A stretch of 64,000 nt of DNA from Roseiflexus sp. RS-1. GTDB lineage: Bacteria > Chloroflexota > Chloroflexia > Chloroflexales > Roseiflexaceae. The stretch lies in the NCBI RefSeq assembly GCF_000016665.1, contig NC_009523.1:2418001-2482000 (forward strand), written 5' to 3'. The notes under the pieces were generated by a model. The model did not search any database. It had not been told where the DNA came from and worked only from the letters and a program-made list of their open reading frames with translations. Made by a program: the position numbers and the translations under genes. Positions 1 to 64,000 of the stretch are shown here, piece after piece (the stretch's first letter is position 1; the number at the start of each line of letters is the position of its first letter).

Positions 1-2
1 GC

Positions 3-794
3 ATACGCAGCGGACTGGGCGATCGCTGGGTCCGGATCGGCGGCGTCAAGATCTTCGCCGATGGATCGCTTGGATCGCAGACGGCAGAGATGCTTGCGCC
101 CTATGAAGGCAGCAGCAATCGCGGCATTGCCGTCCTGTCGTTCGATGACCTGCGCGACGCTGTTCGCCGCTCGATCCACGGCGGTCTGGCAGTGATGATT
201 CACGCCATCGGCGATGCCGCCAACCGCAAGGTGCTCGATGCCATCGAAGCGGCGCTGCCCGGCGCTCCGGCGCTCCGCATTCCCAATCGCATCGAGCATT
301 GCCAGGTGGTGCATCCCAACGATCTGCCGCGTTTCGCCCGTCTGGGCGTCATTGCTTCGATGCAGCCGATCCACTGCACCACCGATATGGCGATGGCAGA
401 ACAACTCTGGGGACGGCGCTGCGCGTATGCGTATGCCTGGCGCGCTTTGCTCAACGCTGGCGCAACGCTTGCATTTGGATCCGATGCGCCGGTCGAATCG
501 CTCAATCCCTGGCTCAGCATCCATGCCGCCGTGACCCGGCAGCGACTGGACGGTGAACCTGCTGGCGGATGGTATCCAGAACAGCGGTTGACCGTTGAGG
601 AGGCGCTGCGTGGCTTTTGCTCAGGAAGCGCAACCGCAGCCGGGACTGCCCATGAGCAGGGTATGATTGCACCCGGTATGCTTGCCGATCTCGCCGTCCT
701 GTCCGCCGATCCGTTCAAGATCGACCCATCAGCGTTGCATACGGTGCGCGCCGATATGACCATGCTCGAGGGTCGAATCGTCTGGGAAGGCTAA
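3..794 (+). CDS. YtcJ-type amidohydrolase, C-terminal part
   Basis: The 5' end lies outside the window; the open frame is already running at base 3 and stops at 794, giving about 263 residues. The residues GGVKIFADGSLGSQT near the left edge and FGSDAPVESLNPW further on match the amidohydro_3 (YtcJ) branch of the metal-dependent amidohydrolase superfamily. The Asp in GSDAPVE is the usual late catalytic/metal-binding Asp, and HAIGDAANR and RIEHCQ carry the typical metal-site histidines. These enzymes hydrolyse amide or C-N bonds in often unknown substrates, in the cytoplasm. The substrate cannot be told from sequence. It is followed 33 bases later by a same-strand TPR gene. Confident as to family, not function. 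Confidence 0.85.
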   Translation: MRSGLGDRWVRIGGVKIFADGSLGSQTAEMLAPYEGSSNRGIAVLSFDDLRDAVRRSIHGGLAVMIHAIGDAANRKVLDAIEAALPGAPALRIPNRIEHCQVVHPNDLPRFARLGVIASMQPIHCTTDMAMAEQLWGRRCAYAYAWRALLNAGATLAFGSDAPVESLNPWLSIHAAVTRQRLDGEPAGGWYPEQRLTVEEALRGFCSGSATAAGTAHEQGMIAPGMLADLAVLSADPFKIDPSALHTVRADMTMLEGRIVWEG

Positions 795-827
795 CGTCTG
801 GTTGCGGCAGCGTCGAAGGATACGTAT

Positions 828-2258
828 ATGAATGCCGATACGTTGCACCAGGCAATCGCCGCCGCGCGCGATGGGCGTCGTGACGACGCACGTGCGCTGC
901 TGCTCCATCTGCTGGAAGCCGATCCGCGCAACGAGCGCGCCTGGCTCTGGCTGTCGGGGGTTGTCGATGATCCGGAGGACGTGAAGATCTGCCTGGAAAA
1001 TGTGCTGGCGCTGAATCCGTCCAATCCACGCGCGCGCCAGGGGCTGGAATGGCTGCACGCGCGGATGGGTCTGCCATTGCCGCCACTCCCCCCGCCGGAC
1101 CAAACCGGCAGCCGCCTGGAGCGCGAGATCGATACGCGCGCACTATCGGTTGCACGCCTGCGCGCATACCGCACAACTCTGGCAGTCGTCGAGCCGGTTG
1201 CACCACTGCCACCGAAGCCCGACCCGATATCCGCACCTGTACCGTCCACACCCCAGAGCAGGTCGGTTGCGACGCGAGCCAATCCCGCACCAGCGCCACC
1301 GGCGTCCGCTCCCGCAGCAGCGACCGCCAGAACAGCAGTTGCCCCACTATCAACCGCTCCTGCGCATCGCCTGGCAGCGGTCGCACCGGTGGATGATGCA
1401 ACCATCCCCTGTCCCTACTGCGGCGCGCCGACGGTCGAAACGCAACGCCGCTGCACCCAGTGCGGCGGAAATCTGCTGGTGCGGGTGGCGCCGTCGGATG
1501 AACGGTCGCCGATTGTGCAGGCGCTGGTCTGGATGTGGCGCGGCGGCGCCGTTGTCGTGCTTCTGATCGCGCTCGTCTTTCCGGTGATGGGTGTCTTGCT
1601 TTATCAGGAAGCGCCAGCGAACGGTTTCCCTATTGGCATCCTGATACCGGCGGTGATCCTTGCGCTGGTTGCACTCATCGGTTTTTCGGTCGCGCAGCAA
1701 CTGGCGCAACGCGCCGCCTGGGCGCTCTACCTGGCGGCGGGACTGACCACTGTCGGACTGATCGGCGCGCTGGCGCTTGCCATGCGCCCCGACACCCTCA
1801 CAGCGATGCTGGACCGCCTGACCGGTGCAACATCGATCCCATCAGCCTGGCTTCCCCCGCTGATGGCTGGCGCCAGGCTGATCGCCATTGGCGCAGGCGT
1901 GGCGCATCTCGCTGCGATTGCGCTCACCATCGCCGGGTACGATGCTATTGTCGGCAGACTCGAGCGTTTTCGCCATATCCTGAAGCCGTCCGACCATCTG
2001 ACGCACTACAATAACGGCGTCGCACTGAAGAATCGCGGCATGTGGTATGTTGCGGCGCTCGAATGGGAATGGGCGGTCAAAAAAGCGCCCTATGACGTAA
2101 CGTATTTGCGCGCACTGGGACTGGCATATGCGCGCTTGAAGCAGTTCGATAAGGCGCGCTCCATGATCGACCGGGCGTTGCAGGCGGCGCCTGACAATCC
2201 CGGCTTACGAGAAGATCGGGCGCTGATCGAGCGTCTGGCGTCGCAGGAACAACGTTGA
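828..2258 (+). CDS. TPR protein with zinc ribbon and membrane segments
   Basis: This 476-residue protein has an N-terminal helical repeat (residues about 1-75) in which [20 protein letters not shown] is typical of TPR-like proteins of Chloroflexota. A Pro/Ala-rich linker (about 110-185) follows, then a CPYCGAP...CTQCGGNLL zinc ribbon (about 193-215). Three to four hydrophobic segments lie at about 235-365, and a last TPR pair (about 395-470, [20 protein letters not shown] and [14 protein letters not shown]) ends it. The architecture suggests a membrane-anchored scaffold with cytoplasmic protein-interaction ends. No enzymatic motif is visible. It precedes aroC by 16 bases and may be cotranscribed with it, but no functional link is obvious. 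Confidence 0.8.
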
Positions 2259-2274
2259 ACAGGAAACAGGATCA

Positions 2275-3351
2275 ATGCCAGGAAACACATTTGGACAGGT
2301 TTTTCGATTGACAACCTGGGGCGAATCGCACGGACCCGCAGTTGGGTGCGTGGTCGATGGGTGCCCGGCAGGTATCGAGATTTCGGAAGCGTTCATCCAG
2401 CGCGAACTGGATCGTCGCCGGGTCGGGCAGAGCCGGGTAACATCGGCGCGTCAGGAACCCGATCAGGTGCAGATCCTGTCGGGGGTGTTCGAGGGACGTT
2501 CGACCGGCGCCCCCATCAGCATGCTGGTCTTCAATACCGATGCGAAGCCGGGGCACTACGATACCATCAAGCACCTCTACCGCCCCGGTCACGCCGATTA
2601 CACGTGGGACGCGAAGTATGGCTTTCGCGACTGGCGCGGCGGTGGACGGAGCAGCGCACGCGAGACGATCGGGCGTGTCGCTGGCGGCGCGATTGCGAAA
2701 CTGCTCCTTGCGCGCTACGGCATTTCGGTCATTGCGTGGACATCGCAACTCGGCGATCTGAAAGCCGAGGTTATTGATGAGAGCGAAATCGAGCGCAACA
2801 TCATGCGCTGCCCGGATGCGCGGGTTGCCGCCCTGATGGTCGAGCGTGTCGAACAGGCGCGGCGCAGCCTCGACTCGCTCGGCGGCGTGGTCGAAGTGCG
2901 CGCCCGTGGCGTTCCTCCCGGTCTCGGCGAGCCGGTCTTCGACAAATTGCAGGCGGATATTGGCAAGGCAATGTTCAGCATCCCGGCGATCAAAGGGGTT
3001 GAGTTCGGCGAGGGGTTCGGTGTCGCATATATGACCGGCTCGACCCACAATGACCCGTTCGTGCGCCGCGATGATGGCACAATCGGAACCGCGTCCAACC
3101 ATCACGGCGGTATTCTCGGCGGCATCAGCACCGGCGAAGAGATCGTGCTGCGCATCGCTGCCAAACCGCCAGCGTCCATCGCCCGTCCGCAACACACGGT
3201 CGATCGCGCCGGAAATCCCGCTGCGATCGAAATCCACGGTCGCCACGACCCGACCGTGCTCCCACGGCTGGTTCCAATCGCCGAGGCGATGCTGGCGCTG
3301 GTGCTCGCCGATCACCTGCTGCGGCAACGCCTGGCACGGGTGGACGCTTGA
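2275..3351 (+). CDS. aroC: Chorismate synthase
   Basis: Converts 5-enolpyruvylshikimate-3-phosphate to chorismate, the last step of the shikimate pathway, using reduced FMN in the cytoplasm. The 358-residue length is normal. Family signatures are present: [18 protein letters not shown] near the N-terminus, the [15 protein letters not shown] stretch around residue 125, and [20 protein letters not shown] near residue 265, which lines the FMN site. The start ATG follows a modest GAACAGGAAAC upstream purine stretch. It is 16 bases behind the TPR gene. Chorismate feeds the prephenate dehydratase encoded in the ilv/leu operon of this window. Confidence 0.97.
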
Positions 3352-3355
3352 TGAA

Positions 3356-3530
3356 AGAGTCCGCTGCAAAAAGGATAGGTCACCGCAGCGGCGCGGCGTT
3401 CGCAGAGGAGGATTCTCTCGCGCATCACGCACCCGCATGCTGCGCCATGCATCCATCGTGGTTCGTTTTCAGGGTTCTCTGCGCTCTCGGCGTCTCAGCG
3501 GTGCATTTTTGCAGCGAAGTCATGAAAGCA
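3356..3530. repeat. Imperfect inverted-repeat intergenic element, copy 1
   Basis: The gap between aroC and the next gene is almost filled by a sequence whose ends are inverted copies of each other. The left end reads GTCCGCTGCAAAAA then CACCGCAGCGGCGCGG; the right end reads CTCGGCGTCTCAGCGGTG then TTTTTGCAGCGAAGTC. A second, shorter relative lies at 24846-24944 between cimA and ilvE. No coding potential is seen. It looks like a non-autonomous palindromic repeat family. Confidence 0.7.
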
Positions 3531-3553
3531 AATGTGACAGGCTGGGGTTGAGT

Positions 3554-5527
3554 ATGGCTGAACCAACTGTGCGTGAAGGCGATCTGCTCTGGTCGCCCTC
3601 CCCCGACATGATGCGCGCCAGTGTTATGCAGCGGTATATCGACTGGCTGGCGCAGACCCGCGGTGTGACATTCGCCGATTACCACGCGCTCTGGCGCTGG
3701 TCGGTCACCGAACTGTCCGATTTCTGGCAGTCGATCTGGGATTTTTTCGATATCCAGGCGACGACGCAGCCGCACGCCGTCCTCGCCGACGCCCGCATGC
3801 CCGGCGCGGTCTGGTTCCCCGGCGCGACGCTCAACTACGCAGCGCACGCCTTCCGTCACGCCAGCGCCGATCGTCCTGCCATCCTGTTCCAGTCCGAAGG
3901 CGAGGCACTTCAGACGCTGACGTGGGCTGAATTGCAGCGCCAGGTCGCCTCGGTTGCCGCTCACCTGGAGATGCTCGGCGTTCGGCGGGGCGACCGGGTG
4001 GCAGCCGTGCTGCCAGATACGCCGCATGCCGTCATTGCATTCCTGGCCTGTGCATCCCTCGGCGCCATCTGGTCGAGTTGCTCGCCCGAAATGGGGGTTG
4101 CCAGCGTTGCCGACCGTTTCCGTCAGATTGAACCGCGGGTGCTGATCGCCGTTGATGGGTACCGCTACGGCGGTCGGGCGTTCGACCGCCGCGCCGCACT
4201 GGCAGAACTGCGCTCGACGCTCACGAGCGTCGAACATGTGGTGATTGTACCGTATCTCGACCCGGACGCACAGGTAGCCGACGCCATCCCGTGGAACGAG
4301 TGCCTCCGCCACGACGCATCGCTCCGTTTCGAACCGGTTCCGTTCGACCATCCGCTCTGGATCCTCTACTCATCGGGAACGACCGGTCTGCCCAAGCCGA
4401 TTGTCCAGGGGCATGGCGGCATCCTGCTCGAACATTTGAAATCGCTGGCGCTGCACCTCGACCTGGGACCGCAGGACCGTTTCTTCTGGTTCACCACCAC
4501 CGGATGGATGATGTGGAACTTCCTGACCAGCGGATTGCTGGTGGGAAGTACGCTGCTGCTCTACGACGGCAACCCTGCCTGGCCCGATATGCACGCCCTC
4601 TGGCGATTCGCTGCCGACACCCGCATGACCCTGTTCGGCACGAGCGCCGCCTACCTCACCGCCTGTCGTAAAGCCAACATTGCACCGGGAACGACGTTCG
4701 ACCTGTCAAGCCTGCGGGCAATCGGATCGACCGGATCACCGCTGCCGGTCGAAGGGTTCCGGTGGGTCTACGAGCGCGTCAGGCGCGACCTCTGGCTGGT
4801 TTCACTCAGCGGCGGCACCGACGTCTGCACCGCCTTCGTCGGCGGGTGCCCGCTGCTCCCGGTGACTGCCGGAGAAATCCAGTGCCGGTGCCTGGGTGCG
4901 CGCGTCGACGTCTTCGACGAGCAGGGAAACTCGCTGGTCGGCGATGTCGGTGAACTGGTCGTCACTGCCCCGCTCCCCTCGATGCCGCTCTTCTTCTGGG
5001 GCGACGCCGACGGCTCGCGCTACCGTACCAGTTACTTCGACGTCTATCCCGGCGTCTGGCGTCATGGCGACTGGGTCAAACTGACCGAACGCGGAACGCT
5101 GGTCATCTACGGTCGTTCCGACTCGACGATCAACCGCCACGGCGTGCGGATGGGTACCAGCGAAATGTACCGTGCAGTCGAAGGCATCGCCGAAGTGCGC
5201 GATAGTCTGGTGATCGATCTGGAAAACCCTGACGGAACCGCCACCATGTATCTGTTTGTCGCGCTCGAAACTGGCGTGACTCTCGATGACGCACTGAAAG
5301 AGCGCATACGCGCAACGATCCGTGCGGCGCTCTCGCCGCGCCACGTCCCCGATGTCATCATTGCCATTCCCGACGTGCCGCGCACGCTGAACGGCAAAAA
5401 ACTGGAAGTGCCGATCAAAAAAATCCTGCGCGGCGTTCCTCCAGAAAAAGCAGCCAACCGCGACGCCATGGCCAATCCGCAGACACTCGACGCATTTGTG
5501 GAACTTGCAGCCCGACTTCAGAGGTAA
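3554..5527 (+). CDS. Acetoacetyl-CoA synthetase
   Basis: An AMP-forming acyl-CoA ligase (657 residues) of the acetoacetate-CoA ligase group, which activates acetoacetate with ATP and CoA in the cytoplasm. The A3 loop ILYSSGTTGLPKPI, the A5-like GTSAAYLTACRK region, WRHGDWVKLTERGTLVIYGR and the C-terminal lysine in NGKKLEVPIKK are all present. The N-terminal block with WQSIWDFFDI is characteristic of acetoacetyl-CoA rather than acetyl-CoA synthetases. The open frame extends upstream to 3050 through aroC, so the ATG at 3554 was chosen because family homology begins there. The P-loop kinase gene starts 3 bases after its stop, suggesting translational coupling. It may serve polyhydroxybutyrate or ketone-body recycling; that is inference. 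Confidence 0.9.
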   Translation: MAEPTVREGDLLWSPSPDMMRASVMQRYIDWLAQTRGVTFADYHALWRWSVTELSDFWQSIWDFFDIQATTQPHAVLADARMPGAVWFPGATLNYAAHAFRHASADRPAILFQSEGEALQTLTWAELQRQVASVAAHLEMLGVRRGDRVAAVLPDTPHAVIAFLACASLGAIWSSCSPEMGVASVADRFRQIEPRVLIAVDGYRYGGRAFDRRAALAELRSTLTSVEHVVIVPYLDPDAQVADAIPWNECLRHDASLRFEPVPFDHPLWILYSSGTTGLPKPIVQGHGGILLEHLKSLALHLDLGPQDRFFWFTTTGWMMWNFLTSGLLVGSTLLLYDGNPAWPDMHALWRFAADTRMTLFGTSAAYLTACRKANIAPGTTFDLSSLRAIGSTGSPLPVEGFRWVYERVRRDLWLVSLSGGTDVCTAFVGGCPLLPVTAGEIQCRCLGARVDVFDEQGNSLVGDVGELVVTAPLPSMPLFFWGDADGSRYRTSYFDVYPGVWRHGDWVKLTERGTLVIYGRSDSTINRHGVRMGTSEMYRAVEGIAEVRDSLVIDLENPDGTATMYLFVALETGVTLDDALKERIRATIRAALSPRHVPDVIIAIPDVPRTLNGKKLEVPIKKILRGVPPEKAANRDAMANPQTLDAFVELAARLQR

Positions 5528-5530
5528 AGC

Positions 5531-6148
5531 GTGGTCATCGGCTTGATCGGCATGGCAGGCATCGGCAAGTCACGCTGGGCGGCGCGACTCGCCGATGCTG
5601 GATTCACCACGTTGCACTGCGACGACCTGATTGCGGAACGCCTCCGGATCGAACACAACGCCGACACGGTCACGGTCTACGACATCGGGCGCTGGATGGG
5701 GTTTCCGTATGAAGCGCACTATGCCGCACGTGAACGCACCTATCTCGCCTGCGAACAGGAGGTGATGGTCAGGATCGCGGAACGCATCGCCGAAGAGGAC
5801 AATATCGTCATCGATATGACCGGCAGCGTCATCTACCTCGACGCTGCGCTGATCCAGCGCATCAGGCGACACGCAACGATGGTTTACCTGGCGGATGATC
5901 CGGAACTGCGGAAGCAGTTGCTGGAGGAATATCTCGCACGTCCACGTCCAATCGTCTGGAATGGCATGTACCAGCCTCGACCCGATGAATCCCCCGCAGC
6001 AACACTGGCGCGCTGCTACCCGCATCTGGTGCATGACCGCGCCGCGCGCTACCGGCAGATCGGTGACGTCATGCTCGAACCGGCGTATCACCGCAATCCG
6101 GCATTCACCGTCGCCGATTTCCTGGCGGCGATCAAAGCGAAGGGATGA
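5531..6148 (+). CDS. P-loop nucleotide kinase, shikimate/dephospho-CoA kinase-like
   Basis: A 205-residue protein with a Walker A motif GMAGIGKSRWA right at the N-terminus (residues 7-17), then HCDDLIAERL (about 30-39) resembling the substrate-side Asp of shikimate-kinase-like P-loop kinases. VIDMTGSVIYLD (about 96-107) could be a Walker B-like strand. It begins with GTG 3 bases after the acetoacetyl-CoA synthetase stop. The substrate is unknown; the fold assignment rests on the P-loop and the DD pair. A true shikimate kinase would be somewhat shorter and carry a clearer lid arginine pattern, so a generic AAA/kinase label is safer. Confidence 0.75.
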   Translation: MVIGLIGMAGIGKSRWAARLADAGFTTLHCDDLIAERLRIEHNADTVTVYDIGRWMGFPYEAHYAARERTYLACEQEVMVRIAERIAEEDNIVIDMTGSVIYLDAALIQRIRRHATMVYLADDPELRKQLLEEYLARPRPIVWNGMYQPRPDESPAATLARCYPHLVHDRAARYRQIGDVMLEPAYHRNPAFTVADFLAAIKAKG

Positions 6149-6234
6149 AAGGCGTATTCAGGGGGAGCGTCGTGAATACCATAACCGCAGACGCATGACT
6201 TCGCACATCCACGAAGCACAACGTCGCAGGGCGC

Positions 6235-6645
6235 TCAATGCATAACCGGCGATGCCTGAGCGTTATTGAGGGAAGCCAGCACGCCGCTGACCGTATTCTT
6301 CAGTTCCGCCAGTTCCACCGGCTTTGCCAGATAATGACGGACGCCCATCCGCTTCATCTGCGAGCGCAGACGCGGCGTATCGTAGGCAGTCAGCACCACG
6401 ACCGGAATATGGGGACGTTCGTCGTGGAGCGCTTTGATCAACGCGGCAGCAGCGCGACCGGGCGGGCTTGGATCGACGATCAACAGATCGACAGATTCGC
6501 GCATACAGCGCAACCAGGCCGCTCCCGGCGATGGCGCCAGTGAGACCTCAACATCCTTACCGAGGAGGAGTTGCAGCCCCTGTTGGGTCACCATCGCAGC
6601 AACCGGATCGTTGTCGACAACCAGAATGTGCTGCAAGTTCGACAC
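6235..6645 (-). CDS. Single-domain response regulator (CheY-like receiver)
   Basis: A 136-residue stand-alone receiver domain. The acidic pair is in ILVVDNDPVA, the phospho-acceptor Asp in LLIVDPSPPG, the switch Thr in VVVLTAYD and the conserved Lys in HYLAKPVE. No output domain follows, so signalling must be by protein contact or phosphotransfer. The start is GTG with an upstream AAAGG. It converges with the kinase gene on the plus strand; no histidine kinase lies next to it. Confidence 0.88.
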   Translation of the reverse strand: MSNLQHILVVDNDPVAAMVTQQGLQLLLGKDVEVSLAPSPGAAWLRCMRESVDLLIVDPSPPGRAAAALIKALHDERPHIPVVVLTAYDTPRLRSQMKRMGVRHYLAKPVELAELKNTVSGVLASLNNAQASPVMH

Positions 6646-7038
6646 GATACCTTTCCAGACGCCTGTTGACTACTACTATCATGAAAGAGCGTCCGTAGCG
6701 CTTCAATCCTGCGCTGTAGTCGGCAACTCTGCCGTCACTATAACAAAAACGACGATTTCTCAGGAAAGTGAGGCAACAACTCCGCGTTGCAATCACACAA
6801 CATCGAAGTAGTACGATACCAGAGGCATCCCGTGGCAAAGGTTACAGGGTCGCAACTAAAAGTGAAGGTATCACAACAGAGTGTTCAGCCTGTGCCAGCT
6901 TCCCCCAAAGCTTCGCTGATGAAGGACTCTGAGGGTGGCGACAGTCGATACCAGGGACGGGGTGCATTCCTGCCGGGGCAACGAATGGTGTTTGTGAGAT
7001 GTTTCTGGCGCGCTGGAACGGTGCGCGTCCCCGCGCGG
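6646..7038. other. Intergenic region without recognisable gene
   Basis: About 390 bases upstream of the receiver gene. Open frames here are short or run into the tandem repeats to the right. It presumably carries the promoter of the minus-strand receiver gene, but I could not pick out a convincing pair of boxes. Confidence 0.5.
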
Positions 7039-7355
7039 CCCGGGTACGCAGGCATCCCGCCCGCCCGGTACGCAGGGTACGCGGGCATCCTGCCCGCAAG
7101 GCAGCGGCCCGGGTACGCGGGCATCCTGCCCGCATGCAGCGGCCTGGGTACGCGGGCATCTTGCCCGCATGCAGCGGCCCGGGTACGCGGGCATCCTGCC
7201 CGCATGCAGCGGCCCGGGTACGCGGGCATCCTGCCCGCAAGGCAGCGGCCCGGGTACGCGGGCATCTTGCCCGCATGCAGCGGCCCGGGTACGCGGGCAT
7301 CCTGCCCGCAAGGCAGCGGCCTGGGTACGCGGGCATCTTGCCCGCATGCAGCGGT
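7039..7355. repeat. Tandem array of ~35-bp hairpin units
   Basis: About nine head-to-tail units of 35-36 bp. Each has the core GGGTACGCGGGCAT followed by CTGCCCGCA and a GCAGCGGCC tail. Inside each unit GCGGGCA and TGCCCGC are inverted and can fold as a hairpin. Units differ mainly by a C/T in the loop and by GCATGCAGC versus GCAAGGCAGC spacers. The long open frames over it on both strands are repeat artefacts. Confidence 0.9.
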
Positions 7356-7411
7356 GTGACCTGTCACGGGAGCGAGAGCATTATGAAGATTGAGAACTTA
7401 TAGCAGTTCTT

Positions 7412-7491
7412 AGAGCCTATCCGAATAACCGTGACTTCTTCGCCTGTGGCTTGATCACTTCGCTTGCAGCCGGGTTATTCGGATAGGCTCT
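7412..7491. repeat. 80-bp palindromic MITE-like element
   Basis: The 19-bp arm AGAGCCTATCCGAATAACC (7412-7430) is repeated in exact inverse at 7473-7491, separated by 42 bp. It encodes nothing. The arms look like transposon termini with the interior deleted. Its right arm touches the left terminal repeat of the neighbouring insertion sequence. Confidence 0.8.
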
Positions 7492-9323
7492 TACTACAGT
7501 TGGAGTTGCTCGAATGGGCGGGCGCCCGGCAATCTGAGCCCCACCCAGATCTGCGCCCAGATGCCGGTCTTGCGCCACGTGACGGAGTGATCGTGAACCG
7601 TCTTCCCGGGAGGAAAATGGGATGGCAGGGCGCTCCAGCCGCAATCCGTGTGCATCACATGCACCATCGCCTCCAAGATCTGACGCCGATCGTGAACGAT
7701 CTGGCGTCCTGCCCGTCGCGGCACGGGCAGCAAGGGGGCTACGCGTGCCCAAACCTGCGCGATGATCTCCTCACGGGTGGCTTCACCTGGAGGGTTGGCG
7801 CCCTCCACGGCGGGAGGCTCCCCGTTCGGCAGCGCGATCACCGCTGGCGCGGGCAGGTTCAGGCCATCCGCAGCAGCCACAACCACCGGCGGGAGCTGCC
7901 GGGCGCGGCGGCGGCAATGGGCCGCTTGGGCCAGGGCGTGATGGCAGCGCCGCTGCCACGACCAGTGCAGGATGTGCGCGCACGGCTGGGCCACGGCGAG
8001 CACCACGTTCCAGAAGAGCTGACGACCCTCCCCACTGCTCACCCGCACCGCAGGCGCGGCGCGCCTTGAAGCGCGCCAGACTGCGCGCTCCTGCAGTCTG
8101 CGGGCCCCCTTTTTCGGGTGCCTCCACGGCGCCCTCCTGATGGCGGAGCACCCTCAGAACGGCGTGCGCCTACATCGCCAGGGTGCTATGCCGATACCAG
8201 CCAGTCCACGAGCGTACCTCGCACTCGTCCAGGCCGACCTCGCTTTTGCCGGTCTGGATGCTCTCCTCGACCGTCCAGCGCTTGCCAATCACCCGCACCT
8301 GCGTGTCCAGGGGCGTGGCCTCCGGCCCATAGGCCCTGACCTCGGTCGGATCGGTGCAGCTGCGGCGCAGCACCAGCCAGCGCCGTCCGCCCGGCGCGGC
8401 CGGGCCGTTCAACCGGACGCGCCGCCAGTCATACCAGCGCGGCCCCTGGCTGCCTGCGCCACAACTCAGGCGCTCCCACGGCCTGGTGGCCAGCCGCGCG
8501 GACAGGTCGGCCAGGCTCCAGGACTCGTGGCCCAGCCAGCGGTGTTCCGTGCTGGAGATGGTCACGACGGAAGGCTGATGACGCGCCTCCAACCACTGGC
8601 GCAGCTCGCGGTCGTCGCCGTAGACGCTATCGCCAGCGATGGCGGCAGAGGTTACCCCCGCCGCGTAGGCCCGTTCAAGCGGCTGGCGGGCCAGCTCGGG
8701 TGTGGTGGCAAAGGTGCGCTCGCTGGGATCCCGGCCCGGCGACAGCGCTCGGAGTCGTCCGTCCAGCTGCGCGGCAGATAGCGCGCGCGGTCGAGCAGGG
8801 TCTGGCCGTGGGCGCTGGCATAGGTCAGCACGACCCCCGCCTGGCAGTTCTCGACCCGTCCAGCGGCGCCGCAGCCCTGGTGCGCCACCCCCACCGACGT
8901 GGCGCCTTTCTTGAGGAAGCCCGTCTCGTCCAGCACGCCAATCGCGTCTGGGTCGCCCAGATAGTCCAGCACATCGCGCCGCAGCCGGTCGCGCAGCTCG
9001 TCGGGGTCCCAGATAGCCCGGCTCAGCAACTCCTGCACGCGATAGGGGTTGGGATGGCCGATGATTTCGGCCAGTTGCCAGCCATTCTTGCGCTCGGCCG
9101 GGCTGAGCAAGCCGCCCAGATAGGCCATTGCGCTCTCCTGCGACTTTGAGCGCGCAAACGCGGTGCGGAGGCGATTGACCACAGCGCCCCAATAGCGGCG
9201 CTATACGTCAATATCCCGCTCATCCGGGGGGCGCAGGTCGTCTGATGCTGACGGCATCTTCCATGCCTCCGTTCAGTTCGTTTGCCACAGAGGTAGAGCA
9301 TACCACAACTCCAACTGTAGTAA
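7491..9323 (-). mobile_element. IS701-like insertion sequence, degenerate
   Basis: Bounded by a perfect 18-bp inverted repeat: TTACTACAGTTGGAGTTG at 7491-7508 and its complement at 9306-9323. The outer TTA/TAA could be part of the target rather than the element; no clear longer target duplication is seen. The interior carries one transposase gene on the minus strand, broken by at least two frameshifts and a stop, so the copy is probably immobile unless helped in trans. It sits at the trailer end of the CRISPR array. Confidence 0.85.
7494..9182 (-). pseudogene. IS701-family transposase, frameshifted, with C-terminal IS5-type domain
   Basis: The N-terminal piece (9182 down to about 8730) has the family hallmarks AYLGGLLSPAERKNGW, VLDETGFLKKGATSVG and YLPRSWTDD. 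The frame then shifts; the continuation has ELARQPLERAYAAGV, GDSVYGDD and VEESIQTGKSEVGLDECEVR, ending at an in-frame stop at 8170. It reopens in the same frame, then shifts again near 8045 into FWNVVLAVAQPCAHILHWSW and a basic tail typical of the family C-terminus. Unexpectedly this last frame runs on to the inverted repeat through a block (REEIIAQVWARVAPLLP, RRQILEAMVHVM, HTDCGWSALPSHFPPGKTVH) resembling the N-terminal domain of IS5-type transposases. The real stop lies inside the terminal repeat. Confidence 0.8.
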
Positions 9324-9324
9324 T

Positions 9325-9386
9325 AGGTGATAGCCGAGAGCTGATAGATGATAGCCGATAGGCGATATGCGATAGCCGATCAACCT
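9325..9386. repeat. Degenerate heptanucleotide repeat (GATAGCC type)
   Basis: Between the insertion sequence and the first CRISPR repeat lie about eight imperfect 7-bp units around TGATAGC/CGATAGC. The same heptamer forms a much cleaner array near 62.04-62.19 kb. Confidence 0.65.
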
Positions 9387-9391
9387 GCTGG

Positions 9392-9503
9392 GTTTCAATG
9401 CTCTTCAACAGCCAAAAATGAGCCGAAATTTGCCTGTCGGCGAGCGGAAACCAATACGGTGACAAGTTTCAATGCTCTTCAACAGCCAAAAATGAGCCGA
9501 AAT
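9392..9503 (-). repeat. Two divergent CRISPR repeats at the trailer end
   Basis: Two identical 38-bp copies at 9392-9429 and 9466-9503 flank a 36-bp spacer. They share the GTTTCAATGCTCTTCA end with the main repeat (one base changed) and a GCCGAAAT end, but differ in the middle (ACAGCCAAAAATGA). The next interval to the first canonical repeat is 43 bp. Degeneration at this end fits the leader-distal side of the array. Confidence 0.85.
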
Positions 9504-9546
9504 CCCTGAAATATCGTCTATTGTCTATCAATTAGGCTATTCAGGC

Positions 9547-12500
9547 GTTTCAGTGCTCTTCAGCGAGCCGAAAATTCCTCAATGTCGCCCGCTGGAGCAT
9601 CGAGGTTGATGCGCGGAACATGTTTCAGTGCTCTTCAGCGAGCCGAAAATTCCTCAATAGCGGGATCGGCGTGCTCATCAATCTCGCCCGCGAGCGGTTT
9701 CAGTGCTCTTCAGCGAGCCGAAAATTCCTCAATAAGTATAGTACTGGCGGTTGGTTGGTGAAAGACGGAGTTTCAGTGCTCTTCAGCGAGCCGAAAATTC
9801 CTCAATCCAGACGTAATCGAGCGCGCTTAGTCCGGCGTGACGTTTCAGTGCTCTTCAGCGAGCCGAAAATTCCTCAATGCGTCGGTAACGGCGACTGGAT
9901 CGCCAGCGCGTCGGGTTTCAGTGCTCTTCAGCGAGCCGAAAATTCCTCAATCTACGGCGCGCCAGGATGTATCACAAGTCGATACATCGGTTTCAGTGCT
10001 CTTCAGCGAGCCGAAAATTCCTCAATAAATACGAGAAGTTCGCGGGTCGAGACCGGGGCGCACCGTTTCAGTGCTCTTCAGCGAGCCGAAAATTCCTCAA
10101 TAGGAACACATCTTCCGGAGCAGTATCAACACCAGTTGTTTCAGTGCTCTTCAGCGAGCCGAAAATTCCTCAATCGACACGCGGAACGAACCGCGCCGGT
10201 GTACGAGTTTCTGTTTCAGTGCTCTTCAGCGAGCCGAAAATTCCTCAATCTCTTTCGGAGACCGGCGGCGATTGCGAAAGGGCGAGTTTCAGTGCTCTTC
10301 AGCGAGCCGAAAATTCCTCAATGGGTCACCTCACGCGCTTCGGTGTGGATGGGTTTGTGTTTCAGTGCTCTTCAGCGAGCCGAAAATTCCTCAATCGTGT
10401 TGTGACAGCCCGCGCCCATCGCCTCGCCCGAAGTTTCAGTGCTCTTCAGCGAGCCGAAAATTCCTCAATGGGGCGCTCTCCGCCCCCTCCATTCTTATTA
10501 TACCAGTTTCAGTGCTCTTCAGCGAGCCGAAAATTCCTCAATGCAAGTTCGGCGCGACCGGACGATCCCGCATCTGGGTTTCAGTGCTCTTCAGCGAGCC
10601 GAAAATTCCTCAATGCGCGCGAAGGGCTTTCATACTTGGGTTCTCGGCGAGGTTTCAGTGCTCTTCAGCGAGCCGAAAATTCCTCAATGACGTTTTCGAT
10701 ACGCTTGACGCCGGAATCGCGCATCGTTTCAGTGCTCTTCAGCGAGCCGAAAATTCCTCAATTTGATGCGTTACTTCAGACGATAGACCGCGCGGCGGTT
10801 TCAGTGCTCTTCAGCGAGCCGAAAATTCCTCAATCGCGTCGCGCGAACAACACCGAAATCCGGTTAGAAGTTTCAGTGCTCTTCAGCGAGCCGAAAATTC
10901 CTCAATAACAACCCGCCGCGCTGCCAGACTTCCACCAGCGCGAGTTTCAGTGCTCTTCAGCGAGCCGAAAATTCCTCAATGCGGACGGGTGCGATGTGGA
11001 CGATCTCAATCCAACCGTTGTTTCAGTGCTCTTCAGCGAGCCGAAAATTCCTCAATATTACACAGAAGCCGTCGCACTCGTCGAAGTCTGGGTTTCAGTG
11101 CTCTTCAGCGAGCCGAAAATTCCTCAATACGCACCATCAGCGCCACCCGCCGCTCGTCCATCCCGTTTCAGTGCTCTTCAGCGAGCCGAAAATTCCTCAA
11201 TGGTTCCGTCGGCGCGCGTGTTGCGTCAGTTGTGCAAGTTTCAGTGCTCTTCAGCGAGCCGAAAATTCCTCAATGCCGCGCGGTCGATCCGCGTCGTCGG
11301 AAGTTACAACGTTTCAGTGCTCTTCAGCGAGCCGAAAATTCCTCAATAAGATGCTGTGTTGTGACACTGCTGAAAGACAACGAGTTTCAGTGCTCTTCAG
11401 CGAGCCGAAAATTCCTCAATTTGAGTCCTCGTTGTACAGCACTGTCAATGTGATCTCAGTTTCAGTGCTCTTCAGCGAGCCGAAAATTCCTCAATCATCA
11501 ACGCGGCGGTGACGCTGTGGTTGTCGCCCCGTTTCAGTGCTCTTCAGCGAGCCGAAAATTCCTCAATCCGATCTCGACTTCCGCAGCGCCTTCGTTGCGC
11601 CGGAGTTTCAGTGCTCTTCAGCGAGCCGAAAATTCCTCAATACTCCCGTCTGAGCGTGAGGCGAAGCAAAGACGGCGTTTCAGTGCTCTTCAGCGAGCCG
11701 AAAATTCCTCAATAACTCTTGCACCTCTGGGAACCGTCGGTGAGGAGCGGTTTCAGTGCTCTTCAGCGAGCCGAAAATTCCTCAATTCGACCGACCGACG
11801 CCGAACGCTCGCGGTTTGAACAGGTTTCAGTGCTCTTCAGCGAGCCGAAAATTCCTCAATTCGGCGTAACGGTCAACGTCGACGCGCTGCTGGCGGATTG
11901 TTTCAGTGCTCTTCAGCGAGCCGAAAATTCCTCAATCGTGAATACGAGGGCGAGTTGATAGGCGTCTGGAAACGTTTCAGTGCTCTTCAGCGAGCCGAAA
12001 ATTCCTCAATGTTCCAAGACCCGAAAATCATTGATATCGAGGTCTGGGTTTCAGTGCTCTTCAGCGAGCCGAAAATTCCTCAATCATTCCGGAACACCGC
12101 CCCGCCGTCGTCGAGAAACTGTTTCAGTGCTCTTCAGCGAGCCGAAAATTCCTCAATCGCCCAGCGCGCCGCGCGCTGCCAGACATCCGCGTCGTGTTTC
12201 AGTGCTCTTCAGCGAGCCGAAAATTCCTCAATTGTCAAGCCCCAATTTTGCGGAAAATCCGGCGATTTTGTTTCAGTGCTCTTCAGCGAGCCGAAAATTC
12301 CTCAATTAACCCGGAGCGGCGGATCGTCGTTATACGCCCTATGTTTCAGTGCTCTTCAGCGAGCCGAAAATTCCTCAATGTCGCCACTGAAGATTAGGCA
12401 TATCAAAGTCCCGTGTTGTTTCAGTGCTCTTCAGCGAGCCGAAAATTCCTCAATGCAGTCGAGCGCTGTAATGCGCGTTCGATCCGATCCGTTTCAGTGC

Positions 12501-15500
12501 TCTTCAGCGAGCCGAAAATTCCTCAATCGTGAGTACGCAAGATTCAGGTTTACCGTTGTTGAAGTTTCAGTGCTCTTCAGCGAGCCGAAAATTCCTCAAT
12601 CAGGAGAGCGCATTTAGGATCGTAGCCAGCAATTGCGTTTCAGTGCTCTTCAGCGAGCCGAAAATTCCTCAATTGACGCGCATATGATCCTCTCCTGTTG
12701 ACGTGATAAAGTTTCAGTGCTCTTCAGCGAGCCGAAAATTCCTCAATGCCCTTGCCATTTGCGCGCCTAGCGGCTACCTGACGGTTTCAGTGCTCTTCAG
12801 CGAGCCGAAAATTCCTCAATCTAATATCCGCACAATCCTAAACGCAATTATTCAGGGTTTCAGTGCTCTTCAGCGAGCCGAAAATTCCTCAATGCGCGCG
12901 GGTTTATACAAGCCCGCTTGGATAGGGAAGTTTCAGTGCTCTTCAGCGAGCCGAAAATTCCTCAATTTATCGCGCGCGTACACGCATTGCCTGACACACA
13001 ATGTCGTTTCAGTGCTCTTCAGCGAGCCGAAAATTCCTCAATCTGCGACAGCACAGGTATGAAGCAATGGTACAGGCGTTTCAGTGCTCTTCAGCGAGCC
13101 GAAAATTCCTCAATCTAATATTTTCAGTTTATCCATAATCAACCTCAATCAGTTTCAGTGCTCTTCAGCGAGCCGAAAATTCCTCAATTCTGGTAGCGCG
13201 CATTTTCGCCGCGCGTATCGTCTGTTTCAGTGCTCTTCAGCGAGCCGAAAATTCCTCAATCGGTAGTGACGGGTTCAACTCCCCTGGTACTAATCAGGTT
13301 TCAGTGCTCTTCAGCGAGCCGAAAATTCCTCAATACCCGTACTGTCTCTGCCTTGCCCTTGCGGTTCATCTGTTTCAGTGCTCTTCAGCGAGCCGAAAAT
13401 TCCTCAATCGGTAGTGACGGGTTCAACTCCCCTGGTACTAATCAGGTTTCAGTGCTCTTCAGCGAGCCGAAAATTCCTCAATTCAAGATAAGCCTTATAC
13501 GCCGTATCAGCAAGTGTAGTTTCAGTGCTCTTCAGCGAGCCGAAAATTCCTCAATGTAGGCTATCGGCATTATGATGATAGGGTTTTGGTACAGGTTTCA
13601 GTGCTCTTCAGCGAGCCGAAAATTCCTCAATGTTCTGGTAGCGCGCATTTTCGCCGCGCGTATCGTCTGTTTCAGTGCTCTTCAGCGAGCCGAAAATTCC
13701 TCAATCGGGTTCAAAGGGCTAAGCAAAGACGGTGTTTTTGTGTTTCAGTGCTCTTCAGCGAGCCGAAAATTCCTCAATAGAGAGGTGATACGTTATATGT
13801 GGGAAGTCCAAAAGTTTCAGTGCTCTTCAGCGAGCCGAAAATTCCTCAATGAAACACCGTGAAACTCCGTAAAACATCATATCACGAATGTTTCAGTGCT
13901 CTTCAGCGAGCCGAAAATTCCTCAATCGAATCTATGTCTTGTTGTGCGCAAAAATGTTACATACGTTTCAGTGCTCTTCAGCGAGCCGAAAATTCCTCAA
14001 TATTGTGACCGTTGTAGGCTACGCTCGGACGGTGAGAGGTTTCAGTGCTCTTCAGCGAGCCGAAAATTCCTCAATTTGGCATATCGGGGCTACTGGTGTA
14101 CCGAAAGCAGACGTTTCAGTGCTCTTCAGCGAGCCGAAAATTCCTCAATGTTACCACGCGCTTGCGCTAGCCGTATGCGCGCCTAGGTTTCAGTGCTCTT
14201 CAGCGAGCCGAAAATTCCTCAATGCAACCCGGTACGAATCGAAATTGACGCGCATAGAGTTTCAGTGCTCTTCAGCGAGCCGAAAATTCCTCAATGGAAC
14301 CCCGCCGACGCCGGCGGGGTTTCCGGTCGTGTTTCAGTGCTCTTCAGCGAGCCGAAAATTCCTCAATCACCGACAACGCTGACGTTCCAGAACCAACCGG
14401 TTGAGGTTTCAGTGCTCTTCAGCGAGCCGAAAATTCCTCAATCGGAAGGGATGTCTCAAAGTGGGGATGGATCGAGTTCGACGTTTCAGTGCTCTTCAGC
14501 GAGCCGAAAATTCCTCAATCGTCTTCAGTTTCGCCGCGAACTCAACGGAGATTTCGTTTCAGTGCTCTTCAGCGAGCCGAAAATTCCTCAATTTTGCCGA
14601 TATCCGCGAATTACTGAAGAATATGGTGAAGTTTCAGTGCTCTTCAGCGAGCCGAAAATTCCTCAATTCCGTCTGGTTCGACGCGGCGCGCTGGGCTGTC
14701 GAGTGGTTTCAGTGCTCTTCAGCGAGCCGAAAATTCCTCAATTCGATAGTGGTCATAAACCGCTCTCAGGAACGTATCAGTTTCAGTGCTCTTCAGCGAG
14801 CCGAAAATTCCTCAATAGCGTCTACCAGACGCTGGACGATGCGCGGAAGGACGTTTCAGTGCTCTTCAGCGAGCCGAAAATTCCTCAATTTGGCAGAAGG
14901 GGGGTGATCATATGGCGCTTGTCGCGTTTCAGTGCTCTTCAGCGAGCCGAAAATTCCTCAATTTTTCCGAACATCAGCGCAATTATACGAATTGTGAGGT
15001 TTCAGTGCTCTTCAGCGAGCCGAAAATTCCTCAATTGTGTGACCGAGTGCGGCTACACGACGTTGCTTGACGTTTCAGTGCTCTTCAGCGAGCCGAAAAT
15101 TCCTCAATGGAGCGCGTGGCGGGTGTTTAGGTCGCTGAGTTAGCGGTTTCAGTGCTCTTCAGCGAGCCGAAAATTCCTCAATCATCATCGACATCCACCC
15201 AGCGCGTGCAATCGACCGCGTTTCAGTGCTCTTCAGCGAGCCGAAAATTCCTCAATGTAAGCGAGCGGCGGCGCGGTTGGTGGCGCGCCGGAGTTTCAGT
15301 GCTCTTCAGCGAGCCGAAAATTCCTCAATTTGATTGCGGCCAAAAGCCAAACGTCGAATCAAGTTCTTGAGTTTCAGTGCTCTTCAGCGAGCCGAAAATT
15401 CCTCAATACGACCCGACAAAATGACCGCATTTTACGAAGCAGAGTTTCAGTGCTCTTCAGCGAGCCGAAAATTCCTCAATGAGGAATTGCGCTTCGAGAT

Positions 15501-18500
15501 CGACCGCGCCCGCGCCGGTTTCAGTGCTCTTCAGCGAGCCGAAAATTCCTCAATTCTCGATGTCGAGGTAGCGCTGGTTGATGCGCATCGCGTCGTTTCA
15601 GTGCTCTTCAGCGAGCCGAAAATTCCTCAATTGGCAGACAAACGCCGGATTTTGGTTCGCCGACGCGCGTTTCAGTGCTCTTCAGCGAGCCGAAAATTCC
15701 TCAATGCGCCTGCAGCGTCTCCTTGCCGACGCCCCGCGCGGCGTTTCAGTGCTCTTCAGCGAGCCGAAAATTCCTCAATTTCTCGGCGTCGTTGAGGTAG
15801 CGCGCGCAGACGACTGTTTCAGTGCTCTTCAGCGAGCCGAAAATTCCTCAATGCGTGAGGAGCGGTCGCCGGGCAAACGCGGCGAAAAGTTTCAGTGCTC
15901 TTCAGCGAGCCGAAAATTCCTCAATGCTGACCGGGCGGGTGCATCCACACTTGAAGATCGCGTTTCAGTGCTCTTCAGCGAGCCGAAAATTCCTCAATCC
16001 ATCCGTTGTCGGACGGGGCTTGTCGGATTCGGTGTTTCAGTGCTCTTCAGCGAGCCGAAAATTCCTCAATCGCCTTCGGGTCGCGCACCCCCAGCGCCGG
16101 CGCGTCCGTTTCAGTGCTCTTCAGCGAGCCGAAAATTCCTCAATGCAGTCGCAGCGCCTTATAGAGCAGCGCCTCGGCGCGTTTCAGTGCTCTTCAGCGA
16201 GCCGAAAATTCCTCAATTCATAATGCGGTGGGGTTGGAGGTGCGTCCGATTGAGTTTCAGTGCTCTTCAGCGAGCCGAAAATTCCTCAATCGTCGCCGGT
16301 TCCGGCGCGCCGTTCGCGCGCGAAACGGTTTCAGTGCTCTTCAGCGAGCCGAAAATTCCTCAATTCGACGAAGCGGCGCAATTCTTCCGAGAATTCAGTG
16401 GTTTCAGTGCTCTTCAGCGAGCCGAAAATTCCTCAATCAAAGCGCGTTTGATTATTCTCGCCGACGCCGACGTGTTTCAGTGCTCTTCAGCGAGCCGAAA
16501 ATTCCTCAATCGACCGCTTTCGTCCAGTCCTCAAGTTCTTGATGCGTTTCAGTGCTCTTCAGCGAGCCGAAAATTCCTCAATCCGGTCGTTAGCCTAGCA
16601 CACAAGTTCCCGTCTGTCAAGTTTCAGTGCTCTTCAGCGAGCCGAAAATTCCTCAATGGTCGTAGTATCGGTCGCTGTTGCGAAGGACAACGACGTTTCA
16701 GTGCTCTTCAGCGAGCCGAAAATTCCTCAATTTTGGTCTCAACGTACACGTTGATCTCGCGCTCAAGGTTTCAGTGCTCTTCAGCGAGCCGAAAATTCCT
16801 CAATTTTCGATAGTAGCGTTCGCTTCCCAGCGACCGTCAATGTTTCAGTGCTCTTCAGCGAGCCGAAAATTCCTCAATTCTGCGCCCCAGTCGTCGAGCG
16901 CCGCAAGCAGCGCGTGTTTCAGTGCTCTTCAGCGAGCCGAAAATTCCTCAATGTTGGTGGCGCTGCTGCTCCGCGACCCAGCCGTTCGTTTCAGTGCTCT
17001 TCAGCGAGCCGAAAATTCCTCAATATCGCCCGTCACACCTTCCCCCGCCGCCGGGCGAACGCGTTTCAGTGCTCTTCAGCGAGCCGAAAATTCCTCAATG
17101 CGAGACCGCGCCCGCCAGCGACCGGTTCTTCTTCGTTTCAGTGCTCTTCAGCGAGCCGAAAATTCCTCAATTCAGCGATTGAACCACATCAAGCGCTTCG
17201 TCGCGGGTTTCAGTGCTCTTCAGCGAGCCGAAAATTCCTCAATTCAAAAAGAGCGCGAATCAGTTCTTCCGCCTCCGCGGTTTCAGTGCTCTTCAGCGAG
17301 CCGAAAATTCCTCAATCTAACATTCCCACTATTCGCGCCCCGGTACACCGCCGTTTCAGTGCTCTTCAGCGAGCCGAAAATTCCTCAATACAACTACCCG
17401 AATATCGTTGTCATCCGGTCGGCAAAGTTTCAGTGCTCTTCAGCGAGCCGAAAATTCCTCAATTGTTCATTTATTCGCCGTCGGTCGGGACGGGCGTCTC
17501 AAGTTTCAGTGCTCTTCAGCGAGCCGAAAATTCCTCAATCGCGAACTGGAGAACGACTTCCGCGTTTCGCGCGCGAAGTTTCAGTGCTCTTCAGCGAGCC
17601 GAAAATTCCTCAATTATATTGATTCGGTGTGCGAAGCCGCGCCCGCAACGAACGTTTCAGTGCTCTTCAGCGAGCCGAAAATTCCTCAATCGATGTGTTG
17701 TGACACTGGTACTGCTGATGGAACAACAGCGTTTCAGTGCTCTTCAGCGAGCCGAAAATTCCTCAATCCAGAACAGAAAACGGCGCGCGCGTTGACCGCG
17801 AGTGTTTCAGTGCTCTTCAGCGAGCCGAAAATTCCTCAATTACTATAGGCTAGCCCTAGCCGTTTGCGCGCCTAGGTTTCAGTGCTCTTCAGCGAGCCGA
17901 AAATTCCTCAATTTCTGACGTTGCTGCCGACGCTGATCGAGTTGGCGACGGTCGTTTCAGTGCTCTTCAGCGAGCCGAAAATTCCTCAATCAGGTTTTTG
18001 GTTTGCCGACGTTTTCGTTGAGCGCGAGTTTCAGTGCTCTTCAGCGAGCCGAAAATTCCTCAATTTCAGTCCGTCCCAAGGCTTGCCGATGCGCCGGGAC
18101 GGTTTCAGTGCTCTTCAGCGAGCCGAAAATTCCTCAATTCGACCGCGCGCTGGTTGCGGACGCGGCGCGGGGTGTTGGTTTCAGTGCTCTTCAGCGAGCC
18201 GAAAATTCCTCAATGTGTTCGTCATATCGCACAGCCCGACCAGCCCATTGAGTTTCAGTGCTCTTCAGCGAGCCGAAAATTCCTCAATTGATCATCCACA
18301 CCGGCAACGGTCTGATGCCGATGTGTTTCAGTGCTCTTCAGCGAGCCGAAAATTCCTCAATCGAGGTCGAGGTAGCGCTGGTTGATGCGCATCGCGTCGT
18401 TTCAGTGCTCTTCAGCGAGCCGAAAATTCCTCAATCGGCGAGCCGAACCTGCTGAACATCCCGCGCGGCGAGTTTCAGTGCTCTTCAGCGAGCCGAAAAT

Positions 18501-18730
18501 TCCTCAATTCGGAGGCGGCGAAATGCTACCCGCGCGTGCTGTCGGTGTTTCAGTGCTCTTCAGCGAGCCGAAAATTCCTCAATGGGCGCGTGGGACACCT
18601 CACGCGCTTCGGCGTTGACGTTTCAGTGCTCTTCAGCGAGCCGAAAATTCCTCAATCCAGACGCGGTACAACTCGAAAAAGCGGCGCTTCTCCGTTTCAG
18701 TGCTCTTCAGCGAGCCGAAAATTCCTCAAT
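9547..18730 (-). CRISPR. CRISPR array, 125 canonical repeats
   Basis: I counted 125 copies of one 37-bp repeat, written on the plus strand as GTTTCAGTGCTCTTCAGC...GAGCCGAAAATTCCTCAAT, starting at 9547, 9622, 9697 and so on to 18694. Spacers are 35-41 bp. By eye all copies are identical. On the minus strand the repeat ends in GCACTGAAAC, close to the ATTGAAAC 5' handle of mature crRNAs, so transcription should run on the minus strand. This agrees with the promoter at 18826-18854 and with the degenerate copies at the left end. Several spacers are duplicated or near-duplicated. No cas genes occur in the window, so the effector type is unknown; the handle suits a type I or type III system encoded elsewhere. 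All open frames across the array are chance readings of repeat and spacer. Confidence 0.99.
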
Positions 18731-19020
18731 CCCGACCCTCGCACCTGCGTCCATCCATATTCCCGACTGCGACGATCACGCTTCGTCGTTCCTGAGCCTT
18801 CCTGGTGCGTCGCCATGACACCCGTATACTAGCATGAACGGGCGCGTTTCGCAACCCGATTCTTGCGCCAAAACCGCGTCAAGTTGCGAAACACGCTCCT
18901 TCCCTTTCTGCTGCCCAAAACGTCGATAGAATCGTTGACACATCGATTTGAACGACCCGCCTTTTCGACCTTTGCCCGACGAGTTGCGAAAGCGCGGCGC
19001 ATATCGTCCGAATATACCAG
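18731..19020 (-). other. CRISPR leader / leuB 3' flank
   Basis: 290 bases between the last repeat and the leuB stop, non-coding on both strands. It holds a promoter reading into the array and a perfect 10-bp inverted repeat, GTTTCGCAAC (18846-18855) and GTTGCGAAAC (18883-18892), with a third 9/10 copy at 18983-18992. The inverted repeat overlaps the -35 box. Because leuB is transcribed toward the array, read-through from the leu operon is also possible; I see no strong terminator between them. Confidence 0.7.
18826..18854 (-). promoter_or_regulatory. Predicted CRISPR leader promoter
   Basis: On the minus strand TTGCGA (18849-18854) and TAGTAT (18826-18831) are separated by exactly 17 bp, a good housekeeping-sigma match. 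Transcription would start near 18819 and reach the first repeat after about 90 nt. Confidence 0.65.
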
Positions 19021-20124
19021 TTACCCGACGATGACCCGCGCTGCCACTGCCGCGCCGACGTCGGTCGTGGTTGCGGGGCGCTCATCTGGCGCAGCAATGT
19101 CGGCGGTGACGATGCCATCCTCGATGGTGCGCCAGACGGCGGTTTCAACGGCGCGCGCTTCGCGCTCCAGCCCCAGCGAGTGTCGCAGAAGCAGCGCTAC
19201 ACTCAGGATGGTTGCCAGCGGGTTGGCGATCCCTTTGCCGGCGATGTCGGGCGCTGAGCCGTGGATGGGTTCGTACAACCCCATCCGCGTCGTCCTGCCG
19301 GTGTCGCCGGGTGCGCCGAGCGATGCGGATGGAAGCATCCCCATCGATCCTGCCAGCATCGATGCTTCATCGGTCAGAATGTCACCGAACATGTTTTCGG
19401 TCACGATCACGTCGAAGTCTGAGGGACGGCGGATGAGGTGCATGGCGCATGCGTCGACCAGCATGTGTTCCAGATGCACGTCGGGGAACTCGTCGCGCAT
19501 CACGCGTGTTGTGACGCTGCGCCACAGGCGTGAGGTTTCCAGCACGTTCGCTTTGTCCACCGAGGTCACTTTTTTGCGCCGCTGACGCGCCAGGGTTGCG
19601 GCTGTCCGCACGATCCGCTCGATCTCAGCCGTGGTGTAGACGCATTCGTCATAGGCGCTCTCGCCGCCATCAGGGGTCGTATCGCGCCCTTTTTCGCCAA
19701 AATAGATGCCGCCGGTCAGTTCACGTACAACGATCAGATCAACTCCCTGCAATCGTTCGGGGCGCAGCGGCGACGCGGCGATCAGGCGCGGGTGCAATGT
19801 GACCGGGCGCAGGTTGGCGAACAGTCCCAGCGCCTTGCGGATGCCGAGCAGTCCCTGTTCGGGACGCACCGGCGCGTCCGGGTTATCCCATTTTGGACCG
19901 CCGACTGCGCCGAGAAGCACCGCATCCGACTCGCGGCACAGGCGCAGGGTTTCGTCTGGCAGCGCCGTTCCAACGGCGTCGATGGCGCATCCGCCGATCA
20001 GCGCTTCGCGCATGTCGAAGGTATGTCCGAAACGCTCTCCAACCGCTTCGAGAACACGCCTCCCCTCAGCAACCACTTCCGGTCCGATGCCGTCTCCGGG
20101 AAGCGCAGTGATAACCGCATGCAT
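19021..20124 (-). CDS. leuB: 3-isopropylmalate dehydrogenase
   Basis: Oxidatively decarboxylates 3-isopropylmalate to 2-oxoisocaproate with NAD+, the third committed step of leucine synthesis. The 367-residue length is usual. [17 protein letters not shown] opens the protein. [12 protein letters not shown], the catalytic Tyr/Lys regions, and [22 protein letters not shown] (metal-binding Asp residues) are intact. It is the last gene of the ilv-leu operon, 12 bases after the YqhA-like gene, and the CRISPR leader follows its stop. Confidence 0.97.
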
Positions 20125-20136
20125 GTCCTGCTCCGT

Positions 20137-20625
20137 CTATTCTTTGTCCTGGTCTTTGTCCTTTTTGCTTTTCTGACCGAGAAAGAAGGTGAGCGCCGCG
20201 ATAACCAGCGCCGCGCCGCCGCCCGAAATCAGCAGGTTCGTCTCGCCGTTCCAGGTGGTGAATTGACCGAGAAATCCGACACCGATAACGACGATGATAA
20301 CGCCGATCAGTTTGTCTTTCAGATCATCGAGGGTGCGGATTTCGAGCCAGTTTGGCACCGGCACCTGGTGGTCGATGAACAATTCGTACAATCCCAGTGC
20401 AACAATGTAGAGCACCGTCGCCAGCAGGAAAATGTCGGTGATCTCGATAAAACTGAGCAACAGCGCTTTGGCGACTTTCGAGGTAAACTCGCCTTTTGAA
20501 AAAACATCGCGTATGACCACATATGTTTCAACTGTGCCAAACAGGATCAGCGCCGTTGCTGCAATGAGGGTCGCCAGCACTGCGACAATAATGATGTAGC
20601 GTATCAGTCCAATCAGGCGCGTCAC
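20137..20625 (-). CDS. YqhA/UPF0114-family membrane protein
   Basis: A 162-residue membrane protein with four hydrophobic stretches (about residues 8-30, 50-78, 108-126 and 132-150) and a charged tail GQKSKKDKDQDKE. Sequence features such as LSFIEITDIFLLATVLYI match the UPF0114 (YqhA) family, whose function is unknown; some members have been suggested to be small ion-transport proteins. It is inserted between leuD and leuB, with 6- and 12-base gaps, so it must be cotranscribed with leucine genes, but a role in leucine synthesis is not implied. Confidence 0.8.
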   Translation of the reverse strand: MTRLIGLIRYIIIVAVLATLIAATALILFGTVETYVVIRDVFSKGEFTSKVAKALLLSFIEITDIFLLATVLYIVALGLYELFIDHQVPVPNWLEIRTLDDLKDKLIGVIIVVIGVGFLGQFTTWNGETNLLISGGGAALVIAALTFFLGQKSKKDKDQDKE

Positions 20626-20631
20626 TACCTG

Positions 20632-21246
20632 TCAGCTCCTTGCTGTCGTGACGACGCGCGCCGGACGCGAGGCTTCATACGCGCTGATGGCGGCTTCTTC
20701 ATTGAGCAGAAATCCCATCTGATCGACGCCGTGCAGCAGGCAGTGTTTGGTGAACGGATCGATCGGGAAGTGGACGCCGCGACCGTCGGGAAGGGTGACC
20801 GTCTGCGCTGCCAGGTCAATGGTGACCGTGGTGGTCGGGTCTTCATCGAAGAGGCTGACCAGTTGCTGATAGGTTTCATCGTCTACCTGGACGGTCAGCA
20901 AGCCGTTCTTTAGTGCATTGTTGCGGAAAATGTCGGCGAAGTAGGGACTGATGACTGCCTTGAACCCGTACCCCAGCAGCGCCCAGGGAGCATGTTCGCG
21001 TGATGAACCGCACCCGAAGTTGCGCCCGGCAACCAGGATGGTAGCGCCCTGCGTTTCTGGACGGTTCAGCACGAAATCAGGGTTGGGCTTGCCATCGGCG
21101 TCGAAGCGCCAGGCGTAGAACAATCCCTCCGCCAGTCCCGATTTGTCGGTGACTTTGAGATAGCGGGCGGGAATGATCTGATCGGTATCGATATCCTGGA
21201 CCGGAAGGGCGACAATGCGCCCGGTGATGACCGAAATGGGTTGCAT
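20632..21246 (-). CDS. leuD: 3-isopropylmalate dehydratase small subunit
   Basis: Small (swivelling) subunit of isopropylmalate isomerase, which with LeuC interconverts 2- and 3-isopropylmalate. 204 residues, normal for the family. The signature GRNFGCGSSREHAPWALLGYGFKAVI is complete, and DTDQIIPARYLK near the start is typical. It is separated from leuC by about 1.1 kb of tandem repeats, unusual for subunits that need balanced expression. Confidence 0.97.
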   Translation of the reverse strand: MQPISVITGRIVALPVQDIDTDQIIPARYLKVTDKSGLAEGLFYAWRFDADGKPNPDFVLNRPETQGATILVAGRNFGCGSSREHAPWALLGYGFKAVISPYFADIFRNNALKNGLLTVQVDDETYQQLVSLFDEDPTTTVTIDLAAQTVTLPDGRGVHFPIDPFTKHCLLHGVDQMGFLLNEEAAISAYEASRPARVVTTARS

Positions 21247-21330
21247 GTGATTGCTCCTATATTCTCATTCGCATAGTGAGCGGCATAGCGGACCTCCATC
21301 TGCCGTTGCCGGCTCAACCCTCCACTCGTA

Positions 21331-22345
21331 ACTGCTCAGGCATGCGGTTGAAACCGCGCCTGAGAGGACGCCTGGCGCCGGGTGACCGCCTGGGCGGTCG
21401 CCGTGGCGGCGTCCACGCAGGCGGACGCCCGGCGAAAAGCCTTCCAGAGGCGATTTCAATCGCTGAACGCCCGGCTGAGGAGTTACCTCCGGCCGTTGCT
21501 GCTCAGGCGTGCGGTTGAAACCGCGCCTGAGAGGACGCTTCGCGCCGGGCGACCGCCTGGGCGGTCGCCGTGGCGGCGTCCACGCAGGCGGACGCCCGGC
21601 GAAAAGCCTTCCAGAGGCGATTTCAATCGCTGAACGCCCGGCAGCCTGAGGAGTTACCTCCGGCCGTTGCTGCTCAGGCGTGCGGTTGAAACCGCGCCTG
21701 AGAGGACGCTTCGCGCCGGGCGACCGCCTATGCGGTCGCCGTGGCGGCGTCCACGCAGGCGGACGCCCGGCGAAAAGCCTTCCCAGAGGCGATTTCAATC
21801 GCTGAACGCCCGGCAGCCTGAGGAGTTACCTCCTGCCGTTGCTGCTCAGGCATGCGGTTGAAACCGCGCCTGAGAGGACGCCTGGCGCCGGGCGACCGCC
21901 TAAGCGGTCGCCGTGGCGGCGTCCACGCAGGCGGACGCCCGGCGAAAAGCCTTCCAGAGGCGATTGCACGCGCTGAACGCCAAGCAGCCTGAGGAGTTAC
22001 CTCCTGCCGTTGCTGCTCAGGCGTGCGGTTGAAACCGCGCCTGAGAGGACGCTTCGCGCCGGGCGACCGCCTATGCGGTCGCCGTGGCGGCGTCCACGCA
22101 GGCGGACGCCCGGCGAAAAGCCTTCCCAGAGGCGATTTCAATCGCTGAACGCCCGGCAGCCTGAGGAGTTACCTCCTGCCGTTGCTGCTCAGGCATGCGG
22201 TTGAAACCGCGCCTGAGAGGACGTTTCGCGCCGGGCGACCGCCTATGCGGTCGCCGTGGCGGCGTCCACGCAGGCGGACGCCCGGCGACAAGCCTTCCAG
22301 AGGCGATTTCAATCGCTGAACGCCAGGCAGCCTGAGAGTTACCTC
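21331..22345. repeat. Six ~171-bp tandem repeats between leuC and leuD
   Basis: Six direct copies begin at 21332, 21499, 21670, 21842, 22013 and 22185 (spacing 167-172 bp). Each unit contains several small inverted repeats, for example GGTTGAAACC, GGCGACCGCC...GGCGGTCGCC, GGCGTCC...GGACGCC and CGATTTCAATCG, so the transcript would be heavily folded. Units differ by few substitutions. Long frames in both strands here (with GRLFAGRPPAWTPPRR-like text) are periodic translations of the repeat and not genes. Confidence 0.95.
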
Positions 22346-22365
22346 CACTCTCTCTGAGATTCTCC

Positions 22366-23790
22366 TCATCCACCCAGATACCTGCGCGGGTCGGCGACCG
22401 CGCCTTCGATAGCAGAAGCGACGGCAGTGAGCGGACTGGCGAGGAAGGTGCGCGCTCCCGGTCCCTGGCGCCCTTCGAAGTTGCGATTGCTCGTTGAGAC
22501 GGCGTACCTGCCGGGGGGCACTTTGTCATCGTTCATGCCCAGGCACGCCGAGCATCCGGCTTCGCGCCATTCGGCGCCGGCTGCGCGGAAAATCTCGTGC
22601 AGACCTTCGGCTTCCGCCTGCTTTTTGACCTGCTGCGATCCGGGAACGACCATCATCCGCACGCCATCGGCGATCTTGCGTCCTTTCAGAAGCCGCGCCG
22701 CCATTCGCAGATCTGAAATCCGCGAGTTAGTGCAACTCCCCAGGAACACAACATCGATCTTGTGTCCGAGGAGGGGTTGTCCGGGGCGCAGGTCCATGTA
22801 ACGCAGCGCTTTGTCGAGCGCCTGGCGCGCCGCCGGATCAGGCAACTCTTCCGGCGTCGGAATGCGCCCGTCGATCGGCATGCCCATACCAGGGTTTGTG
22901 CCGTAAGTGATCATCGGTGTCAGTTGCGATGCGTCGAGCGTGATGATCCGGTCATAGACTGCACCCTCGTCGGTGGGGAGGGTGCGCCAGTACGCTACAG
23001 CTTCGTCCCAGGCTTTCCCTTTTGGCGCAAACGGTCGTCCAGCAATATATTCGAATGTAGTGTCATCGGGGGCGATCATACCAGCGCGCGCACCGCCTTC
23101 AATCGACATGTTGCAGATCGTCATGCGTTCTTCCATTGACAGCGCCCGGATGGTTTCGCCGGTGTACTCGAAGACGTGTCCGGTACCGGCGCCGACGCCG
23201 TAGCGCGCGATGATCGCCAGGATGATGTCTTTGGCCGTCACGCCCGGCGCCAGTCGCCCATCAACGCGCACTTCCATGGTTTTGGGGCGGGTCTGGATCA
23301 GGCACTGCGTCGCCAGCACATGGGCGACCTCGGACGTGCCGATGCCAAACGCCAGTGCGCCGAATGCGCCATGCGTACTGGTGTGGCTGTCGCCGCAGAC
23401 AATGGTCATGCCCGGCTGCGTCAGCCCCTGTTCAGGACCGATGACGTGAACGATGCCCTGGTATTCGCTTCCCAGTGCAAAGAGCGGGATGCCGAACTCA
23501 GCGCAATTTTGCTCGAGTTGGCGGAGTTGCGCTGCCGCCTGCGCATCGACGACCGGGATGATCCCGTCGGCGCCGCGTGGCGTGGTTGGCGTCGAATGAT
23601 CCATCGTCGCCAGGGTACGATCCGGTCGGCGCACCTTCAGACCGCGCTGCCGCAGTTCGGTGAACGCCTGCGGCGATGTGACTTCGTGAATGAGATGCAG
23701 ATCGATGTAGATCACTGCAGGGGTTTCCGCCGTCTGCGGTCGAACGATATGGGCATCCCAGACTTTATCAAACAGCGTGCGAGGTGTCAT
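22366..23790 (-). CDS. leuC: 3-isopropylmalate dehydratase large subunit
   Basis: Large subunit of isopropylmalate isomerase, a [4Fe-4S] aconitase-family enzyme. The cluster cysteines are in [14 protein letters not shown] and [22 protein letters not shown] and [19 protein letters not shown] are further signatures. An upstream in-frame ATG would give 501 residues, but the ATG at 23790 ([13 protein letters not shown]) matches the family start and is preceded by ACAGGAACC, giving 474 residues. It lies 56 bases after ilvE in the operon. Confidence 0.96.
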
Positions 23791-23846
23791 AGCGGTTCCT
23801 GTTGGTTCAATAGATAGATGTGCCAGTTTCCGGCAGTGTTCAATGC

Positions 23847-24773
23847 TCACTCCGCCGCCGGTGTCAACCATCCCCAGCGATCTTCTGTTTCGCCGGAGAA
23901 CAGCCCGAAGAACGCTTTCTGAATGGCGGTTGTGATCGGTCCGCGCTTTCCGCTGCCGACGGGCAACTTATCGACCGAGCGGATCGGCGTCACTTCTGCG
24001 GCGGTGCCGGTAAAGAAGAGTTCATCCGCCAGGTAGAGCATCTCGCGCGGCAGATTTTGCTCGCGCACCTGGTAGCCGAGTTGCTGCGCCAGGGTGATCA
24101 CCGCGTCGCGGGTAATGCCGGGCAGCAGCGCGGCGGTGACCGGCGGCGTGTAGATGACGCCGTCGCGGATGAGGAACAGGTTTTCGCCCGATCCTTCCGA
24201 CAGCCATCCATGCACATCGAGCGCAATGCCTTCGGCGTAGCCGTTGCGTGCCGCTTCCATCACGATCAACTGCGATGAAAGGTAGTTACCGCCAGCCTTC
24301 GCCATCGCCGGCAGGGTATTCGGCGCGACCCGCTGCCAGGAGGAAACATGCACATCCACGCCGTGTTCAAGCCCTTCGGCGCCCAGGTAGGCGCCCCATT
24401 CCATTGCGGCGACCATCACCTCGACCGGTGAGCGCAGCGGGTTCAGCCCCATCTCGCCGTAGCCGCGCCACACCAGCGGGCGGATATAGGCGTTCTGCAA
24501 GCCGTTCTCGCGCACTACCGCACGGCAGGCTTCGAACACCTGATCCGGCGTGAATGGCGGATCCATCCGGTAGATCCGGCACGAATCGAAGAGACGGCGG
24601 ATGTGTTCGCGCAGGCGGAAAATCGCAGCGCCCTGGGGCGTTTCGTAGGCGCGGATTCCCTCGAAGACCGATGATCCGTAGTGCAGGGCGTGCGTCATAA
24701 CGTGGACGGTCGCCTTTTCCCAGGGAACCATCTCGCCGTTGAACCAGATATACTTCGATTCGCGGATAGGCAT
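23847..24773 (-). CDS. ilvE: Branched-chain amino acid aminotransferase
   Basis: Class IV PLP aminotransferase (308 residues) performing the last step in isoleucine, valine and leucine synthesis. [13 protein letters not shown], the Schiff-base lysine region [13 protein letters not shown] and [13 protein letters not shown] are conserved. The start at 24773 was chosen over an upstream ATG at 24842 because an AAAGGAGAAA ribosome site lies just before it and homology begins at [12 protein letters not shown]. An inverted-repeat element (24846-24944) lies between cimA and this gene. Confidence 0.96.
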
Positions 24774-24845
24774 TGGATTTCTCCTTTCACAGCAGTGTGA
24801 ACCGGCGCCGTTGCGCCTGGCGCAATGATGAGCGTGCTGCAACGT

Positions 24846-24944
24846 TTCACCGCAGCGGTGCGGCGTTTTCAGAGGACGCTCATGTTAGTTTTTGCCGTTC
24901 TCTGTAATCCCAGCGTCTCGGCGGTGCGTTTTTGCAGTGAAGTC
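24846..24944. repeat. Imperfect inverted-repeat intergenic element, copy 2
   Basis: A shorter relative of the element at 3356-3530. It shares CACCGCAGCGGTGCGGCGTT on the left and GCGTCTCGGCGGTGC, TTTTTGCAGTGAAGTC on the right, in inverted arrangement. It lies inside the ilv-leu operon transcript and could fold in RNA. Confidence 0.7.
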
Positions 24945-24951
24945 AATTATA

Positions 24952-26574
24952 TCAGCCTTGAAGCGACTCAGTCGTCGCCTTTGCCATCGCCCGTCGTCGC
25001 GCAAGCGGCAATTCCAGGCTATCCCACAGCGCCATGAAACTGGCTTCGATAATATTCTCCGAACAACCGACCGTGCTCCAGCGCTCCTCGCCGCGCGCCG
25101 ACTCGATCAGCACGCGCGGTTTGGCGGCAGTGCCCAGGTGTTCGTCCACAATACGCACTTTGTAATCCACCAGCTGCACATCGGCGAGTTCGGGATAGTG
25201 CGGCAGCAACGCCTTGCGGATCGCCCTGTCGAGGGCGTTGACCGGTCCGGCGCCTTCGGCGGCGGTATGCATCACCTCGTCGCCGACCCGGAGTTTCACC
25301 ATCGCCTGCGAGGTCATATCCCGGTCGCCATGCTTGCTGACGACGACGGTAAAGTCGAGCAACTCGAACGGCGGTTCATAGTCCGGCGCGGCGCGGCGCA
25401 CCAGCATCTCGAATGATCCTTCGGCTGCCTCGAACTGGAAGCCGCGGTTCTCCAGTTCTTTGATCCGTTGCAGCACTACGCGCTCGTTCCCGTTCAGTTC
25501 GAGACCGAGTTCCTGCGCGCGCATCCGCACGTTGCCGCGCCCCGACAGTTCACTCACCACAATGCGCATGCGGTTGCCGACCAGTTCAGGATCGATATGC
25601 TGGTAACTGTCGGGTATCTTGGCGACGGCGGCGACATGAATGCCGCCTTTATGCGCAAAAGCGGAATGACCGACAAATGGTGCGTGAGTGTCGGGGTTGA
25701 GGTTGGCGACCGCAGCCACATAGTGCGACACCTCGGTCAGGCGGCGGAGTTGTTCGGGAGTGACGCAGCGGTAGCCGAGTTTCAGTTGCAGGTTGGCGAT
25801 CAGCGGGATCAGGTCCATGTTGCCGCAGCGTTCGCCGTAGCCGTTGATCGTTCCCTGAACGTGGATGCATCCGGCGCGCACGGCGGCAATGGCGTTGGCG
25901 ACAGCAAGGGCGCCGTCGTTGTGCGTATGAATGCCGAGCGTCAGGCGCGCGTCTGGTGTGCCGACATCGAACCCTTCCTGTGCCAGGTGTTGGCGCACGA
26001 CCTGGACGACCGCAGCGACTTCATCCGGCAGACTGCCGCCGTTCGTGTCGCACAGCACCAGACAATCGGCGCCAGCGCGCGCGGCTGCGGTCAGAGTCGC
26101 CAGCGCATATGCGGCATCAAGTTTGTAGCCATCAAAGAAATGCTCGGCATCGTAGACAACCTCTTTGCCGCGTTCTTTGAAATACGCGACGCTATCGCCG
26201 ATCATCGCCAGGTTTTCCCGGGGCGTCGTTTCGAGCACCTTCTCGACATGGAGCGTCGAGCTTTTGCCGACCAGCGTGACGACAGGGGTATCGGCTTCGA
26301 CCAGCGCCTGAATGTTGGCGTCGGCGTCGCAGGTGGCGTCGGCGTGGCGGGTGCTGCCGAAGGCGGCGATTTTCGCGTGGCGCAGGGTGACGCGCCTGAT
26401 GCGCTGGAAGAACTCAGCGTCTTTAGGGTTCGATCCGGGCCATCCCCCTTCGATATAGTGAACGCCGAGCAGATCGAGTTCACGCGCGATCTTGAGTTTA
26501 TCCTCAACAGAGAGCGAGAGACCCTCACGCTGCGTTCCGTCGCGCAGGGTGGTATCGTAGAGCAGAATCTGCAT
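24952..26574 (-). CDS. cimA: Citramalate synthase
   Basis: Condenses pyruvate and acetyl-CoA to (R)-citramalate, the entry to the threonine-independent isoleucine route. 540 residues: an N-terminal TIM barrel with LLYDTTLRDGTQREGLSLS (metal/substrate motif), HYIEGGWPGSNPKD (the GWPGSNPK motif separates this group from LeuA), HTHNDGALAVANAI, and a C-terminal regulatory LeuA-type domain with AEGAGPVNALDRA. An upstream ATG at 26592 is less likely; AAGGAG sits just before 26574. Product is processed by LeuCD and LeuB encoded downstream. Confidence 0.93.
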   Translation of the reverse strand: MQILLYDTTLRDGTQREGLSLSVEDKLKIARELDLLGVHYIEGGWPGSNPKDAEFFQRIRRVTLRHAKIAAFGSTRHADATCDADANIQALVEADTPVVTLVGKSSTLHVEKVLETTPRENLAMIGDSVAYFKERGKEVVYDAEHFFDGYKLDAAYALATLTAAARAGADCLVLCDTNGGSLPDEVAAVVQVVRQHLAQEGFDVGTPDARLTLGIHTHNDGALAVANAIAAVRAGCIHVQGTINGYGERCGNMDLIPLIANLQLKLGYRCVTPEQLRRLTEVSHYVAAVANLNPDTHAPFVGHSAFAHKGGIHVAAVAKIPDSYQHIDPELVGNRMRIVVSELSGRGNVRMRAQELGLELNGNERVVLQRIKELENRGFQFEAAEGSFEMLVRRAAPDYEPPFELLDFTVVVSKHGDRDMTSQAMVKLRVGDEVMHTAAEGAGPVNALDRAIRKALLPHYPELADVQLVDYKVRIVDEHLGTAAKPRVLIESARGEERWSTVGCSENIIEASFMALWDSLELPLARRRAMAKATTESLQG

Positions 26575-26613
26575 AACAGGCTCCTTGCGCACAATACATC
26601 AAACATCAGGCAT

Positions 26614-27453
26614 CTACTGCGGCCCACGCCAGCGCGGGTAGCTGCCGAAAACCTTGAACAGTCCCGTTTTTGCGCGAATACGCTCCAGAGCGGCGGCCAC
26701 CGTCGGATCTTCGCGGTGACCGTTGATGTCAACCAGAAAGATGTACTGTCCCAGCACTTCTTTCGAAGGGCGGGATTCGAGTTTGGTCATATTGATGCCC
26801 ACCGACGCCAGTTCCTGAAGAGCGTCCACCAGCACGCCCGGTCGATCTTCGCGGTCGAAGCCGAAGCAGAAACTGGTCTTATCGTCGCCGGTCGGCGGAT
26901 GGTCGTGACGCCCCAGTGCGATGAAGCGGGTGACATTCCCGGAGCGATCCTGAATATCGCTCGCAATCACCGCTGCGCCGACGAGTTCTGCTGCGCGCAG
27001 GGTGCCGATCGCCGCCGCCGGACGTTCGTCCGCCAGCGCCTCGGCGGGCGCCGCGCTGTTGCTCAGGGATGCGACGGTGGCCACGCCGGGCAGGCAACGT
27101 TCGATGAAACGCCGACACTGCCCCAGCGACTGCGGGTGTCCGTAGAGTACCTTAATCTCGTGCAGCGCCAGACCAGGGCGCCCAACCAGGTAGTGCCGGA
27201 TCGGGATAACCGTCTCACCTGCAATACGCAGGTCGGTCTCGTGGATGAGCAGATCGAGCGTGGTGGTCACGCTCCCTTCGAGCACATTTTCGATCGGCAG
27301 GATGCCGGCGGTTGCAGCGCCGGTTTCGACGGCGGTGACAACTGCTGGCATGCTTGCCAGCGGAATGCAGATCGCCCGTTCCCCGCCATACGCCAGCGCC
27401 GCAATCTCGCTGTAGGAACCGGGAGGACCAAGATACGCGATTGAACAGGTCAT
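26614..27453 (-). CDS. pheA: Prephenate dehydratase
   Basis: Decarboxylates and dehydrates prephenate to phenylpyruvate for phenylalanine synthesis. The 279-residue monofunctional form has IAYLGPPGSYSEIAA at the start, GILPIENVLEGSVTTTLDLL, and the catalytic TRF motif in GNVTRFIALG (about residue 180). A C-terminal ACT domain with LESRPSKEVLGQYIFLVDI, the Phe-binding ESRP motif, indicates feedback inhibition. There is no chorismate mutase domain. An aromatic gene inside a branched-chain operon is noteworthy. Confidence 0.95.
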   Translation of the reverse strand: MTCSIAYLGPPGSYSEIAALAYGGERAICIPLASMPAVVTAVETGAATAGILPIENVLEGSVTTTLDLLIHETDLRIAGETVIPIRHYLVGRPGLALHEIKVLYGHPQSLGQCRRFIERCLPGVATVASLSNSAAPAEALADERPAAAIGTLRAAELVGAAVIASDIQDRSGNVTRFIALGRHDHPPTGDDKTSFCFGFDREDRPGVLVDALQELASVGINMTKLESRPSKEVLGQYIFLVDINGHREDPTVAAALERIRAKTGLFKVFGSYPRWRGPQ

Positions 27454-27510
27454 GATAGTTCGGTCTCTTGCACGCCTGGCGCCGGTCGTCGCCGTTCCAG
27501 CCGCGCGCGT

Positions 27511-29181
27511 TCACTCGGTTGCATTCTTGCCGAACAGGTCGACCGCATACGTTGGCTTGTTGCGATCATATCCGGCGGCATACGCAGCGTTTTCAGCGCT
27601 GAGACGTTCCTGCCGCGCCGCGATCATCTTGTTGAGCGCCGTCATGTACGACTCGGCAGCCGCGACGATGGTATCGGTGTTGGCGCTGTAGCCGCTGTAG
27701 ATCTGCGGTCCGCGGTGGCGCCCGACGCGATACTCGCCCTCCTGGACTTCATTACCCGGTTCGCGAATGCGAACTGAAACCTCAGCAACCGCATCGATCC
27801 CCTCGGTCACCGCCTTGATCGAGAATTCGATCAGTTCATTCGGTCGCCCGACAATTTTGTCGATCGCTTTGTAGATCGCATCGACCGGACCGGTGCCGTG
27901 GGCGGCGGTGGTGTGCGTGTTGCCGTCAGGATCGGTGATGCGTACCGTCGCCACCGGTGTCACGCCGGTGCCGCAGGTAACCTGCACGTGGTCCAGGCGG
28001 TAGAGGTCGGGGGTGTGGAGCGAACCGCCGGTTGCCAGCACTTCCAGGTCGCGATCATCGACAACCTTCTTTTTGTCGCACAGTTCCTTGAAGCGCTGGA
28101 AGACCTGGTTGAATTCTTCCTCGCTGTCGAACTCATACCCCATAGCGGCGAGTTTGGTGCGCAGCGCATTGCGTCCCGAATGTTTGCCGAGCACAATCGC
28201 ATTCCCATCGAGACCGATGGTTGTTGCGTCCATAATTTCGTAGGTCATCCGGTGCTTCAGGACGCCGTCCTGATGAATGCCGGACTCGTGGGCGAAGGCG
28301 TTGGCGCCGACAATCGCCTTGTTGGGCGGCACCGGCATGCCGATAATGGTGCTCACCAGGCGACTGCTGCGCGCCAGTTCGCGGGTGTTGATCCGTGTAT
28401 CGACTCCAAAGAACGATCGGCGTGTTTTCAACGCCATCACGACTTCTTCGAGTGAAGCGTTGCCAGCGCGTTCGCCAATGCCATTGATGGTGCATTCAAT
28501 CTGACGCGCGCCAGCGCGCACGCCTGCCAGCGAATTCGCCACCGCCATGCCCAGGTCGTCGTGGCAGTGGGTGGAAATGATGACCTTCTCCGCGCCGGGG
28601 ACGTGACGATAGATACCGGCGATCAGTTCGGCGTACTCTTCGGGGGTGGCGTAACCGACGGTATCAGGAATGTTGAGCGTGGTGGCGCCCTCTTCGACCA
28701 CTGCCGCGAGCATGCGGTAGACATACTCCGGGTCGGAGCGGGTCGCGTCCATCGGCGAGAACTCGACATCGTCGCACAGCGAACGGGCGTAGCGCACCAT
28801 CATGCGTGCGCGCTCCAGCACTTCTTCGCGGGTCGAACGCAACTGATGTTCAATGTGAATGTCGGACGAGGAGATAAAGGTGTGGATACGTTTCTTCGCG
28901 GCGGGTTGAATGGCGCTCCAGGCTTTATCGATGTCGTCCTTATTGGCGCGCGCCAGGGCTGCGATGATCGGACCGTCCGGCGTTCCGACGGTTCTGGCGA
29001 TCTCGTGGACTGCCGCCCAGTCGCCGGGGGACGCTGCCGGGAAGCCGGCTTCGATGATGTCGACGCCCAGGCGCGCAAGTTGCCGCGCTACCTCCAGTTT
29101 TTCTTCCAGGGTCATTGTGCAGCCGGGCGCCTGTTCACCATCGCGCAGGGTGGTATCGAAGATGCGTACATGATCCTCCAT
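27511..29181 (-). CDS. leuA: 2-isopropylmalate synthase
   Basis: Condenses 2-oxoisovalerate with acetyl-CoA, first committed step to leucine. 556 residues with [51 protein letters not shown] and [17 protein letters not shown] in the barrel. The flexible lid and a C-terminal allosteric LeuA dimer domain ([18 protein letters not shown]) suggest leucine feedback. It starts 27 bases after ilvC. Confidence 0.97.
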
Positions 29182-29208
29182 AGCGCTGGTTTCTCCTTTA
29201 CTGGTTCT

Positions 29209-30231
<1,023 letters not shown>

Positions 30232-30322
30232 AGTCGCGTTGCATTCTCCTGCCGGGGTGCAGCAGTCATCCCCGGTCGTCAGCATCTCATCGATGGGCGA
30301 CTGCTGCGCCCTCTCACTCCGT

Positions 30323-30865
30323 CTAGTTCATCACCGGCACGCGCTCGGCATGCCCATTGGCGTTCTCGACATACTCTTCCGCATTATGCCCGCGTGCGCC
30401 GCGCACCATCGCAATTCGTCCGGTGCGCATCATCTCGCGGATTCCATAGGGACGGATCACATCGATGAAGTTTTGCACCTTGGATGGCGAACCGGTCATC
30501 TCGATCACCATGGTATTGGCGCCGACATCGACGATCTTGGCGTCGAACACTTCGGTAAGGGCGACGATCTCCGGGCGTTTTGCCGGCGGCGCATGCAGTT
30601 TCATCAGCGCCATTTCGCGTTCGACGGTTGGGTCGTTGGTGACATCACTCACCTTCAATACTTCGATCAGGCGGTAGAGTTGTTTGACCACCTGTTCGAC
30701 ATCCTCCCATTCCACTACGATCGTCATCCGACTGACACCGGGAGTTTCGCTGTGACCGACAGCCAGACTTTCGATATTGTATCCGCGCCGTCGGATGAGA
30801 CCGACCACCCGACTCAGCACGCCAGGGCGGTCCTGCACAAGTGCGACGATGGTATGTTTTTTCAT
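30323..30865 (-). CDS. ilvH: Acetolactate synthase small (regulatory) subunit
   Basis: 180-residue regulatory subunit that binds the large subunit and confers valine feedback. The N-terminal ACT domain is clear: [33 protein letters not shown] and SRMTIVVEW. The C-terminal half has the family dimerisation domain. It follows ilvB by 46 bases and precedes ilvC by 91 bases. Confidence 0.95.
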
Positions 30866-30911
30866 GATCGTTCCTTTGTTGCGTTTCAGAAAGCCGGGCT
30901 GTTCCGCCAGC

Positions 30912-32657
30912 CTATGATTGATGCGGCGACTCCAGGATCATTTCGCCGATGCTCTTGTTCTGCGGCACCATCGGGAACACATTGACCTCGCGCTCAACGC
31001 GGAAGTCGATCAGCACCGGTCCGTCGGTGGCATACGCTTCTTCGATAGCGGCCTCGACCTGACTGGTATGCTCGACCGTGATCCCCTTCCAGTAGTACGC
31101 CTCCGCCAGTTTTGCGAAATCGGGACCGGAGAGGGGCGTGCCGCTGTAGCGCTTGTTCTCGAACAGTTCCTGCCACTGGCGCACCATGCCCAGATAGCCG
31201 TTGTTGATCACTGCGATCTTGATATTCTTGATCCCTTCCTGCACGATGGTCGCCATCTCCTGATTGGTCATCTGGAAGCCGCCATCGCCGCAGATCACCC
31301 AGACCGTATCATTCGGGTGGGCAATCGCAACGCCGAGTGCTGCCGGTACGGCGAAACCCATGGTTCCTGCGCCGCCGGAGGTGATATGGGTGCGCGGACG
31401 GTACCAGTCGATCAGTTGCGCCGCCCACATCTGATGCTGCCCGACGTCGGTGACGACGCGGTAGTTGCCGCGGCTGTTGAGCGCCTTTGTCAGTGCCGCA
31501 TACACATCGTGCGGCGGCAGGCTCATGTTCTCGGTGTCGGCGCGGTTGAGGTACTGCTGCTTCGGTTGGTGCTTCGCCTGCATTTCGCGAATGTGCTCCA
31601 TCCAGTCGGAAGCGTGCCCGTGCAGTTCGGCGAACGCCTCGCGGTCGGGCGGGAACTCATCGAGGAACGCCTGCAACGCCAGGCGCGCATCAGCGACGAT
31701 CGGCACGGTCACTTTGACGTTCTTGCCGATCTCGGAGGGGTCGATGTCCACATGGATGACCTTTGCATTGGGAGCGAAGGTGCTTGCCTTGCCGGTGACC
31801 CGGTCATCGAAGCGCCCGCCGATATTGAACAGCACATCGCACTCCTGAATGGCGCGATTGACATGCACCCAGCCGTGCATGCCCGGCATGCCGATGCTGA
31901 GCGGATGGTCTTCGGGGAAGGCGCCGATGCCGTGGAGGGTGGTAATCACCGGGATGCGGGTGCGCTCGGCGAAGGCGCGCAGTTCCTCGACGGCGCCGGA
32001 CATAATGATCCCGTGACCGGCGATGATCAGCGGTTTCTTCGCGCTCAGGATCAGTTTGATCGCTTCGCGTACCTGCTTGAGATTGGGGCGGTAGTTCGGC
32101 TTATAGCCGGGGAGGTCGAGTTTGATATTCCAGTCGGGGACGATGGTGGCCTGCTGGGCATCCTTCGTCACATCGATCAACACCGGACCAGGGCGCCCGG
32201 TGGTAGCGATATAGATCGCTTCCTCAAACACGTAGGGCAGGTCTTCGGCGCGTTTCACCAGGTAGTTGTGTTTGGTGATCGGCATGGTAATGCCGGTAAT
32301 GTCGGTCTCCTGAAAGGCATCCTTGCCGAGCACATGCGACCCGACCTGTCCGGTGATTGCCAGAATTGGCGTACTGTCCATCATTGCGTCGGCAAGTGGC
32401 GTCACCAGGTTGGTCGCGCCGGGTCCGCTGGTGCCGATGCACACACCCAACCGACCGGTAGCGCGCGCATACCCTTCGGCGGCGTGTCCTGCGCCCTGTT
32501 CGTGGCGACAGAGCACGTGGCGCAGCTTATCGCGGTACTCCCACATCGCGTAGTAGAACGGCATGATCGCGCCGCCGGGGATGCCGAACATCACTTCGAC
32601 CCCATTGCGGATCAGCGCCTCACACATCACCTGAGCGCCGGTGCGCTTTTCGGACAT
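30912..32657 (-). CDS. ilvB: Acetolactate synthase large (catalytic) subunit
   Basis: Thiamine-diphosphate and FAD enzyme (581 residues) forming acetolactate or 2-aceto-2-hydroxybutyrate. FGIPGGAIMPFYYAM and HEQGAGHAAEGYARATG (catalytic Glu) open the PYR domain. The ThDP motif is GDGGFQMTNQEMATI with GYLGMVRQWQELF after it. The frame is open back to 32798 but the ATG at 32657 has a strong GGGAGGAAACAG site and matches the family N-terminus, so the upstream stretch is leader RNA. It is the first structural gene behind the attenuator. Confidence 0.97.
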   Translation of the reverse strand: MSEKRTGAQVMCEALIRNGVEVMFGIPGGAIMPFYYAMWEYRDKLRHVLCRHEQGAGHAAEGYARATGRLGVCIGTSGPGATNLVTPLADAMMDSTPILAITGQVGSHVLGKDAFQETDITGITMPITKHNYLVKRAEDLPYVFEEAIYIATTGRPGPVLIDVTKDAQQATIVPDWNIKLDLPGYKPNYRPNLKQVREAIKLILSAKKPLIIAGHGIIMSGAVEELRAFAERTRIPVITTLHGIGAFPEDHPLSIGMPGMHGWVHVNRAIQECDVLFNIGGRFDDRVTGKASTFAPNAKVIHVDIDPSEIGKNVKVTVPIVADARLALQAFLDEFPPDREAFAELHGHASDWMEHIREMQAKHQPKQQYLNRADTENMSLPPHDVYAALTKALNSRGNYRVVTDVGQHQMWAAQLIDWYRPRTHITSGGAGTMGFAVPAALGVAIAHPNDTVWVICGDGGFQMTNQEMATIVQEGIKNIKIAVINNGYLGMVRQWQELFENKRYSGTPLSGPDFAKLAEAYYWKGITVEHTSQVEAAIEEAYATDGPVLIDFRVEREVNVFPMVPQNKSIGEMILESPHQS

Positions 32658-32903
32658 CTGTTTCCTCCCTTTCTCTGGAATGGTGAGCCGGTTGTTGCGG
32701 ATAGCGTCACTGTTTCGTCTTCTTCTTTCCTGATAGCGCCTGATGTGCAACGCACACGCAAGCGCAGGCGTCGCCGTCATCGGCGCCTGATCGCGCATCA
32801 GTGGCGCATCAGCGACTTCTCTGTCGCTTACGGGGACTGGTCGGGTTCGACCGTGACCGGCAACGGTTGCGCATCATTGCGACATCGTATGACCCCAAAC
32901 GAA

Positions 32904-32933
32904 GAGCCCCTCCCGTGGGTTTGGGAGGGGCTC
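32904..32933 (-). terminator. ilv operon attenuator terminator
   Basis: In minus-strand RNA an 11-bp perfect stem, GAGCCCCTCCC and GGGAGGGGCTC, closes an 8-nt loop and is followed by UUCGUUUGG. The 5' arm and loop contain CCTCCCAAAC (32919-32928), the exact complement of GTTTGGGAGG at 32968-32977 just after the leader peptide stop, so terminator and antiterminator exclude each other. The U tract is short, but it lies 246 bases before ilvB and inside no gene. Confidence 0.8.
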
Positions 32934-32979
32934 GTGTCGTTCGTATTGTGCGTCTCGCCGCGCGCTGCCTCCCAAACGC

Positions 32980-33051
32980 CTATAAGCCCGTGATAATAAT
33001 CAGGGCTACAAGGATAAGGCTAAGGAGGAGGCTGGCGTTTCGTCGGTTCAT
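32980..33051 (-). CDS. ilv leader peptide
   Basis: A 23-codon frame starting ATG at 33051, about 27 nt from the predicted transcription start. It encodes MNRRNAS then LLLSLILVALIIITGL: seven Leu, four Ile and one Val among 23 residues. Placement between a consensus promoter and an alternative terminator is that of a branched-chain amino acid attenuation peptide (ilvL/ivbL logic). Its AAACGCC (33034-33040) can also pair with GGCGTTT (32974-32980), giving a pause hairpin that competes with the antiterminator. The ribosome site is weak. Not homologous in sequence to enterobacterial IlvL; the call rests on composition and architecture. Confidence 0.8.
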   Translation of the reverse strand: MNRRNASLLLSLILVALIIITGL

Positions 33052-33084
33052 ACGGATGACACTCGTTGCACTGATACCGCTGTG

Positions 33085-33114
33085 AGTATATCCGAAGGAG
33101 CGTGCATTTGTCAA
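33085..33114 (-). promoter_or_regulatory. ilv-leu operon promoter
   Basis: On the minus strand a perfect TTGACA (33109-33114) and TATACT (33085-33090) are spaced 18 bp. Start would be near 33078, just before the leader peptide. It is the best promoter match in the operon region. Confidence 0.85.
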
Positions 33115-33115
33115 G

Positions 33116-33245
33116 TGGGGTTGAAGGTTGGGGCGTTGAAGGTTGAAGGTTGGGGCGTTGAAGGTTGAAGGTTGGGGCGTTGGAGGTTGAAGGTTGAAGG
33201 TTGGGGCGTTGAAGGTTGAAGGTTGAGGGTTGGAGCGTTGAGCAT
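33116..33245. repeat. Heptanucleotide repeat (GAAGGTT type)
   Basis: About 130 bases of GTTGAAG/GTTGGGG units, mainly 7-bp period, directly upstream of the ilv promoter. The complementary form AACCTTC recurs at 62.19-62.31 kb. Confidence 0.8.
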
Positions 33246-33268
33246 GGTGTGCAGCAGGAGCGTCACGC

Positions 33269-34237
33269 CTACCCTGTGGCGTATCCCGCAAAAACGCACG
33301 CTGCATCGACATTGCCGCCGCAGATGATGGCAACCGGCGCTGCATAGCGCGCAACGTCTACGGCGCCGCTCTGGAGCGCAGCAATCACCGCGGCGCCAGC
33401 CGGTTCGACCAGTTGATTGCACTCCGTCCAGAGCCAGCGCATGGCTTCGACCATCTGCGCATCGGTTACCAGCGCGACTTCATTGACATAACGCAGCGCC
33501 AGGTCGAGGGTGCGTTCACTGAGGGCGCGTGGTGAGAGGGTGTCGGCGATGCTGTGGACGGCGGGCAGTTCCACCAGCCGACCGGCGTTGAGGCTGACGG
33601 TCATGGTTGGGGCGCCGGTCGGTTCGACGCCGATAATACGAATGCCGGGGCGGGCCTGCTTGAGTGCGGCAGCCACACCCCCGATCAACCCGCCGCCGCC
33701 GACGGCGATCAGCGCGAGATCGACGACTGGAACATCGGCGAGGATTTCGAGACCGAGCGTTCCCTGTCCTTCCAGGGTGCGGATGTCGTCGAAGGGGTGG
33801 ACATAGTACAATCCCTCGTCTGCCGCGTGTGCAATTGCGCGCTGATGGGCATCGTCCCACGTGTCGCCGTAGCGGAAGATACGCGCTCCCCAGGCGGCAA
33901 TGCGTTGTTCCCGATCGGCGGAGGCGCGCGCCGGGAGGTACACGGTCGCAGGAATACCCAGACGCCAGGCAGCGTATGCCAGCGCCAACCCGTGATTGCC
34001 GCCGGAAGCGGCGATCACGCCGCGCTTCCGCTGCGCCTCATCGAGTTGCAGCAGGTGGTTGAACACTCCACGCGCTTTGAATGATCCAGAGACCTGGAGA
34101 TTTTCCAGTTTGAGCCGCAGGTTTGGATGGAAATCGCTGCGCAATGCGGGCAGCGGCACGAGTGGCGTGCGTCGGATAAACGGTGCAATGCGTTCACGAG
34201 CGGCTTCGATGTTTTGAAACGGAAGAGGGTGCATCAT
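33269..34237 (-). CDS. Threonine dehydratase-like PLP lyase
   Basis: Fold-type II PLP enzyme (322 residues) related to threonine/serine ammonia-lyase, which forms 2-oxobutyrate from threonine. The PLP lysine is in SGSFKARGVFNH (about residue 54), the Asn loop in AASGGNHGLALAYAA, the phosphate-binding glycines in AVGGGGLIGGVAAAL, and a late Ser/Gly site in ICGGNVDAA. There is no C-terminal ACT-like regulatory domain, so it resembles the short catabolic form. It is 15 bases behind homoserine dehydrogenase on the same strand, supporting a role in isoleucine supply; serine/threonine racemase or a catabolic role remains possible. Confidence 0.82.
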   Translation of the reverse strand: MMHPLPFQNIEAARERIAPFIRRTPLVPLPALRSDFHPNLRLKLENLQVSGSFKARGVFNHLLQLDEAQRKRGVIAASGGNHGLALAYAAWRLGIPATVYLPARASADREQRIAAWGARIFRYGDTWDDAHQRAIAHAADEGLYYVHPFDDIRTLEGQGTLGLEILADVPVVDLALIAVGGGGLIGGVAAALKQARPGIRIIGVEPTGAPTMTVSLNAGRLVELPAVHSIADTLSPRALSERTLDLALRYVNEVALVTDAQMVEAMRWLWTECNQLVEPAGAAVIAALQSGAVDVARYAAPVAIICGGNVDAACVFAGYATG

Positions 34238-34252
34238 AGACTTCGCACGGAA

Positions 34253-35314
34253 TCAACACGCTGCAATGTCGAGGATATCGCGCAGCATTGCTGCGGCGGT
34301 TGGCGTCGGATCGGTTTCAAGCGTCGTGGCGGTTTGTCTGCCAGCAATGTCGGTCGTGTAGACAACCCCCATTTCGTCGGCGCTCATACGCGCCAGAGGA
34401 TGGGAGAGGGGCAGCGGCGTCGGTTGGACACTGAGATGGAAATCCTCTGCCTGCCGTTCCGCCAGGCAGAGCAGAACGATCCGCTCGCCGCGTTCGAGCG
34501 CCGCTCGCAGGTCGTCGGTCGTCAATCCGGTGATACCACGCACCGCTACATCGGCGAGCGTCGTTGGGCGGTGCAGCACCGCGTTGGCAACGATGGTCAG
34601 TTTGCTGGCGGCATCCCACCCCTCGACATCGAGCGACGGATCGGTTTCTGCCAGACCGCGCCGCTGCATCTCCGCCAGTGCGTCAGCGTAAGAGACGCCC
34701 TGTTCCATCGCCCGGAGAATGCCCTGGGTGGTTCCGTTCAGCACTGCCTCGACCCGCAGGATGCGCGCACCGGCGAGATCGCGTCGTCCAATGGCGATGG
34801 TTGGTAGTGCGCCGCCAACGCATGCGCTGAAACGCAGTGCGGGCCAGTCGCGCGGGTCGCCGCGCTCCTCAGAGACCTCGCCCATATCGCTGAGCGCAGC
34901 CAGCTCCGCATACGCCAGCGCCAGCGGTCCTTTGTTTGCCAGCACCGTGTGCATCCCGCGTCGCAATGCCGTGCGCACTGTGTCAAGACCCGGTTGACCG
35001 TGCTTCAGGTTGACGGGTGTCGCTTCGAGCAGAATGTCCGCCTCGATGCTGCGGACGACATCGACGGGGGTCATACCAGGGATGCCGTGGAGAGGGAGCG
35101 CTGCCACGCTCTGCTGTCGCTGTTTGAGCGCCAGGATCGATGCCGGGTCCAACCCAGAATCGTCAATTGCTGCGCCTCCCGAGTCGGCGGCTGCAACCAG
35201 GCGAAGCGCAACACCGTAGCGCGTGGCGAGAAGCGACGCCTGCGATTGCATGATGGCGAGAAAACTGCGGCCCACATGACCCAGACCGCTGAGAACGATG
35301 CGATAGGTGCGCAT
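34253..35314 (-). CDS. hom: Homoserine dehydrogenase
   Basis: 353 residues without a C-terminal ACT domain. The NAD(P) site is IVLSGLGHVGRSFLAI at the N-terminus, and ANKGPLALAYAELAAL (about residues 107-122) carries the catalytic lysine. LNGTTQGILRAMEQGVSYADALAEMQRRGLAETDPSLDVEG is the unmistakable homoserine dehydrogenase signature (broken here only by description). The start at 35314 is favoured over 35353 because homology starts at RTYRIVLSG. It reduces aspartate semialdehyde to homoserine in the cytoplasm, leading to threonine and methionine. Confidence 0.92.
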   Translation of the reverse strand: MRTYRIVLSGLGHVGRSFLAIMQSQASLLATRYGVALRLVAAADSGGAAIDDSGLDPASILALKQRQQSVAALPLHGIPGMTPVDVVRSIEADILLEATPVNLKHGQPGLDTVRTALRRGMHTVLANKGPLALAYAELAALSDMGEVSEERGDPRDWPALRFSACVGGALPTIAIGRRDLAGARILRVEAVLNGTTQGILRAMEQGVSYADALAEMQRRGLAETDPSLDVEGWDAASKLTIVANAVLHRPTTLADVAVRGITGLTTDDLRAALERGERIVLLCLAERQAEDFHLSVQPTPLPLSHPLARMSADEMGVVYTTDIAGRQTATTLETDPTPTAAAMLRDILDIAAC

Positions 35315-35557
35315 ATGACCTGTCCCTCTGCCATAGTGAGCGCATTGTACCATGATCAGGTGCAGGGGTGTTGCGCGTTGCAGGGTACGGGTAGGAAGGT
35401 TCTGGAAGGGAAGATGTCAACCTGAAGCAGACAAATGAAACCCTGATCCAGCGTAAAGATTTCTTTCCCCTATGTTTCGATACCCTTCCTGTTACTGTGC
35501 GTCGGATATGCTATTGTTTAGGGTCATAACAACCGTTGAACCAGAAAGGAGAGAGCA

Positions 35558-35902
35558 ATGGCGCTGCTCGAGACTGTTGGTGAAGTTCTGTTCGAGAAGA
35601 CCGTTTTTGGCATTCCCAACATTGTGGTCGGTGTTGCCGCTGTTGTTGCAGCGCCGGTCGTTGTGCCAGCGTTGCGCCCGGTGACGAAGGCGATTGTCAA
35701 AGGCGGCATGATCGCCGCTGACCGGACGAAAGCGACGCTGGGCGCGGTGGCTGAGCGCACGAAAGTGGCATTCAGCGAGGCTGGTGAACGTTGGGGCGAC
35801 CTGATTGCCGAGGCGCGTGCAGAAGTGTACGGCGCTGCTCCAGCAGTGACGAATCCGGCGCAAACGCTGGCGCCGGAAGTGACGGACGCACCAGCGACGT
35901 AA
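35558..35902 (+). CDS. Small DUF5132-like membrane-associated protein
   Basis: 114 residues with a clear AAAGGAGAGAGC ribosome site. Residues about 17-42 (GIPNIVVGVAAVVAAPVVVP) form one hydrophobic segment; then a basic amphipathic helix (KAIVKGGMIAADRTKATLG) and an acidic Ala/Pro tail. The pattern resembles DUF5132 proteins, sometimes found near gas-vesicle or membrane-stress genes; function unknown. It is divergent from homoserine dehydrogenase. Confidence 0.75.
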   Translation: MALLETVGEVLFEKTVFGIPNIVVGVAAVVAAPVVVPALRPVTKAIVKGGMIAADRTKATLGAVAERTKVAFSEAGERWGDLIAEARAEVYGAAPAVTNPAQTLAPEVTDAPAT

Positions 35903-35998
35903 TTGCAGAGTGTACCCAGGAGGGACGCAGGGACGTGCGAACGTAGGAACGCAGCGCTGCGGCGACCCGGCGTGGGGACGCAGCGCTGCGGTGACCCG

Positions 35999-36085
35999 GC
36001 GCAGGGACGCAGCGGCGCAGGGACGCAGCGGCGCAGGGACGCAGCGGCGCAGGGACGCAGCGGCGCAGGGACGCAGCGGCGCTGC
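35999..36085. repeat. 16-bp tandem repeat ending in a palindrome
   Basis: Five exact copies of GGCGCAGGGACGCAGC run from 35999 to 36078. They end in an inverted half, GCTGCGTCCCT, making AGGGACGCAGC/GCTGCGTCCCT. A looser version lies at 35925-35998. It abuts the 3' end of the next minus-strand gene. Confidence 0.85.
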
Positions 36086-36089
36086 GTCC

Positions 36090-36983
36090 CTACGAGGACG
36101 ACGGTGAATCGGGCGCTTCTTCCTCGATAGACTCCAGCGTCTGATCGCGTGCGCGCTCGATCCGGTCAAGGCGTCGCTGGAACTGCCCCATGGCAAAATG
36201 CATGAAATCGTCGTGGCTCAACCCGAATGGAACGACCTCATAACAGGCAAAGGCATCATCGATGACCCCCATCGCGTACACCACCAGTTCATTCATCCGC
36301 TCAACAATGACGTCCCACAGGCGTGGTTCGGCATTGATCAGGCGCGACAGGAGATAGACGCCATAGGCGATATGGCGTGATTCGTCCTGCTTCAGCAAAC
36401 CGATCCCCTTGCGTGTGCCCGGCATCAGGTCGCGCCGTTCGAGCATAGTGAAATAGGCGTGATACCCGGTCTCCGCCAGCACTCCTTCGACGATCATGTT
36501 GTAGGTGAGCGATGCTATCGCCTGCGCCTCCGGTGACGGATCGTCGCGCAGACGCCCCATGGCAGCCGGTAACGCCTCGTGGATGAGTGCGCGGTAATTC
36601 GACGTATGGTAGTGGCTCAGATCCCCCGTCACCCCGGTGACTTCGGTCAGAAAACGGTTGAAGAAGTCGGTGTGCTTGGCTTCCTCCCACAGAAAACTGG
36701 TCAGGAAGAGTTCTTCTTCGATGCGTCCTTCGGCAGCAATTGTGGCGACGAGCGGCAGCAGATCGAGCGTGACCGCCTCCTCGCCCGCCTGAAACAGCGA
36801 TGTCAGACGCAGCACCAGATCGCGTTCGTCTGCCGTAAGCGTTTGCCAGTCGCGCACATCCTGGCTGAAGTCAATATCGCTGGGATTCCAGACCCCCAGG
36901 CGTTTGGCTTTCTCGAACAGGCGCATCGGAACCGTATCGCGGCGTAAGCCCCGACTGGTCGTTACAAATGCGGTATGAATCAC
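36090..36983 (-). CDS. R2-like ligand-binding oxidase
   Basis: A 297-residue ferritin-like protein of the ribonucleotide reductase R2 superfamily, best matching R2lox (Mn/Fe) proteins. Metal ligands sit in LFQAGEEAVTLDLLPL, FLWEEAKHTDFFNRF, GVLAETGYHAYFTM and KQDESRHIAYGVY, i.e. the Glu, Glu-x-x-His, Glu, Glu-x-x-His pattern. The family performs two-electron oxidation chemistry on a bound fatty-acid-like ligand; physiological substrate unknown. The canonical R2 radical tyrosine is not expected here. Its start overlaps the upstream LysR gene by 4 bases, so the regulator and oxidase are one unit. Confidence 0.85.
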   Translation of the reverse strand: MIHTAFVTTSRGLRRDTVPMRLFEKAKRLGVWNPSDIDFSQDVRDWQTLTADERDLVLRLTSLFQAGEEAVTLDLLPLVATIAAEGRIEEELFLTSFLWEEAKHTDFFNRFLTEVTGVTGDLSHYHTSNYRALIHEALPAAMGRLRDDPSPEAQAIASLTYNMIVEGVLAETGYHAYFTMLERRDLMPGTRKGIGLLKQDESRHIAYGVYLLSRLINAEPRLWDVIVERMNELVVYAMGVIDDAFACYEVVPFGLSHDDFMHFAMGQFQRRLDRIERARDQTLESIEEEAPDSPSSS

Positions 36984-37966
36984 GAACGTCTCCTTTCCGT
37001 TTTTGCGATCTTGTCCCGTGTTTTCGTCTCCAGCGGCGATTGAATGCCAGCATGGTGCAGAATGGTGCGAACATCCGGACCGGTCAGGAAGGCAAATGCC
37101 TCCTGCACGGCGCGCGATGTGGTTTGTTCACGCGCGCGGAGTGCAAACCATTCCTGCTGAAGATTCAGCCCATCGACCGGCACGATGCTGACATCAGAGT
37201 GATGCGTCAGACAGGATCGTGGGACAAACGCCATCCCGAGCCCGTTGCGAACCGCTTCGATCGCCGCAGTAACACTGTCGGTCTCCAGGACAATGTTAAT
37301 GTCGGTACGCGCCGGTTTGCCTGAGCGGAGCCGCTCTTCGATAAGGCGCCGCGCAGCACTCCCGTTGAGCGGCATGATCAGCGGAAAATGGCGGAGCGCG
37401 TCTGGCGTTATCAACCCACGGTGCGTGATCTCATGGGTGCGCGGCGCAATCAGTTCAAGCGGCTCACTGCCGAGGAGTTGCACGATCCAGCTGCGGGGGC
37501 TCTGCTTTTCCTCGATCAGCGCGATGTGAATGTGCTGGCGGGCGAGTCGGTCGAGCAGGATCTCAGGCAGGGCGACGCTGACGGCAAGACTCACTGCCGG
37601 ATGCCGCTCGTGAAATGCTTTGAGTATTCGCGAGAGCAGCGCTTCTGCGCCTGCGGGTGTGCAGCCGATCATCACCCGACCGCCAATCTGACCACGCAGG
37701 CTGCGGATGTGCTCTTCTGCGCGCGTTGCCAGTTCCAGCATTTCGCGCGCGACTGCAACCAGTTCTTCGCCAGCATGGGTTGGCAGCATCTGCTGCCCGA
37801 CCCGTCGAAAGAGGCGCACCTGGTCAAGTTGCGCTTCGAGTGCTCGTATGTGATTACTTACAGCCGGTTGAGACAGATGGAGACGTTCTGCCGCAGCGCT
37901 GTAGCTTCCGGTTTCGACCACTGCCAGAAATGTTTGCAGATGTATCGTGTTGAGCATAGCGTTCAT
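36980..37966 (-). CDS. LysR-family transcriptional regulator
   Basis: 328 residues. The winged helix-turn-helix occupies the first 65 residues (FLAVVETGSYSAAAERLHLS, QPAVSNHIRALEAQL). A periplasmic-binding-protein-like effector domain follows (MIGCTPAGAEALLSRIL to about residue 300), with GLGMAFVPRSC typical of CbbR/CysB-like co-inducer domains. It overlaps the oxidase gene by 4 bases and likely regulates it or itself. Effector unknown. Confidence 0.92.
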   Translation of the reverse strand: MNAMLNTIHLQTFLAVVETGSYSAAAERLHLSQPAVSNHIRALEAQLDQVRLFRRVGQQMLPTHAGEELVAVAREMLELATRAEEHIRSLRGQIGGRVMIGCTPAGAEALLSRILKAFHERHPAVSLAVSVALPEILLDRLARQHIHIALIEEKQSPRSWIVQLLGSEPLELIAPRTHEITHRGLITPDALRHFPLIMPLNGSAARRLIEERLRSGKPARTDINIVLETDSVTAAIEAVRNGLGMAFVPRSCLTHHSDVSIVPVDGLNLQQEWFALRAREQTTSRAVQEAFAFLTGPDVRTILHHAGIQSPLETKTRDKIAKTERRRS

Positions 37967-37984
37967 TTGCCTGAGTACAATTGC

Positions 37985-38554
37985 TCAGCCGCCATGGGCG
38001 CCCGGCGTCACCACAAAAAAGAATCCGAGACCGGTGATCAGATACACGGCCAGCAACTGCACGCCTTCGAGCCAGTTGCTCTCGCCATCGACCGACTTCC
38101 TGCTCTGCACGTCGCGAAGTAACTCAAAGAGCGTTGGGATCATCATACCAACAACCGAGAGCATCATCATCGTCGCCGCGACGCCGGTCAGATTGCGATC
38201 AAACGTTTGAATGCCGTGACGCAGACCGCCGAGCAGCAGGCTGAGACCGAGGATAAGCAGCAGGTTGCCCAGAATCGAGCCGGTGATCGATGCTTTGACC
38301 AGTTCGATCTTTCCTTCGCGCAGCGCGACGATCGTGATGATCAGTTCGGCGGCATTGCCCAGGGTGGCGTTCAGCAACCCGCCGACTTTCGGACCGACGT
38401 GGATGGCGAGTTCTTCGGTCGCCTCGCCGAGCAGACCGGCGAGCGGGATCAGGGCGATACAGGAAAGGGCAAAGACGAGCAGCGGGTTGGGGAAGAACCA
38501 TTCTGCCAGAAACGCAATGGGCACGAAGATCAGCATGTAACGCAGAATGTTCAT
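37985..38554 (-). CDS. Ca2+/cation:H+ antiporter, N-terminal half only
   Basis: 189 residues with about five membrane segments and the alpha-1 exchanger motif LNATLGNAAELIITIVALREG (given to show the GNAAEL core), as in CAX/ChaA exchangers. Full-length members have about 350-400 residues and a second inverted half with a matching GN..E motif. Here the frame stops at 37985 and the LysR gene begins 19 bases on, so the second half is absent. Either a truncated, probably non-functional gene, or a half-size protein that would have to dimerise. Confidence 0.75.
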   Translation of the reverse strand: MNILRYMLIFVPIAFLAEWFFPNPLLVFALSCIALIPLAGLLGEATEELAIHVGPKVGGLLNATLGNAAELIITIVALREGKIELVKASITGSILGNLLLILGLSLLLGGLRHGIQTFDRNLTGVAATMMMLSVVGMMIPTLFELLRDVQSRKSVDGESNWLEGVQLLAVYLITGLGFFFVVTPGAHGG

Positions 38555-38709
38555 CAGAACTTCTCTCCCCGCGACGAATGCAGATGAGTGTCGGGTAAGT
38601 CATCATACCACATGCGTGGCAGGTGTCGGTTGCACGCTGGCTCTTTTCGACATACGATAAACAGGAAAGCGCGGTTGAGGCGCCGCGTCGCTATGGGAAG
38701 GAGGTTCTT

Positions 38710-39132
38710 GTGTTGACCAGTGATCAGGAGATTCGTGAGTTACTCACCGCTGCGCGTACTGTTGCCGTAGTTGGCATCAGTGATGACCCTGAGCGCGACT
38801 CGTATATGGTCGCCGAGTTTTTGCAGCGTCAGGGATACCGGATCATTCCGGTCAATCCGCGTCTGGTGAATCTGAATATTCAGGTGCTTGGCGAGAAGCC
38901 ATACGCCACGTTGCGGGATGTGCCGGAAAAGATCGATATTGTGGACATCTTTCGCCGCCCTGAAACGGTGATGCCGGTCATTGAGGACGCTATTGCGGCA
39001 GGTGCGGGGGCGGTGTGGATGCAGTTGTCGATTGTGAACGAGGAAGCAGCAGCGCGCGCTGAGGCAGCCGGGTTGAAAGTGGTGATGAACCGGTGCATGG
39101 CAGTCGAGTATCGACGGTTGATGCCCAGGTAG
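38710..39132 (+). CDS. CoA-binding (YccU-type) protein
   Basis: 140 residues starting with GTG at 38710, five bases after GGAGG; an upstream ATG at 38623 lacks such a site. The Rossmann-like CoA-binding fold is shown by RTVAVVGISDDPERDSYMVA, IIPVNPRLVNL and GAVWMQLSIVNEEAAARAE, ending in the family VMNRCMAVEYRRL. It lacks the rest of succinyl-CoA synthetase. Probably binds CoA or acyl-CoA; role unknown. Confidence 0.87.
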   Translation: MLTSDQEIRELLTAARTVAVVGISDDPERDSYMVAEFLQRQGYRIIPVNPRLVNLNIQVLGEKPYATLRDVPEKIDIVDIFRRPETVMPVIEDAIAAGAGAVWMQLSIVNEEAAARAEAAGLKVVMNRCMAVEYRRLMPR

Positions 39133-39232
39133 AAGTCTGGAACATGGCTCATGCTCCGCATTCCATGCTGCGCCGGGATGGTGTACCATACCCGTGCAAA
39201 AAGCGATGCACACCAAGCCACGGAGAGAAACC

Positions 39233-40408
39233 ATGCTCGCAGCATATGCGGAGCGCTATCGCACGAATCTGGAGTCGGTCATTTCGTTCTGGTTGAACCA
39301 TTCGCTGGATCGCGAGTACGGCGGACAGTTCACCTGCCTTGATCGCGATGGGACGGTCTATGACACGAAGAAGTACATGTGGATGCAGGGGCGGGCGGTC
39401 TGGATGTTTTCGCGGCTCTACAACGAGTTCGAGCGGCGTCAGGAGTTTCTCGATGCGGCAACGCTCATCTGTCGGTTCATGCGCCGTTATGGTCGCGATC
39501 CGCAGGGGCGCGTCTATTTCAGTCTGACCCGCGAAGGGGAACCGTATTTCTATCAGCGCAAACCGTATGCCGCTGTGTTCTACATGTTGGGGTTGCTCGA
39601 ATATGCCCGCGCAACCGGTGACGCCAGTTGTTTCGATGAAGCCGTTGAGATCTTCTGGAAGATCGATGCGTGGATCCGCAATCCGGTCTTGCTCGACCGT
39701 CCGGTGCTGATCGGCAACCCGCCGATCAGCAATCTGGCGAATGTGATGGTGCTGGCGAGCATGGCGATCGAACTGGCGCGTGTCTCTGATGATCCGCGCT
39801 ACCTCCAGGTCATCCGCGACGCGATGGATGGCGTGACCCGCCACTATGATCCACAGCGGCGCATTCTCGTCGAGCATGTCGCACTCGATGGGCGCGACCT
39901 GCGCGCCTGGCCCGAAGGTCGCCTGTTCAACCCCGGTCATGCGATTGAGGTCGCCTGGTTTCTGCTCCATATGCTGGAATTCGTCCCTGACGAGCAGCAC
40001 CGGCAACTGGCGCTCGATGCGCTGGAAGGATCGCTGGAGTATGGTTGGGACCGTGAGTACGGCGGGTTGTACTACTTCATGGATATCGAAGGAAAACCCA
40101 CGCTGCAACTCGAGTCGACGATGAAACTCTGGTGGCCGCATACCGAGGCGATCTATGCGCTGGTGCTGGCGTACACATCGACCGGCGAGGAACGCTGGTT
40201 GCGCTGGCTGGAACGGGTGGATGAGTACGCCTTCCGCACATTTGTCGATCCGGTCTATGGCGAGTGGTTCGGTTACTGCGACCGTCGCGGCGAACCGGTG
40301 CTGAGCAGCAAGGGTGGCAATTACAAGGGTTTCTTCCATGTGCCGCGTGCGCTACTATTCAGCGTGCAGCGCATCGAAGGCGCGCCCCTCGCGCAGCACC
40401 GTCCATAG
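39233..40408 (+). CDS. AGE-family sugar epimerase/isomerase
   Basis: An alpha/alpha barrel protein of the N-acylglucosamine 2-epimerase family (391 residues from the ATG at 39233, which follows GGAGAGAAACC; ATGs at 39194 and 39206 are alternatives). Conserved barrel residues include WMQGRAVWMFSRLYNE, FNPGHAIEVAWFLL, KLWWPHTEAIYALVL and GNYKGFFHVPRALL, with the two catalytic histidines expected in PGHAIE and WPHTEA. The likely reaction is C2 epimerisation or aldose-ketose isomerisation of a sugar such as mannose, cellobiose or N-acylglucosamine; the actual sugar cannot be fixed. Confidence 0.85.
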   Translation: MLAAYAERYRTNLESVISFWLNHSLDREYGGQFTCLDRDGTVYDTKKYMWMQGRAVWMFSRLYNEFERRQEFLDAATLICRFMRRYGRDPQGRVYFSLTREGEPYFYQRKPYAAVFYMLGLLEYARATGDASCFDEAVEIFWKIDAWIRNPVLLDRPVLIGNPPISNLANVMVLASMAIELARVSDDPRYLQVIRDAMDGVTRHYDPQRRILVEHVALDGRDLRAWPEGRLFNPGHAIEVAWFLLHMLEFVPDEQHRQLALDALEGSLEYGWDREYGGLYYFMDIEGKPTLQLESTMKLWWPHTEAIYALVLAYTSTGEERWLRWLERVDEYAFRTFVDPVYGEWFGYCDRRGEPVLSSKGGNYKGFFHVPRALLFSVQRIEGAPLAQHRP

Positions 40409-41107
40409 AAAGAGCGGTGCCGCCGTCATAATCCGTCGCCAGCGCCAGGGTTGCACGATCAGGCGATAGAGCCATTTCAACCCCAGGCGTTGCATCAGCG
40501 CCGGTGCACGCGGCACGACGCCTGCCAGTTCATCGAAGGTTCCCCCGACGCCGATGGCGACCGGCACACGCAGGAGCGGTTGATTGCGTGCAATCCACAG
40601 ATCCTGCGCCGGGTGCCCATATGCCACCAGGAGCACGTCGGGTCTGGCGGCAAGGATGCGTTCGCGGATCAGCGGTTCGTCGGACGGGCGCGGCGAGCCA
40701 GCGTAGCATCCGGCGATGCGCAGACCCGGATTCGCCCGTTGCAGGGCTGCCGCAGCGCGCTCTGCGACGCCTGGCGCCGCGCCGAGGAGGAACAGCGACC
40801 AACCGCGTCGCGCCGCCTCAGCAGCAATGCGTTCGGTCAGGTCGATGCCGGTCACGCGCCCGCGCAACGGCGTCCCGCGCCAGCGCGCCGCCAGGATGAT
40901 CCCAAACCCGTCGGGTGTTGCCAGGTCGGCAGCGGCAAGCACCCGTCGAAAGGCGCGATTGCGTCGCGCTTCCATCACAAACTCCGGATTGACCGTCACG
41001 ATCTGGTGTGGACCGCCTTCGTCAATGAACCGGGCAACTGCGGCAATGGCTTCATCCATCAGCACATCATCGATAGCGACGCCAAGAATGACGACACGCT
41101 TGCGCAT
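40355..41107 (-). CDS. WecG/TagA/CpsF-family glycosyltransferase
   Basis: 250 residues, GT26 family. VVILGVAIDDVLMDEAI opens it; TVNPEFVMEARRN, TPDGFGIILAARWRG and GLKWLYRLIVQPWRWRR are family motifs, with the Asp in TPDG the catalytic base candidate. These enzymes add ManNAcA or related sugars to polyprenyl-linked intermediates at the inner membrane face. Its last 54 bases overlap the 3' end of the epimerase gene on the other strand. Confidence 0.9.
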   Translation of the reverse strand: MRKRVVILGVAIDDVLMDEAIAAVARFIDEGGPHQIVTVNPEFVMEARRNRAFRRVLAAADLATPDGFGIILAARWRGTPLRGRVTGIDLTERIAAEAARRGWSLFLLGAAPGVAERAAAALQRANPGLRIAGCYAGSPRPSDEPLIRERILAARPDVLLVAYGHPAQDLWIARNQPLLRVPVAIGVGGTFDELAGVVPRAPALMQRLGLKWLYRLIVQPWRWRRIMTAAPLFLWTVLREGRAFDALHAE

Positions 41108-41111
41108 GGTG

Positions 41112-41141
41112 TTGGACAGCCCTTTCTTGTGCGGCTATAAT
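41112..41141 (+). promoter_or_regulatory. aspS promoter
   Basis: TTGGAC (41112-41117) and a perfect TATAAT (41136-41141) with an 18-bp spacer, 65 bases ahead of the aspS start and just outside the divergent glycosyltransferase start. Confidence 0.8.
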
Positions 41142-41205
41142 GGCGATCTCTACGATTGCACAGGATCGTCGATATCCCGATATGCGATTATAAAGGAGTT
41201 CCATC

Positions 41206-42975
41206 ATGTACCGCAGCCACACCTGCGGCGAGTTGCGTGCAGAACACATCGGTCAGGAGGTGCTGCTCGCTGGTTGGGTGCATCGCCGCCGCGACCACGG
41301 TCCGTTGATTTTTATTGACCTGCGCGACCGGTATGGTATCACACAGATTGTCTTTGACTCGGCTGATTCGCCGGTGGCGCATGCTGTCGCCAGCGATGCG
41401 CGCGTGGAGTACGTGCTTCAAGTGCGCGGCAGGGTGGTGCAGCGCCCGGAGGAGGCGTACAATCCCGATATTGCCACCGGTATGATCGAAGTCCACGCAA
41501 CCGAGGCGACGGTGCTCAACCCGGCAAAAACGCCGCCGCTCTACATCAATAAGGAAGGTGGTGAAGAGGAGACGCTTCGCCTGAAATATCGCTATCTCGA
41601 TCTCCGGCGCGAACGGATGCAGCGGAATATCATGCTGCGCCATCGGATCGTCAAGTTCATCCGCGATTTCCTCGACCGCGAGGGGTTTGTCGAGATCGAG
41701 ACGCCGATCCTGATCAAATCGACGCCAGAGGGTGCGCGCGACTATCTGGTGCCGAGTCGATTGCATCCGGGCAAATTCTATGCGTTGCCGCAGTCGCCGC
41801 AGCAGTTGAAGCAACTGCTCATGGTCGCCGGATTCGATCGCTACTTCCAGATCGCGCGCTGCTTCCGCGATGAGGATCAGCGCGCCGACCGGCAGCCCGA
41901 ATTCACGCAACTCGACATGGAGATGAGTTTTGTCGATCAGGGCGATGTGCTCGATATCATTGAGCGTCTGTTCACTGCGTTGTGTCGTGAAATTGTACCG
42001 CATAAGCGGTTAGTGACGCCCTTCCCGCGCCTGACATACGCCGAGGCGATGGAGCGTTTTGGGTCGGACAAGCCGGATCTGCGCTACGGTCTGGAACTGG
42101 TCGATGTGAGCGATGTGGTGGCTGCCAGTTCGTTCGGCGTCTTTCGCGCAGCGCTCGATACCGGCGGGCAGGTGAAGGGATTGCGCATTCCCGGCGCCGG
42201 GAGTTACTCGCGCAAACAGATCGACGAGGTGGTTGAACTGGCGAAGCAGGCGGGCGCCAGAGGATTGCTGTGGGCGGTTGTGCCAGGCGAAGGGGGCGAG
42301 GTGCGCTCCAGTTTTGGCAGGCAGGTGTCACCCGATGAAATGGCTGCCATCATTCGCCGCATGGAAGGCGCACCCGGCGATCTGTTGCTGATCGTTGCAG
42401 ATCCGCCGAAGATTGTGGCGCAAACCCTGGATCGCCTGCGGCGCGAATTTGGTGCACGCCTTAACCTTGCCGATCCGAATGTGCTGGCGTGGGCCTGGGT
42501 GATCGATTTTCCGCTCGTCGAGTGGAACGAGGAGGAGCAGCGCTGGGATGCAGTGCATCACCCATTCACAGCGCCAAAGGATGAGGACCTGCACCTGATG
42601 GACACCGACCCCGGCAGGGTGCGCGCCAAAGCGTATGACCTGATCCTGAACGGATACGAAGCTGGCGGCGGATCGATCCGTATCCATCGCCGTGATGTGC
42701 AGCAACGCCTGTTCGACCTGCTCGGCATCGACCGCGAAACGGCAATGCGTCAGTTCGGGCATATGCTGGAAGCGTTCGAGTACGGCGCACCGCCGCACGG
42801 CGGCATTGCCCCCGGCATCGACCGCATTTGCATGATCCTTGCCGATGAAGTCACGATCCGCGAGGTGATGGCATTCCCGAAGACGCAGCAGGCGGTCGAT
42901 CTGATGACCAATGCGCCATCACCGGTCGATGAGCGTCAGTTGCGCGAGTTGCATATTGCGCTGCGGCTCGACTGA
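41206..42975 (+). CDS. aspS: Aspartyl-tRNA synthetase
   Basis: Class II synthetase, 589 residues (bacterial length). The N-terminal OB fold has [20 protein letters not shown]. Motif 2 is around [19 protein letters not shown], and motif 3 is [16 protein letters not shown]. The bacterial GAD insertion (about 285-420) is present. The ribosome site is AAAGGAGTTCC. Whether it also charges tRNA-Asn depends on anticodon-recognition residues and a GatCAB partner, not seen here. Confidence 0.97.
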
Positions 42976-42990
42976 GAGAGGAGTGGTGCA

Positions 42991-43557
42991 GTGAAGATCT
43001 ATACGCGAACGGGCGACGAGGGCGAAACCGGGTTGTGGGGCGGGTTGCGCGTCCCCAAGGATGCGCCCCGCGTTCAGGCATACGGCACTGTCGATGAGTG
43101 CAATGCGGCAATCGGCGTCGCGCGCGCGGCAGGCGTCGGCGCAGAACTCGACGCGCTGCTGGCGCGGGTTCAGAACGATCTCTTCGTCGTCGGCGCCGAC
43201 CTGGCGACGCCTGGGGAGGCGGCGAATATTCCACGTATCGACCAGGAGGCGGTGCAGGCGTTGGAGCAGGCAATCGATGAACTGGAGGCGCGATTGGAAC
43301 CATTGCGCCAGTTCATTCTGCCGGGTGGTTCGTTATCTGCCGCTTACCTTCATCTGGCGCGCACGATCTGTCGCCGCGCCGAACGGCGGGTTGTGGCGCT
43401 GAGCCACAACGAACCGGTCAATCCGCAGGTCGCTGTGTATCTGAATCGCCTTTCAGACCTGCTGTTCGTTGCTGCGCGGTTTGCGAATGCGAACGCTGGC
43501 GTCCCCGATGTGCCGTGGGAAAGCCCTCGGATGCGCGGGAAGGCGGAGGGAGGTTGA
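42991..43557 (+). CDS. Cob(I)alamin adenosyltransferase, PduO type
   Basis: 188 residues starting with GTG after GAGAGGAG, 15 bases behind aspS. MKIYTRTGDEGETGLWGG is the family N-terminal ATP site; FILPGGSLSAAYLHLARTICRRAERR is the core helix with its Arg/Glu residues (quoted motif: HLARTICRRAERR). It transfers the adenosyl group of ATP to cob(I)alamin, making coenzyme B12 in the cytoplasm. Confidence 0.93.
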   Translation: MKIYTRTGDEGETGLWGGLRVPKDAPRVQAYGTVDECNAAIGVARAAGVGAELDALLARVQNDLFVVGADLATPGEAANIPRIDQEAVQALEQAIDELEARLEPLRQFILPGGSLSAAYLHLARTICRRAERRVVALSHNEPVNPQVAVYLNRLSDLLFVAARFANANAGVPDVPWESPRMRGKAEGG

Positions 43558-43567
43558 ACGTCAAGTT

Positions 43568-43708
43568 GGGGCACGGCATGCCGTGCCCGTACTCCTGTTG
43601 CGGCAGGGCATGCCGTGCCCGTACCGTCACCGCCGGTCGTGTTGCGGCAGGGCATGCCGTGCCTGTACCGTCACCGCCTGTTGGGGCACGGCATGCCGTG
43701 CCCGTACT
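43568..43708. repeat. Cluster of GGCATGCC palindromes
   Basis: Four copies of a perfect or near-perfect palindrome, GGGCACGGCATGCCGTGCCC, starting near 43569, with GTAC and CCGTCACCGCC linkers. A fifth copy is near 53980. It lies in the gap before the rRNA methyltransferase, and open frames through it give misleading N-terminal extensions. Confidence 0.85.
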
Positions 43709-43712
43709 CGCA

Positions 43713-44666
43713 ATGCCCGAAGATGCTGAACATTCACCGCCAGGACGCAAGGCGCTGAGCGATGCCGGTCAGATCGATGCTGTCGTCGATGCCATCCTGG
43801 CGGCGCCAAAGTACCGCTCCATCGCCCCAACCCTGGTGCGCACCCTTGCAGTGCGCGAACTCGCCGTTCGTCGCAATCTCCGGGAGGCGATCAAGGCGAC
43901 GAAGAACCGGTTGCATCAGGTTGTCGGAGCGTATGTCGAACAGCGGATCGACGTGGAGCGCTGGTTGACGCTTTTACAGAGGGGTACTGCGCTCCCGCCG
44001 GTGACCCCTTCCGACGAGACGCTTCTCCAGGCGGCGCAGGCGAACCCACGCGTGGCGCATCTCGATGCTTCCTTCCTGCGCGCTACGCTGTACCTGATGG
44101 CGCAGCATGCGTCGACCCGCGAACGACTGCCGTTCCTGCTCCATTTTTACGCCACCATATATGCCGCCCTTCCACCCATCCGGTCGGTCCTGGATGTTGG
44201 CTGTGGGCTGAACCCGCTGGCGATACCCTGGATGCCGCTTGCCGATGACGCCGTCTACTATGCCAGCGACATCGATAGCGCCCTCATCGAGTTCATCGGA
44301 CGCTTTATGGCGCTCATCGGCATTCCCGGTAACGCAGAGGTGCGCGATCAGACGACCGATCCCGGCGGTCCGCCGGTTGATCTGGCGCTGGCGTTGAAGA
44401 TAGCGCCGGTGCTGGATCAGATCGAGCGTGGCGCTGCGGCGCGTCTCGTGGAAACGCTCGATGCGCCATTCGTGCTGGTGTCGTACCCGGTGCAGACCCT
44501 GGGCGGGCGACGCAAGGGGATGGGTGCAACCTACGAACGCCAGTTTGAGGCGCTCGTCGCTGGCAGGCAGTGGGACGTGCAGCGTTTCGTCTTCCCCGGC
44601 GAACTCGCGTTTTTGATCAGAAAGGATAGCAGACTGCCCTGGAAGTCATCGGCGTCATCCTGTTAA
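43713..44666 (+). CDS. 16S rRNA (guanine-N7) methyltransferase, Rmt/FmrO-like
   Basis: 317 residues. It matches the aminoglycoside-resistance methyltransferases (RmtB, ArmA, FmrO, KgmB) over its length: AILAAPKYRSIAP and KATKNRLHQVVGAYV in the N-terminal rRNA-binding domain, HASTRERLPFL (132-142), the SAM loop VLDVGCGLNPLAIPW (159-173), LALALKIAPVLDQIERG, and SYPVQTLGGRRKGMGATY (257-274). Those enzymes methylate N7 of G1405 in 16S rRNA and block 4,6-disubstituted aminoglycosides. The ATG at 43713 is used because the frame further up runs through the palindromic repeats; no good ribosome site is visible, so the start could be later. G1405 specificity and resistance are inferred, not shown. Confidence 0.85.
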   Translation: MPEDAEHSPPGRKALSDAGQIDAVVDAILAAPKYRSIAPTLVRTLAVRELAVRRNLREAIKATKNRLHQVVGAYVEQRIDVERWLTLLQRGTALPPVTPSDETLLQAAQANPRVAHLDASFLRATLYLMAQHASTRERLPFLLHFYATIYAALPPIRSVLDVGCGLNPLAIPWMPLADDAVYYASDIDSALIEFIGRFMALIGIPGNAEVRDQTTDPGGPPVDLALALKIAPVLDQIERGAAARLVETLDAPFVLVSYPVQTLGGRRKGMGATYERQFEALVAGRQWDVQRFVFPGELAFLIRKDSRLPWKSSASSC

Positions 44667-44893
44667 CCGTAGCAGGCATCTCTCTGCGGCGCTCTGGGGG
44701 TGATGATGCTGATCCGGGGTTTATTTGACATAATATTCTGTTGATGCTGGTTTCTCGACATTGTTCTTCCGGGAAAATGCGGGAAGGTTCCTGTTCGAGA
44801 GCGGGTATTCCTACCCTGTCGTCTTCTGATGCAGTGCGCTACCATGGGGTGCGTGAAGAACGACACAATCCGGTAACCGGTGGGAGGGGTTGC

Positions 44894-45778
44894 ATGGGAA
44901 AAAACGTTATCAAACTTTTTGCGCTGATGGCAGCGCTGACCGCGTTGTTTCTGGTCATCGGCAATGCGTTGGGTGGAACATTCGGACTGATCATCGCGGT
45001 TGTTTTTGCGGCTGTAATGAATCTGGGCGCGTACTGGTTCTCCGACAGCATTGTGCTGCGCATGGCGGGCGCCCGCGAGGTGAGCCGCGAGGAAGCGCCG
45101 TGGTTCTACCAGACGGTCGAGCAGTTGAGTGCGCGCGCCGGGTTGCCCATGCCCAGGCTCTACATCATTGATGAAGATGTGCCGAATGCGTTCGCAACCG
45201 GTCGTAGCCCCAGCAAAGGGGTTGTGGCGGTAACCACCGGCATCAGCCGCCTGCTGACGAAAGAGGAGCTTGCCGGGGTTATTGCGCACGAACTGGCGCA
45301 TATCAAGAACCGCGACACGCTGATCTCAGCAGTGACGGCGACAATCGCAGGCGCTATTGCGGCAATCGCCGATATGTGGATGTGGAGCCAGATCTTCAGC
45401 ATGTTTAGCGGCGGTGATGACGACGAAGGCGGCAACCCGATTGGTGAACTGCTGCTCGTGATTGTTGCACCGATCGCGGCAACGCTCATCCAGCTCGGCA
45501 TCTCGCGGGCGCGCGAATTCCAGGCGGACGAACTCGGCGCCCGCATCCTGGGCGATCCGTTGCCGCTGGCGAGCGCGCTGGAGAAGATTGAGTGGGCGGC
45601 GCAGCGAGGGGTTATGCAGATGAACCCGGCGACAGCTTCGCTCTACATTGTGAATCCGCTGAGCGGCGCTGGCGGGATGATGCGCTGGTTCAGCACCCAT
45701 CCGCCCACCGAAGAGCGCATTGCCCGACTGCGCGCGATGGCGCGTCAGGAACGTGGTCGCGGCGCGCTGGCGGCGTAG
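44894..45778 (+). CDS. htpX: HtpX-type M48 membrane protease
   Basis: 294 residues; ATG at 44894 follows GGGAGGGG, and the frame upstream to 44741 has no homology. Two N-terminal membrane segments (about 8-28, 32-52), zinc motif VIAHELAHIKNRD (about 130-142), two further membrane segments (about 155-175 and 190-210) and the third ligand in REFQADELGARI. A housekeeping protease that degrades misfolded membrane proteins with its active site on the cytoplasmic side. A terminator follows. Confidence 0.93.
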   Translation: MGKNVIKLFALMAALTALFLVIGNALGGTFGLIIAVVFAAVMNLGAYWFSDSIVLRMAGAREVSREEAPWFYQTVEQLSARAGLPMPRLYIIDEDVPNAFATGRSPSKGVVAVTTGISRLLTKEELAGVIAHELAHIKNRDTLISAVTATIAGAIAAIADMWMWSQIFSMFSGGDDDEGGNPIGELLLVIVAPIAATLIQLGISRAREFQADELGARILGDPLPLASALEKIEWAAQRGVMQMNPATASLYIVNPLSGAGGMMRWFSTHPPTEERIARLRAMARQERGRGALAA

Positions 45779-45801
45779 AGGTGAGACGATGTAGTGGTCA
45801 G

Positions 45802-45834
45802 ACGCGGGCGGCATTCAGGTCGTCCGCGTTTTTC
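45802..45834 (+). terminator. Terminator after htpX
   Basis: ACGCGGGCG (45802-45810) pairs with CGTCCGCGT (45821-45829, one G-U) over a 10-nt loop and is followed by a T run. Confidence 0.7.
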
Positions 45835-45849
45835 GTTTTACGCTACAAT

Positions 45850-45896
45850 GAGAGAACCAGGAACCAGGAACCAGGAACTGAGAACCGGGAACCACT
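45850..45896. repeat. Heptanucleotide repeat (GAACCAG type)
   Basis: Six 7-bp units (GAGAACC, AGGAACC, AGGAACC, AGGAACT, GAGAACC, GGGAACC) directly before the histidine kinase gene. A related run lies at 61.99 kb. Confidence 0.75.
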
Positions 45897-45905
45897 GGGG
45901 AAAGC

Positions 45906-47342
45906 GTGGCTGAACACAAGCGCAGGACGGGGATGGACGTGATCGATTCAGAGCTGACCCCGCGTGCAGATGAAGCGCCAAAAATGTACTGGCAGGTTCT
46001 GCTGCGCCTGCGCTGGTTGCTCGGAGGCGCCATTGGTCTGGCGTTTGCCATCGGACGGATGCTCGAGGCATTATGGTTCGAACCCGACACACCGATCACG
46101 CGCGTCCTCGGCGATGTAGCAGCCTGGGGGCTTCTTGGCGGTCTGGCGGTCTGGTTGACGCTGACATGGGTCAGTCGCCAGGAGCAGCGGTACCAGACCG
46201 GACTGGAACAGGCGTTGCGCGACCAGCAGCGCGCCTACAGCCAGCTGGCGCTGCTCAGCGAAGTCAACCGGCGGATTGTCGATTCGGCGACCCTCGATGA
46301 CATTCTCGATGCGGCGATGACGTTCCCGCGGCGTCTGGTTCCGGCGCGGGCGACGGCAGTGGTGCTGCTCAACCCGAACGGGTTTGTCGAGGCGCGCGCC
46401 CAGGGGATGCCGGGAGAGGAACTCTCCCGTTTACGCAGAGCGTTGGGTATCGCCGATAGCGTGGCGACCGCCCGTCAACCGCAGATGATCGAAAGATCCG
46501 GCTGCGCCTGCCTGGTGTTGCCGCTCCACGACGGTATGGCGTTGCTGGGTTGGATTGAACTCCATCTTGAAGATTCACTCCCCGTTGCCAGCGATGAACT
46601 GGCATTGCTGGAAACCATTGCGAACGAGGTTGCCGAAGCAATCGCCAGCGCCCGGCGACGTTCACGCGAGGAGCGCGCTATCTATCAGCTGGAACGCGCA
46701 ATCGCCGAAGAGCGCGCCCGTATCGCACGTGATATTCACGATGGTATTGCGCAGAGCCTGGCGTTTATGCGCATGCGCGTCGATCTGTGGCTGGACTGGA
46801 TCGAGCATGATCCGCAGCGTTTACGCGCCGAATTGCTGGAACTGAAAACCACGCTGCGTGAGCAGATCCGCGAATTACGACGGGCGATCTTTGCACTGCG
46901 CCCGGTGCAGTTCGACGAATTGGGCTTCGTGGGCGGGTTGCGGCGCTATATCGTTGAGTTTGCCGGTCAACATAACTGGGACATCGATGTTGATCTGACG
47001 GGTACGCCGTCCACCATTCCGCCGGAGATTGAAGCAGTTGCATTCCGTGTCGTCCAGGAAGCGTTGACCAATGTCGCCAAACACGCGGCGGCAACGCGCG
47101 TCGAGGTGATGATCGGACGGGTCGATGAAGGGTTGCAAATTGTGGTGCGCGACGATGGACGGGGGTTTGATCCGGGTGCGTTGCCTGACGCGCCGGGGCA
47201 TGTAGGGTTGCGCCAGATGCGTGAACGTCTGGCAGCGTTGCGCGGGCAACTGACGATCCTCTCGCGTCCCGGCGCAGGGACGGAGTTGCGCGCCTGGATC
47301 CCCCTGCCGATGGGCGCCAGGGAGAAGGCGGTTCAAGGTTGA
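45906..47342 (+). CDS. NarL-type sensor histidine kinase with GAF domain
   Basis: 478 residues from a GTG (an ATG at 45933 is an alternative). Two membrane segments at about 38-58 and 66-84 without a large external loop, a coiled linker, a GAF-like domain (about 115-250), then a HisKA_3 dimerisation helix with the phospho-His in RARIARDIHDGIAQSLAF. The ATPase has the N-box VVQEALTNVAKHAAA, G1 VVRDDGRGFDPG and GHVGLRQMRERLAAL. It phosphorylates the response regulator encoded 87 bases downstream. The signal is unknown. Confidence 0.92.
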   Translation: MAEHKRRTGMDVIDSELTPRADEAPKMYWQVLLRLRWLLGGAIGLAFAIGRMLEALWFEPDTPITRVLGDVAAWGLLGGLAVWLTLTWVSRQEQRYQTGLEQALRDQQRAYSQLALLSEVNRRIVDSATLDDILDAAMTFPRRLVPARATAVVLLNPNGFVEARAQGMPGEELSRLRRALGIADSVATARQPQMIERSGCACLVLPLHDGMALLGWIELHLEDSLPVASDELALLETIANEVAEAIASARRRSREERAIYQLERAIAEERARIARDIHDGIAQSLAFMRMRVDLWLDWIEHDPQRLRAELLELKTTLREQIRELRRAIFALRPVQFDELGFVGGLRRYIVEFAGQHNWDIDVDLTGTPSTIPPEIEAVAFRVVQEALTNVAKHAAATRVEVMIGRVDEGLQIVVRDDGRGFDPGALPDAPGHVGLRQMRERLAALRGQLTILSRPGAGTELRAWIPLPMGAREKAVQG

Positions 47343-47429
47343 AGGTTGGAATTCTGGAGTGCAGCATGGCTGCGCTTTCCTCTGAACGGCAGAGTTGCCG
47401 CGTCAAATCAAGCGAAATAGGGGACGCAT

Positions 47430-48092
47430 ATGAGCAGTGAAATTCGTATTCTCCTCGCCGACGACCATCGCATGTTTCGTCAGGGGTTGCGCGAACTGCT
47501 GGAGCGCAAAGCAGGATTCGTCATCGTCGGCGAAGCGTCCACCGGACGCGAGGTGCTGGCGCAGGTTGCAGCGCTTCAGCCCGACATTGTGCTGCTCGAT
47601 ATTCAGATGCCGGAGATCGACGGTGTCGCCGTGGCGCGTCAACTTGCCCAATCGCACCCGGAGGTCAAGATCATTATGCTGACCATGTATCGTCAGGATC
47701 AGCACCTGTTCGAAGCCATCAAAGCCGGTGCGCGCGCCTATCTGCTGAAAGATGCCGACGCCGACGAACTGATCGACGTGATCGAGCGGGTGTATCGCGG
47801 TGAGGCGGCGCTCGATCCAACCGTGACGTTGAAGGTATTCGATGAGTTTCGTCGCCTGAGTGTTGATCAGGATGCCGAACAGTTGACAGAGCGCGAACGG
47901 GACATTCTCACCCTCCTGGCGGCTGGCTACGACAACCGCACCATCGCGCAGCGCCTGTTTCTTTCGGAAAAGACGGTCGGCAACCGCCTGAGTGAGATCT
48001 TCCAGAAACTTGGGGTCAGCAATCGCACGCAGGCGGCGCTGGTTGCCGTGCAGCGCGGCCTGATCGCTCCGCCGAAACCGGAGGCGGAGTGA
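47430..48092 (+). CDS. NarL/LuxR-family response regulator
   Basis: 220 residues. Receiver: LLADDHRMFRQGLRELLE (acidic pair), phospho-Asp in DIVLLDIQMPEIDG, Thr in MLTMYRQD, Lys in AYLLKDADADE. The C-terminal LuxR-type helix-turn-helix is LTERERDILTLLAAGYDNRT with FLSEKTVGNRLSEIFQKLGV. Partner of the upstream kinase. Converges on the SbtA-like transporter gene, 17 bases away. Confidence 0.95.
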   Translation: MSSEIRILLADDHRMFRQGLRELLERKAGFVIVGEASTGREVLAQVAALQPDIVLLDIQMPEIDGVAVARQLAQSHPEVKIIMLTMYRQDQHLFEAIKAGARAYLLKDADADELIDVIERVYRGEAALDPTVTLKVFDEFRRLSVDQDAEQLTERERDILTLLAAGYDNRTIAQRLFLSEKTVGNRLSEIFQKLGVSNRTQAALVAVQRGLIAPPKPEAE

Positions 48093-48109
48093 TCAGGAGC
48101 GGTTCCGGG

Positions 48110-49078
48110 CTAGATGCCGAAGATTGCGCGGGTGATCGCAAGATAGAGTGGTAACCCAAGCGTCAGGTTGAATGGAAAAGTGATCACCAGCGAAGCAGTC
48201 AAATAATACCCTGGATTGGCTTGCGGCAACGCGATGCGCACTGCCGCTGGCGCAGCGATGTAGGATGCACTGGCAGCCAGCACCCCCAGCACCATGCTGC
48301 CGCCGGGTGACAGGCCCGCAAGACTGCCGAGCCAGATGCCGAGTATGCCATGCAGAACAGGCATAACAATACCGAAGCCGATCAGAAACTTCCCGGCTCT
48401 GGCAACATCGCGGAACTGGCGGGCAGCAACCATGCCCATTTCGAGCAGGAAGAAGGTCAATGCGCCCTTGAATGGGTCCACGAACAGCGGCGCCACCTGG
48501 GCGACTCCTTCTTTGCCCGCGGCTGCACCGATCACCAGACCGCCAAACAGGAGCAGAATGCTCCTGCCAGCCAACACCTCGTGCAATACGCTGCGCCACG
48601 AGCCAACCTGACCGAGACGCAGACGTGCAATGACCAGCGCGACAATGATGCCGGGAATTTCCATGACGGCGACCAGCGTTGGCGCGAATCCTTCATACGG
48701 CATTCGAACGCTTTCCAGAAACGTCAGGCTGGCGCCAAATGTCACGGCGGACACCGAGCCATAGTGTGCGGCAATCGCGGCGGCATCGGCGACGCCGAAC
48801 CTGCCCAGTGCACGAAGGATGGCATAGCACCAGATAGGAATGCCAACGCCGAGCAGGAGAGCTGCCAGGAGCGGCGCCCACAACTGCGCCAGGGGCGTCA
48901 CCGAAAGTTCCGCGCCGCCCTTCAATCCGATCGCCAGCAACAGATAGATCGATAATGCCGTGTACAATGCATCCGGGAAGTGAAGGTCACTTCGTACCAG
49001 AGTGGCGACGATTCCCAGTACAAATGCGAGTGCCATTGGTGAGAGAAGGTTGAGGCGTATCAGTTCGAAGAAATCCAT
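48110..49078 (-). CDS. SbtA-like sodium-dependent bicarbonate transporter
   Basis: 322 residues and about ten membrane segments. LIRLNLLSPMALAFVLG at the start, AIGLKGGAEL, HYGSVSAVTFGASLTFLE, EIPGIIVALVIAR and the second-repeat ASASYIAAPAAVRIALP match the SbtA family. In cyanobacteria SbtA takes up bicarbonate with Na+. In an autotrophic or mixotrophic phototroph this would feed carbon fixation. The ATG at 49078 was chosen because homology starts at DFFELIRLNL; the frame extends to 49138. No SbtB-like PII gene lies beside it. Confidence 0.87.
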   Translation of the reverse strand: MDFFELIRLNLLSPMALAFVLGIVATLVRSDLHFPDALYTALSIYLLLAIGLKGGAELSVTPLAQLWAPLLAALLLGVGIPIWCYAILRALGRFGVADAAAIAAHYGSVSAVTFGASLTFLESVRMPYEGFAPTLVAVMEIPGIIVALVIARLRLGQVGSWRSVLHEVLAGRSILLLFGGLVIGAAAGKEGVAQVAPLFVDPFKGALTFFLLEMGMVAARQFRDVARAGKFLIGFGIVMPVLHGILGIWLGSLAGLSPGGSMVLGVLAASASYIAAPAAVRIALPQANPGYYLTASLVITFPFNLTLGLPLYLAITRAIFGI

Positions 49079-49191
49079 CAGGGCATCCTCATGTCTACAA
49101 CCTGCATCGCCAGCGCATCCCAGGGTGCATGGCGACAAGGCTACGGCTTTAGTGCCTATTATATCGATAGCGTATACATATCAGTTTTACG

Positions 49192-49908
49192 ATGAATATC
49201 GACAATAGTGCAGCGCTTCATGCGCCGATGGCGTCGGTTTTGGAGATGATCCTCGGCGCTCTGCCGTTGCCGGAAGGTCCGCTCCTCGATGTGGGGTGCG
49301 GCGCCGGGCACAAGACGGCGCTCCTTCGCTCAACGCTCAACGTTGCCGGATCTCTTGTCGGCATTGATTGCGACCGGGAAGCGTTGTCGGCGGCGGCGCG
49401 CGGCGGAATGTGGGCAATCGCAGGTGATGCGCATATGCTGCCGCTACGCACGGCGTGCTGCGGCGCGGCAGTATGCCTGGCGACGCTGGGGATGCTGCAT
49501 GATCAACGCACGGCGCTCCGCGAACTGCGGCGCGTCGTGCGACCCGGAGGATGGCTGGTCGTTGTTACGGCAACCACTGCCTGGACGTTCTGGTCAGTTC
49601 GTCTACGCGATTGGATCCAGGCATTGCTTGCAGAACGTGAGCGCAGAAGAGTGGATCTGCTGCTGACGACCCCCGAACCGGCTGTCGATCTTGCCACGCT
49701 GATCCGGGATGCAGGGTGGCGGGAGGTGCGCGCCGGAGCGTTTGTCATTGAAACGGGTGATGAGATGTCGCGGCGTGTATTGCCGTTGATCTCGCAGAAC
49801 AGTGCGCGACAGCAGTTGACGCCAGCCAGGTTGCGCGAGTATGACGCGCTTGTTGCTGACGCCGATATGGAACTGCTCCCGCTGATGCTGGTTGCGACCG
49901 GATGGTGA
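49192..49908 (+). CDS. Class I SAM-dependent methyltransferase
   Basis: 238 residues with motif I LLDVGCGAGHKTALL (about 31-45), motif II around VGIDCDREAL, and motif III ELRRVVRPGGWLVVVTATT. This is a Methyltransf_11-type fold; substrate unknown. Divergent from the bicarbonate transporter gene. Confidence 0.87.
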   Translation: MNIDNSAALHAPMASVLEMILGALPLPEGPLLDVGCGAGHKTALLRSTLNVAGSLVGIDCDREALSAAARGGMWAIAGDAHMLPLRTACCGAAVCLATLGMLHDQRTALRELRRVVRPGGWLVVVTATTAWTFWSVRLRDWIQALLAERERRRVDLLLTTPEPAVDLATLIRDAGWREVRAGAFVIETGDEMSRRVLPLISQNSARQQLTPARLREYDALVADADMELLPLMLVATGW

Positions 49909-49961
49909 ACGACCGGCGTCGGGTTTTGCGCTTCAGGATCTGTGGATCACGCGCCACACGT

Positions 49962-50210
49962 TTACCGGTTGTGCGCCGGTTTCGATGGATCGCGTTTTTC
50001 TGGCAATGCCGGTAACGCCAGAGGCGCCTGACGCCATGCCTGAATCCCCCAGATCACCAGGGTGGTCGCCGCTGCCTCGTCGAGATTACCGACGAATGGC
50101 AGAGCATCGGGAATCAACTCGAGGAATCCTGCTGTAGGATTGATCAGGTAGACGATACCGAGCGCGATCGCGCCAAATGCAATGAGACGACGCTGCCATG
50201 GACGGTTCAT
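49962..50210 (-). CDS. DUF1232/YkvA-like small membrane protein
   Basis: 82 residues. Two hydrophobic helices; LINPTAGFLELIPDALPFVGNLDEA contains the IPD..P..G.LDEA motif of DUF1232 proteins (core IPDALPFVGNLDEA). Function unknown. Convergent with the methyltransferase, divergent from the transglycosylase gene. Confidence 0.8.
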   Translation of the reverse strand: MNRPWQRRLIAFGAIALGIVYLINPTAGFLELIPDALPFVGNLDEAAATTLVIWGIQAWRQAPLALPALPEKRDPSKPAHNR

Positions 50211-50323
50211 GAAAAACCTCTTCCTGCGTGATCAAAACAGTACGTACTGTCGAAAAGACGTAGAGAAAGCGTTAAAAGTTGCAACCTGACGCATCTCCGC
50301 ATCTGCGTGGTATACTGCCAGCC

Positions 50324-51445
50324 ATGTCTGCACACAGCGACGAATTGCCGACACGCCGGGGAAGATTGCCACTGCCCGCCTTTCTGCCGGACGCCACATT
50401 CGGCACGGTGCGCGCCGCCGATGCTGGCGATGTGCGGGCTGCTGGCGTGCATGCGCTGGTGATGAACACATTCCACCTGATGCAGAAGCCAGGCTCATCG
50501 ACCATTCAGGCGCTGGGTGGTCTTCACGCAATGGCTGGCTGGGACGGTCCGATCATGACCGATTCGGGTGGTTTTCAGGCATACTCGCTGATCCGCCAGA
50601 ATCCGAAGCAGGGTCGGCTCAGTGACCAGGGGATCGTATTCCAGCCGGAAGGTGCAGGGCGCAAATTTCAGTTAACGCCGGAGAAATGCATTCAGTTGCA
50701 ACTGGCATATGGCGCCGATATTGTGGTCTGTCTGGACGATTGCACCCACGTGGATGATACACCGACCGAACAGCGCGCCTCGGTACGGCGAACCATCCGT
50801 TGGGCGGCGCGTTGCAAACAGGAGTTTGAACGTCAACTTGCGATGCGTCGAATGGACGATGAACGTCCGCTGCTGTTTGCGGTCGTCCAGGGCGGAGGCA
50901 TCGCCGAATTACGGCGCGAATGCGCTGAAGCATTGCTCGAGATCGGTTTCGACGGGTATGGCTATGGCGGATGGCCCCTCGACTCGGCGGGTAACCTGCT
51001 GACCGACATGCTGGCGCTCACCCGCGAACTGATCCCGGCGCATCTACCGCTCCACGCGCTTGGCGTCGGTCACCCGGAGTATGTGGCGGCCTGCGCGCGA
51101 ATGGGCTATCAGATGTTCGATAGCGCTCTGCCGACGCGCGATGCGCGGAATGGACGCCTGTACGCCTTTGCTGCCGATCCGCACACGCCTGCGTTTCGCC
51201 TCGTTGATCGCTGGTTTCACTCCATCTACATCCAGGACGATCGGTATATCAAGTCCACCTTGCCGATCTTTCCCGGTTGCGACTGCTACACCTGTACGCA
51301 CTATTCGCTTGGCTATCTGCACCATTTGCACGCAATCGGCGAAACCCTCTTCTATCGCCTGGCGACGATCCATAATCTCCGGTTTATGAGCATCCTTACC
51401 GACCTGTTGCGCGCCGAATGGCAGGGCAAACGCGGGGAACGCTGA
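50324..51445 (+). CDS. tgt: tRNA-guanine transglycosylase
   Basis: 373 residues from the ATG at 50324 (an upstream in-frame start at 50279 lies before a TATACT box). The nucleophile/base region IMTDSGGFQAYSL, VVCLDDCTH, LFAVVQGG, and the zinc site CDCYTCTHYSLGYLHHL are all present. It exchanges guanine at the wobble position of GUN tRNAs for a queuine precursor. The GYGYGGWPL segment replaces the more usual GGLAVGE and the MYCxxxx region varies, so it may be a divergent branch; specificity for preQ1 is inferred. Confidence 0.85.
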   Translation: MSAHSDELPTRRGRLPLPAFLPDATFGTVRAADAGDVRAAGVHALVMNTFHLMQKPGSSTIQALGGLHAMAGWDGPIMTDSGGFQAYSLIRQNPKQGRLSDQGIVFQPEGAGRKFQLTPEKCIQLQLAYGADIVVCLDDCTHVDDTPTEQRASVRRTIRWAARCKQEFERQLAMRRMDDERPLLFAVVQGGGIAELRRECAEALLEIGFDGYGYGGWPLDSAGNLLTDMLALTRELIPAHLPLHALGVGHPEYVAACARMGYQMFDSALPTRDARNGRLYAFAADPHTPAFRLVDRWFHSIYIQDDRYIKSTLPIFPGCDCYTCTHYSLGYLHHLHAIGETLFYRLATIHNLRFMSILTDLLRAEWQGKRGER

Positions 51446-51475
51446 AGGTGGAAACAATGACAGAATCTACGTTGC

Positions 51476-51706
51476 TTATCGTCGCAAGAGCCGAAGAACG
51501 ATACTCCCAACAATCCCTGCAAGCATAGTAATTATTCCGGTCGTAGTTATCGTCTGAGCAATCGTAGCGTGCATGTTGTAGCGCGCAACCAGCTCAGGCG
51601 GCGGATCCTGGTATGGAATGCCAGCAAACACGACGTTGTACACGAAACCGGTAATAATCAGGATGAAACCAATGACGATCAGGATCAGAAGCCAGTATGA
51701 TTTCAT
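51476..51706 (-). CDS. Small two-helix membrane protein
   Basis: 76 residues. Helix 1 about 4-26 (WLLILIVIGFILIITGFVY), a polar loop with IPYQDPPPELVARY, helix 2 about 50-72 and a basic tail RLLRR. No family recognised. Looks like a real small protein because both helices and the charged tail are orderly. Confidence 0.65.
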   Translation of the reverse strand: MKSYWLLILIVIGFILIITGFVYNVVFAGIPYQDPPPELVARYNMHATIAQTITTTGIITMLAGIVGSIVLRLLRR

Positions 51707-52150
51707 TGTGTGATCCCCTTGCTTCTTCTCAAAGGATATGGGGCTGACGTTTACGAAGAAAAATATAAAGTGGATGCATCTTTTTTGTGAATCTTTCCAA
51801 TAATTACAATTTTTTAATAATTAACCATTTACTGACACTTGATAACCTCCTCTTTACCTCTCATTGAATGCTGCTTAAGTTGCACTGGTTATACTTCCTC
51901 CTGAGCCTGAAGTCAAATTTGCACGTGTGAGTGTGCCAGGTCATCCTGGCTTCTCGCGCTGTTCACCGGTGAGTCGCGAATGCGGATGGTATTTGCGTCG
52001 CCGATAGATCGCGCCGCCGTAAAGTCTTTGCCCGGCATTCACGGCATGTTCCCCGGCATCTTCTAACCGAATGACCGGCCGGTTCACCGTGCAATTGTAT
52101 GCGTGGCTCGCGTGGCTGTGGAAACAGACAGCAGTAAGGAGTGGAACGCC
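51707..52150. other. AT-rich intergenic region before the alkaline phosphatase gene
   Basis: About 440 bases without a gene. 51760-51860 is clearly the most A/T-rich stretch in the window, with T and A runs. It presumably holds promoters for the divergent small membrane protein and phosphatase. I could not identify a convincing Pho box. Confidence 0.5.
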
Positions 52151-53725
52151 ATGTTCGGAGGAAAACGCACGCTCGGTCTGATTGGTACAGTTATCCTGCT
52201 GATCGCAACGGTCTCTGCGACAGCGGCAGGTACGGGCATCCCGGAATTGCAGGGTTCGCGGCGCACCGGCAACGTCATCTTCATCCATCCCGACGGCGCT
52301 GGCTTGAACCACTGGAGCGCCGCGCGCATCTACTGGTACGGTCCTGATGCGCTGAGCCCCTGGGACACACTGCCTGAGATGGCGGCCTATCGGGGGCACA
52401 TGGAGGACATTCTGACGGGAACGTCGAATGGCGGCGCGACCACCCACGCCTTTGGCTACAAAGTCGAAGGTCTTGGATCGTTTGGCAAGGATGGCGACGG
52501 TGATGCCGCTCGCAGCATTCGAGCGCTCTCCGGCTATCCCGGCAGTATCATGCGCGAAGCGATCAATAACGGTCACCCGGTGGCGCTGGTAAACGATGGC
52601 GATATTGCCGAGCCTGGCACAGCCGCTTTCGTCTCTGAGGTCGGCAACCGCAACCTCGACAACGAAATTGTCCGCCAGATCCTCGACGGTCGTCCAGGTT
52701 TCGAGGGCGAGCAGCCGCCACACATCATTCTTGCTGGCGGCGAGAGTTTCTTCCTGCCGGTCGGCACGCCGCAGTGTGCGCCGGATGCCATAACGCTCGA
52801 CTGTCATGTCCACCTCGATCCGATCACCGGCGCCGGTCCCAGCCGCACGGATGGTCGCAACCTGCTCAAAGAGTTCGAGGCGAAGGGGTATGTGATCGTG
52901 CGCACCCGCGCCGAGTTCGAGGCGCTGCGTGAGCGCGTGAATAGCGACCGCCGGTATGCGCCGTATGTGCTCGGTCTGTTCGCTGCCGATGATATTTTCA
53001 ACGACGTGCCAGAGGAACGCCTGATCAGCGCGGGTCTGGTCGATCCTTCCATCGATGTCAACGACAAGCGCACCAACCTGATCCTCTTTGGCAGCCGCCC
53101 CGGCACGCTCGGTTATAACCCGCCAACCGCCGCTGAGATGACCGATCTTGCGCTGACGATCATTCAGCGCTGCTCACGGCAGGCAGGAAAGCCGTTCATG
53201 ATGGTTGTCGAAACGGAAAGCGTGGACAACTTCGGTAACAACGACAACGCGATCGGTACGCTTACCGGTCTGAAGCATGCGAATGATGTGATCGAGGTTG
53301 TGCAGCGCTTCCAGCAGCGCAATCGCAACACGCTGATCCTTACCGCAGCGGATAGCGATGCGGGTGGCTTGCAGGTTGGCGCGTGGGATCCGGCCAGGAA
53401 TGTGGCGGACTACAATAACAACCCGACTGGTGTCAGTGCGCAAAATGTGCGTTCACCGCTCGATGGGCGCTACGGGCGCAACTCGCCGCCGTTCCTGAGC
53501 GAGCCTGATGCGTATGGCAGGCGAATGGCATTCGCGGTAAGCTGGGTGGGCACGCCCGACGTATCGGGTGGTATCCTCTCGCGTGCTCAGGGTCTGAACG
53601 CTGCGGAACTGCGGCGCACGTTCCGCGGGCGCTTCGACAACACTGATGTCTACCGTCTGATGTACCTGTCCCTCTTCGGCACGGCGCTGCCGTCGTCGGT
53701 CGGTCAGGAGGCGCCTGACCGGTAG
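52151..53725 (+). CDS. Secreted alkaline phosphatase-like protein
   Basis: 524 residues starting after AAGGAGTGG. An N-terminal signal peptide is clear (KRTLGLIGTVILLIATVSA). Alkaline phosphatase superfamily landmarks: IFIHPDGAGLNHWSA (Asp48, metal), LTGTSNGGATTHAFG (Ser92, nucleophile position), GTAAF (Thr157) and VVETES (Glu354). The usual histidine zinc ligands appear replaced: the D.xxH site reads VDNFGNND, the ADHETGG site reads AADSDAGG and the GxHTG site reads GTPDVSGG. So it is a member of the superfamily with altered metal site 1 and 2; phosphatase activity or metal choice may differ. Likely exported. Confidence 0.85.
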   Translation: MFGGKRTLGLIGTVILLIATVSATAAGTGIPELQGSRRTGNVIFIHPDGAGLNHWSAARIYWYGPDALSPWDTLPEMAAYRGHMEDILTGTSNGGATTHAFGYKVEGLGSFGKDGDGDAARSIRALSGYPGSIMREAINNGHPVALVNDGDIAEPGTAAFVSEVGNRNLDNEIVRQILDGRPGFEGEQPPHIILAGGESFFLPVGTPQCAPDAITLDCHVHLDPITGAGPSRTDGRNLLKEFEAKGYVIVRTRAEFEALRERVNSDRRYAPYVLGLFAADDIFNDVPEERLISAGLVDPSIDVNDKRTNLILFGSRPGTLGYNPPTAAEMTDLALTIIQRCSRQAGKPFMMVVETESVDNFGNNDNAIGTLTGLKHANDVIEVVQRFQQRNRNTLILTAADSDAGGLQVGAWDPARNVADYNNNPTGVSAQNVRSPLDGRYGRNSPPFLSEPDAYGRRMAFAVSWVGTPDVSGGILSRAQGLNAAELRRTFRGRFDNTDVYRLMYLSLFGTALPSSVGQEAPDR

Positions 53726-53746
53726 AAGGCTCATGAAGATTGAGCA

Positions 53747-54084
53747 TTATAGCAGTTCTCATAAAGATTGGTCTTGTTGGGCAGGGTTGCACCCGCCATC
53801 GAAAGCGGACGCCGTGTACGCCATCCCTTCGCGTGTTCCGCGTCTCCGTGTGCATCAGACCGGCTCACGCGGAGGCGCGGAGGCGCGGAGAGCGCGCGCA
53901 GGTCTTGCAAGGTCTGTCAGACGGGGCTGCACCCGTCGCTGGAAACGAGCGCTTCACGTGCCACCTCGAGGCGGCGCCGTGGGGGGCACGGCATGCCGTG
54001 CCCCCACACCCGTCGCTGGAAGTGGGCGCCTCGCGCAACGCGGCAGACCCGGACGAGAGTCAACGTATTTGAGAACTGCTATAA
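53747..54084. repeat. Inverted-repeat-bounded non-coding element (~338 bp)
   Basis: TTATAGCAGTTCTCA at 53747-53761 is exactly inverted at 54070-54084. The interior has a GGCATGCC palindrome near 53980 and a CACGCGGAGGCGCGGAG stretch like other dispersed repeats. It encodes nothing convincing. The left end and its flank (ATGAAGATTGAG) recur at 7382-7410. Confidence 0.7.
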
Positions 54085-54094
54085 ATCCGGTATC

Positions 54095-54131
54095 CCGTAT
54101 AGCCGTGGGGCTGGAGCCCTCGGCTATACGG
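54095..54131. repeat. Large intergenic hairpin
   Basis: CCGTATAGCCG (54095-54105) pairs with CGGCTATACGG (54121-54131), with an inner GGGCT/AGCCC stem. A second hairpin, AGCCCGC/GCGGGCT, follows within 25 bases. Confidence 0.7.
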
Positions 54132-54187
54132 AGCAAAGCCCGCCTGCGCGGGCTGGAGCAGAATAATTGCTCAAAGACCATAAGCTC

Positions 54188-54230
54188 GATGGAGGCAGCT
54201 GCCCTGTCCGCTGCCTCCATCAATGGTTTT
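54188..54230 (+). terminator. Terminator between phosphatase and cinA
   Basis: A 12-bp perfect stem, GATGGAGGCAGC (54188-54199) and GCTGCCTCCATC (54210-54221), then TTTTT at 54226-54231. It would end plus-strand transcription; the convergent cinA stops 27 bases beyond. Confidence 0.7.
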
Positions 54231-54257
54231 TGATGTGAGACTGGAAGTTGTCCCATA

Positions 54258-55076
54258 TCACTGCTCCTCAATCGCATCTATCGAGATGCCGACGGCGCTC
54301 AACGTCTGCCCCAGTTCCTGGATCGCCGCTGCAATCTGTTGTTCTGCGATCTCCCTGGAACGCCCGGTTGTTGAGAGGGTGATCCGGAACGTTACGTCAG
54401 GACCGAAGCGTTGCGCTCTGGACTTGATGTATACGTCGGGATGACGCTCTGCTACTGTGTGAAGCGCAGGCGCCAGGATCGATTCGTCGGTGCAGTTGAC
54501 GATCACCAGGCGCTCGATGAAGACGCGCTCGCCGAACAGGCGTCGAAGCAGCGGTTGCAGTGGTCCTTCAACGATCCCCTTCAGTTCTGCCGGGACGCCG
54601 GGGAGGCAGATGATCGTGGAGGATTCCAGGTCGAGCACTACGCCCAGCGCTGCGCCGATCGGATTGTCGAGCGGATATGCGCCTTCGGGCAGATACGCCA
54701 TTTTCTCGCGTTCAGGGGTGATCGCTGGATCGTGCACTGCGCCCTCACGGGCAAAATGCTCGTATCGCTGTTGCACGATGGCGAGCGCCTGCGGGTGCAG
54801 CAGCAAGGGTCGATTGACGGCGTGCGCAACTGCGGCGACTGTTATATCGTCCCACGTCGGTCCCATGCCGCCAATTGTGACGATCAATCTGACGGAGCGT
54901 TCCAGGCTTGATCGGACCTCGCGGACGATTGCGTCCATTTCATCGCGGACGATCACGGCGCGCTCGACACGTCCCCCAAAAGCGGTGATTCGTTTGCACA
55001 TCCAGTTCGTGTTTGTGTCCAGCACATCGCCCAGCAGCACCTCATTGCCGGTCACAATGATTTCAACTGTGATCAT
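54258..55076 (-). CDS. CinA N-terminal (molybdopterin-binding-like) domain protein
   Basis: 272 residues of the COG1058 type: VEIIVTGNEVLLGDVLDTNT, LIVTIGGMGPTWDDIT and CLPGVPAELKGI are signatures. The C-terminal nicotinamide-nucleotide amidase domain of full CinA is absent, so this is the stand-alone form, for which ADP-ribose pyrophosphatase-type activity is known in some relatives. Confidence 0.88.
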   Translation of the reverse strand: MITVEIIVTGNEVLLGDVLDTNTNWMCKRITAFGGRVERAVIVRDEMDAIVREVRSSLERSVRLIVTIGGMGPTWDDITVAAVAHAVNRPLLLHPQALAIVQQRYEHFAREGAVHDPAITPEREKMAYLPEGAYPLDNPIGAALGVVLDLESSTIICLPGVPAELKGIVEGPLQPLLRRLFGERVFIERLVIVNCTDESILAPALHTVAERHPDVYIKSRAQRFGPDVTFRITLSTTGRSREIAEQQIAAAIQELGQTLSAVGISIDAIEEQ

Positions 55077-55079
55077 ATA

Positions 55080-55274
<195 letters not shown>

Positions 55275-55411
55275 AAGAAGTCACCCTGTTCCCAGGAAAG
55301 ATGATAGAAGCTATGCTCAGAGTCTTGTTGCACCGAATCCAGTTCTGAATTCGTTCATAGTTCGATCATGCTGCGCGTCGCTATGACGGTTCGCAGATGA
55401 GGCGCCGTGCA

Positions 55412-55446
<35 letters not shown>

Positions 55447-55448
55447 GG

Positions 55449-55718
55449 TCAGGTGAGCGGCGGGAGTTTATACAACGACTGTTGCTGGACTGCCCGTTCC
55501 CACAAAACCAGCAATTGCGTTTGATGCTGAGAAGCCCACTCCACAACAAGTCCCAGTGCGCGAGGCGGGAGGTGACCTCCGATGACAACAAGCGTGCGAA
55601 TATCTATCAAGGCTTCGTGTTCACCATACTCTGCATGAAAATGAGGCGGTGGATGATCTTCATAGTATATCTTGATAACAATGCCGAAGAATCGGCTGAT
55701 TTCAGGCATGCTGGACAC
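55449..55718 (-). CDS. DUF4160 protein
   Basis: 89 residues with the family motif IYYEDHPPPHFHAEYGEHEA and IDIRTLVVIGGHLPPRAL. DUF4160 genes are regularly paired with DUF2442 genes and are suspected of forming a toxin-antitoxin-like module; activity unknown. Its start overlaps the DUF2442 gene by 17 bases. Confidence 0.85.
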   Translation of the reverse strand: MSSMPEISRFFGIVIKIYYEDHPPPHFHAEYGEHEALIDIRTLVVIGGHLPPRALGLVVEWASQHQTQLLVLWERAVQQQSLYKLPPLT

Positions 55719-55989
55719 TCAACTCGCGTAGCCTGGGAAAAAGGTCTTCGGGCTTTTGTCCAGTAATTTTGAGATAGATTGCGTCTGGACAGATATCAAT
55801 ATCCTCGCTCCAGGCAATCTCGCCGCTCGATCCGATGCGAACCTTCTGAAATTCCTGGTAATCATTCCAGAGAGCAAAAACACCGTGACCAACGAGATAG
55901 GATAAATCAATGGTTCCTTCGACGCCATCTGAAAACTTTACCCAGATTCGGTAGTTTTCGAGTGGTTTGACTTGTATTGGTCTGGGCAT
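55702..55989 (-). CDS. DUF2442 protein
   Basis: 95 residues: VKPLENYRIWVKFSDGVEG, IDLSYLVGHGVFALW and SEDIDICPDAIYLKITG are typical of DUF2442. It is the upstream partner of the DUF4160 gene and overlaps it. Function unknown. Confidence 0.87.
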   Translation of the reverse strand: MPRPIQVKPLENYRIWVKFSDGVEGTIDLSYLVGHGVFALWNDYQEFQKVRIGSSGEIAWSEDIDICPDAIYLKITGQKPEDLFPRLRELSVQHA

Positions 55990-56107
55990 AGGTCATCTCC
56001 TCGTCGTCGAAACAGGTCATTTTACGATGCCTTATTTTGCATGATGATCGGTTGATCGTGGACTTGCCATCCCGCTTCTCATCATACCACAGAGAGAAAT
56101 CCAGTCA

Positions 56108-56243
56108 AAGCGGAGCACAGCGATGTTGCAGAAGAAAATCGCCGACCGCCTCGGCGAAGCTCTCCGCCTGCGCATCTACGACCTCGACTGCTCTTACCCG
56201 GCGGTCACACCACCACGACGAGCGCCAGATAGCTGACGTTGGT
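56108..56243. repeat. 136-bp direct repeat, copy A
   Basis: 133 of 136 positions match 57256-57391 by eye. The copies lie either side of the Phd/VapC pair. Copy B covers the last codons of glycerate kinase plus its 3' flank. Confidence 0.9.
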
Positions 56244-56300
56244 GTAGAAAGAGCCGACGTGCCGGGTCAGGTTGAGCACGGTGTGGTGTTAGACTGCGCC
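56205..56300 (-). pseudogene. Remnant of a glycerate kinase C-terminus
   Basis: Reading the minus strand to the stop at 56205 gives YTNVSYLALVVVV, almost the same as the HTNVNDLALVVVV end of the intact glycerate kinase at 57353. Upstream residues diverge. It looks like the tail of a second, lost copy. Confidence 0.6.
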
Positions 56301-56579
56301 TTCATTCACCGAGATTGACTGAAAGCTCGCGCCCGTATTTGACCCCGGCTACCTCACAAGCCATTTCAATGATGCGCTCTATCTGGACTCGGCTCAGGTT
56401 AGTGCCAGGCCACCATCCGGCACTCAATTGTACTGAGTATTTGTAGCATAGATCAGGGTGTCCCGGATAAAGATCTTCCGGCCTTCGGGCAAGATAACGG
56501 CGTGTACGCCCGTGTTTGGGCAGGGCAGCAAATCGTTCAAGAAAAGTTCTGTCACGTTGTGACAGTTGTACGACGACTC

Positions 56580-56966
56580 TTACCAGAGCCGATTCACCCC
56601 ATATGTGTCAAAGATGCTATCAGCACTGATAAGGGGCCAGCCTTCGACCAGAATTTGGGCGATCAGCAGGCGATCAAATGGATCACGATGATGAAAGGGC
56701 AGTGTGGCGACCAGCAACGCATGCCGCACCGCGATGTCGAGCAAGATAATGTCGTTCAACAAGAGTTGGTAGGGAATAAACAAGTCGAAGGGCTGGCTCA
56801 AGCGCAGCTTGCCCAGGCTCACTTTGATCGCCATCTCCCACACGCTAGCCATGCTCAGGAATACTTCATTGGTCGGTTCTTCGATGAGCGTTCGTGCGTG
56901 CGAGCTGAGCGCGGGATTGCCCTCCACGAACCAGATGAAGCTATGGGTATCGAGGAGCAGTTTCAC
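56580..56966 (-). CDS. VapC-type PIN-domain toxin
   Basis: 128 residues. PIN acidic residues: LLLDTHSFIWFVEG (first Asp), SVWEMAIKVSLGKL (Glu), HHRDPFDRLLIAQ (Asp pair) and LISADSIFDTYGV. This is the VapC subgroup with the DPFDRLLIAQA signature. A ribonuclease toxin neutralised by the antitoxin whose gene overlaps it by 4 bases. Confidence 0.92.
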   Translation of the reverse strand: MKLLLDTHSFIWFVEGNPALSSHARTLIEEPTNEVFLSMASVWEMAIKVSLGKLRLSQPFDLFIPYQLLLNDIILLDIAVRHALLVATLPFHHRDPFDRLLIAQILVEGWPLISADSIFDTYGVNRLW

Positions 56967-57190
56967 GCCATGTACTCGCCAAAGTCGTCGAGCGGAGCAT
57001 CAAAGTCATCCGCCATGTGGATCAGCCCTTTGGCGCTGCCAAAGCGACGCAGGCGCCTGGCATGTTTGACCGGCACGAGCTGGACGATCTGCTGATCATC
57101 GGTTGTGATCAAGACGACCTCGCCACGGACGGCGGCATCGATCAAGCTCGATAGCCGGGTCGTCGCTTCATCAAGTTTGACCTGGTGCAT
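56963..57190 (-). CDS. Phd/YefM-type antitoxin
   Basis: 75 residues, first gene of the toxin-antitoxin pair. HQVKLDEATTRLSSLIDAAVRG and EVVLITTDDQQIVQLVPV are the Phd DNA-binding N-terminus; the acidic C-terminus (DDFDAPLDDFGEY) should bind the toxin. Usually autorepresses the pair. Confidence 0.9.
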   Translation of the reverse strand: MHQVKLDEATTRLSSLIDAAVRGEVVLITTDDQQIVQLVPVKHARRLRRFGSAKGLIHMADDFDAPLDDFGEYMA

Positions 57191-57255
57191 GCCGCTCTTC
57201 CCCTGGCGCTACATCTGTGCTGTATCTTGTATCGTGAATATAGTATAGCACACGG

Positions 57256-57391
57256 AAGCGGAGCACAGCGATGTTGCAGAAGAAACTCGCCGACCGCCTC
57301 GGCGAAGCTCTCCGCCTGCGCATCTACGACCTCGACTGCTCTTACCCGGCGGTCACACCACCACGACGAGCGCCAGATCGTTGACGTTGGT
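57256..57391. repeat. 136-bp direct repeat, copy B
   Basis: Matches 56108-56243. Its right part (57353-57391) is the coding end of the glycerate kinase gene; its left part is the 3' flank. Confidence 0.9.
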
Positions 57392-58729
57392 ATGGGTTGA
57401 TCCGGGTCGCAGCAGATCGCCCAGGGCATCGAAGAAGGGGTAGCTGTCGTTGCGCGCCAGTGCTGCGGCAACGTCGAGTCCCAGATCTCTGGCGCGCTGG
57501 AGGGTCGCGGCGCTGACCACCGCTCCCGCCGCGTCGGTCGGGCCATCGCCGCCATCGGTCGCCAGCGCGACCAGCAGCGCCCCCGGTGCAGCGGCGAGAT
57601 CGGCGACTGCGGCGAGCGCCAGTTCCTGGTTGCGCCCGCCGCGTCCGTCACCACGCAGGGTGACGGTGGTCTCGCCACCTGCGATGACGCATGCGGGGCG
57701 ACTGATCGGACGATTGTTGTCTGCGATCTCGCGGGCAATGGCTGCCAGGACCCGTCCAACGACCCGCGCCTCACCCTGTAGAAATGTCGTCAGGATCAAT
57801 GCGTTGAAACCTTCACGGTGCGCCGCTGCCAGTGCGGCTTCCGCCGCCAGACGGTTGCTGCCGATGATCAGGTTGCCGACCCGCGCCAGCGCCGGATCGC
57901 CTGGCTTGGGGGTCTCGGCGATCTCGCCGCGCACGCCGCTTTCCAGCCGCCTGAGAATAGCGACCGGAGTCTGGTGCAGGACGTTGTAGCGTTCAAGCAC
58001 GTCAAGTGCATCGGCAAAGGTTGTCGGGTCGGCGACGGTGGGACCGGAGGCGATAACGTCGAGCGGGTCGCCGACGACATCGGACAGCACGAGGGTGATG
58101 ACGGTTGCCGGCGCTGCCAGGCGCGCCAGCCCGCCGCCCTTCAGGGTGTCGAGGTGGCGACGAAGGGTGTTGATTTCGTTGATCGATGCGCCACATGCCA
58201 GCAACACCCCTGTCAGTTTTTGCATGTCGTCCAGGCTTATCCCCGGCGCCGGTCGTGTCAACAGCGCCGAGCCGCCGCCGGAGATCAACGCCAGCACCAG
58301 GTCGCGTTCGCCCAACTGCGTGAGCAGCGCGGCAATGCGTTCGCCGGCAGCGACGCCGCGCGTATCGGGGAGCGGATGACCGGCTTCGAGCAGCTCAACC
58401 TGCGGTTGCAGCGCCGCGACGTGGTCTGCCGTCAGGTGCCCTTCTTTGACGACGACTGTCCCACCGGTCAGGCGTTCACCGACGATCCCGGCGGCAGCGA
58501 CTGCCATTGGCGCCCCTGCCTTGCCGGCGCCAATGATCCAGACTCGATCAAATGCGCGGAGGTCGTATGTAACGTCTCCGGCAACCAGCGTTTCTCCCTC
58601 ACGACGCAGAAAGCGGCGGACCGCAGCGCCCGGCTCGACGGCGGCGATTGCTGCTGCCAGGATGCGCGTCACTGCCGCGCCATGCGGCAGTTCGCGCAGT
58701 GTCGCAGTCCACAAACGTTCCGGGTTCAT
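57353..58729 (-). CDS. Glycerate 2-kinase (MOFRL family)
   Basis: 458 residues of the GckA/TtuD class, phosphorylating D-glycerate to 2-phosphoglycerate. RVWIIGAGKAGAPMAVAA, GHPLPDTRGVAAGERI, LALISGGGSALLTRPAPGI and the C-terminal MOFRL domain with ATDGGDGPTDAAGAVV and SYPFFDALGDLL are clear. Its start overlaps the oligoendopeptidase gene by 4 bases. In a phototroph using the 3-hydroxypropionate cycle or photorespiratory glycerate it would return glycerate to central metabolism (inference). Confidence 0.93.
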   Translation of the reverse strand: MNPERLWTATLRELPHGAAVTRILAAAIAAVEPGAAVRRFLRREGETLVAGDVTYDLRAFDRVWIIGAGKAGAPMAVAAAGIVGERLTGGTVVVKEGHLTADHVAALQPQVELLEAGHPLPDTRGVAAGERIAALLTQLGERDLVLALISGGGSALLTRPAPGISLDDMQKLTGVLLACGASINEINTLRRHLDTLKGGGLARLAAPATVITLVLSDVVGDPLDVIASGPTVADPTTFADALDVLERYNVLHQTPVAILRRLESGVRGEIAETPKPGDPALARVGNLIIGSNRLAAEAALAAAHREGFNALILTTFLQGEARVVGRVLAAIAREIADNNRPISRPACVIAGGETTVTLRGDGRGGRNQELALAAVADLAAAPGALLVALATDGGDGPTDAAGAVVSAATLQRARDLGLDVAAALARNDSYPFFDALGDLLRPGSTHTNVNDLALVVVV

Positions 58730-60537
58730 GTCGCAACTGCCAGCGACTCGAAGCGATCAATATCGTAGCGAATGACCTCGAGACTGGCGCGCCAGAATGC
58801 GGGTGAGCGCAGATCGATCTCCATGCGCGCTGCCAGTTCGAGCGGGCTTGCCAGCCCGGTCGAAGCCAGCAGATCGTCGTAGCGCGCCTGAAAAGCGTCG
58901 GGCGCACGCTGATAGGCGGCATACAGCCCCAACCCGAACAGCAAGCCGAACATGTAAGGGTAATTGTAGAAGGAAAAGCCGCTGCTGTAGTAGTGCCCCT
59001 TGACCGCCCACATAAATGGATGCAATGTTTGTTCATCGAGCGCATCGCCATACGTTTGTTTCTGCGCGTCGATCATCAGCACGCACAACTCGGCGACCGA
59101 CAGATCGCGCGTGGCGCGTTGTTCGAACAGCGCGGTTTCAAACAGGAAGCGTGACGTAATATCAACCACCACCTGACACGCGCCGCTGAGGAACGCCTCG
59201 AGGATTTCGAGCGTCTCATCGCGGCTGGCGTCCTGGAGCGCCGCATTGCGCACAATCGTCTCACAGAAAATGCTCGCCGTTTCTGCCAGGGTCATCGGCG
59301 TATCACGGTTGAGCATCGTCTGCTGCGCCAGGTTGAGGTTGTGGTAGCCATGCCCGAGTTCGTGCGCCAGCGTAAACATGCTGTCCGCTGTGGGATCGTG
59401 GTTCAGCAGAATGCGCGACTCATCGCGGCGGAGCGACATACAGAACGCGCCGCCGACTTTTCCTGCGCGCGGTTCGGCGTCGATCCAGCGTTCGCGGAAT
59501 GCGCGCGCAGCAAAATCGCCCATGCGCGTCGAGTAGCGCGTGAACTGCGCCACGATAAACGCCTCTGCATCGCTGAAGCGCCAGCTGCGTCCACCGCTGC
59601 CGACCGGGGCGAAGAGATCGTACCAGGCGAGGCGTTCAAGACCGAGGAGCCTGGCTTTGGCGCGCAGGTAGCGCCGAAAATCGGGAAAGAACTCGCGCGC
59701 TGTGGTCATCATGGCATCGAGCGTGGCGCGGTCGATGCCATTGTCGAACAGCGATGCCTCGAGCGGCGATTCCCACCGACGACGGCGACTGAGGGTGAGC
59801 ACCTGCCCTTTGATGCTGTTGAGCGCGGATGCGAGCGGCAACGCTGCGCGTTCCCAGGCTGCGAGTTCCGCCTCGTGCGCGCTGCGGCGCACTGCCCGGT
59901 CCGGGTCGCGCGCCAGATTGCGCACCTGACTCATCGGCAGTTCGACTGTCTGCCCCTCGCGTTCGATGGGCACAAGTATCTGCGACGTCAGATTCTGGTA
60001 CATACGTGCCCAGGCAATACCGCCCGACAGGTCCAGTTCTGCGGCAAGTTCCTCTTCGGCAGGCGACATCAGGTGACGCGCCTCTTCGGCGGCGCGGCGC
60101 ACCAGATAGGCGTGATCACGCGCGATAGTCGAGCGCTGGATCAACGTTTCGACATCCAACCCGCCAAGCCAGGCGGTCAATCGCCGCAACAGTTTTGTTA
60201 GCCGAACCCCTTCCCGCATCAGCATGCTGAACGTTGCCTGCGCCTGATCGTTCCGTGAGTCGGTTGCCACGAAACTGTAGACATAGGCGCGCTGGGTGGA
60301 GAACTGTTCGAGCAGTTCGTTCAGCGCCGGAACAACCGTTTCGAATGCGGCGACAGCAGCGTCATCGGTCGATTGCCGGTCGCGCCTGTTAATTCCCAGA
60401 CGGTCGAACAGCGAGGTCATCGTGTCGAACGCCTGACGTGTCGCCGTAAGGTCGTGGTTGAACTCCGGCGAATCGAGCGCGGGATAGACGACCGTCATAT
60501 CCCAATGAGGCAGTGGTTCACTGACTGATAGTGTCAT
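58726..60537 (-). CDS. Oligoendopeptidase F, M3 family
   Basis: 603 residues, normal length. Zinc motif FTLAHELGHGYHNLN (about residue 390) with the downstream Glu ligand in LAETASIFCETI. The C-terminal SGFSFYNYPYMFGLLFGLGLY block is typical (core YNYPYMFGLLFG). A cytoplasmic metallopeptidase for short peptides. Overlaps glycerate kinase by 4 bases; the two are cotranscribed without an evident functional tie. Confidence 0.94.
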   Translation of the reverse strand: MTLSVSEPLPHWDMTVVYPALDSPEFNHDLTATRQAFDTMTSLFDRLGINRRDRQSTDDAAVAAFETVVPALNELLEQFSTQRAYVYSFVATDSRNDQAQATFSMLMREGVRLTKLLRRLTAWLGGLDVETLIQRSTIARDHAYLVRRAAEEARHLMSPAEEELAAELDLSGGIAWARMYQNLTSQILVPIEREGQTVELPMSQVRNLARDPDRAVRRSAHEAELAAWERAALPLASALNSIKGQVLTLSRRRRWESPLEASLFDNGIDRATLDAMMTTAREFFPDFRRYLRAKARLLGLERLAWYDLFAPVGSGGRSWRFSDAEAFIVAQFTRYSTRMGDFAARAFRERWIDAEPRAGKVGGAFCMSLRRDESRILLNHDPTADSMFTLAHELGHGYHNLNLAQQTMLNRDTPMTLAETASIFCETIVRNAALQDASRDETLEILEAFLSGACQVVVDITSRFLFETALFEQRATRDLSVAELCVLMIDAQKQTYGDALDEQTLHPFMWAVKGHYYSSGFSFYNYPYMFGLLFGLGLYAAYQRAPDAFQARYDDLLASTGLASPLELAARMEIDLRSPAFWRASLEVIRYDIDRFESLAVAT

Positions 60538-60660
60538 CGGTCTTTCCTTCGGTTTTCAGCGCCATTGCCAGGCGCGATACGGGCGACTCAGAGCGTGTCG
60601 CATTTCTGCTCCACCGGCGTGGGGAGGCAATGCTGTCCGTCGTATAGTCGAACATTAGTA

Positions 60661-61914
60661 TCAGGGGACTGCCGAAGCGCCAGAGGCGCGTTCAAGGAAG
60701 CGCAGGTGGCGGAAGGTCTGAAAGAATGTCAGATTCTGGACGTTGATCGCTTCCGGTGAAAGGGTTTGCATCACCGCAACCAGGTGATGGAATGCCTGGT
60801 TGAGGCAATGGTCGAGTTGATCGGCGGGTGCGCCATGCGCGCGCAGGCGTCGAAACTCCGGTTCCCAGGGAATGCTGCACGTATCGCGTGCGGCAACGCC
60901 GATCAGATCGGGAACCACGGCGCTATGGCGCAACCAGTTCAGCCCAAGGCAGAACGTCACTGCCGGGCATGGCGCCCGTTCGAGCGCCAGTTTCAGCAGT
61001 TCCGCCTGATGACCAACCGCGAGCACAAGGAGCGCCACATCGTCGGCGCGGAGATCTTCGGGGCGACGTACCGGTATCTCGAGCAGCATTGCCAGCGCAC
61101 GCGCCAGCGGTTCCGTCAGGCGATCAAGGGGAACGACACAACTCAGGCGCCAGTGCTGCCAGCGGGCCAGGCGGGTCAGGCGATAGAGCGTGACGGCAAT
61201 ATCGGGGTACGTGAAGTGGAAGTCGGCGAACTCATGGGAACTGCGTCCGTCATCGTGCGTCGAACCCAGGTACGCTGCGCCATGATCGGCATAGAAGCGT
61301 TCTCTGATCGAATGGACGACGCCGATCTCGCGGTAACGCGCCACTGCCTGCACATACATCATAATACGGAGCCGATCGATGTCGCGGAGCGCATACCGGA
61401 GCGCGGTGTGCAGCGCCATTTCGGCATCATCATACGCGCCGAGGCGCAGATGACAGCGCCCGATGAGCGTATGGATGCTGCTGTCATTCGGATAGCGCTG
61501 GCGGGTGATCTGGAGATGATAGAGTGCGGCGTAATCATCGCCTTTCAGGAAATGCGCCAGCCCGAGTTGATAGTGGACGGCAGGATCGTCGGCATCGAGA
61601 GTCAGACATTGCAACAGCGCATCAATGGCTTCATCGTATCTGCCGAGTTCGATCAGCACGCAACCAATGTTGAAGTGCGCCAGAAATCCACCCTCCAGAT
61701 TGGCAACGATGCGAAACTCTTCAGCTGCCTTCGCCAGCAGGCCGTGCCGGTGATAGTAGTTGCCAAGAGCGTCGTGCGCCTCTGCCAGATGCGGGTTATG
61801 CTCTAGCGCGCGGCGATACTCTTCCACCGCTTCTTCGACGCGGTTCGCCTGTTCGAGCACCAGGCCCCGCTGAAAGTGGACAATCGCCTCGTCGTGTTGC
61901 GGCTCGCTGAGCAT
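60661..61914 (-). CDS. TPR-repeat protein
   Basis: 417 residues. At least five TPR units fill residues 8-185 (AIVHFQRGLVLEQANRVEEA, AHDALGNYYHRHGLLAKAA, AHFNIGCVLIELGRYDEAI, VHYQLGLAHFLKGDDYAAL). The C-terminal 220 residues have no recognised domain but look globular. Probably a protein-interaction scaffold. Confidence 0.8.
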   Translation of the reverse strand: MLSEPQHDEAIVHFQRGLVLEQANRVEEAVEEYRRALEHNPHLAEAHDALGNYYHRHGLLAKAAEEFRIVANLEGGFLAHFNIGCVLIELGRYDEAIDALLQCLTLDADDPAVHYQLGLAHFLKGDDYAALYHLQITRQRYPNDSSIHTLIGRCHLRLGAYDDAEMALHTALRYALRDIDRLRIMMYVQAVARYREIGVVHSIRERFYADHGAAYLGSTHDDGRSSHEFADFHFTYPDIAVTLYRLTRLARWQHWRLSCVVPLDRLTEPLARALAMLLEIPVRRPEDLRADDVALLVLAVGHQAELLKLALERAPCPAVTFCLGLNWLRHSAVVPDLIGVAARDTCSIPWEPEFRRLRAHGAPADQLDHCLNQAFHHLVAVMQTLSPEAINVQNLTFFQTFRHLRFLERASGASAVP

Positions 61915-61984
61915 AGCCGGTTCTCCTTCAGTTGGGCCGCGCAGGGATCGTATGGCTTCTCACCAATTTCTCAGAATTATAACA

Positions 61985-62320
61985 TACAAGAACCAGGAAC
62001 CAGGAACTGAAAACCAGGAACTGAGAACTGAGAACTGATAGCCGATAGCCGATAGCCGAGAACTGATAGCCGATAGCCGATAGCCGAGAACTGATAGCCG
62101 ATAGCCGAGAACTGATAGCCGATAGCTGATAGCCGAGAACTGATAGCCGATAGCTGATAGCCGATAGCCGATAGCCGAGAACTGAGAACCGTTCAACCTT
62201 CAACCTTCAACTCCCGACCTTCAACCTTCAACCCCCGACCTTCAACCTTCAACCCCCGACCTTCAACCTTCAACCCCCGACCTTCAACCCCCAATCTTCA
62301 ACCTCCAACCTCCAACCTAC
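61985..62320. repeat. Large heptanucleotide repeat block
   Basis: Three 7-bp families in series: GAACCAG/GAGAACT (about 61988-62035), GATAGCC interspersed with GAGAACT (about 62036-62188), and AACCTTC/AACCCCC-GACCTTC (about 62189-62315). The strict 7-bp step is kept across family changes. Open frames here are artefacts. Confidence 0.9.
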
Positions 62321-62344
62321 CGTTCGCTCATTTTTCTGACGGAT

Positions 62345-62423
62345 GGCTTCCTGATGCGATTCGCAACTTAACAAATAACAACCTGGCTGCGAGAACGCCC
62401 CCGTTCTATGGCATCAGGAAGCC
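62345..62423. repeat. 13-bp perfect inverted repeat, 53-bp loop
   Basis: GGCTTCCTGATGC (62345-62357) and GCATCAGGAAGCC (62411-62423). Downstream of rph on the minus strand; either a small mobile remnant or a transcript-end structure. Confidence 0.7.
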
Positions 62424-62464
62424 TTGCATGAAAACAAGCGAACCGAGGGTCCAACCTTCAACTT

Positions 62465-63202
62465 TCAACCTTCAACCGATCCTCCCGCCACCGGCGCCAG
62501 TGCAGCGCGCTGGATTGCCAGCAGGCGGCGAATGCCATCGGTTGCAAGATCGATCAGGGCGTCGAACTCTGCGCGACTGACGGCGCGCGCCTCTGCTGTC
62601 GATTGCACCTCGACAATCGCGCCGTCGTCGGTCAGCACCAGGTTGCAATCCATATCGGCGACGCTATCTTCGCTGTAGTCGAGATCGAGCAAGGCGCAGC
62701 CTGCGACATACCCGGCGCTGACGGCAGCCACAGCGCGTTGCAGCGGATTGGACGCCAGTCGTCCTTCGGCGGTCAGGCGGTGCAGCGCCAGCGCCAGCGC
62801 CACATACCCGCCGGTGATCGACGCCGTGCGCGTACCGCCATCCGCCTGAAGCACATCACAGTCAACCGTCACCGTGAACCCGTCGAGCGCCTCGAGTGAA
62901 ACCGCAGCGCGCAGCGCACGTCCGATCAGGCGCTGGATCTCCTGGGTACGCCCTGAGACGCCGTTGCGTTCGCGGCGGGTGCGTTGTGCCGTTGAACGCG
63001 GCAACAGTGCGTATTCGCCAGTGACCCAACCGCGCTGCTGGCCACGCAGCCACTGTGGCACACCCTCTTCGACGCTGGCAGTGCACAGCACACGCGTATT
63101 CCCCATTTCGATCAGCGCCGATCCCTCGGCATAGCCATACGTGTCAATCGTGATCCGAACCGGACGCAGGTCAGCAGGCGCCCGTCCATCGTTACGAACC
63201 AT
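62465..63202 (-). CDS. rph: Ribonuclease PH
   Basis: 245 residues. RNDGRAPADLRPVRITIDTY, GNTRVLCTASVEEGVPQW, RNGVSGRTQEIQRLIGRALR and DCDVLQADGGTRTASITGGY are hallmarks (phosphate-binding Arg/Gly and catalytic Asp residues). A phosphate-dependent 3'-5' exonuclease trimming tRNA precursors. A heptamer-derived AACCTTC run touches its 3' end. Confidence 0.96.
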   Translation of the reverse strand: MVRNDGRAPADLRPVRITIDTYGYAEGSALIEMGNTRVLCTASVEEGVPQWLRGQQRGWVTGEYALLPRSTAQRTRRERNGVSGRTQEIQRLIGRALRAAVSLEALDGFTVTVDCDVLQADGGTRTASITGGYVALALALHRLTAEGRLASNPLQRAVAAVSAGYVAGCALLDLDYSEDSVADMDCNLVLTDDGAIVEVQSTAEARAVSRAEFDALIDLATDGIRRLLAIQRAALAPVAGGSVEG

Positions 63203-63278
63203 ACAAACTCCTGTGAACCGTCGATGGTATAATCAATGTTGTGCAAGATTTCACGTTTGATGTTAACAGGAGCTGCCA

Positions 63279-63827
63279 ATGACGACTGCCCCTCCACGTG
63301 TTCCCTTCAGCGCAACGCTGCGCGATGGGCGAACAGTCACGATCCGTCTGCTGGAAGCCGGTGACAACGAACGGCTGATTGCACTTGGTGCGGCATTGCC
63401 GCAGAATGACTGGTTGCATGCCGAGAATGATCTCCGTAGCCCGGATATGGTTGCGCGCCTGGTCAATGCGCGCGACGCCGAGCACTGGCGTCAGATCGTC
63501 GCAGTTGCGCCAGACGGCGCGATTGTGGCATACGCATCGGCGCGCCTGCTGCCGTCTCGTTCCAGCCACGTGGCGGATATTCAGTTGATCGTGGGTGAAG
63601 CATGGCGTCGCTGTGGGTTGGGTACCGTCATGGCGGGTGAAATTGTCGCTCATGCACGTAAACTCGGAGCGGCAAAAGTGTTTGTCGATATGGTCGAGGA
63701 ACAAACAGCCGGGCAGGCCATCTTCACCCGTCTGGGATTCAAACTTGAAGGGCGGCTCGTGAATCACATCCGTGATCGCCAGGGGAACCTGCACAATCTG
63801 GTTGTCCTGGCGTATCACGTCGAGTGA
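63279..63827 (+). CDS. GNAT-family N-acetyltransferase
   Basis: 182 residues. The acetyl-CoA pyrophosphate loop is VGEAWRRCGLGTVMAGEIV (Q/R-x-x-G-x-G/A form RRCGLG). KVFVDMVEEQTAGQAIFTRLGFKLEG is the standard C-terminal strand-helix (core GQAIFTRLGF). A TATAAT at 63226-63231 lies 48 bases upstream. Substrate unknown. Confidence 0.9.
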   Translation: MTTAPPRVPFSATLRDGRTVTIRLLEAGDNERLIALGAALPQNDWLHAENDLRSPDMVARLVNARDAEHWRQIVAVAPDGAIVAYASARLLPSRSSHVADIQLIVGEAWRRCGLGTVMAGEIVAHARKLGAAKVFVDMVEEQTAGQAIFTRLGFKLEGRLVNHIRDRQGNLHNLVVLAYHVE

Positions 63828-63881
63828 TCGTGGAGTATCAAGCGTTTCCCGATACGCACGCCATCCTGTATGGGCGACATC

Positions 63882-63910
63882 CGGCGCCCAACGCTGTGCG
63901 GAGCGCCGGA
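63882..63910. terminator. Possible bidirectional hairpin
   Basis: CCGGCGC (63882-63888) and GCGCCGG (63904-63910) are inverted between two converging frames. There is no clear T run, so function is uncertain. Confidence 0.35.
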
Positions 63911-63929
63911 CGTCGCGTCCAACGCTGTT

Positions 63930-64000
63930 CTATCCTTCCAGAGTTGACAGGTCGCCAGGGTCCTGCCCCAGTGCCTGCGCCTTGAGCACGCGCCGCATGA
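63930..64000 (-). CDS. Possible C-terminus of a gene running off the window
   Basis: The minus strand from the right edge reads RRVLKAQALGQDPGDLSTLEG then TAG at 63930. The composition looks like a genuine protein end, but only about 22 codons are visible and no family can be named. Confidence 0.35.
   Translation of the reverse strand, partial: MRRVLKAQALGQDPGDLSTLEG

What the first reader, a model, noticed from the sequence alone, without database searches (positions are those of the whole stretch)
21331..22345. Six hairpin-rich 171-bp repeats inside an operon, between leuC and leuD
LeuC and LeuD form one enzyme and are usually adjacent. Here 1.1 kb of near-identical, heavily structured repeats separates them on the same transcript. 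The array could act as an RNA barrier, a processing site, or a dosage-tuning element whose copy number varies between strains.
Basis: partly seen in the sequence, partly recalled or inferred. Interest (0 to 1): 0.55.

Follow-up and report, generated by a model that had tools for sequence, protein, structure and literature searches.

The report
Amplified nested mini-transposon between leuC and leuD
The six repeats that split the leucine genes leuC and leuD are copies of a small gene-less transposon, apparently built from the ends of two unrelated jumping-DNA families, that landed there once and was then duplicated in place; no evidence was found that the bacterium uses it.

Summary
In detail: six ~171-bp hairpin units (94-100% alike) lie between leuC and leuD, inside a same-strand leu gene run. 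They are mobile-element copies. The array (21328-22342) is flanked by a perfect 8-bp target duplication (CTCCACTC) and ends in GTAACTGCTCAGGC-type inverted repeats; the closest relative has a 97-bp empty site. The family has 49 members at 13 loci of this genome. Five complete IS66-like elements of the class share the GTAA-N4-TCAG ends and 8-bp duplications, so the shell looks like an IS66-type MITE. The core is different: small palindromes in the order A-B-C|D-E-F that match, in order and strand, the repeat arrays upstream (A-B-C) and downstream (D-E-F) of an IS200/IS605-type tnpA elsewhere in the genome. The core thus looks like an IS200-type 'both ends, no gene' cassette. In a sister species the same core sits inside other inverted repeats with 9-bp duplications. 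In-place growth is supported by spacers that copy host flank (four other loci clearly, the window weakly). A function in leu expression is unsupported and untested.

The parts
21320..21327 (.). 8-bp target-site duplication, left copy (CTCCACTC)
   Evidence: identical to 22343-22350; 11 of 200000 random 1015-bp intervals of the window have identical 8-base flanks
21328..21341 (+). outer terminal inverted repeat GTAACTGCTCAGGC (IS66-like)
21328..22342 (.). whole array, six head-to-tail copies of the MITE
21344..21463 (-). hairpin cassette, unit 1
   Evidence: covariance model R1
21511..21630 (-). hairpin cassette, unit 2
   Evidence: covariance model R1
21682..21802 (-). hairpin cassette, unit 3 (unit identical to unit 5)
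21854..21973 (-). hairpin cassette, unit 4
   Evidence: alignment A1
22025..22145 (-). hairpin cassette, unit 5
22197..22316 (-). hairpin cassette, unit 6
   Evidence: alignment A1
22329..22342 (-). outer terminal inverted repeat, one base shorter (GTAACTCTCAGGCT)
22343..22350 (.). 8-bp target-site duplication, right copy (CTCCACTC)
21293..21309 (-). host flank that the spacers between units appear to copy (GCAACGGCAGATGGAGG)
   Evidence: local alignment score 22, reached by 1 of 5000 single-base shuffles
22366..23787 (-). leuC
   Evidence: TIGR00170 723.6 bits
20632..21246 (-). leuD
   Evidence: TIGR00171 215.4 bits
20137..20625 (-). UPF0114 protein gene
   Evidence: PF03350 E 7.6e-27
19021..20124 (-). 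leuB
   Evidence: TIGR00169 484.8 bits

Best explanation
The array is a non-autonomous mobile element that inserted once between leuC and leuD and was then multiplied to six copies in place. Its outer shell (terminal inverted repeats GTAACTRCTCAGGC, 8-bp target duplication) is of the IS66 type, a cut-and-paste (DDE) transposon family. Its inner ~120 bp is the joined left-end and right-end hairpin block of an IS200/IS605-type element, one transposase gene (tnpA) of which sits at 3.139 Mb of this genome. Shown: target duplication, inverted ends and an empty site in the nearest relative; order and strand match of the core to the two flanks of tnpA; array spacers that copy local host DNA at four other loci. 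Inferred: that an IS66-type transposase moved the composite, that short direct repeats and palindrome-prone replication caused the tandem growth, and that the operon tolerates it as a long untranslated structured spacer with at most a modest effect on leuD.
For: (1) Empty site: the nearest relative (L054, LeuD 98% identical) has a 97-bp leuC-leuD gap; read by eye, its single target copy GAGCAGAG faces GAGTGGAG. The family models find nothing in that gap or in five others (best E 0.085). (2) Target duplications: 8 of 8 in the window, L023 and L024, 7 of 8 in L027 and in L025's outer pair (L025 lies in a minisatellite, so that one is weak); the other 8 of 13 loci gave no testable pair. Swapped flanks: mean 31%, maximum 5 of 8, n=20. 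(3) Ends: among 61 IS66-type loci scanned, five distinct complete elements (seven rows) have GTAA-N4-TCAG ends and 8 of 8 duplications; L136 is an internally deleted IS66 (zf-IS66 27.7 bits, cut-off 27.3; NF033517 E 5.6e-15, a fragment below that model's cut-off) with end GTAACTACTCAGGGG and duplication TTTCTCTT 8 of 8. (4) Core: with half-models built from cassettes only, 14 of 14 units downstream of tnpA score best as right end and 13 of 13 long units upstream best as left end, on the coding strand (the full model agrees). tnpA is NF033573 IS200/IS605, 70.9 bits, cut-off 55. L030 holds left-end units, the first and last bases of tnpA with the middle missing, then right-end units. (5) In-place growth: spacers copy adjacent host DNA at 92-100% in L022, L023, L028 and L033; units within a locus are more alike (0.970, 107 pairs) than between loci (0.945, 839 pairs), 0 of 2000 label shuffles.
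Against: No complete element with exactly these ends and a transposase was found; the genome's only strong IS66 copy (L120) has ends GTAACTGCCTAsC and no matching target duplication. The two core halves are near-palindromic to each other, so left/right assignment rests on score differences of 5.7-25.6 bits; of 21 short upstream units, 16 score best as left end, 3 as right end on the other strand and 2 tie. Of 30 tnpA loci searched, only the one in this genome has core-like flanks at E up to 0.01, and G005 and G055, rich in the cassette, gave no tnpA match at all. IS200-type insertion next to a fixed tetranucleotide was not tested. In-place growth is not clean everywhere: the L036 units are scattered in the tree, one L034 unit groups with L021 and one L022 unit with L033, one L033 spacer gave no match and the L025 spacers only 13-16-base matches, and no L034 or L036 spacer was tested. 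The window's spacer match is short (14 of 17 columns). The nearest relative is a draft bin. For these reasons I lowered my first odds of 0.85 to 0.8.
Confidence: 0.8

Rival explanations
1. A regulatory RNA array: the hairpins are kept because they process, stabilise or attenuate the leuC-leuD message and so set the LeuC:LeuD ratio.
For: Very strong folding on the coding strand; gene order suggests one transcript; repeats in operons can attenuate transcripts or attract RNases (PMC3049150, passages).
Against: Absent from the same gap in five same-genus relatives and one other. The same unit lies at 12 other loci, among them beside CheW/MCP, radical-SAM, ThiS-MoaE and TPR genes. No Rfam family above its gathering score on the array.
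Confidence: 0.08
2. A REP/RAYT system: the units are REP sequences mobilised by a REP-associated tyrosine transposase.
For: Hairpin units flank a Y1 transposase gene on both sides; REP clusters reiterated with flanking DNA are described (PMC3733652, passages).
Against: The protein scores 21.2 bits against a cut-off of 80 for the RAYT model but 70.9 against 55 for IS200/IS605. Testable copies in this genome carry inverted ends and 8-bp duplications, which single-strand transposition does not make (recalled).
Confidence: 0.15
3. Plain MITE: the palindromic interior is just the inside of an old deletion derivative, and the likeness to the tnpA flanks is shared GC-rich palindromy or later capture by tnpA.
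For: GC-rich palindromes are common in this genome (flanks); G005 and G055 have the core but no tnpA match.
Against: 27 of 27 long units at tnpA score best as the expected half on the expected strand; the same core sits in other inverted ends with 9-bp duplications in G005; four local stems keep 95.5-100% pairing over 28 copies from four genomes, with both-sided changes in each.
Confidence: 0.15
4. Assembly artefact.
For: Near-identical repeats are error-prone.
Against: Single-contig genome; 13 loci, the arrays differing in period and in host-derived spacers. The copy number six could still be miscounted.
Confidence: 0.02

Closest known systems
IS66-family MITEs (ends GTAA..., 8-bp target duplication; family traits recalled and seen)
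   Same: Ends GTAACTRCTCAGGC, 8-bp duplications, small size, no transposase gene, dispersed copies
   Different: Interior is not shown to come from IS66; it matches IS200/IS605-type flanks; multi-copy at 8 of 13 loci
PATEs, 'ends-only' derivatives of IS200/IS605 elements (PMC7290912, passages seen)
   Same: Left-end plus right-end hairpins without the gene, possibly served in trans by one tnpA
   Different: Here wrapped in inverted repeats with target duplications of another transposon family
REP/BIME/REPtron and TIRYT elements (PMC3733652, passages and section 16 seen)
   Same: Palindromes flanking a Y1 transposase, clusters reiterated with stretches of flanking DNA, composite palindromes
   Different: tnpA is below the RAYT model cut-off; GTAG/CGTC tags not examined
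BrickBuilt MITE of Porphyromonas gingivalis (PMC4596501, abstract and outline seen)
   Same: MITE combined with a tandem array, intergenic
   Different: BrickBuilt repeats are 23 nt inside one element; here the whole ~171-bp element repeats
Pneumococcal BOX and Neisseria Correia elements (PMC3049150, passages seen)
   Same: Structured repeats that may alter the fate of an operon's mRNA
   Different: No relation tested; no expression evidence here

Membership tests
IS66-type MITE | terminal inverted repeats starting GTAA | tested here: met
   GTAACTRCTCAGGC; five complete IS66-like elements with GTAA-N4-TCAG ends among 61 loci scanned, a scan that required a GTAA-like start
IS66-type MITE | 8-bp target-site duplication | tested here: met
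   8, 8, 8, 7 and 7 of 8 at the 5 testable loci of 13
IS66-type MITE | autonomous partner with the same ends | tested here: inconclusive
   none with exact ends in own genome; related ends in L120 and L136
IS66-type MITE | interior derived from the parent IS | not tested
   core was matched to IS200-type flanks instead
IS200/IS605-type ends-only element (PATE) | left-end and right-end hairpins of a tnpA element in the right order and strand | tested here: met
   14 of 14 downstream and 13 of 13 long upstream units; short upstream units 16 of 21
IS200/IS605-type ends-only element (PATE) | cognate tnpA of the IS200/IS605 family in the genome | tested here: met
   NF033573 70.9 bits, cut-off 55; but no tnpA match in G005 and G055, which also carry the core
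IS200/IS605-type ends-only element (PATE) | insertion 3' of a fixed tetra/pentanucleotide, no target duplication | not tested
   no empty site of the bare cassette was looked for
REP/RAYT | transposase of the RAYT group | tested here: not met
   NF047646 21.2 bits, cut-off 80
CRISPR array | short repeats with unique spacers | tested here: not met
   171-bp units without unique spacers; a CRISPR array lies at 9547-18730
Known structured RNA (Rfam 15) | match above gathering score | tested here: not met
   best on the array 46.3 bits against 196

The most novel reading that the evidence does not exclude
IS200-type end cassettes are portable cargo that unrelated cut-and-paste transposons have picked up independently (IS66-type ends with 8-bp duplications here, GGGTGCAGGCATGA ends with 9-bp duplications in sister species G005, perhaps a third type in G037), and the cassette itself, possibly through its single-strand transposase or its palindromes, drives local tandem amplification, so that copy number in places such as leuC-leuD drifts fast and changes operon output.
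Probability: 0.3. Interest if true: 0.65.

Novelty: new variant of a known kind. Interest (0 to 1): 0.42.

Why it matters
It shows one hairpin cassette carried inside the inverted ends of at least two different transposon types, a nesting that my paper searches did not turn up, and it offers transposon ends rather than regulatory RNA as the explanation of a class of puzzling palindromic arrays in Chloroflexales. It also gives a natural test bed for how palindromes seed tandem duplication: 8 of 13 loci are multi-copy, at least four of them with copied host DNA.

Tried and rejected
Rfam search gave only sub-threshold miRNA-type matches on the array. Promoter and terminator scan was empty. L121/L122, the two weak IS66-like hits of 559 aa, have ends TATCCTCTCCAAAA and are a different element. 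The idea that the flanking repeats at 3.139 Mb mark a RAYT was set back after the family scores. A first left/right half-model run gave no left-half hits, evidently through a faulty split, and was redone. A first target-duplication test of G005 and G037 copies used an inner start of the inverted repeat and found nothing for G005; moving the start outward by four bases, after looking at the flanks, gave 9-bp duplications in G005: 9, 9, 8, 7, 9 and 8 of 9 in six of eight loci, 5 of 9 in L037 where a wrong pair was taken, no pair in L215; swapped flanks reach at most 5 of 9, n=42. The shift was post hoc. For the G037/G055 type, 3 of 9 loci gave a pair; two suggest 11-12 bp (10 of 11, 9 of 12) and one does not; I do not claim it. 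A general search for inverted repeats on five of those loci and a 14-mer pairing scan of 22 showed nothing decisive. Copy number among strains could not be tested: the genomes searched (one per species) held no second genome of this species, and metagenome scans are capped at 0.

Rows dropped: of 20 stretches fetched, 12 entered alignment A1; L211, L212, L214, L215, L216, L222, L228 (masked) and L229 did not. Of the 49 family members, 44 with at least 100 model positions entered the identity test. Spacer tests covered at most the first three spacers per array, and of these only spacers of 12 bases or more.

Full report
WHAT IS THERE. Six ~171-bp units stand head to tail at 21328-22342, 93.6-100% identical in 15 pairs. 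They lie between leuC (22366-23787, minus) and leuD (20632-21246, minus), inside a same-strand run leuA, pheA, cimA, ilvE, leuC, leuD, UPF0114, leuB. Intergenic gaps are 57, 21, 109, 59, 1119, 6 and 12 bp. Each of the six units folds into long imperfect hairpins on at least one strand; unit 3 on the leu coding strand reaches -112.8 kcal/mol, z -8.4. Units 3 and 5 are identical, and Tandem Repeats Finder scores a 343-bp dimer period slightly higher than 171, so growth may have gone partly by doublets. The genome is a single contig of 5,801,598 bases; from recall that is the size of Roseiflexus sp. RS-1, and the nearest named loci are Roseiflexus bins.

IT IS A DISPERSED FAMILY. The unit matches 76 places in the genome at E up to 0.001, weak relatives included. 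In the 16 stretches fetched around those places plus the window, keeping the best strand, 49 members score above 50 bits, 44 of them over at least 100 model positions, at 13 loci: 14, 7, 6 (window), 4, 4, 4, 3, 2 and five single copies. Eight of 13 loci are multi-copy, with differing periods.

IT IS AN INSERTION. The array is flanked by identical 8-mers CTCCACTC at 21320-21327 and 22343-22350; 11 of 200000 random intervals of that length in the window have identical 8-base flanks. Its outer ends are GTAACTGCTCAGGC and a one-base-shorter copy. In the nearest relative, L054 (LeuD 98%, LeuC 98%), the gap is 97 bp; the program alignment placed the right flank well and the left flank poorly, and I read the empty site by eye. 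Four further same-genus loci and one of another genus have gaps of 120, 251, 312, 499 and 304 bp; read by eye they hold other repeats, and the family models find nothing better than E 0.085 in the six gaps. This gap tolerates insertions. Target duplications could be tested at 5 of 13 loci: 8 of 8 in the window, L023 and L024, 7 of 8 in L027 and L025; L025 lies in a minisatellite, where a match is easy.

THE SHELL IS IS66-TYPE. A scan of 61 IS66-type loci from this and related genomes for convergent GTAA-like ends with target duplications gave seven rows, five distinct complete elements, with GTAA-N4-TCAG ends and 8 of 8 duplications. The scan required a GTAA-like start but not the TCAG; two of the five came from the PF03050 search, three from likeness to L136. 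An internally deleted IS66 in the same bacterial family (L136, 910 bp) has end GTAACTACTCAGGGG and duplication TTTCTCTT 8 of 8; its open piece matches zf-IS66 just over the cut-off and NF033517 as a fragment. The window genome's own strong IS66 transposase (L120, 483 aa, PF03050 E 3e-39) has ends GTAACTGCCTAsC without a matching duplication, so the active partner is not identified. The 35 genomic matches to GTAACTSCTCAGGC with up to one mismatch fall in or within about 150 bp of family arrays.

THE CORE LOOKS IS200-TYPE. The central ~120 bp consists of small palindromes in the order A-B-C, D-E-F. Homologous cores with the same order occur in G005 (same genus) and in G037 and G055 (another family of the order), at roughly 70-85% identity. 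Across 28 aligned copies, stems A, C, D and F pair in 97.6, 99.5, 95.5 and 100% of cells, with changes on both sides at 2, 1, 3 and 2 pairs, against at most 64% paired when slid. These counts hold few independent events and cannot tell RNA from single-stranded DNA. A model of the core (R1) finds 18 of 158 genomes of the class, this one included, at E up to 1e-4, with at most 23 candidates scored per genome. A Y1 transposase gene at 3138608-3139036 (143 aa; NF033573 IS200/IS605 70.9 bits, cut-off 55) sits between two arrays of related repeats. Half-models built from cassettes only, without this locus, score 14 of 14 downstream units best as D-E-F and 13 of 13 long upstream units best as A-B-C, on the coding strand; of 21 short upstream units 16 agree, 3 go the other way and 2 tie (the full model agrees). 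That is the order of the cassette with the gene removed. A second locus, L030, shows the step: 3 long A-B-C units, the start of tnpA joined directly to its last bases, then 4 D-E-F units. L032 is an A-B-C-only array. Against this: of 30 tnpA loci from this and other genomes only this one has core-like flanks at E up to 0.01, and G005 and G055 gave no tnpA match although they are rich in the core.

DIFFERENT WRAPPERS. In G005 the same core is enclosed by GGGTGCAGGCATGA-type inverted repeats with 9-bp duplications: 9, 9, 8, 7, 9 and 8 of 9 in six loci, one wrong pair (5 of 9) and one locus without a pair, out of eight; swapped flanks reach at most 5 of 9. The start of the repeat was set after a first attempt failed. 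So core and shell seem to have different histories.

HOW ARRAYS GROW. Spacers between units copy the DNA beside the array: 136 bp in L022, 52 of 57 in L023, 51 of 53 in L028 and 343-344 of about 350 in L033, at 92-100% identity. One 33-bp spacer of L033 gave no match, L025 only 13-16-base matches in minisatellite, and no spacer of L034 or L036 was long enough among those tested. In the window the short spacer GCAACGGCAGGAGG aligns to host flank GCAACGGCAGATGGAGG, a score reached by 1 of 5000 single-base shuffles; a TGGAGGT present at both the left junction and the right flank offers a crossover point (reading). Units within a locus are more alike than between loci, 0.970 against 0.945, 0 of 2000 shuffles; the window units form one group in the tree, but the L036 units are scattered, one L034 unit groups with L021 and one L022 unit with L033. 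I conclude that in the window one copy inserted and was duplicated locally; the trigger is inferred. REP clusters reiterated with flanking DNA are described in PMC3733652 (passages).

FUNCTION. Nothing here shows a use. The array is not conserved at the site, and the same unit sits beside unrelated genes elsewhere. By analogy with repeats in other operons (PMC3049150, passages) it may attenuate, cleave or protect the message; that is untested. I put a kept regulatory role at about 8%.

NOVELTY. MITEs, ends-only IS200/IS605 elements (PMC7290912, passages), composite palindromes at Y1 transposase genes (PMC3733652, section 16) and a MITE holding a minisatellite (PMC4596501, abstract) are known. 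A review of prokaryotic MITEs does not use the words IS66, IS200, tandem or nested in its main text (PMC10969869, word search). An IS200-type cassette inside IS66-type ends, and inside other ends in a sister species, was not met in my searches, of which I saw listings and which cover one open-access library only.

Noticed in passing
window 9547-18730: Large CRISPR array (37-bp repeat GTTTCAGTGCTCTTCAGCGAGCCGAAAATTCCTCAAT; Rfam CRISPR-DR19 on the minus strand in the part searched) ending about 290 bp from leuB.
   Followed up: no
L031 4070-7414 (genome 3137.6-3140.9 kb): IS200/IS605-type tnpA flanked by amplified arrays of what look like its own ends: 14 right-end units downstream, 13 long and 21 short left-end-like units upstream. 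Such multiplied ends look unusual for this family.
   Followed up: partly
L030 4074-4743: Gene-deleted relative of that element: left-end units, start of tnpA fused to its end, then right-end units.
   Followed up: yes
L232-L237, L255, L256 flanks: Other IS200-type tnpA genes of Chloroflexales are bordered by small GC-rich palindromes (such as GCCCGC...GCGGGC, GGGCTGAAGCCC), by eye; the common dispersed palindromes of these genomes may be such ends. The core model itself did not match there.
   Followed up: no
L028 4333-4712: A two-copy array lies 14 bp before a radical-SAM/DUF512 gene, and its spacer duplicates 51 bp that include the predicted gene start.
   Followed up: no
L024 4631-4793: A single clean copy (duplication GATCGCAG) overlaps the 3' end of a GNAT acetyltransferase reading frame, so it may have replaced the protein's C-terminus.
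   Followed up: no
window 33119-33241, 62030-62318; L021, L025, L034: Heptamer minisatellites (GGTTGAA, GATAGCC and the like); several copies of the element sit in or beside such tracts.
   Followed up: no
L054-L059, leuC-leuD gap: The gap holds different sequence in each relative (97-499 bp), including minisatellite-like and palindromic tracts by eye: a tolerant site.
   Followed up: partly
L022 and L026: The two loci share flanking sequence beyond the cassette, so they may belong to a larger repeat (by eye).
   Followed up: no
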